34,037 bases of DNA from a virus: IMG/VR virus record IMGVR_UViG_3300047510_003083, positions 1 to 34,037 of that record. One strand, given 5' to 3'. This document shows positions 1-34,037 of the stretch, in pieces. Every line of letters begins with the position of its first letter. Within the stretch, counting starts at the first letter, position 1. Position numbers and translations under genes: made by a program. A model generated the notes under the pieces. It did not search any database. It was not told the DNA's origin and saw only the letters and a program-made list of their open reading frames with translations.

Positions 1-1
1 G

Positions 2-481
2 CCCGAGCTGCGGGGGGCGGCAGATGAGGAGCTAGAGGAATTGTTCTATAAACATGCAATACCGGATGATGACGGATGCGAAATCTTAACCTTGTACGAT
101 TTTTACCCTGCCGCCCGAGCTGTTTTGCAACACTACGCCCGCCCCGCCATTGAGCTAGTGCCAAAAGAGCCGACAAACGAGGAACTATGCCAATCGTTAC
201 ATCAAGCGATTTGTGATTTTCCTCCAACGCATCCCGATGCGGTTGACCTGGACGTCAAGCAATACGAGGTAATGCTGGAAATTCGCAAAGCCCGCGCCGT
301 CTTGGCTCGCTGGGGCCGTCCCGTTGTTCAGTCGCAAAACCTAACAGACGAGGAGCTGCTTGAGCTTTTTAACGGAAATGATTGGAATTACATTAGTCCA
401 GAAACTTTTGTTGAAATTGCTCGCGCTGTATTAGAGTATCATACTAGTTTTACCATCAATCCCAAATCACTAAACGGCTAA
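2..481 (+). CDS. Repeat-module hypothetical protein, 5' truncated
   Basis: The reading frame is open from the left edge of the window, so the true start lies outside; a TTG at 41 is the first conventional internal start. The protein consists of about three degenerate copies of one module: a short acidic DEEL-type helix, a variable loop, then an ARAVL..ARP-type helix and a proline-rich linker. The acidic helices begin near 26 and 170 and in the LTDEELLELF segment; the ARAVL helices follow each. The same module closes the Lar-like gene ending at 9103, and an 18-base stretch (133-150) is identical at 9064-9081. I know this type of module from hypothetical proteins of Synechococcus-like cyanobacteria and their phages, but no function can be assigned. 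Cytoplasmic, with no signal or membrane segment. Confidence 0.7.
   Translation, partial: PELRGAADEELEELFYKHAIPDDDGCEILTLYDFYPAARAVLQHYARPAIELVPKEPTNEELCQSLHQAICDFPPTHPDAVDLDVKQYEVMLEIRKARAVLARWGRPVVQSQNLTDEELLELFNGNDWNYISPETFVEIARAVLEYHTSFTINPKSLNG
133..150 (+). repeat. 18-bp exact dispersed repeat, copy 1
   Basis: CTACGCCCGCCCCGCCAT here is identical to 9064-9081. Both copies encode the YARPAI-type end of the same protein module, and both are GC-rich compared with the surrounding phage DNA. This points to shared descent or intragenomic recombination between two module-bearing genes rather than a regulatory element. Confidence 0.75.
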
Positions 482-519
482 TCACTAAATCACTTTTGTT
501 TCTTGCAATTTAAAAATCA

Positions 520-888
520 ATGAACTCAGAACAGGATCAACTGCTTGCCGCTTATCGAAATTGGTGGCACAACGAGGGTAGTGCAATGGCTCCACTTCTA
601 AATGAGGACAGAGGGGAGTATGTTCGTCGCATTACTGAAATCGCCTGGCTCAATGGTGCCTATGTGCAAAAATATAAGGCTGAAAAAAATACTGTTGAGG
701 ATGTTGACAGAGAGATGCAGATGATACCAGCTAGCTGGAGAAATCGTTGGTGCGATTCTCAGACCTGTGCCTGCATGGGATGCGCCAATATTTCAGGGGG
801 GCTTTGCGCAAAGGGCTACACGAAAGAAGACTGGGAGCAGTGGAGAAAAAGAAATGCTTTGACTTTTGATGGCTTGGAGAATCGTTAA
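520..888 (+). CDS. Hypothetical protein with Cys cluster
   Basis: A 122-residue soluble protein. The C-terminal half carries C-X4-C-X-C-X2-C (DSQTCACMGCAN) followed by GGLCAKGYTKEDWEQW, which looks like a small metal-binding or structural Cys site. The GG(L)..(GF/GY)TKEDWEXW ending is a pattern I associate with small conserved phage proteins of unknown role. The ATG at 520 follows an A-rich leader without a clear Shine-Dalgarno site. Its TAA stop overlaps the ATG of the next gene (TAATG at 886-890), so the two are translationally coupled. Function unknown. Confidence 0.75.
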   Translation: MNSEQDQLLAAYRNWWHNEGSAMAPLLNEDRGEYVRRITEIAWLNGAYVQKYKAEKNTVEDVDREMQMIPASWRNRWCDSQTCACMGCANISGGLCAKGYTKEDWEQWRKRNALTFDGLENR

Positions 889-1886
889 TGACAGAATTAC
901 AGGCTTTTCTTTCAAAACCACTTTTTACACTTTTGAGCGATATTCAAGAGGAATCAGATTACAAAGAAACGTGTTTATCAAAAATCAAAAAATATAAATC
1001 CCCTGCTGGTTATTACAATTGGGATCATTACTTGAAAATGATTTCACTGATTGGCAGTGAGTACATGTCTCAAGTTTCGTTTGCACAAAAAGACTATCAA
1101 TCTGGAATCATTGGAGAAATTTGCAGGCAGACACTTTTTGCTGACGCCCCTGCTCGTTATATCAGCAAAGAGCTTTGCAAGGCTTTCATGCAAACCCCCA
1201 CGCCAATACTGAGCAAGGACATCCTTGGCGTCTTGCCATATGTTCATATTTTTTTACCTAGAAATTTTGTATTTGACAAAGACAACGAAGAGGTAATTGC
1301 TCTTGTTATTAAAGCGGGCCAGATACATCCAGCTTTGACCGATACGGAGAGACAGATACAGGAGCAATTTATTGGCTCAACTGGAAATAGAATTATCCCT
1401 AAACAGTTGGAAGGGGCGAATGGAATTGAAATAGCAACCGTTTCAGAAAGTGGATCTTACTTTTGGGTTGACTATGTAGACGAAGGAGCGAAGAGCTGGT
1501 ACGACGAAAATGTGAGATACAGAAAAGACTCCGAGCTAGTAGACACTTCAAAAGAGATTGACTTGATCGCAAGAATTGCAATCAACTCATTGTTGGTGCA
1601 TCTCTACGAATCAGAATTAATTACTGTTGATAAAGCTGCTTCTGTTACCAAGGGACTTGGGTTTACAAAAAACGAAAGCAAGCAGCCTTTGCCAGCAACC
1701 TGGATTGGTAAAAATTTCAGGTATCAACGACAGCAATCACCTGGTAAGTCTTCGGAAAAAATCACAAGCAGCATAAGGGCTCATTGGAGGCGTGGGCATT
1801 GGCATACAGTGCTTCGTGGGCCAAAGCGTTCAGAGCGTTCAGTCCAGTGGTATCGCCCTATCTACGTCCGAGGGGCGGACCAGTAG
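888..1886 (+). CDS. Hypothetical 332-residue protein with basic WRRGHW-type C-terminus
   Basis: A long, well-formed soluble frame whose ATG overlaps the previous stop. Residues 1 to about 270 are mixed helical with no motif I recognise. After a Q/S-rich linker (about 275-295) the last ~40 residues form a distinct basic module with RAHWRRGHWH and a closing VQWYRPIYVRG. I recall this RxHWRRGHWR...W..P..V type of tail from hypothetical proteins of cyanobacterial plasmids and phages, where it sits at the extreme C-terminus of otherwise unrelated proteins, which would suggest a nucleic-acid-binding or toxin-associated module; that is inference. It ends directly at two hairpins (1886-1928) and converges with a tRNA-Arg gene. 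Confidence 0.8.
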   Translation: MTELQAFLSKPLFTLLSDIQEESDYKETCLSKIKKYKSPAGYYNWDHYLKMISLIGSEYMSQVSFAQKDYQSGIIGEICRQTLFADAPARYISKELCKAFMQTPTPILSKDILGVLPYVHIFLPRNFVFDKDNEEVIALVIKAGQIHPALTDTERQIQEQFIGSTGNRIIPKQLEGANGIEIATVSESGSYFWVDYVDEGAKSWYDENVRYRKDSELVDTSKEIDLIARIAINSLLVHLYESELITVDKAASVTKGLGFTKNESKQPLPATWIGKNFRYQRQQSPGKSSEKITSSIRAHWRRGHWHTVLRGPKRSERSVQWYRPIYVRGADQ

Positions 1887-1928
1887 GCACCATTTGTGCC
1901 AGTTGTACTAGGTGGCAGTAGTACAGCT
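1886..1928. other. Two adjacent hairpins between converging gene and tRNA
   Basis: Hairpin 1 is GGCAC-CATTT-GTGCC at 1886-1900. Hairpin 2 is AGTTGTACTA (1901-1910), an 8-nt loop, then TAGTACAGCT (1919-1928), a 10-bp stem with one G-T pair. Neither strand has a proper T-tract after the stems, so these are not classic rho-independent terminators. They may limit read-through between the + strand CDS and the minus-strand tRNA. The first belongs to the GGYRC dyad family described in the findings; 1875-1902 also resembles 6151-6177. Confidence 0.55.
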
Positions 1929-1939
1929 ACAGATTAAAA

Positions 1940-2013
1940 CACCCCCTGCTGGACTTGAACCAGCGACATACAGATTAGAAGTCTGTTGTTCTATCCAACT
2001 GAACTAAGAGGGC
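1940..2013 (-). tRNA. tRNA-Arg (anticodon TCT)
   Basis: The minus strand folds into a full cloverleaf of 74 nt. The acceptor stem GCCCTCT/AGGGGGT has two G-T pairs; the D arm is GTTC/GAAC; the anticodon stem-loop is ACAGA-CTTCTAA-TCTGT; the variable loop has 5 nt; the T arm is GCTGG-TTCAAGT-CCAGC; the discriminator is G and no CCA is encoded. Anticodon UCU reads AGA/AGG, codons used often in the AT-leaning genes here, so the tRNA could supplement a host with few such tRNAs (inference). It lies opposite to all surrounding genes and must have its own promoter; a TACGAT at 2028-2033 (minus strand) just upstream is a weak candidate. Confidence 0.95.
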
Positions 2014-2090
2014 AATGGGCCGAGTCTTGATCGTATCACCGCCGTAGCGCATTGCTGGAGGTTGGTCGAAAAGCGGTTTCAACACCCATG

Positions 2091-2119
2091 GTGTCAAAAG
2101 GTCCAGCCAGTGCTAAGAT
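2091..2119 (+). promoter_or_regulatory. Extended -10 promoter candidate
   Basis: GTGTCA (2091-2096), 17-nt spacer, TAAGAT (2114-2119) preceded by TGC, giving an extended -10 (TGNTAAGAT). The predicted start of transcription is about 2126, just ahead of the regulator gene. A near-palindrome ACACC-CAT-GGTGT (2082-2094) overlaps the -35 and could be an operator. The same TGCTAAGNT core recurs in the promoter at 9391-9419. Confidence 0.5.
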
Positions 2120-2146
2120 CACAAGTGCTTGCGTTCTCAAAGCCCA

Positions 2147-2521
2147 ATGCGAAGTAGCTTGTCGAAACTCAAAGATGAAGATATAAAATGGATTTTAACA
2201 ACATCTTTTAGCTCCAAAGAAAAAGCTGCTCATTTTGGAGTTAGCCGTCAAACTATTGAATCTGTTGAATCTGGAAAATCTTACAAAGATGTATTTCCAG
2301 AAATTCCAAGACTATCAAAACCAGTTGTCGACGGGGGAACCAGCTGCTTCAAATGCCTGCGTTGGGTCAAGGGCGAATCTGGCAAATTGATAGATGGAAA
2401 GTGTGAACTCGGATTCCCGGAACCAATTGAGGAAGGGCCTAAATTTGCAAAGCTGTGTAATGTTTTTCTTTTAAAAGAATCAGACGATGAGCAAACTACT
2501 GAAATAAGCAACAATGGATGA
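2147..2521 (+). CDS. HTH plus zinc-knuckle protein, putative regulator
   Basis: Two parts are visible. The N-terminal ~50 residues contain a helix-turn-helix of the type seen in phage regulators and HNH-associated domains (..FSSKEKAAHFGVSRQTIESVESGKSYKDV). The C-terminal half has C-X2-C ... C-X~23-CNVF (CFKC, GKCELGFPE, FAKLCNVF), a small Cys-rich domain probably binding zinc. ATG at 2147 is preferred; an in-frame TTG at 2129 would add six residues but lies almost at the predicted transcription start. It is the first gene of the replication operon, and its stop overlaps the next ATG (2514). It may be a DNA-binding regulator of this operon (inference). Confidence 0.7.
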   Translation: MRSSLSKLKDEDIKWILTTSFSSKEKAAHFGVSRQTIESVESGKSYKDVFPEIPRLSKPVVDGGTSCFKCLRWVKGESGKLIDGKCELGFPEPIEEGPKFAKLCNVFLLKESDDEQTTEISNNG

Positions 2522-2840
2522 AGCTGTGTACGCCGATCTGGTTAGAGCTGTTCGCTCTCGATCAACATTGATTAGCGCAAAACAAGCCTATAGTGAAAAA
2601 ACAGATGAAATTAAAAACAAAAGACAAAAGCTTCTTATGAGGGCTACTGAGTTTATAGAAAACTCTCCAGCAATGGATCAGATACACAGAGAAATCGACT
2701 TACTCGACAAAGAGGAATCTGACCTTTATTATAAATTCAGGAAAACCATCGAAGACACTGAAAATGACATCAACAGAATCATCACAGGAATGCTTGAAAG
2801 AAGATTTGGACCCAATTGGAATAGCAATTCGGTTGTCTGA
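2514..2840 (+). CDS. Coiled-coil hypothetical protein
   Basis: A 108-residue, highly charged, almost wholly helical protein with heptad-like hydrophobic spacing over residues 15-100 (KTDEIKNKRQKLL..., REIDLLDKEESDLYYKF). The short C-terminus after residue 95 is Asn/Ser-rich. It overlaps the upstream regulator by 8 nt and is followed within 13 nt by another small helical protein, so it is part of the replication operon. No catalytic motif is present. It might be a small scaffold or accessory factor, but no function can be given. Confidence 0.7.
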   Translation: MDEAVYADLVRAVRSRSTLISAKQAYSEKTDEIKNKRQKLLMRATEFIENSPAMDQIHREIDLLDKEESDLYYKFRKTIEDTENDINRIITGMLERRFGPNWNSNSVV

Positions 2841-2853
2841 AATTCGCCCAATC

Positions 2854-3039
2854 ATGACAATTGAACAGGTAGAGCAAGAGGAAGAGATTTGTTCGATGAT
2901 CAACTCATTGGCTGTGTTGAAAATTTCAGCAGCCAGCAAGGGCGACAAAAATAAGTTCAATCTGCTATGTAAGCAGCAGCTTGAGGTAGCCAAGGCTGGG
3001 CTAAGACTTGCAGAAGAGGTTGAACATGGCTTCTTTTGA
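2854..3039 (+). CDS. Small helical hypothetical protein
   Basis: A 61-residue acidic, helical protein (IEQVEQEEEICSMINSL..., LCKQQLEVAKAGLRLAEEV). The frame is open back to 2764, but that extension would lie inside the upstream gene, so the ATG at 2854 (13 nt after the upstream stop) is the better start. Its 3' end overlaps the ATG of the winged-helix replication protein by 14 nt, implying coupled translation. Function unknown; the position suggests a replication accessory role. Confidence 0.6.
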   Translation: MTIEQVEQEEEICSMINSLAVLKISAASKGDKNKFNLLCKQQLEVAKAGLRLAEEVEHGFF

Positions 3040-3817
3040 AAGTAGGTATCCCTTCACAGCGATACCAAATTGGATTATCAAAAAGCAACTGGAAACCCCT
3101 GGGGGCTGGCTTACCACTTCAGAAATGTGTGTATTGATAGCGCTTCAGTTCCTTGCTGACAGCTCTGGGGATGTTAACGGTGTTCAGCCAAGCTATGGGG
3201 CGATTTGCAGCTGTGCAAATGTATCCAAAACAACAGCTGTTAGCTGCATGTCACTGCTCAAAGAAAAGGGACTGATTCAAAAGGTAACGAGGCTTGATGC
3301 AGATAAACAGCTAATCAGCGTTTACAAGTTGAATCTTTGGGAGAAAGTGCAAGATTCTGCCCCATCTCAATCAATTCCCGCCGCCTCGCCCTTGCCCTCT
3401 ACCCGTCAGTCGCCAACAGCTGCGCCTGTCGCTTCATCAAGAAAATTTGTTGCAACAAAAGATGTTGTTCCTGTAAAGCTTCAAAGTATTGCTGAGCAGA
3501 TTTGCGGCTTCTTCAACAATCACAAAGGCGGGGCAAAAACAAACACTGCTTTCAATGGATTGATTGACAACCTTATACGTATTGCAACGGCCCCAGGAGG
3601 CGGGATTGAACAAGTTAAAAATCAACTACAGGAAGCCATCGACAGGTCCCTTGCTGGGGAAAAGAAGTGGCATTCAATCACATATTCAAATTGGGAGAAA
3701 TTTGGGAAAAAACCCAAGGCGGGGGGATGGGGGCAGCTTCAAGGTAGTGGGCGCCCCTCTGCCGCAACTCTTGTAAGTAAATTTGAAGGGGATGAGGCAG
3801 CCGTGCTTGATTTGTGA
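3026..3817 (+). CDS. Winged-helix replication initiator-like protein
   Basis: A 263-residue protein. The N-terminal ~100 residues read like the winged-helix DNA-binding domain of phage O-type/RepA-type initiators: FTAIPNWII near residue 12, a helix that senses a growth phase (LTTSEMCVLIAL), then PSYGAICSCANVSKTTAVSCMSLLKEKGLI as the HTH. A Pro/Ser/Ala-rich linker (about 115-145) joins a C-terminal domain ending with a helix and a Gly-rich stretch (about 220-240). ATG at 3026 is chosen because MASFESRYPF matches the usual domain start; an in-frame ATG at 3008 would add six residues. It lies directly upstream of the DnaB-type helicase, the usual place for an initiator or helicase loader. Confidence 0.7.
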   Translation: MASFESRYPFTAIPNWIIKKQLETPGGWLTTSEMCVLIALQFLADSSGDVNGVQPSYGAICSCANVSKTTAVSCMSLLKEKGLIQKVTRLDADKQLISVYKLNLWEKVQDSAPSQSIPAASPLPSTRQSPTAAPVASSRKFVATKDVVPVKLQSIAEQICGFFNNHKGGAKTNTAFNGLIDNLIRIATAPGGGIEQVKNQLQEAIDRSLAGEKKWHSITYSNWEKFGKKPKAGGWGQLQGSGRPSAATLVSKFEGDEAAVLDL

Positions 3818-3856
3818 TAGATTAGCTTTATCTGTATCCCTGCCTGCGTTTTCGGA

Positions 3857-5281
3857 ATGAGCGTTCTTGACATTGAAGCTTTTGAATCGCACGAAGATTC
3901 AATTGAGATTGAAAAGCATTTTCTGGCTGCTGCTTACAACCATCTTTGCTTTGGGTTTGGAGACAACGAATGGATTGATAAATTTATTACTCTTCCAGCA
4001 AGAGAGGACATCTTTTCCGATGCCTTTAATAAGTTCATGTTTGAGTGCTTGAAGGAAGAGTATCTTACTTTTCACCAAGCCCCTACAAATGACATTACCG
4101 TTTCGACTCGCCTGAAGAATCTTTCTGGCTGCGACACAGTAACGGCAGAGGATTTTATTGATCAAATAGCAGCATGTGCGGTAGAGAAAGATATAAAAGT
4201 ATGGCAAGATCAGATAATGCCGATTTGGTATTTACATCATTCAAGAACTCGCATCAAAGACTCTCTCAAGAAATCACTTGAGATTATTGAATCTCGTTGC
4301 AGCAGGAAAGAGGCTCAGGGCGCTCTTGGGCTTGTCCTGGGGGCGGCTGACCTGATTGAAGGGGCGGATTCGTACGAAGAAAAGGTTCATCCATTTCTAG
4401 AAGCAAGAGATGTACTTCTAGGCCCAAAGCTTGACAACCGTGTTATCAGGACTCGCTTTGTTGGTTTGAATGCGATTCTTGGCGGGGGCCTTAATCACTA
4501 CGAAAACGGGTCGGATGGGCGATTAATTGTTACCTGTGGGCGCCCTGGCAGTGGCAAGTCAACTTGGGCCATGAATCTTGCAATTGATGCGGCCTTGAAT
4601 GACTGCAAGGTTCTTTTTTATTCTCTTGAAATGTCTGGTAGGCAGATCTGTCAGCGCATGATCTCGTGCATGGACTATCTGAAGTGCCTGCGCTCTGGTG
4701 GAGAACCTTTGAGCTATGGGGCGATTGTGAGACAGGAAATGAACGTCGAACAAAGACAAAGAATTACTTCGATGCCAATTGATAAAATCATAGAAAATTT
4801 GATCTTCGTTGACGCATACGAAGTTACCCCTGCACAGGTCGCAACGCGAATCAAGTCAGAGAAAAGAAGAAATAAGAATCTTGCATTGGTGATTATCGAC
4901 TACTTGACATTGCTTGATATTGATTCTGATTCAAGTAGCAAAGATACAAGGGCACTGATGATTGGTAACGCAACAAGAAAGCTTAAAACCGTTACGCTTG
5001 CAACTGGAGTCGATATTGTTGCCGTTTGTCAGTTAAACAGGGGCGTAGAAACACGAATTGACAAGCGCCCTGTCATGTCTGATCTGCGAGAGTCTGGGCG
5101 AATCGAAGAAGATGCCGATGTAATTATTGGTAATTACTGGCCTTATTATTACGACAAAGAGCATGATCAAATGGACTATGAATATATTGCATTAAAAAAC
5201 AGGCATGGAGCGACTGGAATATCGAATATATTATTTGCTGCTGAAAATTATGCAATGACCGAGAAGCCTTTTAAGTTCTGA
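3857..5281 (+). CDS. dnaB: DnaB-type replicative DNA helicase
   Basis: A 474-residue RecA-fold helicase that unwinds the fork and, in this family, binds primase. The N-terminal helical domain occupies about residues 15-150. A linker leads to the core with Walker A GRPGSGKST (about 228-236), the H1a-type FYSLEMSGRQ, Walker B LVIIDYLTLL (about 343-352), and the H3/H4 region VCQLNRGVETR ... SDLRESGRIEEDADVI. Basic residues near KNRHGATG at about 448 fit the position of the arginine finger. Length and order match phage DnaB homologues. ATG at 3857 follows the initiator-like gene by 39 nt, and a zinc-finger protein follows 4 nt downstream. Confidence 0.96.
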   Translation: MSVLDIEAFESHEDSIEIEKHFLAAAYNHLCFGFGDNEWIDKFITLPAREDIFSDAFNKFMFECLKEEYLTFHQAPTNDITVSTRLKNLSGCDTVTAEDFIDQIAACAVEKDIKVWQDQIMPIWYLHHSRTRIKDSLKKSLEIIESRCSRKEAQGALGLVLGAADLIEGADSYEEKVHPFLEARDVLLGPKLDNRVIRTRFVGLNAILGGGLNHYENGSDGRLIVTCGRPGSGKSTWAMNLAIDAALNDCKVLFYSLEMSGRQICQRMISCMDYLKCLRSGGEPLSYGAIVRQEMNVEQRQRITSMPIDKIIENLIFVDAYEVTPAQVATRIKSEKRRNKNLALVIIDYLTLLDIDSDSSSKDTRALMIGNATRKLKTVTLATGVDIVAVCQLNRGVETRIDKRPVMSDLRESGRIEEDADVIIGNYWPYYYDKEHDQMDYEYIALKNRHGATGISNILFAAENYAMTEKPFKF

Positions 5282-5285
5282 AATC

Positions 5286-5894
5286 ATGCAACATTCATCA
5301 CGCAGGAACCCGTGCCCTGTATGCAACAGAAATAAAGATGACAAGTGCAGGTGGAGCAATACAAGAATATATTGCTATGTTGGGGATTCGTTTGCCCCGC
5401 CTAGAAATCTTCAACTAGGCGACAGAATAAAAATTGCAGGTGAGTTATGGAAGCTCTTTTCTTATCAATCTGGCTTTGCTGGCACTTCCTATGCTTTTGC
5501 AATTTACGACGGTGAAAGTTATAAGTTCCTCAACTATGAAGACAAGAGGTCTTTCAGAAAAAACTGCATTAGGCTATCTAGGCTGTTTTTGCAAATGCAA
5601 AAGTCAGTTATTGCTGATTGGTTGAAAATTAAATCGGAAGACAGTTTTCATTTGATGAGCATAGATGCTTTTCGTGAGAATAAAGGTAAGATAAATTCCA
5701 TTTTGTCTCGATTGGACGATCTTTGCGATTTCGCATTTACAAACAAAAGATACCTAACAGATACAGGTATCAATGTTGATAAGGTGAAGAAAATGAAAAA
5801 AGAGCTGAGTGAAACACTGTCAACTTCTGATGAGCACGAGCTGCTTTACTTCGGGCAGATCGAGTCTCCGACTGCGCTGGAAGCCTCGTTTTAG
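5286..5894 (+). CDS. Orphan primase-type zinc-finger protein
   Basis: A 202-residue protein starting with CPVC-X~9-C(RW)-X~8-C (PCPVCNRNKDDKCRW...IYCYVG, residues 9-32). This is the signature of the zinc ribbon that DnaG/T7-type primases use to recognise the priming site. The rest has no TOPRIM-like EGxxD or DxD pattern, and residues 95-200 are charged and helical. It follows the DnaB helicase by 4 nt. It may recruit or guide the host primase, or be a reduced primase-helicase N-domain (inference). Confidence 0.7.
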   Translation: MQHSSRRNPCPVCNRNKDDKCRWSNTRIYCYVGDSFAPPRNLQLGDRIKIAGELWKLFSYQSGFAGTSYAFAIYDGESYKFLNYEDKRSFRKNCIRLSRLFLQMQKSVIADWLKIKSEDSFHLMSIDAFRENKGKINSILSRLDDLCDFAFTNKRYLTDTGINVDKVKKMKKELSETLSTSDEHELLYFGQIESPTALEASF

Positions 5895-5912
5895 CCCCGA
5901 GAAGACGCCTTG

Positions 5913-5930
5913 TTGAGCGCCCCTGCTCAA
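5913..5930. other. Stem-loop between convergent genes
   Basis: TTGAGC-GCCCCT-GCTCAA, a perfect 6-bp inverted repeat between the stop of the zinc-finger gene (+) and the stop of the minus-strand RHH-like gene. It has no T-tract on either strand, so it is at best a weak bidirectional transcription barrier. Confidence 0.4.
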
Positions 5931-5938
5931 TTCCTGGC

Positions 5939-6142
5939 TCAGCCCTCGGCAAGCCCTTGCTCGACCTTCTCCCAGGCCTTCAGCCCGTATTCGACCATCA
6001 TTGCGCAGAAGCCGCTGGTCGTGATGCTGTTGGGTTTCATCGCCATCAGCCTCAAAGATGTTGCTTCATCAAGACTGATTTTTACAACAACAGGAGACTT
6101 CTTTTTCCCACCTAGGCGAACAGGCTTGATTTCGGGGGTCAT
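5939..6142 (-). CDS. Small ribbon-helix-helix-like protein, putative repressor
   Basis: A 67-residue protein on the minus strand. The order is a basic N-terminal arm (GGKKKS), a beta strand (PVVVKISL), a helix (DEATSLRLMAM), a turn (KPNSITT) and a second helix (SGFCAMMVEYGLKAWEKVEQ). This is the layout of CopG/Arc-type RHH DNA-binding proteins, although the middle turn is unusual. The frame is open further upstream, but ATG at 6142 gives the compact domain and faces the dyad at 6162-6175. It is transcribed divergently from the gene at 6212, the usual arrangement for an autoregulating repressor. The family call is by pattern only. Confidence 0.6.
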   Translation of the reverse strand: MTPEIKPVRLGGKKKSPVVVKISLDEATSLRLMAMKPNSITTSGFCAMMVEYGLKAWEKVEQGLAEG

Positions 6143-6161
6143 GTGATTGAGCGGACCAATA

Positions 6162-6175
6162 GGCACTATAGTACC
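6162..6175. promoter_or_regulatory. Operator-like dyad with overlapping divergent -10 boxes
   Basis: GGCACTATAGTACC lies centrally in the 69-nt gap between divergent genes. It is an almost perfect palindrome, and its TATAGT/TACTAT centre can serve as a -10 on either strand. The surrounding 6151-6177 resembles 1875-1902 (shared GCGGACCA.TAGGCAC.AT core and final CCAG). The RHH-like protein encoded next to it is the obvious candidate ligand. Confidence 0.5.
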
Positions 6176-6211
6176 AGAAGTCGAGGTTGCTGAGTCCTGG
6201 AACGCCCAAAG

Positions 6212-6394
6212 ATGTCTTCCGCCCCGAATTGGACGACAATATTCACAGTGCATCCAGAATTAGACCCACCCGGTTACGCGGAGACTTTTTTGCACTGCAT
6301 TGAAAATCCTTATGTCAAGCCGAAAGACAAGAAAGCGGAAAAAGCTGCAGAGAAGAAAAAGAAAAAGGGGCTGGGGCGAGGGCAGAAAGCTTAA
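6212..6394 (+). CDS. Small hypothetical protein with Lys-rich tail
   Basis: A 60-residue protein with two halves. The first (VHPELDPPGYAETFLHCIENPYVKP) has a HPEL..PGY.ET pattern I recognise from small conserved phage hypotheticals. The second is a Lys/Glu-rich, strongly basic tail (residues 38-60), likely binding nucleic acid or an acidic partner. It is divergent from the RHH-like gene and shares its control region. No Shine-Dalgarno site is obvious. Confidence 0.6.
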   Translation: MSSAPNWTTIFTVHPELDPPGYAETFLHCIENPYVKPKDKKAEKAAEKKKKKGLGRGQKA

Positions 6395-6421
6395 ATTTTG
6401 CTTTTTGGCGCCTAGGGGGGG

Positions 6422-6450
6422 TTGACACCGTTTGTCCTGGGTGGTACTGT
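6422..6450 (+). promoter_or_regulatory. Sigma-70 promoter TTGACA-N17-TACTGT
   Basis: A consensus -35 TTGACA (6422-6427), an exact 17-nt spacer and -10 TACTGT (6445-6450) with GGTACTGT context. Predicted start is about 6457, 46 nt ahead of the ATG at 6503. It should drive the accessory gene run starting there. GGTACTGT also occurs in the promoter at 12958-12986. It is a good match to the host housekeeping consensus and would work early in infection without phage factors. Confidence 0.75.
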
Positions 6451-6502
6451 TTGGTGACGAGGCGATCACGCTAATGCCTCTGCCACCTATCGCAAAACAT
6501 CA

Positions 6503-6736
6503 ATGAGCAACCTTGCTACCACTTTTTCAAATCTTGAGCTATCGGCAGAAACCGATGAATTGTTCAAAGAGGCACTGGCTGAGTTTGAGGTTTGCCAGCG
6601 CGATGCTGCAAAAAGCGTAATCAAGCAGCGCTTGCTTGAAATCAAGCGAATGGAAGCTTGCCTAGAAAAAGCAAAAGCCGATTTGGCGAAATTGTTAAAT
6701 CGCAATATTGAAGAAATCCTGATGCTGGAGGCTTGA
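6503..6736 (+). CDS. Coiled-coil small protein
   Basis: A 77-residue, nearly all-helical protein with heptad-like patterning from about 12 to 75 (TDELFKEALAEFEVCQRDAAKSV..., RMEACLEKAKADLAKLL). It is the first gene after the promoter at 6422-6450 and is followed 4 nt later by a GTG-initiated gene. No known domain; it could be a dimerising adaptor or an inhibitor of a host protein, without direct evidence. Confidence 0.7.
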   Translation: MSNLATTFSNLELSAETDELFKEALAEFEVCQRDAAKSVIKQRLLEIKRMEACLEKAKADLAKLLNRNIEEILMLEA

Positions 6737-6740
6737 TTCT

Positions 6741-7076
6741 GTGTTGACTCAGCAAAGCCTTGATCTTGGGTGTGTCATTTCAGATGGTCAAAAGCTTCTT
6801 GTAAGTTGGCCAGGCTCGGGCTATTGTTTTCTTCTGCATGGTTACATTGTTACTGATTTAACCTGCTATACGGATACTGTTGACGTAACTCACTATGGTC
6901 CGCCTTCATTCTCACTTGCAACTGGTCAGCGACTTGAGTTTACGGTTGTCAACTCAGGACTTGTTGAATCCATGAAACTTGAAAACGCTGGCAAGCTTTT
7001 TCGATCAGCCGACTCAATGTCTGTTGATGAACTGCTTGCTGTTGTTTATCAAAAAATGGAGCAACGGCAAAACTGA
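6741..7076 (+). CDS. Beta-rich hypothetical protein
   Basis: A 111-residue protein with a GTG start. Residues 1-80 alternate short hydrophobic and polar stretches (KLLVSWPGSGYCFLLHGYIV, RLEFTVVNSG), suggesting a beta sandwich or barrel; a helical C-terminus (VDELLAVVYQKMEQ) follows. No catalytic motif is recognised. It sits 4 nt after the coiled-coil gene, in the same operon. Function unknown. Confidence 0.7.
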   Translation: MLTQQSLDLGCVISDGQKLLVSWPGSGYCFLLHGYIVTDLTCYTDTVDVTHYGPPSFSLATGQRLEFTVVNSGLVESMKLENAGKLFRSADSMSVDELLAVVYQKMEQRQN

Positions 7077-7093
7077 TTCTTTCTTTTAAAACA

Positions 7094-7351
7094 ATGACAC
7101 TTCCATCCGACACGGCTCACTTCATGGAGCAAATTGACGATTTAATCGTTCAAGCCGTAGAAGCAGGCAAAGGCAACATTGATGAAATTTTTTCCTATGT
7201 TGCGCCTAGGTATTCCAAAAGCAATTCCACTGGTTTTTTCTTTGTTGTCGAAAAGCGATTCAAAAGCCTTAAGCGCAAAGGCGTAGTGGTCTATGATCGC
7301 GACTCAAAAACTTGGGTCGCAGTTAACAGTCTCGTCACAGCAATTGTTTGA
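7094..7351 (+). CDS. Small winged-helix-like protein
   Basis: An 85-residue protein. Helix-rich residues 7-40 precede VEKRFKSLKRKGVVVYDRDSKTWVAV, which has the recognition-helix plus beta-hairpin wing pattern of winged HTH domains (LxxxGxVxxxxxxxxWxx). This is pattern-based; it may bind DNA as a small regulator. A-rich leader without a strong Shine-Dalgarno site; the next ATG follows 2 nt after its stop. Confidence 0.65.
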   Translation: MTLPSDTAHFMEQIDDLIVQAVEAGKGNIDEIFSYVAPRYSKSNSTGFFFVVEKRFKSLKRKGVVVYDRDSKTWVAVNSLVTAIV

Positions 7352-7353
7352 TT

Positions 7354-7515
7354 ATGCAAGAATCAAAAATCAAAGCAGAGTTTATTACTTGGTGGACCGA
7401 TAGCTATGGGCGACCACCTAATCCCCATGCACTAATGACACATGTTTCATTCGCTGCTCACCTGGTTAAAAAGATTCAAGACGGTAGCAAGGGCGAGGTG
7501 AAGAATGATCAATGA
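7354..7515 (+). CDS. Very small hypothetical protein (53 aa)
   Basis: ATG at 7354 begins 2 nt after the previous stop, and the frame ends at TGA 7513-7515, overlapping the next gene's ATG (7505). The peptide reads like a folded miniprotein: a W-W pair (FITWWTDSYGRPPNP) followed by a helix (ALMTHVSFAAHLVKKIQDG). The FxxWW...G..P.......HV.FA..L pattern recalls small conserved phage proteins. Neighbour overlap and lack of gaps support a real gene. Confidence 0.65.
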   Translation: MQESKIKAEFITWWTDSYGRPPNPHALMTHVSFAAHLVKKIQDGSKGEVKNDQ

Positions 7516-7717
7516 TCGTCGTCCTCCAATTGGTTGCTTGATTAATTTGATTCACGTAAAAGATGGATTCAGCAGTGAAAAGACTAGGGTCGTTAATCAC
7601 TTGGGCAACTATGTGATTCTTGAAAACGGTCTCAGGTTTCACGTTATTGACGACGCGATTGGTGAAAATAACTGGAATTTACACAATGAATCCATTAACA
7701 TTACCGCACTTGCTTAG
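7505..7717 (+). CDS. Small beta-rich hypothetical protein
   Basis: A 70-residue protein overlapping the preceding gene by 11 nt. Alternating strands (GCLINLIHVKDGF, TRVVNHLGNYVILENGLRFHVID) suggest a small SH3/OB-like barrel. It is polar and soluble with no motif. Its start is fixed by the overlap and by the absence of any other ATG nearby. Function unknown. Confidence 0.65.
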   Translation: MINDRRPPIGCLINLIHVKDGFSSEKTRVVNHLGNYVILENGLRFHVIDDAIGENNWNLHNESINITALA

Positions 7718-7727
7718 TATTTAAATC

Positions 7728-8066
7728 ATGAGCGACATCGAACCCGGCGTAGTTCTGAGCCCGAGCACTGTGGCTGCTATGGAGCTGCTTAGAGCGCCGT
7801 TGCTAGAGCTGTCAAAGACTGTGGCTGTTATTGGTCATCACGTGGAAGCGCTAGAGACTAATCTCAAGCCAACTCCTAATCCAAGCCAGATTAGGAGTTC
7901 ACTGATTGAGGGGGTTGAAGGCGCCTTAATGGAAAGCGTTAAGGAGCAGGGCTCCATGGCCCGCGCCGCGATCCGTGCTGTAGCAAAGTGGCTCAGGGAT
8001 AATCCTGGACCAAACAGCGCATGGAATGCCGTTGCACGTGATCTGGAGCAGGAGGCCGACCAATGA
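7728..8066 (+). CDS. Hypothetical protein of GC-rich segment
   Basis: A 112-residue soluble, helical protein. This gene opens a stretch (to about 9103) whose base composition and third-position G/C are higher than in the genes on either side, pointing to recent transfer from a host-like genome. Its 3' end overlaps the next gene by 4 nt (ATGA). I know no domain in it. Confidence 0.7.
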   Translation: MSDIEPGVVLSPSTVAAMELLRAPLLELSKTVAVIGHHVEALETNLKPTPNPSQIRSSLIEGVEGALMESVKEQGSMARAAIRAVAKWLRDNPGPNSAWNAVARDLEQEADQ

Positions 8067-8326
8067 CTAACGATTCACTCTCGCCCCAGGCACAGGCAGT
8101 GCTGAATGCCGCCTACGCCCTACCGCTCAGGAATGGGCAGCCGAGCATCGCCGCCGCCCTGCGAGCTGCTGCAGATCAGGTGGCGCCGCATCTGGAAGAG
8201 CCTGATTGGGGTGCCTGCAACAACGGGCATTGCGACATTGAGCTTTACACCGACCACCAGCGCAAACGCGCCAAACTCCTCGCCATTGCCGCCGAGCTGG
8301 AAACCCCTGCTACTAAAAACCGATGA
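8063..8326 (+). CDS. Conserved small cyanobacterial/cyanophage protein
   Basis: An 87-residue protein with a pattern I associate with short proteins in Synechococcus-like genomes and their phages: LSPQAQAVLNAAYA near the start, then IAAALRAAADQV and a closing LLAIAAELE helix. The middle insert has a C..GHC (NNGHCDIELY) that could bind metal. It overlaps genes on both sides by 4 nt. High GC and host-like codon use. Role unknown. Confidence 0.7.
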   Translation: MTNDSLSPQAQAVLNAAYALPLRNGQPSIAAALRAAADQVAPHLEEPDWGACNNGHCDIELYTDHQRKRAKLLAIAAELETPATKNR

Positions 8327-8574
8327 CTGACATCATCATCCCCAAAGGTAGTCCTTTTGTTCACTTTGACAGGATGGCATGGCCCATTCCAGGAGGCCGA
8401 CTGCGTGACCTAGAACACACGCTCAGGTATGCGCGAAAGGATTACTGCTTTGACATGCAAGAGCGATTGCTACTTGCTGCTGTCGCAAACGCTTACATCC
8501 AGCTTGTTTGGCAGACGCAGAAGCGCCGCAATGAAATCGCTGCCAACCTATTCACCGCTGCCCAGAATGACTGA
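8323..8574 (+). CDS. Hypothetical protein of GC-rich segment
   Basis: An 83-residue protein with helical residues 25-75 (RDLEHTLRYARKDYCFDMQERLLLAAVANAYIQLVW). It overlaps the upstream gene by 4 nt, and its stop overlaps the ATG of the Lar-like gene (ATGACTGA at 8567-8574). Helical, aromatic and soluble. No function assigned. Confidence 0.7.
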   Translation: MTDIIIPKGSPFVHFDRMAWPIPGGRLRDLEHTLRYARKDYCFDMQERLLLAAVANAYIQLVWQTQKRRNEIAANLFTAAQND

Positions 8575-9103
8575 CCTACTGCCATGCCCCTTCTGCGGCT
8601 CCAGCAATTTGCGCTACGAGTTCTTCGGATCCCAGGGCTACATCGAGTGCAACGAGTGCGGCACCGAGGGGCCGTGCGATGAGCGTGCTGCCGATCCGAT
8701 CTGTGACGACGAGGCTGCCTACAACGCTTGGAACCGCCGCGCCGCCCTGGCCCAGCCCGAGCCGCAGGGGCCGACGGATGCTGATCATCGCCGGCCAGTA
8801 TTACTCCGCCCAGAAGGACGTCGGCATCCTGCAGGGCATGGGCTTCAACCTGGTGTGCATCCTGCTGAATGTGCCGCGCCAGGTGGTCTACGACCGCGTG
8901 CTGAAGCGGGGCACCGGCAGCTGGAACGAGAACACCTAGAGGAGTTACTGAAGACGTACTGCGACGCACGACGGGTGTTCTACTTTGAGCACGCTGCTGG
9001 CGATAGCGATCAAGAAGACCGTAAAGCCGCAGCGATCTGGGGTCTTCGCGCCGCCCTCGCCCGCTACGCCCGCCCCGCCATCAAGCCGGCGCCGCAGCCA
9101 TGA
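8567..9103 (+). CDS. Lar-like zinc-ribbon protein, chimeric with internal insertion
   Basis: The first ~65 residues are a textbook Lar-type zinc ribbon: LPCPFCGS..., IECNECGTEG..., then D..AAYNAWNRR. Lar-family proteins are small phage/prophage proteins first known for easing type I restriction. Residues ~71-124 (8778-8939) are translated in a frame that looks unnatural (Arg/Pro/His-rich), because that DNA encodes a better protein in another frame. The last ~55 residues return to a natural sequence, the EELxxLL...ALARYARPAIKP module also present at 2-481. So a module protein seems to have been split by a 162-nt in-phase insertion. Whether the chimera is functional is unclear; the Lar domain probably is. 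Confidence 0.65.
   Translation: MTDLLPCPFCGSSNLRYEFFGSQGYIECNECGTEGPCDERAADPICDDEAAYNAWNRRAALAQPEPQGPTDADHRRPVLLRPEGRRHPAGHGLQPGVHPAECAAPGGLRPRAEAGHRQLEREHLEELLKTYCDARRVFYFEHAAGDSDQEDRKAAAIWGLRAALARYARPAIKPAPQP
8778..8939 (+). CDS. Inserted ORF, nucleotide-kinase-like fragment
   Basis: A 53-residue frame inside the Lar-like gene, shifted relative to it. Its codons are strongly G/C-ending, and the peptide is natural (GQYYSAQKDVGILQ...; LVCILLNVPRQVVYDRVLKRG). The ILLNVPRxVxYxRVLxRG segment resembles the lid-proximal strand-helix of small P-loop kinases (compare xVPxExxxxRxxxR), so it may be a fragment of such an enzyme; no P-loop remains. It ends at TAG exactly where the host module resumes. 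It could be a gene remnant, a domain insertion or an overprinted gene. Confidence 0.45.
   Translation: MLIIAGQYYSAQKDVGILQGMGFNLVCILLNVPRQVVYDRVLKRGTGSWNENT
9064..9081 (+). repeat. 18-bp exact dispersed repeat, copy 2
   Basis: Identical to 133-150 and in the equivalent position of the same protein module (YARPAI). See copy 1. Confidence 0.75.
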
Positions 9104-9146
9104 CCTGGCTGATATTACCAATAACTGCAAAACAGGAGAATTGAAA

Positions 9147-9341
9147 ATGGCTAAATCAACCTGGAAAGAATGGCCTGAGGATTGCAATGATTGCGGTTAC
9201 GCATTGGAGGTATTTAGTGAGGACGCTCGCGAAGCATGGGCTTATGACGGTGATCCAGTGCGTTGCTCCCATTGCGGCGCCACTGGTCACATCTCTTGCA
9301 GTGCTGAAGACGACTGCTATGCGTTGATGGATGAAAACTAG
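9147..9341 (+). CDS. Small zinc-ribbon protein
   Basis: A 64-residue protein with two CxxC knuckles: CNDCGYALEVF near residue 13 and VRCSHCGATGHISC near residue 40. This is a rubredoxin-like zinc ribbon. The frame stays open upstream into the Lar-like gene, but ATG at 9147 is marked by a good Shine-Dalgarno AGGAG 8 nt ahead and gives the compact domain. It is the last gene before the promoter at 9391. Ribbons of this size often bind nucleic acid or RNA polymerase; no evidence chooses between these. Confidence 0.75.
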   Translation: MAKSTWKEWPEDCNDCGYALEVFSEDAREAWAYDGDPVRCSHCGATGHISCSAEDDCYALMDEN

Positions 9342-9390
9342 CCCGTAAGCAATGATCATCTATTTGCCTTAAGTGGCAGTAAAAGTTTTG

Positions 9391-9419
9391 TTGCGGAAAG
9401 TGCCGATCGGTGCTAAGCT
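9391..9419 (+). promoter_or_regulatory. Promoter TTGCGG-N17-TAAGCT (extended -10)
   Basis: TTGCGG (9391-9396), an exact 17-nt spacer and TAAGCT (9414-9419) preceded by TGC. The spacer holds the palindrome CCGATCGG (9402-9409), which could be an operator. Predicted start is about 9426, 18 nt before the ATG of the frameshift gene. Confidence 0.6.
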
Positions 9420-9443
9420 GAAGAATGTTACAGCAATTTAGTC

Positions 9444-9602
9444 ATGGAAATGGACACCGCTGCAATCATCTTCATCACCACGGTGGCAGTTGGAGCGATC
9501 GACAAAATCATCGAGCGGTTTTATCCGAACTCAAAAGTGAATAACGTGATTGATTTGGTGTTGCGCTTTCTTGGTACCATTCCACCATCGGGAAAGCCCT
9601 GA
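9444..9602 (+). CDS. Small single-pass membrane protein, zero-frame product
   Basis: A 52-residue protein. Residues 5-20 (TAAIIFITTVAVGAID) form a short hydrophobic segment, followed by a basic amphipathic part and a second hydrophobic patch (VIDLVLRFLGTIPP). It ends at TGA 9600-9602, directly after the heptamer GGGAAAG (9590-9596). Most ribosomes would stop here; a fraction could shift -1 and make the extended 162-residue product. The start follows the promoter at 9391. Membrane anchor or holin-like peptide are possible roles (inference). Confidence 0.7.
   Translation: MEMDTAAIIFITTVAVGAIDKIIERFYPNSKVNNVIDLVLRFLGTIPPSGKP
9590..9596 (+). promoter_or_regulatory. Candidate -1 ribosomal frameshift site GGGAAAG
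   Basis: In the frame of the gene at 9444 the site reads tcG GGA AAG ccc tga, which fits the X XXY YYZ rule and equals the slippery heptamer of the lambda G/GT tail gene. The zero-frame stop comes one codon later. A downstream stem AGGGCC (9614-9619)/GGCCCT (9638-9643), or an alternative GCCCT (9596-9600)/AGGGC (9614-9618), could stimulate slipping. Confidence 0.65.
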
Positions 9603-9931
9603 AGCCAGATCCGAGGGCCGAGCAATTTGAACAGCTTGGCCCTGGTGGTTTGGCATCTGGTAAATCAACTACAGTTACGCTAATTGCGATTGGCGGACCT
9701 AGCACTCAAAATAAAGTTGATCGACTGATTAACGAACAACTTACACCAGCTCGTGTAAGTCAAGCAGTTGATCAATGGCATGAAACACAACCGTCAGACA
9801 TTCCACCACCTGAAATAATTAATCATCCAATTGACCCAGCTGTGCAAACTGGCGAGAGTCAATTACTTGGTGGGGCGATGGAGATCAAGGCTCCATGGCG
9901 AAATCAAGACGAAGGCGAGAAAGCTGATTAG
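9596..9931 (+). CDS. -1 frame extension of the membrane protein, soluble domain
   Basis: This frame has no ATG or GTG start: the only initiator is TTG at 9650, with no convincing Shine-Dalgarno site, and the frame is natural-looking from 9602 onward (KPDPRAEQFEQLGPGG...). Entered by a -1 shift at 9590-9596, it adds 111 residues to the 51 read in frame zero. Visible parts are a Gly/Ser segment, a short hydrophobic strand (TVTLIAIGGPS), a helix (NKVDRLINEQLTPARVSQAVDQW), a Pro-rich linker and a polar tail. The alternatives are independent TTG initiation, or a frame break from mutation or sequencing. No domain recognised. Confidence 0.55.
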   Translation, partial: ALKPDPRAEQFEQLGPGGLASGKSTTVTLIAIGGPSTQNKVDRLINEQLTPARVSQAVDQWHETQPSDIPPPEIINHPIDPAVQTGESQLLGGAMEIKAPWRNQDEGEKAD

Positions 9932-9944
9932 TTCTTGAAATTGG

Positions 9945-10265
9945 TTGACCAAGGGCGGCCAAGGCTGCGATACTTGTAGCAATTGCTTTTTTCATGTGGC
10001 AGAAGAACAAAGCTTTGTGACCGGCTCCGACGACCTTGCTGTTCGTATTGCAAACAGCCTTGGGCTGGAAGGTATCAGCGTAAACTCGCTTTCTATTCAT
10101 ATCAGTGCTGAAGAGGTGATATGTGCCGAGTGTAGATTTTTTCCTACAAGGCAGCAACTAGAGCAGGCTGCGAAAGAAATCGCAACGCTGCAAGGAAGTG
10201 GGGTAATAATGGGGGACGTTGAGCTTTTCTATTCCAGCATTCTTGAGGAAAACGACGAAGAATGA
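9945..10265 (+). CDS. Cys-pair hypothetical protein
   Basis: A 106-residue protein. An in-frame stop at 9936 leaves TTG at 9945 as the likely start; a GTG near residue 17 would remove the first Cys pair. Two CxxC pairs (CDTCSNC near residues 8-14 and CAECRFF near residue 60) probably bind one zinc. It overlaps the next gene's ATG at 10262 by 4 nt. Function unknown. Confidence 0.6.
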   Translation: MTKGGQGCDTCSNCFFHVAEEQSFVTGSDDLAVRIANSLGLEGISVNSLSIHISAEEVICAECRFFPTRQQLEQAAKEIATLQGSGVIMGDVELFYSSILEENDEE

Positions 10266-10729
10266 TTGACCCAGACTACCTTTCTTTTCTCAGAACAAAA
10301 TACAGTGCTCAAGACGTTTTGCTGCTTGTTCAGCTAAGTCACATTGTTCCCAATTGGTGGGCGAACCAGCCGGAACTCGCAAGGCAACTGCGCATCGAGC
10401 CACACACAACCAGTCAAGCCATCAGGCGACTGCAAAAAAGAAAATTAATAGAAATGATCTCTTATGGAAAAGGGGGTACATTTATTTGGTGGGTCAAAAA
10501 ATCGGCAAAAGATGTCCCTGACATCAAGCAAGCCCCCTCTTGGACTATCAAGAATCTGGAAACGGGCAAAAAGGAAACAATTTTAATACAGGATCGACAA
10601 GCTTGGGCCGAAAGAAACAACTTGCATTACGGCTCTTTTAGATTGTTTCTTTGTGGATACAGAAAAGTAATGGCTAAAAAGTTTCAATTGGTTTCCACCC
10701 CTATTGACAAGTACAGCAAAACCTTCTAG
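10262..10729 (+). CDS. Winged-HTH protein with NUMOD-like C-terminal domain
   Basis: A 155-residue protein. Residues 10-75 form a MarR-like winged helix (QPELARQLRIEPHTTSQAIRRLQKRKLIEM, then a Gly-rich wing). Residues ~90-150 read IKNLETGKKETILIQDRQAWAERNNLHYGSFRLFLCGY, which resembles the NUMOD/IENR-type modular DNA-binding motif of homing endonucleases (..N..TGe...f.s...aA...gi..s.ls..l.G). No nuclease motif is present. It is likely a sequence-specific DNA-binding protein and may descend from a homing-endonuclease module. Followed within 11 nt by a tRNA gene. Confidence 0.65.
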   Translation: MIDPDYLSFLRTKYSAQDVLLLVQLSHIVPNWWANQPELARQLRIEPHTTSQAIRRLQKRKLIEMISYGKGGTFIWWVKKSAKDVPDIKQAPSWTIKNLETGKKETILIQDRQAWAERNNLHYGSFRLFLCGYRKVMAKKFQLVSTPIDKYSKTF

Positions 10730-10739
10730 CCTGTAAAAA

Positions 10740-10812
10740 CCGGGCTTAGCTATCTGGTGAAAGCAAGGAACTCATAATTCTCGTCAGAACGGTTCGATCC
10801 CGTTAGCCCGGA
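10740..10812 (+). tRNA. tRNA with CAT anticodon (Met, or Ile2)
   Basis: A 73-nt cloverleaf. The acceptor CCGGGCT/AGCCCGG is perfect; the D arm GCT...AGC holds the GG; the anticodon arm is AGGAA-CTCATAA-TTCTC with a terminal A-C mismatch and one G-T; the variable loop is GTCAG; the T arm AACGG-TTCGATC-CCGTT is perfect; the discriminator is A and no CCA is encoded. The paired C1-G72 argues against an initiator. The CTCATAA loop fits both elongator Met and lysidine-modified Ile2; which applies depends on recognition by host TilS. It is read in the direction of its neighbours and may be processed from the operon transcript. Confidence 0.92.
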
Positions 10813-10850
10813 TCACGATTTAAGCACAAAAGCTGAACACTTTTAATTCA

Positions 10851-11312
10851 ATGAAAATTGCTATTTACGCCATTGCTGTCGAACGCCGAGAGTGCTATGG
10901 CCATGGAGAATATGGAAATTTACTTAGCATAGAGCAGCAGGGCGCGTATGGACCTGGGCCAGCATTTTTTCATCCTGTCTTTTTGTCCAAGAAAAAAGCA
11001 GAGGATTATTGTAACTTGCTTGATTCATTCAAGAAAGCCAGGATTATTGCTCTTGAGCTTGAGATAGATTCGGCGTTAATTGATATTGATATTACCGAAA
11101 TTATTGAAGATGAGTCAAAAAATAAATGGAAAGCTGCTGTCATAGATTATCTTGTTTGTAGATTTTTGCTTAACAAAGAAAACGAGGGCGATCCCAGAAG
11201 GGCTATTCACGATATTATTGGCTGGGAGGTCCAGGCTGCCCTTGATCCAAGTGTTAGCGAAGGGGCGAGAAAGCTTTTGGAAATGCGTCCAGAGGACTAC
11301 AAAAACAGTTGA
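10851..11312 (+). CDS. Hypothetical protein
   Basis: A 153-residue soluble protein. The N-terminus starts as a beta strand (MKIAIYAIAVERRE) with a Gly/Tyr-rich loop (YGHGEYGN, GAYGPGPAFFHPVFLS), followed by KKKAEDYCNLLDSF and an EL..EIDSALIDIDI strand. Such a layout is seen in small phage proteins with a swapped ferredoxin-like fold, but no family is recognised. A-rich leader after the tRNA; the next gene starts 33 nt downstream. Confidence 0.7.
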   Translation: MKIAIYAIAVERRECYGHGEYGNLLSIEQQGAYGPGPAFFHPVFLSKKKAEDYCNLLDSFKKARIIALELEIDSALIDIDITEIIEDESKNKWKAAVIDYLVCRFLLNKENEGDPRRAIHDIIGWEVQAALDPSVSEGARKLLEMRPEDYKNS

Positions 11313-11345
11313 GACTTTATTGACAAATACAGCTAACCAACAACA

Positions 11346-11798
11346 ATGGTTTTTCACAAAGCTAAAATGACTTCAAATCTTGAATGCAGGCAAAGACTGC
11401 TGGATTTACTTCTGCCACATCAGGTTTCTTTTGTTTTGGGCGGTGAACCCGATCCAGCCCTGTCAAGCAGAAGAGCAGGTAAAACCTATGCGCTAATAGC
11501 AAGGGTATTGCTTTTGTGCTTTGACAAACCCGGAGGATGCCATCTTTTTGTCTCGGACCACCCAGAAGACTCTCAAGGATCATTTGTTGGATTGCTGGAA
11601 GAAACTGGAGCTACATTTTCGTGTTCGCTTAACACAGTTTTTATTCATGACAAGAAAGGTGTTCACTCTCAGATCAGGCTCTGCAAACAAGACAGAGTGA
11701 AGTTTTTGCGGGGGCTAAAGTTTGCTTCGGTAACGTTTGATATTCAGCAAATCATAAAGCCGGAAAGTATTGATATTGTAAAAAGCCTTATACGCTAA
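11346..11798 (+). CDS. Terminase-like orphan P-loop protein
   Basis: A 150-residue protein, or 143 if ATG at 11367 is used. It has a deviant Walker A of terminase style, SSRRAGKT, followed by a helix (YALIARVLLLCF), and later VKFLRGLKFASVTFD, which lines up with the segment around Walker B of large terminases (xxxRGxxxxxVxxDE) but lacks the DE glutamate. Terminase ATPase domains are usually ~250 residues and carry a nuclease domain; both features are missing. It is thus a miniature or decayed packaging-type ATPase set among early genes, with an unknown role. Confidence 0.6.
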   Translation: MVFHKAKMTSNLECRQRLLDLLLPHQVSFVLGGEPDPALSSRRAGKTYALIARVLLLCFDKPGGCHLFVSDHPEDSQGSFVGLLEETGATFSCSLNTVFIHDKKGVHSQIRLCKQDRVKFLRGLKFASVTFDIQQIIKPESIDIVKSLIR

Positions 11799-11802
11799 TA
11801 CA

Positions 11803-12108
11803 ATGCGAGTCAAATATCTTGATCTTAAAACAGGCAAAACAGCTTGGGCCGAAGGTGTAAGTCAGTTTTCTCTTACTTATGGAGAAGACTCTTGTGACTG
11901 TAATCGCATATTTGCTTTCAGCAAAAGTGACATTATCAGCAACGAAGAGGCTTGGGCGCAAGAGTTATGCAGATGCCAAAGATTTATCGCTATCGAACTT
12001 CAAAGAGAAAAAGGTGAAGAAGAGTTTGAAGAAAGCGACGTGCTACGAGAAGCGAACTCTGAATACTTTGTGCATCTCGCCGAGTGGTATTACCTTGAAC
12101 CAAGATAA
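11803..12108 (+). CDS. Hypothetical protein
   Basis: A 101-residue acidic protein with an N-terminal beta hairpin (MRVKYLDLKTGKTAWAEGVSQF) and a helix-rich middle. Cys residues at DSCDCNRIF and LCRCQRF form two CxC pairs that might bind metal. It begins 4 nt after the P-loop gene, so it is probably co-transcribed and perhaps cooperates with it. It ends exactly one base before the stop of the minus-strand gene at 12109, with no terminator between. Function unknown. Confidence 0.65.
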   Translation: MRVKYLDLKTGKTAWAEGVSQFSLTYGEDSCDCNRIFAFSKSDIISNEEAWAQELCRCQRFIAIELQREKGEEEFEESDVLREANSEYFVHLAEWYYLEPR

Positions 12109-12372
12109 TTACTTCTTTCTCTTTCTACCCCCAGCCCCATTCCTTGCGCGATTGGTACTCGGATTCTCTAATACCATGCGCCCATCAGAGGTATGACTTA
12201 AATCCTTTCCACCTTTGCCATCAATTCCACGCCTACGTCTTTCTGTCCACCGTTCTTGCGATGCTTTTTTGACGTTTGTTTTTTTGTTGTATTTGCGCTG
12301 ATACGCAGCTTTCTTTTTGGCCGCCTCTGGATTTTCCGCGTAATATCTTGCAGATTTTCTTTTAGCGGCCAT
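12109..12372 (-). CDS. Small basic conserved cyanophage protein
   Basis: An 87-residue, very basic protein of a type common in cyanophage genomes: an N-terminal KSARYYAENPEAAKKKAAYQ helix and a C-terminal GKDLSHTSDGRMVLEN with N(R)AR.GAGGR. I recall that pattern (YY.eNPEA..KK..Y ... G.KD.SHT..G.mVLe...NRa) from small proteins of cyanomyoviruses and cyanosiphoviruses, where it may be a virion or nucleoid-binding component. It is on the minus strand like the late genes, 9 nt after the next minus-strand gene. Function not established. Confidence 0.75.
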   Translation of the reverse strand: MAAKRKSARYYAENPEAAKKKAAYQRKYNKKTNVKKASQERWTERRRRGIDGKGGKDLSHTSDGRMVLENPSTNRARNGAGGRKRKK

Positions 12373-12381
12373 TTTCGTTCC

Positions 12382-12606
12382 TCAGCTTTGTGCTTGCCAG
12401 AGTTGACGGATATGAACTTCGGCTTCGATCAACGCAGGGGCGATCAAAGGAAGCGCTTGGGGCGATTCCGTAAGCATCGTCATGCGAATATTGCTTAGAT
12501 CCTGAAGGAGACTTTTGATCATTGGGGGAATATTATTTGCATATGTTTTTTCATCGCCTTTGTTATTTGCCTGAGCTTCCTGCTGATTAGCGAGAATCGC
12601 TGCCAT
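12382..12606 (-). CDS. Small hypothetical protein on minus-strand island
   Basis: A 74-residue helical, Gln/Asn-rich protein (LANQQEAQANNKGDEKTYANN at the start, amphipathic helices 28-70 after it). It ends 9 nt before the basic cyanophage protein and starts downstream of the 12624-12637 hairpin. No domain recognised; its strand and location suggest co-expression with its minus-strand neighbours. Confidence 0.6.
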   Translation of the reverse strand: MAAILANQQEAQANNKGDEKTYANNIPPMIKSLLQDLSNIRMTMLTESPQALPLIAPALIEAEVHIRQLWQAQS

Positions 12607-12623
12607 GACTGGGCTTCCTAGGG

Positions 12624-12637
12624 GGTGCTAGGGCACC
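12624..12637. other. GGTGC-TAGG-GCACC hairpin/dyad
   Basis: A perfect 5-bp dyad in the 51-nt gap between two minus-strand genes, set inside a larger GGGCT (12611-12615) ... AGCCC (12651-12655) pairing. No T-tract. It may be an RNA structure at an intercistronic processing point, or an operator of the GGYRC dyad family. Confidence 0.45.
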
Positions 12638-12657
12638 GTAGCCAAGCGTGAGCCCGC

Positions 12658-12945
12658 TCAGAACCAATCCTGTGCCGACTGTGTTCTAGCTTCAAGTTCC
12701 TCGATATTTACCCCATCCCAATCAATTGGGGGCATCGGCAAGCGGTGATGGTAGTAGTCGCGCCCACTATCGCTTGGCTTGCCATGTAATGCGCAATAGG
12801 CGCGAAACCATCGCTCTAGCATTGTTCGATCAACGAAGCCCTGCATCAAACTAAAAACATCTGATACGTTTTGCCCCTTTTCAAACAAAAGATGGGCTGT
12901 TACTTTTAAAATTCTGTTGAGATTCGTACTTCCCCTGGTGGCCAT
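12658..12945 (-). CDS. Hypothetical protein, first gene of minus-strand island
   Basis: A 95-residue protein. The frame opens further upstream, but ATG at 12945 is preferred because the extra residues would run through the divergent promoter region. It is helical (LNRILKVTAHLLFEKGQNVSDVFSLMQGFV), has WFRAYCALHGKP in the middle and a WDG..IEELEARTQSAQDWF end. No function known. It is divergent from the ERF gene (94 nt apart). Confidence 0.65.
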   Translation of the reverse strand: MATRGSTNLNRILKVTAHLLFEKGQNVSDVFSLMQGFVDRTMLERWFRAYCALHGKPSDSGRDYYHHRLPMPPIDWDGVNIEELEARTQSAQDWF

Positions 12946-12957
12946 CGGCTTAAGAGC

Positions 12958-12986
12958 TTGACAGGCTGTTGCTGGTACTGTATCGT
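12958..12986 (+). promoter_or_regulatory. Sigma-70 promoter TTGACA-N17-TATCGT
   Basis: A consensus TTGACA (12958-12963), 17-nt spacer and TATCGT (12981-12986). Predicted start is about 12993, 47 nt ahead of the ERF gene, so it should drive the recombination block. The palindrome at 12973-12990 covers the -10 and would block polymerase when bound. Confidence 0.7.
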
Positions 12987-12990
12987 ACCA
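12973..12990. promoter_or_regulatory. Operator palindrome over the -10
   Basis: TGGTAC-TGTATC-GTACCA is a perfect 6-bp dyad with a 6-nt spacer, and longer flanking matches (CTGTTG on the left, CAACAG on the right) extend it. It overlaps the -10 box and sits between divergent genes, the classical place for a repressor site. Confidence 0.6.
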
Positions 12991-13039
12991 ACAGCCCAAG
13001 AGCACACACTGCTACACTCTTGGGGTATCGGTAAAATCA

Positions 13040-13810
13040 ATGTCGAACGTTTTTAGCAAGCTCAACCAAGCTCGCACTGAACTGCAAAGGCGAGAACTCA
13101 AAAAGTCTGGTAGAAACAAATTCGCCAATTACAGCTACTTTGAGCTTGGCGACTTTCTGCCAACAGTTCAAGAAATTTTTGCACAGATTGGACTCTGTGG
13201 TGTTGTTTCATACGGGGCCGAGGAAGCAATTCTGAAAATTATCGACACCGAAAGCACTGATAGCTTTATTGATATTCGTAGCCCTATGTCATCTGCTGCC
13301 CTGAAGGGAGCGCATGATATTCAAAATCTTGGCGCTGTTCAAACATATTTGCGTCGTTATCTCTGGGTGACGGCAATGGAGATTGTTGAGCATGACGAGC
13401 TGGACGCCACGCTTGGGGCCGCCAGGGACTCTGCCAAGGCTGCACCTGAGCCCGAGAAAGTCTCCCAGGGCCGTCGTTCATTCAAGCCCGGTGACTCGGT
13501 TGCCCCAGCGGTTGACGAGCCCGTACAGCGCCTCCTGGAGATCAAAGCGCACGACATGGGGATCACCCCCTTCGGTATCAAGACGATCTTGACGATTTGC
13601 AAGGCCGATTCGATTGAGCAGATCGAAGATGGCAAAGCCAAGCAAATTTATGAAGCAATCAATCCTGAGCTTGTCAAGAAATTCAACTCTGGCAAGAACA
13701 GCAAAAATCAAGTGATTCTTCAGCCGCCTGTTGCCGAAGTTAAGTCAGAGAACATTGAAGACCTTGAGCGTGCCGCTTCTTCATTGTTTGAAGATGGTGA
13801 GGGCGAGTAA
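13040..13810 (+). CDS. erf: ERF-family single-strand annealing protein
   Basis: A 256-residue recombinase of the ERF superfamily (phage P22 Erf type), which anneals complementary single strands for recombination and repair. N-terminal residues 1-125 have the family order: L..AR..L......K.GRNKFANYSYFELGDFLP, strands around ILKIIDTES, and the signature GAHDIQNLGAVQTYLRRYLWVTAMEIVEHDELDA. A linker and a helical C-terminal region (about 165-225) follow. Start at 13040 comes after the operator-controlled promoter. The PD-(D/E)XK nuclease and SSB downstream complete a typical recombination module. Confidence 0.92.
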   Translation: MSNVFSKLNQARTELQRRELKKSGRNKFANYSYFELGDFLPTVQEIFAQIGLCGVVSYGAEEAILKIIDTESTDSFIDIRSPMSSAALKGAHDIQNLGAVQTYLRRYLWVTAMEIVEHDELDATLGAARDSAKAAPEPEKVSQGRRSFKPGDSVAPAVDEPVQRLLEIKAHDMGITPFGIKTILTICKADSIEQIEDGKAKQIYEAINPELVKKFNSGKNSKNQVILQPPVAEVKSENIEDLERAASSLFEDGEGE

Positions 13811-13843
13811 GGCCTGCCGCATTTAACCTATCTCTTTAGCACC

Positions 13844-14017
13844 ATGACCGAGTGGATTAATAACAGACTCCCAACAGAGCGAGATGGTGATCTGCACGGC
13901 ATGGTGCTTTGGGGGAAGCAAGCTGGTCTCTTGATGGACTGGCGAGGCGTCAGAAAAGATGAGTTCTGGGCTCATACATCTGCATGGAAAACCTCTACAA
14001 ATCAAGCAACGGATTAG
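13844..14017 (+). CDS. Small hypothetical protein (57 aa), DUF551-like start
   Basis: ATG at 13844 opens a 57-residue frame ending at TAG 14015-14017, immediately before the ATG of the nuclease gene at 14018. The beginning (MTEWINNRLPTERDGD) matches the W(I)...RLP...DGD pattern of DUF551-like phage proteins; a W-rich middle follows (VLWGKQAGLLMDWRGVRKDEFWAHT). Tight packing between ERF and nuclease genes supports it. Function unknown. Confidence 0.7.
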   Translation: MTEWINNRLPTERDGDLHGMVLWGKQAGLLMDWRGVRKDEFWAHTSAWKTSTNQATD

Positions 14018-14824
14018 ATGGTTCACCCAACATCTGGTTTTTACGTCAAAGATGATCATGAGTATGTTTCGGTAAGCTCTGTTCTTGGTAGAACCAATGA
14101 ATTGTTCAGCCCCAGCAAAGTCAAAGGGCTAGAGTTCTGGCGTCGAAACGAACCCGATTGGGAAGACATTGTTGCAAGAGCGCAAAGGCGAGGAAAAATT
14201 ATTCATGCCGAGCTTGAAACATCACTTGTTAATGCCACAACAGCTGGGCACGAAGACGAGGCTTCGTATGACGAAATCATTAAGTACAACATCCATGAGT
14301 ATCTGACTTATTTGGCGCCCTTGGTTGAATTGATCAAGGGGCAGAATTACGAAGGTGAAAACCTTAGGGAAGATTTTTCTTTAGAGGGTGTCTTGTTTTG
14401 CCCTCAGGGGTACGCAGGAACTGCTGATGCAAGATTTATGTGGGACGGGAAATATACGATTTGGGACTGGAAGACCGTTCGCTCCTATACGGAGTACGAA
14501 GATCACGCTAAAGGCAAAAAGCCAAAGCCCAGATCCAAGTACGATGATGCCTTTTTGCAGATCGGCGCCTACGCACTTGCGAACAACGTTTTGTATAAAA
14601 GAGGAGAAGCCCCGGCCCTGATCAAGCAAGGAGTGATTTGCGTGTGTTACGATTGGCGGGAGCCTCAATTGCACATTCTTGATTCCGAAAAGCTCAAGAA
14701 AGCAGCACTTGATTTTGTCAAGCGTTTTGAGGCATACTGCGAGTTGATGGAAACTTCCTTCCCTCGCCCTTTTAAACCGGCCCAAGAGGCCTCCCAACAA
14801 CAACTGGTTGAGTTTGCTTTTTGA
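14018..14824 (+). CDS. PD-(D/E)XK exonuclease (RecB/Cas4-like)
   Basis: A 268-residue nuclease. The N-terminal VSVSSVLG motif is typical of phage PD-(D/E)XK exonucleases of the lambda-exo/YqaJ/RecB clan. The active site is visible as D137 (GTADARF), D150 and K152 (IWDWKT), followed by the Q-containing helix (FLQIGAYALA), which is the family order D-X~12-DxK-Q. It would resect DNA ends to make single strands for the ERF annealing protein. Length is normal for this class. Confidence 0.88.
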   Translation: MVHPTSGFYVKDDHEYVSVSSVLGRTNELFSPSKVKGLEFWRRNEPDWEDIVARAQRRGKIIHAELETSLVNATTAGHEDEASYDEIIKYNIHEYLTYLAPLVELIKGQNYEGENLREDFSLEGVLFCPQGYAGTADARFMWDGKYTIWDWKTVRSYTEYEDHAKGKKPKPRSKYDDAFLQIGAYALANNVLYKRGEAPALIKQGVICVCYDWREPQLHILDSEKLKKAALDFVKRFEAYCELMETSFPRPFKPAQEASQQQLVEFAF

Positions 14825-14854
14825 GCAAGGTCAATCACTACACACACTCACAAA

Positions 14855-15223
14855 ATGCTTAATCTTTCTGCAACAGGCTACGTCACCGGTAAGCCTAAAA
14901 TTGAATCCGGTGACTATGGCGACAGCTGCACTATCGGCCTTCGCTGTAAAGGCCAAGGAGGCAAACACGTTTTCTACGTCAATGCCAAGTTTTACGGCAA
15001 GCAAATGGCCGTAATTGAAAAGTACATTGAAGACGGCGATCAAGTAACCGTTGCTGGTACCGTCGCACTTGCGACTGAAAAGACAAAAAAAGACGGCACT
15101 AAGTACAGTGCTGTTTACATGACAGGCAGTGGCTTCTCATTGCCGAGCCGTGGTCAGTCTCAAGTAATGGATTCTGCTAAATCAGCAAAACCTGCTGTTT
15201 CATCAGAAGAAGTCCCATTTTGA
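14855..15223 (+). CDS. ssb: Single-stranded DNA-binding protein
   Basis: A 122-residue protein with an OB fold: MLNLSATGYVTGKPKIE start, FYVNAKFYGKQMAVIEKYIEDGDQVTVAGTV core, then YSAVYMTGSGFSLPS. A flexible linker ends in an acidic tip SSEEVPF, the SSB C-terminal tail that recruits partner proteins. It protects ssDNA in replication and ERF-mediated annealing. Its TGA stop overlaps ATG 15223 of the interrupted reading frame that follows. Confidence 0.92.
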   Translation: MLNLSATGYVTGKPKIESGDYGDSCTIGLRCKGQGGKHVFYVNAKFYGKQMAVIEKYIEDGDQVTVAGTVALATEKTKKDGTKYSAVYMTGSGFSLPSRGQSQVMDSAKSAKPAVSSEEVPF

Positions 15224-15267
15224 TGTCAACGCCCTGGCTTAGCAACTCTGAGTCATTGGCGGGGTAG

Positions 15268-15470
15268 TTCTTTTCTCCGAGTGCTAAAACCGCTACTTCT
15301 CGGGCCAAGAGGTAGGTTGAAGGTCACAGCACAATTATCGGTCTGATTGCGGAGTGTCGTGGTTCCTAGCTTTGTAGCCAAGGCTTCTGGGCGGCATCAA
15401 GAAAAGACTTGCTAGTAAGTCCAGGGCAGCCCTCCGAAAGGGGGGCTTTCAACTTTTTGCCAATCCGCTT
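15268..15470 (+). ncRNA. Structured non-coding segment, possible RNA element
   Basis: About 200 nt with no acceptable reading frame on either strand and several inverted repeats: ACTCTGAG (15245-15252) against CTCCGAGT (15275-15282) with one mismatch, GACTT-GCTAGT-AAGTC (15406-15421) and the GAAA-capped hairpin at 15428-15447. I compared it by eye with group I (P/Q/R/S core), group II (domain V), RNase P and glutamine-riboswitch signatures and could not match any. It may be a new structured RNA, an intron with a divergent core, or gene debris. Confidence 0.35.
15428..15458 (+). terminator. Terminator-like hairpin with GAAA loop
   Basis: AGCCCTCC (15428-15435), loop GAAA, GGGGGGCT (15440-15447): eight pairs with one G-T. 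It is followed by TTTCAACTTTTT, so the main T-run starts six bases after the stem. It could end transcription from the SSB operon or form the 3' end of a small RNA. Confidence 0.55.
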
Positions 15471-15716
15471 ATGAGATGAAACGGAAAAACTTACCGCCCT
15501 GAAACTTGCTGAAGAAGAGATTTCTTTTTGCAAAAAGCTTAACGAAAATCCAGTCAAATGGATACTTGGAACACGGGCGTACACAAAGTTGTACCAAGAA
15601 TTTGACATTCCCGCTTTGACGGAAGATGCTAACAACAGGTTTTTTGGACTTCCCTTTGAGGTAAGGTATGATATTAGTCCATGGACAATTAGATTGCTGA
15701 CAAACACTTAACTATC

Positions 15717-16256
15717 ATGAAACCCAAGCTGATCGGTCTTTATTCCCCGGCCCCCCAATCGGGCAAAACTAGCGCGGCTGAAATCCTAAAGGAACAAGGC
15801 TATGAAATTGTTAGCTTTGCGACCCCGCTAAAAAGAATGACTGTTCAATTCTTGATGGGGTTTGGATACAGCAAGGGCGACGCAGAAAGAATTGCCAAAG
15901 ACAAAGATTTTGTTATTGGTGAAATCAATCTTCGCGTTAGGGACGTAATGCAGCTTCTTGGTACTGAGTGGGGGCGAAAACTCATTCATAAAAATGTGTG
16001 GATTAAGATGTGGGAATCGAAGCAGAGGTTTTTCCCTTTTGTTGTCGTTGACGACATGCGTTTCCCCAACGAATATGAGATGGTTAAAAAGCGTGGTGGC
16101 ATTCTTGTTAAGATTGAAAGAGAGCAGGCAACTGGTCAACGCAGAGAAAAGCATGAGTCAGAGGGGGCGCTAGATAGTTTTTATTTTGACCATGTTATTA
16201 AAAACGACGGCACACTTGATGAGCTTTACAGTAAAGTGCTATCGCTTATTGAGTGA
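15717..16256 (+). CDS. Deoxynucleoside monophosphate kinase
   Basis: A 179-residue P-loop kinase of the phage dNMP-kinase type (T4 gene 1 class), which phosphorylates dNMPs released from host DNA to dNDPs. Walker A-like SPAPQSGKTSAAEIL is at residues 9-23, the substrate-lid region is VRDVMQLLGTEWGRKLIHKNVWIKMW, and the FVVVDDMRFPNEYEMVKKRGG strand-loop is characteristic of the family. Length is normal. It starts 5 nt after the interrupted frame and overlaps the next gene by 4 nt. It fits with MazG-like and dCTP deaminase genes downstream in a nucleotide-supply module. Confidence 0.85.
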   Translation: MKPKLIGLYSPAPQSGKTSAAEILKEQGYEIVSFATPLKRMTVQFLMGFGYSKGDAERIAKDKDFVIGEINLRVRDVMQLLGTEWGRKLIHKNVWIKMWESKQRFFPFVVVDDMRFPNEYEMVKKRGGILVKIEREQATGQRREKHESEGALDSFYFDHVIKNDGTLDELYSKVLSLIE

Positions 16257-17008
16257 AGATGAAGGATACAAGGTCAGAGGATTATGATGCAGTTCTGGTT
16301 GCCAACGCCAGGCTACATCTTTCCAATGTAGTCAACGGAAATATGTCAGAGCTGTTCTTTGACGCAATGGGGGAAATAATTCAAAGGAAAGTTTATCTTG
16401 GTTACAAAACAATTAACGGTAAGCAAGCAAAGCTGAGGGGGATAAAGGATTTTTTCTATAACTTTCATTACGGTCTTGGCATCAAAAACCTGCCAGAGTT
16501 TCTTGCCAACTGTGCAAGACTTGATGCAGACGGTAAGTCCAGAGATGGAAAAATCCGAAAATTTATTCAATGGCTGCACGAAGAAGACCCCGACTCGTTT
16601 GAGTTTCCTGATTCGTACTGGGAATTTCGTCGCCTTAGAATAGCGATCTCAAAAATGAGTGGGTCGCTGGAAAAGAAATATCATTACCTTAACTTGCTCA
16701 AGCTTATCTATTTAAACGCCCCCGAGGAGCTTAGGTATATTGGCCCAACAAGAAAGTACAGCAGCATCCCGAAGGCGTACAAAGATGTCATCAAGCCGCA
16801 TCTTAAAAAAGTCCTGACCCCAATCAAGCTGTTTCAGTACCCAACAGCCGCCGAGGTCGAGGAGCTTGCCAGAGAGCTTTACTCTCGCCTTGACAAATAC
16901 AAAGTTCGTGTTTTAATTGCTAGGCTAATAGAAATCTACAAGCTGAACGATGCCATCGAAAAGCACCTTGAGCGAGGTACTTCAGCGGACGACGACAGCG
17001 AAATATAG
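16253..17008 (+). CDS. Hypothetical protein between dNMP kinase and RusA
   Basis: A 251-residue soluble protein, basic and helical, with no motif I recognise. Residues 60-75 (LRGIKDFFYNFHYGLG) and 205-240 (VEELARELYSRLDKYKVRVLIARLIEIYKLNDAIEKHL) are strong helices. It overlaps the kinase by 4 nt and the RusA frame by 59 nt. Position within the recombination/nucleotide block suggests a DNA-metabolism accessory role, but nothing in the sequence shows it. Confidence 0.75.
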   Translation: MKMKDTRSEDYDAVLVANARLHLSNVVNGNMSELFFDAMGEIIQRKVYLGYKTINGKQAKLRGIKDFFYNFHYGLGIKNLPEFLANCARLDADGKSRDGKIRKFIQWLHEEDPDSFEFPDSYWEFRRLRIAISKMSGSLEKKYHYLNLLKLIYLNAPEELRYIGPTRKYSSIPKAYKDVIKPHLKKVLTPIKLFQYPTAAEVEELARELYSRLDKYKVRVLIARLIEIYKLNDAIEKHLERGTSADDDSEI

Positions 17009-17498
17009 CTTTTTTGTCGCCGGGAGCCCAGCCAGCCAGGGGAGCAAGACTGCATTTGGGCGAATTGTTAAAGATAAGGTGACTGGAAAGCCAAAGGTTT
17101 TTGTGAACATGGTCGAGCAAGATAAAAGCCTTGACTCTTGGCGCACAAATGTTGGCAATGTTGCAAAGCTCATGCTCCCAGATAACTGGGAAACTCAGGG
17201 CATTTTTGTACTTAAGGTTTTATTTTATCTTCCCCGCCCTAAAATTCACTATTCAGTTTCTGGGCAAATCAAGCCAAACGCCCCTGTTTTTCATGCGCAA
17301 AGAAAAGATTACGACAAGCTCCTGAGAGCCATCGGGGATTCGCTCACTGGCATCTGCTATCAAGACGACTCGATGATCGTCTCTGGCAGTGCTATGAAGT
17401 TTTACACCCCACAAGACAGGGAATCGGGCGCCTGGATCTCAGTTGCAAGACTTGGCGAGGAAAAGGCCTCTCGTCTCGCCCTGGAACTGCTTCCCTGA
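16950..17498 (+). CDS. rusA: RusA-like Holliday junction resolvase
   Basis: A 182-residue protein (usual RusA length ~120 plus an N-terminal extension). The core starts near residue 20 with YSFFVAGSPASQGSKTAF. The catalytic region KDYDKLLRAIGDSLTGICYQDDSMIV keeps the pattern (D/Y)DxDNL.KA..DsL.G....DDs with its acidic residues. RusA resolves four-way junctions formed by recombination and clears branches before packaging. ATG at 16950 gives a 59-nt overlap with the upstream gene; TTG at 16968 is an alternative. It is the last gene before the promoter at 17526. Confidence 0.88.
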   Translation: MPSKSTLSEVLQRTTTAKYSFFVAGSPASQGSKTAFGRIVKDKVTGKPKVFVNMVEQDKSLDSWRTNVGNVAKLMLPDNWETQGIFVLKVLFYLPRPKIHYSVSGQIKPNAPVFHAQRKDYDKLLRAIGDSLTGICYQDDSMIVSGSAMKFYTPQDRESGAWISVARLGEEKASRLALELLP

Positions 17499-17525
17499 CC
17501 TGACACGTAAAAGCCGTGGCAAGGC

Positions 17526-17554
17526 TTGCAAAAGGGCTTGCGATCCGCTACTAT
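17526..17554 (+). promoter_or_regulatory. Sigma-70 promoter TTGCAA-N17-TACTAT
   Basis: TTGCAA (17526-17531), an exact 17-nt spacer and TACTAT (17549-17554). Predicted start is about 17561, giving a short 18-nt leader to the GTG of the AbrB-like gene. With the terminator at 18151-18178 it makes this gene a single-gene transcription unit. Confidence 0.75.
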
Positions 17555-17578
17555 TAACGAGTTCCAGCAAATCTCGCC

Positions 17579-18124
17579 GTGCCTCGCCGCAAGCAAACAG
17601 AAGCAACTGCTATTCTTGAACCCGAATCCGTAACCGAATCCACAACTGAAATGTCTACCGAAACCATCGAAGCCCCCGCCGACAAGGCCAAGCTGATCGC
17701 TGTCAAAGGCGAGCGTAAAACTGGTCAAGAGCTGCTTGATTTCGCCAAAGCGAACAAGGATCAGCCGCTTGACGACGTGATCTATAACGCTGGCTACTAC
17801 ACCAAAAAGACCAACCCCGAAACGGAAGAGGTCAAGGTCACGCTGCATAAGCCCCAGTTCTGGGCCGCCATCAGTGCCGCTTCTAACCCCGATCTCGGCT
17901 TTGCCCCCACCAAGCGTGCCTACAGCGCTCGTGCTGGCCGCAAGCCCGTTGTGACCGTGGTCAAGAACGGCAACATCGTGGTCGGCTCTCGTCACAGCAC
18001 CATCGCTGGCTTTGAGCCTGGCGCTCAGGTGCATGTGCAGTCCGAGGCCGGTCGCATCATCCTGACCCCCTACATGGACGAAGCAGGGGCGGCTGAAGAA
18101 GCTGAGGATGACCTGGATCTGTGA
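17579..18124 (+). CDS. cyAbrB-like transcriptional regulator
   Basis: A 181-residue protein with a GTG start. After a Thr/Glu-rich disordered arm (1-35), residues ~45-110 follow the layout of cyanobacterial cyAbrB proteins (KTGQELLDFAKANKD..., AGYYTKK...VTLHKPQFWAAISAAS). The C-terminal SpoVT/AbrB-type swapped hairpin is GRKPVVTVVKNGNIVVGSRH ... GFEPGAQVHVQ (about 119-155). The tail is acidic. cyAbrBs are host regulators of carbon/nitrogen genes, so a phage copy may reprogramme host or phage transcription. Codon use is markedly G/C-ending and host-like, unlike the flanking genes, a sign of transfer or high expression. It has its own promoter and terminator. Confidence 0.75.
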   Translation: MPRRKQTEATAILEPESVTESTTEMSTETIEAPADKAKLIAVKGERKTGQELLDFAKANKDQPLDDVIYNAGYYTKKTNPETEEVKVTLHKPQFWAAISAASNPDLGFAPTKRAYSARAGRKPVVTVVKNGNIVVGSRHSTIAGFEPGAQVHVQSEAGRIILTPYMDEAGAAEEAEDDLDL

Positions 18125-18150
18125 TCCACTGATCAAAGAGTGATCAACAT

Positions 18151-18178
18151 GCCCCGCCTCGTGGTGGGGCTTTTCTTT
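18151..18178 (+). terminator. Rho-independent terminator after AbrB-like gene
   Basis: GCCCCGCC-TCGT-GGTGGGGC (18151-18170; eight pairs, one G-T) followed by TTTTCTTT (18171-18178). A textbook intrinsic terminator. Confidence 0.9.
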
Positions 18179-18198
18179 GCACTTAATTACTATCTTCA

Positions 18199-18588
18199 AT
18201 GTCTCACTATCAAGACGCTATTGAATTTAGAGAAGCTTTTCAGTTTACAGATAAGCATTCTCACGGCGCTTTTGAACTTCAGCAGAAATTGATTACAGAA
18301 GAATTTATTGAAGTCATTGAAGCTTGTGCAGCGCTTAAGCAAGAAGACTGTTACGAAAACGCAGAAGCTCTTCTAAAAGAACTTGCTGATCTTGTTTTTG
18401 TTTGCTATCAGATGGCCGCCCTTGAGGGCTGGGATCTTGACGAAGCGATGAAAAGAGTGTTTACCAGTAACATGAGTAAACTCGGCCCAGACGGTACACC
18501 AGTAAGGCGAGCAGATGGTAAGATTCTCAAGGGGTCGGGTTACAGGCCCCCGATTCTTACTGATCTTGTAGAGGAAAGCAATGATTAA
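18199..18588 (+). CDS. MazG-like nucleotide pyrophosphohydrolase
   Basis: A 129-residue all-helical NTP-PPase of the MazG/PRA-PH superfamily. Metal-binding acidic residues are visible in the LITEEFIEVIEA helix (EExxE) and LLKELADLVFVCYQMA (ExxD). The C-terminal MSKLGPDGTPVRRADGKILKGSGYRPP is the typical end of phage versions. It hydrolyses NTPs or dNTPs to NMPs, cleaning or balancing the nucleotide pool; cyanophage MazG may also alter host stress signalling. Its stop overlaps the small ORF starting at 18581. Confidence 0.85.
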   Translation: MSHYQDAIEFREAFQFTDKHSHGAFELQQKLITEEFIEVIEACAALKQEDCYENAEALLKELADLVFVCYQMAALEGWDLDEAMKRVFTSNMSKLGPDGTPVRRADGKILKGSGYRPPILTDLVEESND

Positions 18589-18742
18589 TTGTCACCCGAC
18601 AACCGAAGACAAGAAAGTTGAGCTGATTGAAAAACTTTACAAAGAGTCGGGGCGAGGCGAAAAAGGTCATCCGATGCGAGGTCTTTACACTGGGCTTTAT
18701 CAAGATTATCTGAGCAAAAAGGAGGCAGATGTATCTCCCTGA
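18581..18742 (+). CDS. Very small hypothetical protein (53 aa)
   Basis: ATG at 18581 overlaps the MazG-like gene's 3' end, and TGA 18740-18742 overlaps the dCTP deaminase ATG (18729). The peptide is a helix (TEDKKVELIEKLYKESGRG), then GHPMRGLYTGLYQDYLSK. Overlap on both sides in the manner of this operon supports it as real. Function unknown. Confidence 0.65.
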   Translation: MINCHPTTEDKKVELIEKLYKESGRGEKGHPMRGLYTGLYQDYLSKKEADVSP

Positions 18743-19241
18743 TCACGAAATTGCAAAACTCTGTGCGAATGGAGTAATTGAAGGGTATGACAGCAACCTC
18801 ATTGGCCCAGCGTCCCTTGATGTCCGCCTTGGCGAACAAATTATGGTGGAAACACCAGATTCGCCACATCTTCAAAGTATCTCAATTGCACACACTACCA
18901 AAGAGAACCCCTACTACTTAGCACCTCAGGAATTTATTCTTGCGCATACGGTTGAGAAATTTTTTCTTCCATCCTCTCTTTGTGCTTGGTTTTGTTTGAA
19001 ATCAAGCCGTGGGCGAGAGAGAATTTCTCACGCACTAGCTGGATTTTGTGATCCAGGGTGGAATAACAGCAAGCTTACTCTTGAGTTACACTCAATTAGT
19101 CGCTATCACTCTGTCGCAATTTGGCATGGAATGCGTATAGGGCAAATGGTTTTTGCGCATATGGATTCGCCCCCTGACAAGAGTTATGCACTTGTTGGGC
19201 GATACAACAATTGCCCTAGCGTTCAATCAAGCAAGGGCTGA
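18729..19241 (+). CDS. dcd: dCTP deaminase (dUTPase superfamily)
   Basis: A 170-residue trimeric-fold enzyme that converts dCTP to dUTP for dTTP synthesis. Seen are the N-terminal MYLPDHEIAKL and GPASLDVRLGEQI strand, the active-site motif LKSSRGRERI (SSxxR), and AGFCDPGWNNSKLTLEL, matching the family's aGxiDpGfxGxxTLEL. A strong but close Shine-Dalgarno AGGAGG precedes the ATG. Some homologues are bifunctional dCTP deaminase/dUTPases; this cannot be decided here. It closes the nucleotide-supply group. Confidence 0.88.
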   Translation: MYLPDHEIAKLCANGVIEGYDSNLIGPASLDVRLGEQIMVETPDSPHLQSISIAHTTKENPYYLAPQEFILAHTVEKFFLPSSLCAWFCLKSSRGRERISHALAGFCDPGWNNSKLTLELHSISRYHSVAIWHGMRIGQMVFAHMDSPPDKSYALVGRYNNCPSVQSSKG

Positions 19242-19249
19242 ACAAGCAA

Positions 19250-19507
19250 TTACTGTTTTTGGTCGTTGAGTTTCTTTCTTGACTCAGCGGCCATTTTTTC
19301 ATGCTCTTCACTGACTGGCATTGGTTGCGTAGCCGCTTCTTGCATGAAATACATCATTCGGCTGTGATTGAAAGCCGCTTGATGATTTAACAATAAGGCG
19401 AGTTCAAGAAGCCCAGCGTAGTCTCGCTCTCTATACAATTGTTTTAGCTTTAATGCGTTCGACGCTTCCGTGAACTGACTCTCCGGACGATAATGAGGTA
19501 TGTTCAT
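19250..19507 (-). CDS. Small helical hypothetical protein
   Basis: An 85-residue protein on the minus strand. After MNIPHYRPE it is all helical (ALKLKQLYRERDYAGLLELALLLNHQAAFNHSRMMYFMQEAA) with a charged tail. It converges with dCTP deaminase (8-nt gap) and diverges from the ORF at 19522 (14-nt gap). I recall similar small YR.RDY..LL.LA..LN....N...MM proteins from cyanophages. Function unknown. Confidence 0.65.
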   Translation of the reverse strand: MNIPHYRPESQFTEASNALKLKQLYRERDYAGLLELALLLNHQAAFNHSRMMYFMQEAATQPMPVSEEHEKMAAESRKKLNDQKQ

Positions 19508-19521
19508 GGTGAAAATGCTAT

Positions 19522-19719
19522 ATGCCTGATTCTAACAGAGTTTTCCTGGAGAGTCCATCTGGTACCAATGGCAACCAATGGGTATGTCATGGACTCGGGA
19601 TGGCTTTCTATGAGCGGGAAGAATGGCGGGCGACGTGGAAAATGCACTGGCTGCAGGTAGCATCGAACGGTGGCCAAGACAGACCCCTCGATCAAGCGCT
19701 ATCTCAACGAGATCGGTAG
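19522..19719 (+). CDS. Possible small protein overlapping sigma start
   Basis: A 65-residue frame from ATG 19522. The aromatic, natural-looking core (NQWVCHGLGMAFYEREEWRATWKMHWLQVA) supports coding up to about 19670; the last ~17 residues overlap the GTG start of the sigma gene in another frame. No good promoter or Shine-Dalgarno site is visible. Without it, the 14-162 nt leader of the sigma gene would be non-coding. Confidence 0.45.
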   Translation: MPDSNRVFLESPSGTNGNQWVCHGLGMAFYEREEWRATWKMHWLQVASNGGQDRPLDQALSQRDR

Positions 19720-20566
19720 GTATCCCCTCCTTCGCCCTGAAGAGGAGATCGAACTGGGGCGCCGTGTCGCCAGGCTCAACGAGCTGGAAACCAAGGAGTC
19801 CCTGGACACCAGCGAGCAGATAGAGATTGTTGTTTGTAGAGAGGCAAAGCTAAAGTTCATAAATTGCAACTTACGACTTGTTGTAAATATTGCAACTAAG
19901 TATCATCATATGTGCAAGACGCTTGAATTGATTGATTTGATTCAAGATGGCAATCTTGCTTTAATTAGAGCAGTTGAGAAATTTGACTTTAGTAGGGGTT
20001 ACAAGTTTTCGACATACTGCTATTGGTGGATCAGGCAGGCGATGCAAAGATCTGTCAAGCTTTCTGATTCTTCAATTCGCCTTCCAACAAGTTTTCATGA
20101 CTTGCTTGGAAAAATCAATAAGGCGGTAGAAGAATTAACCAAGTTATTCAATCGTCGCCCAACTTTCAAGGAAATCGCAGAGCAAGTTGGGATTTCAGTT
20201 GAAGAACTAATTGCGGCCCTTCAAAGAGCGCAGCCCCCGTCAAGCCTTGACGTTAGAACCGAAGGCGAGGAAGGGCAATTTTCAATAGGCGACAGGATGG
20301 AGGATTTTGTAAATATCAACACGGTAGAAAGCCTTGAGTTCGACATGATGCTGGAAGAGCTTTTCTTTGCTCTTGAGAACTATTTAGATGACTTGACGAG
20401 ATATGTTGTTATTGAAAGATCAAGAGAAACCCCAACTACCTGGAAAGATCTTCAGGACGCAACTGGTTTATCTAGACATCAACTACAAGAAATAGAAAGA
20501 GAGGGCGTTGCAAAATGCAAAGCAACCATAGAAGTGCAGAGAACCATAGGTATATCTTTTGATTGA
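19670..20566 (+). CDS. Phage-encoded RpoD-family sigma factor
   Basis: A 298-residue sigma-70 family factor with a GTG start. Region 1.2 is DPSIKRYLNEIGRYPLLRPEEE (about 5-30). Region 2 is LVVNIATKYHH..., LIDLIQDGNLALIRAVEKFD, and the -10-binding helix YKFSTYCYWWIRQAMQRS (about 109-126). Region 3 follows (RRPTFKEIAEQVGIS...). Region 4 (about 220-298) is recognisable but drifted: it keeps TTWKDLQDATGLSRHQLQEIE as the -35 HTH. It resembles cyanobacterial group 1/2 sigmas. The first ~45 codons are GC-rich and host-like, the rest AT-leaning, so the gene may be a recombinant. It likely directs host RNA polymerase to late promoters. It ends 3 nt from the convergent endolysin gene. Confidence 0.9.
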   Translation: MAKTDPSIKRYLNEIGRYPLLRPEEEIELGRRVARLNELETKESLDTSEQIEIVVCREAKLKFINCNLRLVVNIATKYHHMCKTLELIDLIQDGNLALIRAVEKFDFSRGYKFSTYCYWWIRQAMQRSVKLSDSSIRLPTSFHDLLGKINKAVEELTKLFNRRPTFKEIAEQVGISVEELIAALQRAQPPSSLDVRTEGEEGQFSIGDRMEDFVNINTVESLEFDMMLEELFFALENYLDDLTRYVVIERSRETPTTWKDLQDATGLSRHQLQEIEREGVAKCKATIEVQRTIGISFD

Positions 20567-20569
20567 TAG

Positions 20570-21766
20570 CTAAGGCTTGAAGCGATGCACCCACATTCCG
20601 CCCTTCTTGCGATCAAGGCCCTTGTTTTTGTAAATTGAAGCTGCGTTGACCGCACTTGCCCCAGCCACACAGGCGGCATAAATTACATTCTCACTGTAAA
20701 ATCCATCGTAAAATTTAACAGTTTTCTTATAGCTCCACGTATCCGCCATAAATTCAGACCAAGGGTCTTTTACATCAAGTGAGTAAGACTTGTTGATTGG
20801 GTTCTGCATAAGCCCATCAAGAATAATTACATGCCCAGACCTAGTGAACCAGCCATGCGTGATAAGAAGTTCCCCAGCTTTCAACCATTCGTAAACCTTC
20901 TCTAGTGAACCATTACCATCAAAACTATAGTTAGCGTTTTTGTAAGTTCGTATAACCTTGCCCATAACCGATGGGTCGCCAGCTACCCCGCCACTAGCAA
21001 GTAACTTGCTTCTAATGCCCATAATATTTTTATCGCCAACTGCCATTGCAATACAAGCAGCTTGACAGGTAAGGCTGTCTGGCTGAGAAAGATTCATGGC
21101 CTTCACTCTGGTCTTCCACTGTGTTACGTCAGCCTTTACTGCTTTTGCTGGCGATACAGAAGGTTGCTGAACAACTAATTTTGCAACAGGCAACTGCTGA
21201 TTCATTAACTTGATCAGCTTCTCTGCATACTTTGGATCCTCTGCGTACCCCTCTTTGACCAGCGTTTTTGCCGCAGCATCCCTGTTTGCTGCGTTATTTA
21301 CGCCCTTGTAAGTCTTGAAATCTTTATACCAACGATCCACTAAATAAGTGACGGCTTCTTTTGGGCTGCTGAAATCCATATAAGTTTTATTACCTACTGC
21401 TTTCAACCCAAAGAAGTTATTTTTGCCCGACCTGGCCAGCCCCCAATCACTCTCTAGAGCCCATTGCGCAGCAACAAGTTCTGGGTATTTCGCCCCTGCC
21501 GCCATGGCCATGGCCTTGATGCTTTCCCAGGAGGTCTCAACCTCGCCGTGCTGCCCCTCTGTGGTCTTTGGCGCCGGAGCCTGGATCAATGGGGCCTTGG
21601 TTTCTACAGCCGCCTTCCAGATGCTCCTGAGATCCCCTCCGTCCTGAAGGGCCTCGGGGTCAAGCTTGTCTACTCGATCAAGCACAGCTTGCAGAAAAGC
21701 AAGATGATGCGACTTCCGAGAGTCGAAGTGGTTGACGTAATTATTTGTTGGAATTTTCTTGCTCAT
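20570..21766 (-). CDS. Bifunctional endolysin: GH73 glucosaminidase plus C39-like peptidase
   Basis: A 398-residue lysis enzyme. Residues ~78-195 are a GH73-type (FlgJ-like) N-acetylglucosaminidase, with the catalytic Glu in QWALESDWG (E105), SGKNNFFGLK and a closing YAEDPKYAEKLIKLM. A Pro/Ala linker (~196-212) leads to a papain-like C39-type peptidase domain: Cys in DSLTCQAACIAM (C234), His in RSGHVIILDG (H312) and Asp in DVKDPW (D334). Together they would cut glycan and peptide bonds of peptidoglycan. There is no signal peptide, so release depends on the membrane proteins encoded just upstream. Its start overlaps the gene at 21741-22073 by 26 nt. Confidence 0.85.
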   Translation of the reverse strand: MSKKIPTNNYVNHFDSRKSHHLAFLQAVLDRVDKLDPEALQDGGDLRSIWKAAVETKAPLIQAPAPKTTEGQHGEVETSWESIKAMAMAAGAKYPELVAAQWALESDWGLARSGKNNFFGLKAVGNKTYMDFSSPKEAVTYLVDRWYKDFKTYKGVNNAANRDAAAKTLVKEGYAEDPKYAEKLIKLMNQQLPVAKLVVQQPSVSPAKAVKADVTQWKTRVKAMNLSQPDSLTCQAACIAMAVGDKNIMGIRSKLLASGGVAGDPSVMGKVIRTYKNANYSFDGNGSLEKVYEWLKAGELLITHGWFTRSGHVIILDGLMQNPINKSYSLDVKDPWSEFMADTWSYKKTVKFYDGFYSENVIYAACVAGASAVNAASIYKNKGLDRKKGGMWVHRFKP

Positions 21767-22073
21767 TCTTCAATGCCTTATCAGCTGCAATGCGTACATC
21801 ATAGAGCCGAAACAGTGAGTCAACATCATCATCTCCCCAACTTTCGCCTGTCAGCTCTTCAAATTTTTGCTTGACCATCTGTTCAATTTCTTTGCCACTG
21901 GCTTTTCCTAATAATCTAGGCACGCGCTCGTCAAGCATTTGAAGCATGACTGGCGCATATTTTAACACTTTTGTTTGAAAAAACTTTTTTGCAACTGGTT
22001 CAACAATTGCTTTAGCAAAGCCGACACCAACAAAAAAGCAAAAGCCATTCAGTAACGAGGTGAAAGGATTCAT
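21741..22073 (-). CDS. Lysis-cassette protein with N-terminal membrane segment
   Basis: A 110-residue protein. Residues 3-27 (FTSLLNGFCFFVGVGFAKAIV) are hydrophobic and could anchor it in the inner membrane; the remainder is a charged helical cytoplasmic domain (KEIEQMVKQKFEELTGESW...). It lies between the endolysin gene and two other membrane proteins, overlapping each. Holin, antiholin or spanin-like roles are possible; the sequence does not decide. Confidence 0.65.
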   Translation of the reverse strand: MNPFTSLLNGFCFFVGVGFAKAIVEPVAKKFFQTKVLKYAPVMLQMLDERVPRLLGKASGKEIEQMVKQKFEELTGESWGDDDVDSLFRLYDVRIAADKALKNEQENSNK

Positions 22074-22582
22074 CTGCCTCTGTCAGCTAGCCTTGCTTGA
22101 TAGAGCGCTTTGCGGACTTCGTAAATACTGATACCAAGAGACTCAGCAATTTCTTTCTGAGTGCTTCCAGCTTGTCTTTTTTCGACTACGCGATCAATAA
22201 GAAGGCTATTCGCTTCTTGCTCAACTTCTTTTTCTGGCTCCGTTGGGACGACAAGCTCTTTGGCTGCAACTTGGTCAATATTTTCGCTTTTACGCAGTCT
22301 TGGGTTGTAAGTATTAAAGGCACCCCAGCAACCAGCAAGTACGCCACCCCCAGCAACTACGCCAGGGAGATTGGTTTCGATAACTGTATCGCACTGCCCC
22401 GCACTGGTTTGATAGCGAATACAGTCAACAATTTTATGCCCACTAATCATCATTGATACAATGCCAGCCGCAATTGAACCTCCAAAGGCGACGGGAGGCA
22501 TTGCTTTGGCCATCTTGCCGCGACTTCCAGTTGCAGGCGCAAGACCAGCTTGGGTTAGAACAGAGCCAATTAGGCTAATCAT
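22070..22582 (-). CDS. Membrane protein with C-terminal helix-turn-helix
   Basis: A 170-residue protein with two hydrophobic segments, about 30-47 (VAFGGSIAAGIVSMMISG) and 73-90 (LPGVVAGGGVLAGCWGAF), separated by a Cys-containing loop. An acidic linker leads to a C-terminal homeodomain-like/sigma-region-4-like HTH (VEKRQAGSTQKEIAESLGISIYEVRKALYQARL, about 130-162). Holin-like topology joined to a DNA-binding-type domain is unusual. It shares 4-nt or 1-nt overlaps with its neighbours, so it belongs to the lysis operon. Confidence 0.7.
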   Translation of the reverse strand: MISLIGSVLTQAGLAPATGSRGKMAKAMPPVAFGGSIAAGIVSMMISGHKIVDCIRYQTSAGQCDTVIETNLPGVVAGGGVLAGCWGAFNTYNPRLRKSENIDQVAAKELVVPTEPEKEVEQEANSLLIDRVVEKRQAGSTQKEIAESLGISIYEVRKALYQARLADRGR

Positions 22583-22845
22583 TACCTAACCTCTAGTTTA
22601 ATGACACGACGATCCAGTTCTTTAACTGTTTCGTCAAGCTTGGTAAAACGAACTTCAAATCCTTTTTGGTTTTCTAGGATCTGTGTAATGTTTTTCTCAA
22701 GCTGCATAAGGTGGTTTGGCAGTCGAATAATCAACCAGCCCATACCTCCAGCTGTTCCAATAACTGCAGCAGCCAATACTGCTGCAGCGGTCGCTTCCAT
22801 GACCTGAACGGTGCTGAAGCGTTTTTTCACCGGCTGATTTTCCAT
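22582..22845 (-). CDS. Holin-like/coiled-coil membrane protein
   Basis: An 87-residue protein with a short basic start, one transmembrane helix (about 17-41, AAAVLAAAVIGTAGGMGWLII), then a heptad-patterned helix to the end (LEKNITQILENQKGFEVRFTKLDETVKELDRRVIKL). One TM plus coiled coil is seen in haemolysin XhlA-type holin partners and in spanin-like proteins. It is the first gene of the lysis cassette; the terminator hairpin lies just ahead of its ATG, so expression may depend on read-through or a promoter I could not identify. Confidence 0.65.
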   Translation of the reverse strand: MENQPVKKRFSTVQVMEATAAAVLAAAVIGTAGGMGWLIIRLPNHLMQLEKNITQILENQKGFEVRFTKLDETVKELDRRVIKLEVR

Positions 22846-22848
22846 ACC

Positions 22849-22879
22849 AAAAAGGCCTCACTGGCACCTTAGCGAGGCC
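22849..22879 (-). terminator. Rho-independent terminator on the late strand
   Basis: On the minus strand: GGCCTCGCT (22879-22871), 8-nt loop, AGTGAGGCC (22862-22854), then TTTTT (22853-22849). Nine pairs including one G-T. It separates the tail operon from the lysis cassette and ends 3 bases before the holin-like ATG, so partial read-through could set the lysis gene level. Confidence 0.85.
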
Positions 22880-22911
22880 CAGTCGTCAATACCCTTAAAA
22901 GGATCGTTGCG

Positions 22912-23049
22912 CTACCCTTTGCCTTGTTTTCTTAGCAATTTCCTTCTCGCCTTGGGGCGGCTGTTTTGACCATTGCCTTGAGTCGTCATCTTGGGTTTGC
23001 CGGGGACATGTTCGATGCGAGCAGTGCCCACCTTGCTTTTGATAGCCAT
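22912..23049 (-). CDS. 45-residue basic protein
   Basis: The frame from ATG 23049 to TAG 22912 encodes a Lys/Arg/Gly-rich miniprotein (MAIKSKVGTARIEHVPGKPK ... RPKARRKLLRKQGKG). The GTAR(I/V)EHVPGKPK.T.QG.G..S(R/K)PK pattern is one I associate with tiny conserved proteins placed near tail-fibre genes in cyanophages. Highly positive, probably nucleic-acid-binding or virion-associated. It is too short for routine gene calling, yet it fills the space between the preceding tiny gene and the terminator. Confidence 0.65.
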   Translation of the reverse strand: MAIKSKVGTARIEHVPGKPKMTTQGNGQNSRPKARRKLLRKQGKG

Positions 23050-23071
23050 TGAGTGCAAGTGCGAAGAAAGA

Positions 23072-23233
23072 TTAAACTTGTTCGGTGTTAGACGGACTGA
23101 TTTGCTGAGGTGTAATTTCGACCTGGGTTAGAAACTCTTGTAGCTTAGAGGCGGCAAATTGTTGCAGCGTTAGATTGCTACTGACACGAGCCGCTGCGTA
23201 CATTTCAATCAACTCAAGAAGCTGGTCCTTCAT
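23072..23233 (-). CDS. 53-residue helical protein after the tail fibre
   Basis: ATG at 23233 to TAA at 23072. The peptide is amphipathic helical (MKDQLLELIEMYAAARVSSN, LQQFAASKLQEFLTQVEI) with a Pro/Gln tail. It begins 36 nt after the fibre stop and is followed by another tiny gene. A tail-fibre assembly helper would fit the position, but this is inference. Confidence 0.6.
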   Translation of the reverse strand: MKDQLLELIEMYAAARVSSNLTLQQFAASKLQEFLTQVEITPQQISPSNTEQV

Positions 23234-23269
23234 GCTTGTTTGGCGACAGTGTTGACCATAGCAGGCAGG

Positions 23270-26200
23270 TCAAGTTTTTTCAAGAGCAGCGATTCGCTTC
23301 TTCATTGCGTCCATTTCACTTTCCATGCCGCTCACTGCTTCTTTTAGGGCGGCGTGCAGTACAGCAATCATGCTCCCTTCCGCAATTCCGTAAAATTTCT
23401 CTTCAGGGGCAAGTTCATTGCCTTCTGTGTCAACAACAGCAGCTCTGGCATTCTCCTTGACAATGCTGTTCATCCACGGTTGATCTACCAGCACTTTTTT
23501 CATTTCCTGGGCAACCCATCCAACTTGGATTCCAGGAGGGAAGTTATGCGCTTCTCGTACCATCACCTTGTTGCCATTTTCGTCAACGCGGGTAATTGCT
23601 TTTTGGGGTTTCCAGGTAAAGCTGACAGGTCTTGCCGCTTTGATCAAATCAAGACAGCCGGTTAGTGGAGTTACATTTTCCTTGTAACGACCATCGGAAG
23701 TTGCGATGGTGGAACTTGTTGCAAAGATCGGACTGTTGACTTGCAGGAGATAGGGAACCAGTGCAGAGTTGTCCGCCGTATAGCCAATCAGCAGCCGTCT
23801 GTCTTTGTTGAGGCGCATGGCCTCCTCGCTCAAGAATCCTGTATTTGCCCCAGGCGAAAGACGAAATTCAATTCGTGCCGATAGATTATTGACACCTGGC
23901 GTGCCATCTGCAACGCAAAGAATATCAGCTGCAACAATAGCCTTTGTTCCGTCTGTTCCAGAAAAGCGAATCAGGCCAAGCTTGTCCTCTGCGCGAACAA
24001 GGCTAAAAGAGCCAAGGTCAGTACCAGACGAGCGCCCAAAAAACAGTGCTGGGTAGTCTTGAGTCGGCCCCGTAACGCTGGAGTTGGCAAACAACGACAA
24101 AGAGGATTCGCCCGTTGAACTAGTCCCTTCAACTTGGATGCGGGCAAAATTACCTGGGCGAACCGTTACTCCACCTGCAAGCAAGCTGTTAAAGGTTGCT
24201 ACGCCTGTGGAGTTAAATGTTCCATCTACGTTGACAACATCTGGAAAATCAACAGAGCTGTTAATTTTTAGATCTTCAACAGTAAGAGTAGTTACACTTA
24301 GGGTTTCAAAGCTGGTAGTCTGAAGCTCGTCAAGCGTACTGGTGCCAATTGAATCAATCGCAACCGTGGTGCCGGTTTCAATATCCTCAAGACCACGAGG
24401 CGTGATATTGAAACCATCCTCATTTGAGCCCTGTGGAACAACACGTCCACCGGCTTCATTGGTGAAGTAATACGAGAACTTGTTTTGTGGTGACAGTTCT
24501 TGTTGAGCTGCAGGAATGGATTTTGAGTAGTTTAAAAATCCTGCCCACTCCCACGCATGGCCGTAAAGTCTCAAAACTGATGGTCTTCTAAATTCAACCG
24601 CCCAATTACCGCGACCTGTTGCAGCGCCACCGCTTGGCGCCACGGGGAAATCTGCTGAACTTGCCGGATCACGATCTCGGTTTTCAGCCTCAACTGGTAC
24701 CAGCGCATTATGAGCAGCAGTGGAACTAAGACCCAGCGCTACCAGGAAGGCGTGAACACCTAGATAATCGGTGCCGCTTCGATATTGATCGCGTACGGGG
24801 CCAGCACTAGTCCAAACCGTTGTAAAATTAATACCACAAGTTGTCGTTGTATTATTTGGATCGGTATCAGTGTCCAGTATCAGAATCGGAGCTTCATTGG
24901 TCAGCGCATCTTCGGCGTTATAGCCGGAAGGCATATGAACAAACGTCTCGCTCCAGGTTTCCAGATTAGGCGTAGCCGTACTGGCAACATGATCCTTCAG
25001 TGCTCGATAATGCTTGTTGCCATACTTGACGACTGTGCCGACTCGATAATATGTGCCGCTGGTATAAGTAACAGAGGGGGCACCACGTCGAATTGTCACC
25101 TCAGCGGTCTTGTTGACGCCCGCCCCAGGAGTGCTACCAACACCCGTATTGGTGGCAACGAATACTTCGCTCCCGCCAGGCTGTAAAACGCGGCTGATTG
25201 CGCCACCTGGGCGACCCGGATCAGTCTGTAGGACGAAATTGCGCTCAGGAGTTCTGGCGCTAGTGGTATTGCTCAAAAGTAGAGCAAGGCGCCGCTCGTT
25301 AGGAGTGCGCGAATCAACAACACGACGGATGTAAACACGACTTCCAATCGCGTAACTGGCACTGGTCTCTGGGTCAATGCCAATTGGCGCATTCGTTCCA
25401 GCCTGCGTCAAGGCGGATTGAATATTAATCTGTGCTGGATTTGCGCTGTTCCAGGCTGAGGAAGTTAGATCAGTGCGCCAGTCATCACCAGATGTGTTCT
25501 CAACCCAAATCTTGGTACCGCCAGCCAGGCTGTAATTGAGTCGAAGCAGTGCAGACGGAACAGTTTCGCTGGATTCATCAATATCAAGAGGAGATGCAAG
25601 AGTAATCGTGCTGCCAGTAACTGCACTGACCGCCCCAAGAAAAATACGGCGAACGTTACCAGTTTTTTCGCTAATGTTCAGCGGAACTTTAACTCTGTTA
25701 ACTGTCCAATTTTTATCTTGCGGGAAAGCATAGTTCTTGTAACCGCGACTAACTGCTGCGCAACCACCGAACGAAGAGTTGCTATTCGTAACTGTAATTT
25801 CGCCCCCAAGATCGGTATAGTGATGTATGCCATGACCGATGGCAAACACCGACACCTCTTGGATAAAAGCATCATTCGTACACGCAATGTGCCTGCTTAG
25901 GCGAGCAGGATTCATGCGAATGTTGTCAGGCTTCTCGCTGATGTATTGCGAGTACGTCGGCTGAACCCAGTTCGTGCCATCGAAACGCTGCCAACAAGAC
26001 ATATCCTTTTGCAAAGATACGCCTGTAAAGTTGGCACAAACCATGGACTTAAGCCCGCTAACCCTGGAGCCATCCATGAACGCGCCACACAGTCCGTAAT
26101 CACTACGAACCGAGCAGTTGAAAATGTAAGGCGAAGCGGAAACAGTCGTATCCCAATTCGGAGATGGCGCCTGAGTAATATCAATTGGGCCAACGATTTC

Positions 26201-27022
26201 ATATTCCGACCCACTGGTAACAGCAAGGGCGGGATCAAGGCCACCTGTGTTATTCGGCCCTGCAAAGGCTTGGCGAATTTTCAGATAAAACTCATCAAGC
26301 TCAGTCTTGCTAGCAAACTGAAAACAATCAAGCAGATGATGGCTGGTGGTAGAGCCCACCTTGTCCATGAAGGTGAAACCAAAGAAATATCCAACTCCTG
26401 TTAATTTGAAAACGGCGCGGCGGTTGCTGTAGTCCGCAGCCTCATCAGCCGGGGTAGGCACGAAGGCGGGTCGAACGATTGTCTTGCGCAGATCGCTGTG
26501 AGCTGCGGTCACCGTGGCCCCACGAGGCAGCAGGATGGCCCCAGTCGCCTGCGGGTTGAAAGCCTGCAGCTCGGCGTCAGTGGGCTCCTTGCCGCTAGCC
26601 CACTCACAACCCGCCCCAGGGGCCAGAACAATGCTGACAAGGTCATTGTTGCCAAGTGGTTTTTCGTAATAGCTTTTACATGTAATAATTCCGGCTTCAA
26701 TTACAGCACGGTTAATCGTTTTAAAAGGGCGAGCCTGTGTATATCCGCATTCAAGTCTTTGAAGTTCGATCCTCTCGGTGGCACTTCCGCCAGTGGAAAA
26801 GCTACCGCCAACAAAAGTATCTCTGCCCGTATATGGATTTACATACAGAACATAAGGAGCGCTAAGCGGATCATTGATAAGCGTGCCAGGGCCGATGTCT
26901 GGATTGCCGCCAAGCTGCCGAACCGCCTCTGTGATTGCAGCAATCTGCCCTCTGAACTGCGCCTGAGTCAGGTTGAGATTATTGATCGAGCCAGTGCTTC
27001 CAGGAAGAATGATTGAAGACAC
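23270..27022 (-). CDS. Tail fibre/spike with S74 self-cleaving chaperone
   Basis: A 1250-residue receptor-binding protein. The start SINNLNLTQAQFRGQIAAITEAVRQLG is a typical trimerising N-terminus. A long beta-rich, Gly/Thr/Asn-rich shaft follows, with a pectate-lyase-like character around residues 60-450 (PFKTINRAVIEA; repeated short strands). The last 143 residues are an intramolecular chaperone of the S74 family: TSDGRYKENVTPL (Ser1109-Asp1110 marks the usual self-cleavage point), GWVAQEM, and a closing coiled coil (EMDAMKKRIAALEK). Such domains trimerise the fibre and then cleave themselves off. It is the likely host-range determinant. Confidence 0.93.
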   Translation of the reverse strand: MSSIILPGSTGSINNLNLTQAQFRGQIAAITEAVRQLGGNPDIGPGTLINDPLSAPYVLYVNPYTGRDTFVGGSFSTGGSATERIELQRLECGYTQARPFKTINRAVIEAGIITCKSYYEKPLGNNDLVSIVLAPGAGCEWASGKEPTDAELQAFNPQATGAILLPRGATVTAAHSDLRKTIVRPAFVPTPADEAADYSNRRAVFKLTGVGYFFGFTFMDKVGSTTSHHLLDCFQFASKTELDEFYLKIRQAFAGPNNTGGLDPALAVTSGSEYEIVGPIDITQAPSPNWDTTVSASPYIFNCSVRSDYGLCGAFMDGSRVSGLKSMVCANFTGVSLQKDMSCWQRFDGTNWVQPTYSQYISEKPDNIRMNPARLSRHIACTNDAFIQEVSVFAIGHGIHHYTDLGGEITVTNSNSSFGGCAAVSRGYKNYAFPQDKNWTVNRVKVPLNISEKTGNVRRIFLGAVSAVTGSTITLASPLDIDESSETVPSALLRLNYSLAGGTKIWVENTSGDDWRTDLTSSAWNSANPAQINIQSALTQAGTNAPIGIDPETSASYAIGSRVYIRRVVDSRTPNERRLALLLSNTTSARTPERNFVLQTDPGRPGGAISRVLQPGGSEVFVATNTGVGSTPGAGVNKTAEVTIRRGAPSVTYTSGTYYRVGTVVKYGNKHYRALKDHVASTATPNLETWSETFVHMPSGYNAEDALTNEAPILILDTDTDPNNTTTTCGINFTTVWTSAGPVRDQYRSGTDYLGVHAFLVALGLSSTAAHNALVPVEAENRDRDPASSADFPVAPSGGAATGRGNWAVEFRRPSVLRLYGHAWEWAGFLNYSKSIPAAQQELSPQNKFSYYFTNEAGGRVVPQGSNEDGFNITPRGLEDIETGTTVAIDSIGTSTLDELQTTSFETLSVTTLTVEDLKINSSVDFPDVVNVDGTFNSTGVATFNSLLAGGVTVRPGNFARIQVEGTSSTGESSLSLFANSSVTGPTQDYPALFFGRSSGTDLGSFSLVRAEDKLGLIRFSGTDGTKAIVAADILCVADGTPGVNNLSARIEFRLSPGANTGFLSEEAMRLNKDRRLLIGYTADNSALVPYLLQVNSPIFATSSTIATSDGRYKENVTPLTGCLDLIKAARPVSFTWKPQKAITRVDENGNKVMVREAHNFPPGIQVGWVAQEMKKVLVDQPWMNSIVKENARAAVVDTEGNELAPEEKFYGIAEGSMIAVLHAALKEAVSGMESEMDAMKKRIAALEKT

Positions 27023-27037
27023 TTTGATGGATTCTTT

Positions 27038-28099
27038 CTATAAGCCCATTCTAAGCTCAACCGCCCCAGTGGTCACAAACTGTGCGGTACCAACAATTAC
27101 ATCATCAACTCTTGTGCTAATTGCGATACTTGTTACCAGAATGTTTGATTCATAGTACAGGTCACCAGAAGCAAGCTCGCCACATTTTTCATCTCGTTTA
27201 TCAATCATGTAAAACTCTGCTTCGGCTTTTGAGCCTTTCTCTGTCATCAGCAAAAGTCTCATCAGAGTAGTGCTGTCGTTCTGGTTTTCACTTGTGGTTC
27301 TTTCAACAATGAAATCGAAACTGCCACCACCTGTAACAATCGACTTAACACTTTCTCCAAATTTCTGCCCAACAGATGTTGTACTTACGCTTGCCGCCTC
27401 AAGGTCAAGACTCCACTCTCTGATTCCGCCTTGCACCTTCCAGAGGAAGCCGTTAATCGGATCGCAGGGGAGGGTCTCCTCTTGTTCACAAACTTCAATA
27501 TCAGCAACCAGCTGCAAATAAGCTGGAGAGTTTTCGCAAAGATTCTCCAGCATGATTTCATCCGCAATTACTCCTCCCCTTGATTCAAGAAATTCAATCG
27601 CACAATCTTTAATAATTTCGTTGTAGGCATTGCTGCCAATAGCCGAAATCAACATCACTTCAAAGTCGAGGCTTCTTAGATCGACCCTGTCGGCAGCTCT
27701 GCCGTTGATTGCGTCCGGCCTGTTCCGATAAAAACTAATTCTATCAAGATTGTCTCTATGGATAAAAAACGTACCAGTTGTATTTACAACGCCTTGGTTG
27801 TAAAAGAATTCACCTTCATTCGCTTTGTACTGTAAATCATCGTCAGATGAAACATGAATACGGTTTGCCCCTAGCTCCCATTTGGATCCAGCGTAATAAC
27901 CTACGCCACCAGGACATTCATCAACCGACAGCGGCAATCCATTTTGAGTATAAACATAAACTTCATCGCCATTCCAAAATTCTTGATTGCTTGCAAGTAA
28001 CAAGTTGCTCTCACTACGCATGAGAGAAGATGGAACCAGGATTGGGTTAGGCGTTTCACGACGAAAGCGAACAACCCCACCATCACCAAGGACAGCCAT
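27038..28099 (-). CDS. Tail protein with tail-tube-like C-terminal domain
   Basis: A 353-residue protein. The N-terminal ~210 residues have no recognised family (beta-rich with Cys at CPGGVGYY and a paired CEQEETLPC). Residues ~215-353 align by eye with the tube protein encoded just upstream: REWSLDLEAASVSTTSVGQKF against RSWSLDISRDALETTSLGVYD, then SIVTGGGSFDFIV and a closing TAQFVTTGAVELRMGL. It is therefore a duplicated tube domain with an added N-domain, probably a tail-tip or fibre-linking ring. It starts 1 nt after the tube gene's stop. Confidence 0.7.
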   Translation of the reverse strand: MAVLGDGGVVRFRRETPNPILVPSSLMRSESNLLLASNQEFWNGDEVYVYTQNGLPLSVDECPGGVGYYAGSKWELGANRIHVSSDDDLQYKANEGEFFYNQGVVNTTGTFFIHRDNLDRISFYRNRPDAINGRAADRVDLRSLDFEVMLISAIGSNAYNEIIKDCAIEFLESRGGVIADEIMLENLCENSPAYLQLVADIEVCEQEETLPCDPINGFLWKVQGGIREWSLDLEAASVSTTSVGQKFGESVKSIVTGGGSFDFIVERTTSENQNDSTTLMRLLLMTEKGSKAEAEFYMIDKRDEKCGELASGDLYYESNILVTSIAISTRVDDVIVGTAQFVTTGAVELRMGL

Positions 28100-28100
28100 G

Positions 28101-28499
28101 TCAGAAGCCGCCCTCTATCGGGCCGGAGACCTGGAAGGAAACCGAACAAGCCTGGGCCTCTCCGACAGAGACGCTAGGCGAAACACCTGTAATCAGTGCG
28201 GAACAGAAAAGACCTTTGCCAATGGCAGTGCTAAGAATAAAATCAACTGATTCTGAGCTGTCGTCTTCGTTGCTTAATATCGAATTAAGTAAATTGACTG
28301 CAGCATTTTCATTTGGGTCATACATAATATCTGCACTACCAGTTGCCCCACGAATGCCAGAAACATAAGTTCTGTCGTAAACGCCTAGGCTTGTTGTCTC
28401 AAGGGCGTCACGACTGATATCAAGTGACCAAGAGCGAACTTTCCCAATAGGACTTCCGCCCCATTTCAAAGAGCCATTCTTGCCGGTAAGGACAGCCAC
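28101..28499 (-). CDS. Tail-tube-family protein
   Basis: A 132-residue protein with the beta-barrel pattern of siphovirus/myovirus tube proteins: GSLKWGGSPIGKVRSWSLDI, VRD-like SGIRGATGSADIMYDPNENA, then LFCSALITGVSPSVSVGEAQACSVSFQVSGP. Length is at the short end for major tail proteins. It lies downstream of the tail-tip gene rather than upstream of the tape measure, so it may be the major tube or a specialised distal ring; the region before the tape measure is outside this window. Confidence 0.7.
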   Translation of the reverse strand: MAVLTGKNGSLKWGGSPIGKVRSWSLDISRDALETTSLGVYDRTYVSGIRGATGSADIMYDPNENAAVNLLNSILSNEDDSSESVDFILSTAIGKGLFCSALITGVSPSVSVGEAQACSVSFQVSGPIEGGF

Positions 28500-28534
28500 A
28501 CTACACTCCAGACCATGGAATCACTCTAGGCGGA

Positions 28535-28924
28535 TCAGAAATCGCGAGTCGCTTCAAGTTTGATTGATACAGTGCTAAACCCAGGGGCGGAACGCCTTAC
28601 CGTGGGGGGTTCAGATAAGTGCCACATGAGATTGTCGCCTCCCCCTGCCATAAAGCCTGCAAGTGCGGGATCAGCACCATCAAAGAAGACTTCAGGAATC
28701 TCAATCGGTAAAAGATTTCCAGTCGCTTCTTTCCATGTATTACATATTTCCGTTGCAATAGAATCTCGGATATTCTGAAACTCTGCACTAATGGTTGCAT
28801 TGCTGGCCCTGTTGCCAAATATACGCCTACTCGTAACTCCGCTTAATGATATGTTCGACTTGACCGGGTATTGCGGAGCGGTGAAGTCAAGAGAGCTTGG
28901 CGTTATAGCTGGAAATGTTGCCAT
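28535..28924 (-). CDS. Minor tail protein
   Basis: A 129-residue protein starting MATFPAITPSSLDFTAPQYPVK, continuing with strands and SRRIFGNRASNATISAEFQNI, and ending with STVSIKLEATRDF. The FP.I.P....F.....P......SG....R..G......L...F.NI pattern recalls small tail proteins of cyanophages and resembles lambda gpM-like tip components. It sits 1 nt after the tip-protein stop. The exact role is not certain. Confidence 0.65.
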   Translation of the reverse strand: MATFPAITPSSLDFTAPQYPVKSNISLSGVTSRRIFGNRASNATISAEFQNIRDSIATEICNTWKEATGNLLPIEIPEVFFDGADPALAGFMAGGGDNLMWHLSEPPTVRRSAPGFSTVSIKLEATRDF

Positions 28925-28925
28925 T

Positions 28926-31900
28926 TTAAGCTACCGTCCAATAAGAATCATCGCTCCATTCAGCATAGAGCTTCAATCTTCCATCAGGGAGGGTTGGCGT
29001 GTAAATGGTATCAATCTCGTATCCATCCTCCGTGGGCTGAATAGAGTCAATTCTGTAGGTGCGAACAGTGCTCTCTTCTGTTTTCAGAGTGAAGATAATT
29101 CCAGCTGGAGATGCAACCGTGCCTTCGCCTGAAATTTCCAAAACCCCTTCTGCTACCTCAGTAGCACTTTCCCCATTCCAGAAAATTACGTCGTAAACCC
29201 CGTCTGTCAAATCACTAGAAGTAACAAGAGACCCATCTGCAAGCACTACGCCGTTTACATAATTAGAGTAATAGGTATAGTTCAAGGCAATCTTGACAAA
29301 ATCACCAGGCGCCAAAGGAGATGTCAGGGCCTCGTGAGTAGTCTTTATTTTAATTGTATGATCAGAAATCTTTCTTGCCCCAATAATGTAACGAGCAGCT
29401 TTGATCGCATGTATTTCACTGGTGCAGTATTCGCTTATGTCAATACTCTCTGGCGGCCCATCGCCCCATTCCGTGTGATACACCAATCGCTCTTGCGGCT
29501 CTGGGAAAATTCCATAGTTGAACTCAGTGCCTGGGAACGGGGCATCGGTCCTGTATCGCTCGGTTCTGTACTTGACGGACACCGAGAAGGGCTGACGCTG
29601 CTCGACATCAGCTGACTGCATCTCCATGCTCAGGCAGTTTCCAGCTGTAAAGATGCCCTTGATTACCGGAAACTCTGGAATAGCCTGTTCCATATAGAAA
29701 ATTCCCCCACGCTCAATCAATAACAAACAATGTGTTGCGGCAACATCTGCCGCCCACTGCCTCCAATTGGTATTGTTAATCTTTGGCCCGTCATAGAAAA
29801 ACCGATTGTCATAACAAAACTGAGTAGCAGCTGCAAAAGACTCTACGTTGATCTGATTAACTGATATTTCATTTCCAAGGCCAGCAATCGGATCAAGCAT
29901 GAAGTTGTAAAGAACTTCAGGTAGCAAATGAGTTGCCTCATTGACTCCTGAGAAGCGATCAACTTTTCTTCCGCCTGTTATGTAAGAAGAGAATTGAGCA
30001 AATTGTGACCATTCCTGAGACGCCCTGATATTTAGCCCAATAAGGCTAATGTTGTCATACTGCGGTGCGGCTTCATTTTCTTGAATAACATTTACATATG
30101 TAATTTCATGTTCAGGGGATGTATTGCAGCTGGTGGTGATTTCGTCATAAACGAAAAATTCAGCAACACGAGCAAATCTGTCAATATAGGTTCCATCGCT
30201 TGTGCTTGAGTAATCGCCTTCGGTCCAGCTAATACCAGTCTCCCTAAGTGGATCGAGGCTTTCAATTTTGAAAATATCCTCAAGCTCCAGTTCAGTCAAA
30301 ATTCTCCCCTGGACAAATAAATCGCCCCAGTCGAACGGAAGCTCTAGTGTCGCAGTATTTACGTTGTCCTCTGATGCACCAGTTTCAAGCACGACAAAGG
30401 TCAATTCACTGTTGCGAATTTCCCAACTTGTAACTGGCTCAAAACGAACTTCCCAGTATTCCTCGGTACTCATGCGAAAACGCATGAAGTTAAAAATAGC
30501 TGTTTGCTTTGCACTTCCAACCCCGAACACGACATCTTCACTTGTCTCAAATGGGGTTTCTGGATCTGGTTTTGAGCGAACAAGTACACGGAAGAAGCTG
30601 TATCTTTTCTCCGGGACCGAAAGCGAGCCAGAGACATAAGTAGCAACGCTTAGATTGTTTTTAATTTTCTTGTTGTTAATCGAATCAGCTGCTTTCCAAT
30701 TAATTGACTCGTATCCAGATACATTATTAAAGCCGGTATCATCAAAGTCGATTTCAACAACTTCGTAATTAAACGTTGCGCCGCCTGTCGAAAAAGATAC
30801 GTCGTCCTCTTCTTCATAACCACTTCCGCCATTGATAATAGTAGTTGAAGTCGGGTTGCCAGAAGCAATAACAATCGTGACCTGCAGTCCAGTTCCACTA
30901 CCGCCTGACGCAGTTAATGTGTAGCTTCCGTTTGGAAGTGTTGCACCAGTTCGCGAAACGTAAAAAAGAGCAGTTACGAACGTTGAGAACTCTTGTTTAG
31001 ATGTTGGAATGTCAGCAAAGTTGCATATGCCTTGTATATTAATTCCAACTACACTTTTAATTCCAACTTCAAAAAACTTTGCACTGCGATTAATCGTAAA
31101 GCCACCAAGGGCGCAACGATAAATTTGTGGGAAGCTGGATGCTGTGTAATGTCTCAGCCCAATCTGCCCAGCAGAGAGATTCAATCCAACGGTTTGATAG
31201 TCCCATACTTTTCCAGCATCTTCCGTCCCGAGCCTAGGGAAAAGTCTTGAGGCAGTGAAAAATCTTCTTTGGACTTCTGTTTGGCCAATTACGCCAACAG
31301 TTCCTTCTCTTACAACTTTGAATTGATACAAAGCATCAACACCAATATCCTCACCGACTTGATCCACCGAATAAATCTTAACGCTGTAATCAGCTTCACT
31401 TACAAAAAGCTCGCTTCGGTCGGTTAAGATAGCAAGACAGCTGCCAATTTTATACATCTCGCCCTCTACCAGCGCAGCGTCATATTGCTTCTGCCTCCCA
31501 GCAACAGATGCACCAACTGCGATCAGGGTTTCTTCCCCATCTTGGGAGCCTTTTGAGTTGCTGGTGTTGTCTTGAGCCCTAATGACAATCTTGGGCGGAG
31601 GTGATCCGACTGTCAAAACACCATCAGACCTCTTGCTCATGAGGTAGACGAAGGTATCTCCGACCTCAAGATCAATAAGCCCTGGGGTGCTTCCTTTAGA
31701 GGTTAAAACAATTCCAGACTTGCTGCTATAAATATATTTATATTTCCACGCCGTTGCAATTCCCTGTGCATCATCATCAGCGTCATACTTCTCGCCGCTT
31801 GAAAGCAGCTGCCTCAAGGGGCGGATCTGTGGATTAACTCGATACCCAAGACCGTTTGCAATAGGCGAATAAATGCCAAACGAAGTTGATGTGCTTGGCT

Positions 31901-32630
31901 TATAGGCGCCGCAAAACGCGGGCATAAGTTCATCTTGCCCTGCGTCAACTGTAAAAATATCTTCCGCGTAATCCCCTCTAGCTCCAATATCATCAGTTGC
32001 CCCGGCAAGAAGATCTGTTGCATTCATTCGCCCTCCGTTCGGGCGCCAATAAATAGCAATTCTTTTTGTTGTTCCTTCAAGTGCGTAACCAGCAAGTGTA
32101 TTGTTGCCGATTGCAAAACTGTTTGGGTGAATTGACTCGATCTCGCCTTCGCCTACAAGAAAAACGCCTCTTAGTAGCTGCGATCCGCCCAGGCTCCACA
32201 TCTGACTCCAGAGCAAAGGCGTGGAAAGACGAACGCCCCCATACCACTGGCCATCAATAAATTCTCTTTTTGCATAAACAAGTGGAATTGGATCGCCTAG
32301 TGGGGCAATGTCTTGAACCGACTCAAATCCATATGTCGGGGCAAATAAGGCCGGAGTCCTGAGAGTCTCCCCCTCTACCTGTCTATTAGTTAATTGCCCT
32401 TGTTTTGGTTTTGGAAGAAAAAGGGAAACAATCGTTAGGCCAACACTAATAATTGTTGAAATTAAAGATATGATTGCAAGTGTTTCGCCACCTGCAATAA
32501 TTGTTGGCTGAGGGCCTTCTAGCGCACGTTTCTGCACTTCCGCCTTGAAATAGCGAAGCTCGTCTTCTGTGATCCCGAGAAGCTGGGCGAGATAGCGATC
32601 TTGGGGTAGAAGCGGGCTGTTCATTGCCAA
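28926..32630 (-). CDS. Tail tip (J-like) host-attachment protein
   Basis: A 1234-residue protein, the size class of lambda gpJ (1132). After a short polar start it has a hydrophobic segment (about 51-73, AIISLISTIISVGLTIVSLF), reminiscent of gpI, then the hub region (PLGDPIPLVYAKREFIDGQW, LLRGVFLVGEGEIESI), fibronectin-like and Ig-like strands in the middle, and a conserved late hub segment (NFMLDPIAGLG, CYDNRFFYDGP, LLIERGGIFYMEQAIPEFP). It ends YAEWSDDSYWTVA. It forms the central hub that contacts the host. It overlaps the NlpC/P60-like gene by 10 nt. Confidence 0.85.
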   Translation of the reverse strand: MAMNSPLLPQDRYLAQLLGITEDELRYFKAEVQKRALEGPQPTIIAGGETLAIISLISTIISVGLTIVSLFLPKPKQGQLTNRQVEGETLRTPALFAPTYGFESVQDIAPLGDPIPLVYAKREFIDGQWYGGVRLSTPLLWSQMWSLGGSQLLRGVFLVGEGEIESIHPNSFAIGNNTLAGYALEGTTKRIAIYWRPNGGRMNATDLLAGATDDIGARGDYAEDIFTVDAGQDELMPAFCGAYKPSTSTSFGIYSPIANGLGYRVNPQIRPLRQLLSSGEKYDADDDAQGIATAWKYKYIYSSKSGIVLTSKGSTPGLIDLEVGDTFVYLMSKRSDGVLTVGSPPPKIVIRAQDNTSNSKGSQDGEETLIAVGASVAGRQKQYDAALVEGEMYKIGSCLAILTDRSELFVSEADYSVKIYSVDQVGEDIGVDALYQFKVVREGTVGVIGQTEVQRRFFTASRLFPRLGTEDAGKVWDYQTVGLNLSAGQIGLRHYTASSFPQIYRCALGGFTINRSAKFFEVGIKSVVGINIQGICNFADIPTSKQEFSTFVTALFYVSRTGATLPNGSYTLTASGGSGTGLQVTIVIASGNPTSTTIINGGSGYEEEDDVSFSTGGATFNYEVVEIDFDDTGFNNVSGYESINWKAADSINNKKIKNNLSVATYVSGSLSVPEKRYSFFRVLVRSKPDPETPFETSEDVVFGVGSAKQTAIFNFMRFRMSTEEYWEVRFEPVTSWEIRNSELTFVVLETGASEDNVNTATLELPFDWGDLFVQGRILTELELEDIFKIESLDPLRETGISWTEGDYSSTSDGTYIDRFARVAEFFVYDEITTSCNTSPEHEITYVNVIQENEAAPQYDNISLIGLNIRASQEWSQFAQFSSYITGGRKVDRFSGVNEATHLLPEVLYNFMLDPIAGLGNEISVNQINVESFAAATQFCYDNRFFYDGPKINNTNWRQWAADVAATHCLLLIERGGIFYMEQAIPEFPVIKGIFTAGNCLSMEMQSADVEQRQPFSVSVKYRTERYRTDAPFPGTEFNYGIFPEPQERLVYHTEWGDGPPESIDISEYCTSEIHAIKAARYIIGARKISDHTIKIKTTHEALTSPLAPGDFVKIALNYTYYSNYVNGVVLADGSLVTSSDLTDGVYDVIFWNGESATEVAEGVLEISGEGTVASPAGIIFTLKTEESTVRTYRIDSIQPTEDGYEIDTIYTPTLPDGRLKLYAEWSDDSYWTVA

Positions 32631-33001
32631 TCAAGCCATTTAAGTACCTTAAGGCTACTGCCTGGAATCCAGCGCACGCCTCTTTTTAAGTTTACACAGA
32701 GAAGACCTTGATCAATAAAAACAGAAACACCTATATGATTTTCAATATTTTTAATAATAAAAAAACCATTCTTTGGTTCCGGCTTTTCAATTAAATGATG
32801 CGCAATTGTATTTTGAATCTCCTCAAACTTAAGCTGCTCAGAAAGAGTAAGCAAGTGATCTAGTTCAGTGTCTGACGGAACAATCAGTCCCAAAGCTTTT
32901 CTTATTTTTACCAGCATAATTAAGCAATCACACCTATCAGATGTATCAGGGTCAGCCCGAAACCCATGTGGTTTGCCAAGCCATGAGTACCAAGAATCCA
33001 C
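32621..33001 (-). CDS. NlpC/P60-like tail protein (gpK-like)
   Basis: A 126-residue protein, probably a reduced papain-like peptidase of the NlpC/P60 type found in tail tips. It begins with YSWLGKPHGF, then the candidate nucleophile in DRCDCLIML (C26, preceded by D25) and His in ENHIGVSVF (H89). Members cut cell-wall peptides during DNA entry and assist tip assembly, like lambda gpK. The third polar residue is not obvious, so activity is uncertain. Its place between the gpL-like and J-like genes fits the lambda order L-K-I-J. Confidence 0.7.
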   Translation of the reverse strand: MDSWYSWLGKPHGFRADPDTSDRCDCLIMLVKIRKALGLIVPSDTELDHLLTLSEQLKFEEIQNTIAHHLIEKPEPKNGFFIIKNIENHIGVSVFIDQGLLCVNLKRGVRWIPGSSLKVLKWLDWQ

Positions 33002-33021
33002 TGAAAACGCAGCAGCTAACG

Positions 33022-33471
33022 TCAGGATATTACAAGCGTGCCAGACGAAGGGATACTCCCTACAAACTTTCTTGATAAAACTCGCCCAGGCCCAGTTTTT
33101 GTCGCGTCTCCGGGGCCGCGCAAAACGAGGGTAGCGATTTCTTGATCATCCGAATAACTTCCAATTGTCCAAAGCTCTTGGCTAACAAGCCCAACTTCTT
33201 CAAAAGAAATAATATTAATCTCTTTGGTAGTAATTTCGGCAAGGTATCTATTTGACGAAGCTTCATAAATATAGTTTAACGAAATCTGATTAACTGGAAT
33301 AACAAGATTTGCCTGTGATCTTTCACCAGCAACCTGCCCCGCCCCCTGCCCATAAGCAAAGGCGAGGAAATCAGTTGTTCGATCAACATAGAAATTCTGC
33401 CATAGCGGACTGACTGGCTCAAATGTTTCACGACTGCGAAACTGAAGATAATTTACGATGGCAACAGACAT
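33022..33471 (-). CDS. Minor tail protein L-like
   Basis: A 149-residue beta-rich protein. The ending VLRGPGDATKTGPGRVLSRKFVGSIP matches the conserved closing block of gpL/DUF1833-type tip proteins (LR.P.DA......GR.l....vG..P). Lambda gpL binds an iron-sulphur cluster via C-terminal cysteines; none are present here. It is located between tape measure and NlpC/P60-like genes, as expected; its ATG overlaps the tape-measure stop by one base. Confidence 0.7.
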   Translation of the reverse strand: MSVAIVNYLQFRSRETFEPVSPLWQNFYVDRTTDFLAFAYGQGAGQVAGERSQANLVIPVNQISLNYIYEASSNRYLAEITTKEINIISFEEVGLVSQELWTIGSYSDDQEIATLVLRGPGDATKTGPGRVLSRKFVGSIPSSGTLVIS

Positions 33472-34037
33472 CAGCTAATCCCAACTCTTTTTCTTGTTCT
33501 CACGCTAGCTTGCAGCGTACCAATTGCAAGATCCTTCCCTTTCTTCGCCGATTCACTGGCCAGGCGCTCAGCTTGCTCACGAGTCACGTACTCAACATTG
33601 TTGATAACTTGAGACTCATAGCGAATGTTTAGAGGCGGCGTAGTGGTGAGCATTTGCCTCATCATGTTCATTTCGGAATCTTGCATTGCCTCGCCCTCCT
33701 GCAGCATGGCCTGCCTCCGCACAGCAGCAGCAGTTGCCGCAAACTCCATCATCCGCTCCTCCTCGCCTTTCCTGGAGCCACTGGAGCTGCTGGTGTCAAC
33801 CCCAGCAGCCTTCCTGGTCCCGTCGTAGACAGAAACCCCTAGGCGCCCGTCAGAGCCACGCTTCAGAGGCATGATTGCTTCTGGACCAGCCTCGCCCATC
33901 TCACCAAAGTCAAAAAGCGTAGGCGAGGAAACAATTGAATTTGTGAAAGTTCCACCGTTGGCAAATTTGCGAATATTCCCATCTGAGAAATTCGCCATTC
34001 CACCTGAGAAATAAGCACCTTTGGCTGCTTTTTTGAG
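33471..34037 (-). CDS. Tape measure protein, C-terminal end only
   Basis: The frame is open to the right edge, so the N-terminal bulk lies outside; 188 residues are seen. The sequence KFANGGTFTNSIVSSPTLF..GEMGEAGPEAIMPLKRGSDGRLGV is the hallmark C-terminus of siphovirus tape measures, followed by a Ser-rich linker, a Met/Gln-rich helix and a polar end. The tape measure sets tail length and aids DNA passage. The internal ATG at 33998 is not the gene start. Confidence 0.9.
   Translation of the reverse strand, partial: LKKAAKGAYFSGGMANFSDGNIRKFANGGTFTNSIVSSPTLFDFGEMGEAGPEAIMPLKRGSDGRLGVSVYDGTRKAAGVDTSSSSGSRKGEEERMMEFAATAAAVRRQAMLQEGEAMQDSEMNMMRQMLTTTPPLNIRYESQVINNVEYVTREQAERLASESAKKGKDLAIGTLQASVRTRKRVGIS

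Follow-up and report, generated by a model that had tools for sequence, protein, structure and literature searches.

The lambda G/GT frameshift uses the heptamer GGGAAAG, and that of the bacterial dnaX gene uses A_AAA_AAG, with a strong preference for AAG in the A site and with an RNA structure downstream. Among phages, -1 frameshifts have been described in tail chaperones (PMC5009743, PMC3091744, PMC6316719, PMC3556154) and in capsid genes (PMC7881722). Where a lysis gene has two products, these arise from alternative starts (PMC6316719): lambda S105/S107 is a dual-start pair of holin and antiholin (PMC3091744, on the lambda antiholin start), and 24.1/24.1* and 26/26* of SPP1 are dual-start holins (PMC6316719). 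Furthermore, in the XhlA/XhlB/XlyA arrangement of PBSX and SPP1, two small membrane proteins, one of them with a coiled coil, are encoded beside the endolysin (PMC6316719). Here we describe a small gene carried by a linear 34-kb IMG/VR fragment without close named relatives (34,037 nucleotides, hereafter the window), which, judging from its sequence, is almost certainly expressed by programmed -1 ribosomal frameshifting. A megablast search with the window as query returned no match among phage records.

The N part of the gene is a zero-frame ORF on the plus strand (9444-9602), translated from ATG 9444 as the 52-aa hydrophobic peptide MEMDTAAIIFITTVAVGAIDKIIERFYPNSKVNNVIDLVLRFLGTIPPSGKP, followed by a stop, and homologous to the phrog_22542-type peptides of cyanophages. 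An earlier note, made from the letters of the window, had described a 52-codon frame from ATG 9444 that ends in tcG GGA AAG CCC TGA, with a GGGAAAG suitably placed for a slip, and both points were confirmed: the heptamer G_GGA_AAG lies at 9590-9596 on the plus strand, in the X_XXY_YYZ phase that permits a tandem -1 slip, at a position equivalent to the heptamers of relatives, and the zero-frame TGA (9600-9602) stands one codon (CCC) past it. The C part occupies 9596-9931 of the same strand, in the -1 frame, and is indeed open from the slip up to TAG 9929-9931, that is 111 codons from 9596 plus the stop, and terminates in the conserved motif LQTGxSxLLGGAMEIKAPW, the window version being VQTGESQLLGGAMEIKAPW. 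Two products would result, of 52 residues without slippage and of 162 residues for the fusion, and the proposed outcome of two membrane forms is supported, their function excepted. The choice of start codon held only in part: ATG 9444 does open the frame, but ATG 9450 (MDTAAI...) fits better with the start of L028 (MDAAAI...), the nearest relative of the window. As the start of L028 corresponds to ATG 9450, both window forms may be two residues shorter, the short one then having 50 aa. The short product displays one clear and one weaker hydrophobic segment, and AlphaFold models it with moderate confidence as helices 2-26 and 33-42. For the C part, a single helix 41-64 and a disordered tail are predicted with low confidence (pLDDT 63). 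Shortly 3' of the gene, a terminator-like hairpin with a T-rich tail is found on the plus strand (9964-9980), one such element against 1.1 expected by chance. Upstream, on the same strand, a small CxxC zinc-ribbon-like ORF (MTDLLPCPFCGSSN...) has close behind it a second ORF that overlaps it in a different frame (MLIIAGQYYSAQKDVG...), the region being 8573-8940; this may be an ordinary overlap of genes or a further frame transition.

A search with the -1 part yielded 26 loci, and a profile of the fusion yielded 248, of which 80 were kept. Named cyanophages were reached by tblastn, namely S-CBS3, S-EIV1, S-CBS1 and KBS-S-2A and the T7-like S-B28, 7B11-B and WH11-B; further loci were fetched with fusion queries of the 7B11-B and WH11-B types, and most loci without the C part came from such fusion-query searches. 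A scan with the N part alone gave no confirmed relative, because this peptide is probably too short and too divergent for the confirmation step. The expanded set comprises 165 distinct loci with the N part, 150 of them with the C part, a count made partly by eye: the automatic test scored 145, and five loci whose -1 peptides are clearly of the family were added by eye, two of these being cut by a contig end. Codon statistics were computed on 78 distinct loci, structure and selection on 45 representatives of 85%-identity clusters. Without exception, the 150 loci with a C part have it in the -1 frame relative to the N part, never in the same frame; since the first two sets (the 26 loci and the 80 kept) were found through the C part, the frame statistics of those sets are conditional on its presence. 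The homologue search, which had been proposed beforehand, thus revealed relatives in which both frames, their -1 offset and a slippery heptamer are conserved. The contrary cases named in advance turned up rarely and in distant phages only, as a GTG restart in S-CBS2 and as a separate gene for a C-part-like domain in T4-like cyanophages.

The endolysin gene comes next, on the same strand, in 58 of the 78 distinct loci and usually overlaps the frameshift gene (by 1-44 nt); an annotated endolysin directly follows it in S-CBS1, S-CBS3, KBS-S-2A and S-CBS4. The gene order in S-CBS1, S-CBS3 and KBS-S-2A is tail fibre, a small ORF with transmembrane and coiled-coil segments, the frameshift gene and the endolysin. 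The ORF preceding the frameshift gene (phrog_26178) has a weak match to the XhlA-type 'hemolysin' family (E 0.002). In these three phages the frameshift gene is thus placed after the tail-fibre genes, not between the major tail protein and the tape measure; a tail-chaperone identity was rejected for its wrong position and unrelated sequence. T7 keeps its holin between the tail-fibre and terminase genes, and the T7-like S-B28 carries the frameshift gene between the tail-fibre and terminase small subunit genes.

The window itself is atypical. Its frameshift gene is located at 9.4 kb on the plus strand, among unrelated genes and far from the endolysin (20570-21766, minus strand), a glucosaminidase (PF01832) of the family that follows the frameshift gene in relatives. 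The description as an early accessory gene with its own promoter was right for the local setting only: most relatives keep the gene late, before the endolysin, and no sigma-70-like promoter was found at 9391. The place that the frameshift gene has in relatives, between tail genes and endolysin, is taken in the window by three small ORFs on the minus strand (21741-22845). ORF 22582-22845 combines a hydrophobic segment and a coiled coil with a weak spanin-like match, and ORF 22070-22582 has a weak HTH-like match at its C terminus; ORF 21741-22073, the first of the three, was considered as an S-CRM01 g110-like gene and failed the BLASTP test. The lysis cassette of the window may in part have been substituted or relocated.

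Sequences similar to the C part also exist separately. Stand-alone proteins with their own start are found in S-CRM01 (g111; L107, 1042-1407), close to the endolysin of this phage, and in S-CBS2 (gp048), and both end with an (L)GG..xIxAPW-like motif. The GC_410 proteins of T4-like cyanophages (L108, L109 and L110, ~967-1365) are likewise stand-alone, carry a C-part-like helix and the tail motif and are weakly similar to the C part; their neighbourhood is variable, once beside the tail-tube gene gp19 and elsewhere beside metabolic genes. Since C-part-like domains have their own N termini elsewhere, the two parts are separable modules, joined by frameshifting in this cyanophage gene family.

From its position, the frameshift gene probably belongs to the lysis function. 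By its size, its hydrophobicity and its position, the short form would most likely act as a holin or as one component of a two-part holin, and the long form would be a regulator made in a fixed ratio to it. Frameshifting could also be real and its products act outside lysis, in virion or tail assembly or in another membrane process, which we regard as possible though rather unlikely. Such a role would agree with the lack of any holin family match for the gene in Pfam or PHROGs, with the ORFs next to it in L028 and L060, which are not endolysins and look structural by eye, with the solitary C-part-like domains of T4-like cyanophages beside gp19 or metabolic genes, and with the window copy lying among plus-strand genes away from lysis genes. 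It does not agree with the overlapping endolysin directly downstream in most loci (58/78), nor with the holin position of the gene in T7-like cyanophages; moreover, in S-CBS4 and S-SRP01 the N part alone still stands directly before an endolysin or glycoside hydrolase.

The slip site is conserved in the gene family. A canonical in-phase X_XXY_YYZ heptamer is present 0-1 codon before the stop in 147 of the 150 loci with a C part. Its letters vary (AAAAAAG, CCCAAAG, CCCAAAA or GGGAAAG), whereas the pattern is kept; when the slip codons are left out of tree building, at least five changes of heptamer type are counted, and GGGAAAG has independent origins in the lineages of the window and of S-EIV1. 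The three exceptions are L028, whose GGGGAAG allows full re-pairing of the P-site tRNA only, L065, whose GCCAAAG likewise permits perfect re-pairing of one tRNA but not of the other, and S-CBS2, which has no slip site. Codon choice at the slip is restricted as well. Canonical sites in the 78 distinct loci always have AAA for a P-site Lys (56/56), CCA for Pro (12/12) and GGA for Gly (8/8); including L028, with GGG, a P-site Gly is GGA in eight of nine cases. A Gly codon one place before the P-site is GGA in 30 of 30, and the A-site codon is AAG in 76 of 78 loci. On the other hand, a Lys codon just upstream of the slip is AAA 31 times and AAG 29 times, and other positions use the full range of codons. 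Synonymous choice would produce the slip pattern by chance with a probability of about 10^-61 if the informative loci were independent (45 representatives, codon use taken from the same ORFs); as they are not, this number gives only a scale.

Loci that lack the C part lack the heptamer as well. None of the 15 loci without a C part has a slip heptamer, and the association of the two is strong (Fisher p 1.6e-14, computed on the automatic calls as they stood prior to the reassignment of five rows by eye). These loci are S-CBS4, P60, S-CBP1, S-SRP01, L180 and ten loci of a T7-like uncultured group resembling MedDCM-OCT-S37-C6 (L097, L146, L153-L155, L157, L162, L171, L179 and L182). In this group Lys-Lys is still encoded, but by AAG AAA or AAG AAG. 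With an N part but neither a C part nor slippery codons, the ten loci are a natural control for frameshifting.

These observations bear on how the second part is translated. Ribosomes could terminate at the first stop and then reinitiate (termination-reinitiation coupling), so that the second part would be a protein of its own. S-CBS2 does provide an example: its two parts are separate genes (L102, 1633-2123), and a GTG overlaps the zero-frame TAG (CCC TAG TGA; CCCTAGTGA) without a slip site. In the window, a CTG overlaps the TGA, but S-CBS3 has CTA there. Across the relatives, the first ATG, GTG or TTG of the -1 frame lies from -1 to +230 nt from the stop, usually 20-230 nt downstream, and none is conserved near the junction; in the window, where the earlier note had seen no ATG or GTG start, the first start codon is TTG 9650, 50 nt beyond the stop. 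Reinitiation would also leave unexplained why X_XXY_YYZ is kept despite changes of its letters and why the heptamer disappears with the C part, which makes it very unlikely as the general mechanism. S-CBS2 shows a natural change between frameshifting and coupled restart, in one direction or the other.

Another possibility is that the polymerase, not the ribosome, slips, and that the longer product is read from altered transcripts. In most relatives, six consecutive A do occupy the site; six-base runs are short for polymerase slippage, and loci with CCCAAAG, CCCAAAA or GGGAAAG, which lack any homopolymer of more than four bases, behave identically. The conservation of the exact reading phase and of AAG in the A site (76/78) counts against transcriptional slippage, since both matter only to tRNAs, and we therefore hold this mechanism to be highly improbable.

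Programmed ribosomal frameshifting further implies that both frames are coding, and selection acts accordingly on both. The N part, read in the zero frame, has a median dN/dS of 0.10 and the C part, read in the -1 frame, one of 0.09; the two control frames over the C part stretch give 1.6 and 2.2. In the 45 representatives, the -1 frame contains no stop, whereas the two other frames contain 146 and 250. The window is a single metagenomic fragment, so that a sequencing or assembly error or a decayed gene could have split one ORF, but the same break in about 150 distinct loci, isolate genomes included, with dN/dS of about 0.1 on both sides, already refutes this and leaves it practically no probability.

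The RNA following the heptamer appears to be structured. In the window, region 9597-9672 folds at -38.2 kcal/mol (z -6.2), none of 200 shuffles being equally stable, and this structure is among the strongest of the set. Of the two alternative hairpins proposed earlier, beginning at 9596 or 9614, a hairpin is real and its inner helix does start at 9614, but pairing begins at 9598 and the main helix at 9604. The putative stimulatory stem-loop thus occupies 9598-9660 on the plus strand, with the main helix separated from the heptamer by a 7-nt spacer and the inner helix at 9614-9643. L028 has a different helix, likewise 7 nt downstream of the heptamer (z -2.4). Among the 45 representatives, the folding z against shuffles reaches its minimum within the 80 nt that follow the heptamer directly (mean -1.9 at +0 and -1.7 at +30), the peak of structure spans +0 to +110, and upstream the mean varies between +0.3 and -0.7. 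For the AAAAAAG clade, RNAalifold found a hairpin and stability downstream, with a covariation term of ~0.

Collectively, comparison of the sequences establishes a conserved two-frame architecture with its slip site, purifying selection, a downstream structure and a location in the lysis module. Ribosomes would slip by -1 on X_XXY_YYZ directly before the zero-frame stop, aided by the RNA structure downstream and presumably at a useful rate. Most of them would make the short membrane peptide, of about 46-52 aa, and the slipping fraction a longer form, of about 100-160 aa, with the C-terminal helix and the conserved tail ending in LGGAMEIKAPW. On balance we favour the joint reading of a frameshift in a membrane-protein gene of the lysis module. 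The long form would be a partner of the short one at a ratio fixed by slip efficiency; an inhibitor or timer of hole formation would be its most plausible regulatory role, although its assignment as an antiholin-like timer is tentative. It is conceivable, if doubtful, that siphovirus-type and T7-like cyanophages set their lysis clock by frameshifting, using a holin and a C-terminally extended antiholin. If so, the holin:antiholin ratio would be fixed by the slippery site and the RNA structure and could respond to the translation conditions of the host.

Many cyanobacterial viruses carry a tiny membrane-protein gene, usually beside the endolysin gene, on which ribosomes evidently slip back by one base at a conserved site to make a second, longer protein, and this frameshift may help to time the bursting of the host. 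The gene is a concrete candidate for the poorly known cyanophage holin and may represent a novel mode of lysis timing. The frameshift lacks annotation in the public records for S-CBS1, S-CBS3, KBS-S-2A, S-EIV1 and S-B28; gp21/gp22 of S-CBS3 and gp22/gp23 of S-CBS1 are evidently one frameshifted gene each, and their annotation is corrected here. No earlier report of a frameshift in a holin-position gene of a DNA phage, or in these cyanophages, was found in the literature searched, the coverage of which leaves out many subscription journals. The phage -1 frameshifts found there serve tail chaperones and capsid proteins, whereas the present one concerns a different class of gene in widespread environmental phages. 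The mechanism is known, but the gene class, its location and its breadth appear to be new.

Among the known systems, lambda G/GT is similar in that ribosomes slip by -1 close to the 3' end of a short gene, so that a short product predominates over a C-terminally extended one in a set ratio (PMC5009743, PMC3091744), and P2 E/E+E' is a tail chaperone frameshift of the same type, on the heptamer TTTTTTG (PMC5009743, PMC3091744). Unlike lambda G/GT, the cyanophage gene has as its N part a hydrophobic peptide of 46-52 aa and is located in the lysis module, and no homology was found between them. The capsid frameshift of Privateer uses GGGAAAG, as the window does (PMC7881722). Capsid genes of the T7 10A/10B type likewise give two products with a common N terminus through a -1 slip, but these are structural capsid proteins, of unrelated sequence and position. 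The dnaX gene shares its heptamer with most relatives of the window; it encodes, however, a cellular DNA polymerase subunit, and its frameshift makes the shorter product. As for lysis genes, no homology between the frameshift gene and XhlA/XhlB/XlyA emerged, and no frameshift is known in the lysis genes of PBSX or SPP1. The dual-start holins resemble the cyanophage gene in that one lysis gene encodes two forms of a membrane protein, but their forms differ at the N terminus, through the choice of start, whereas the cyanophage forms would differ at the C terminus, through frameshifting.
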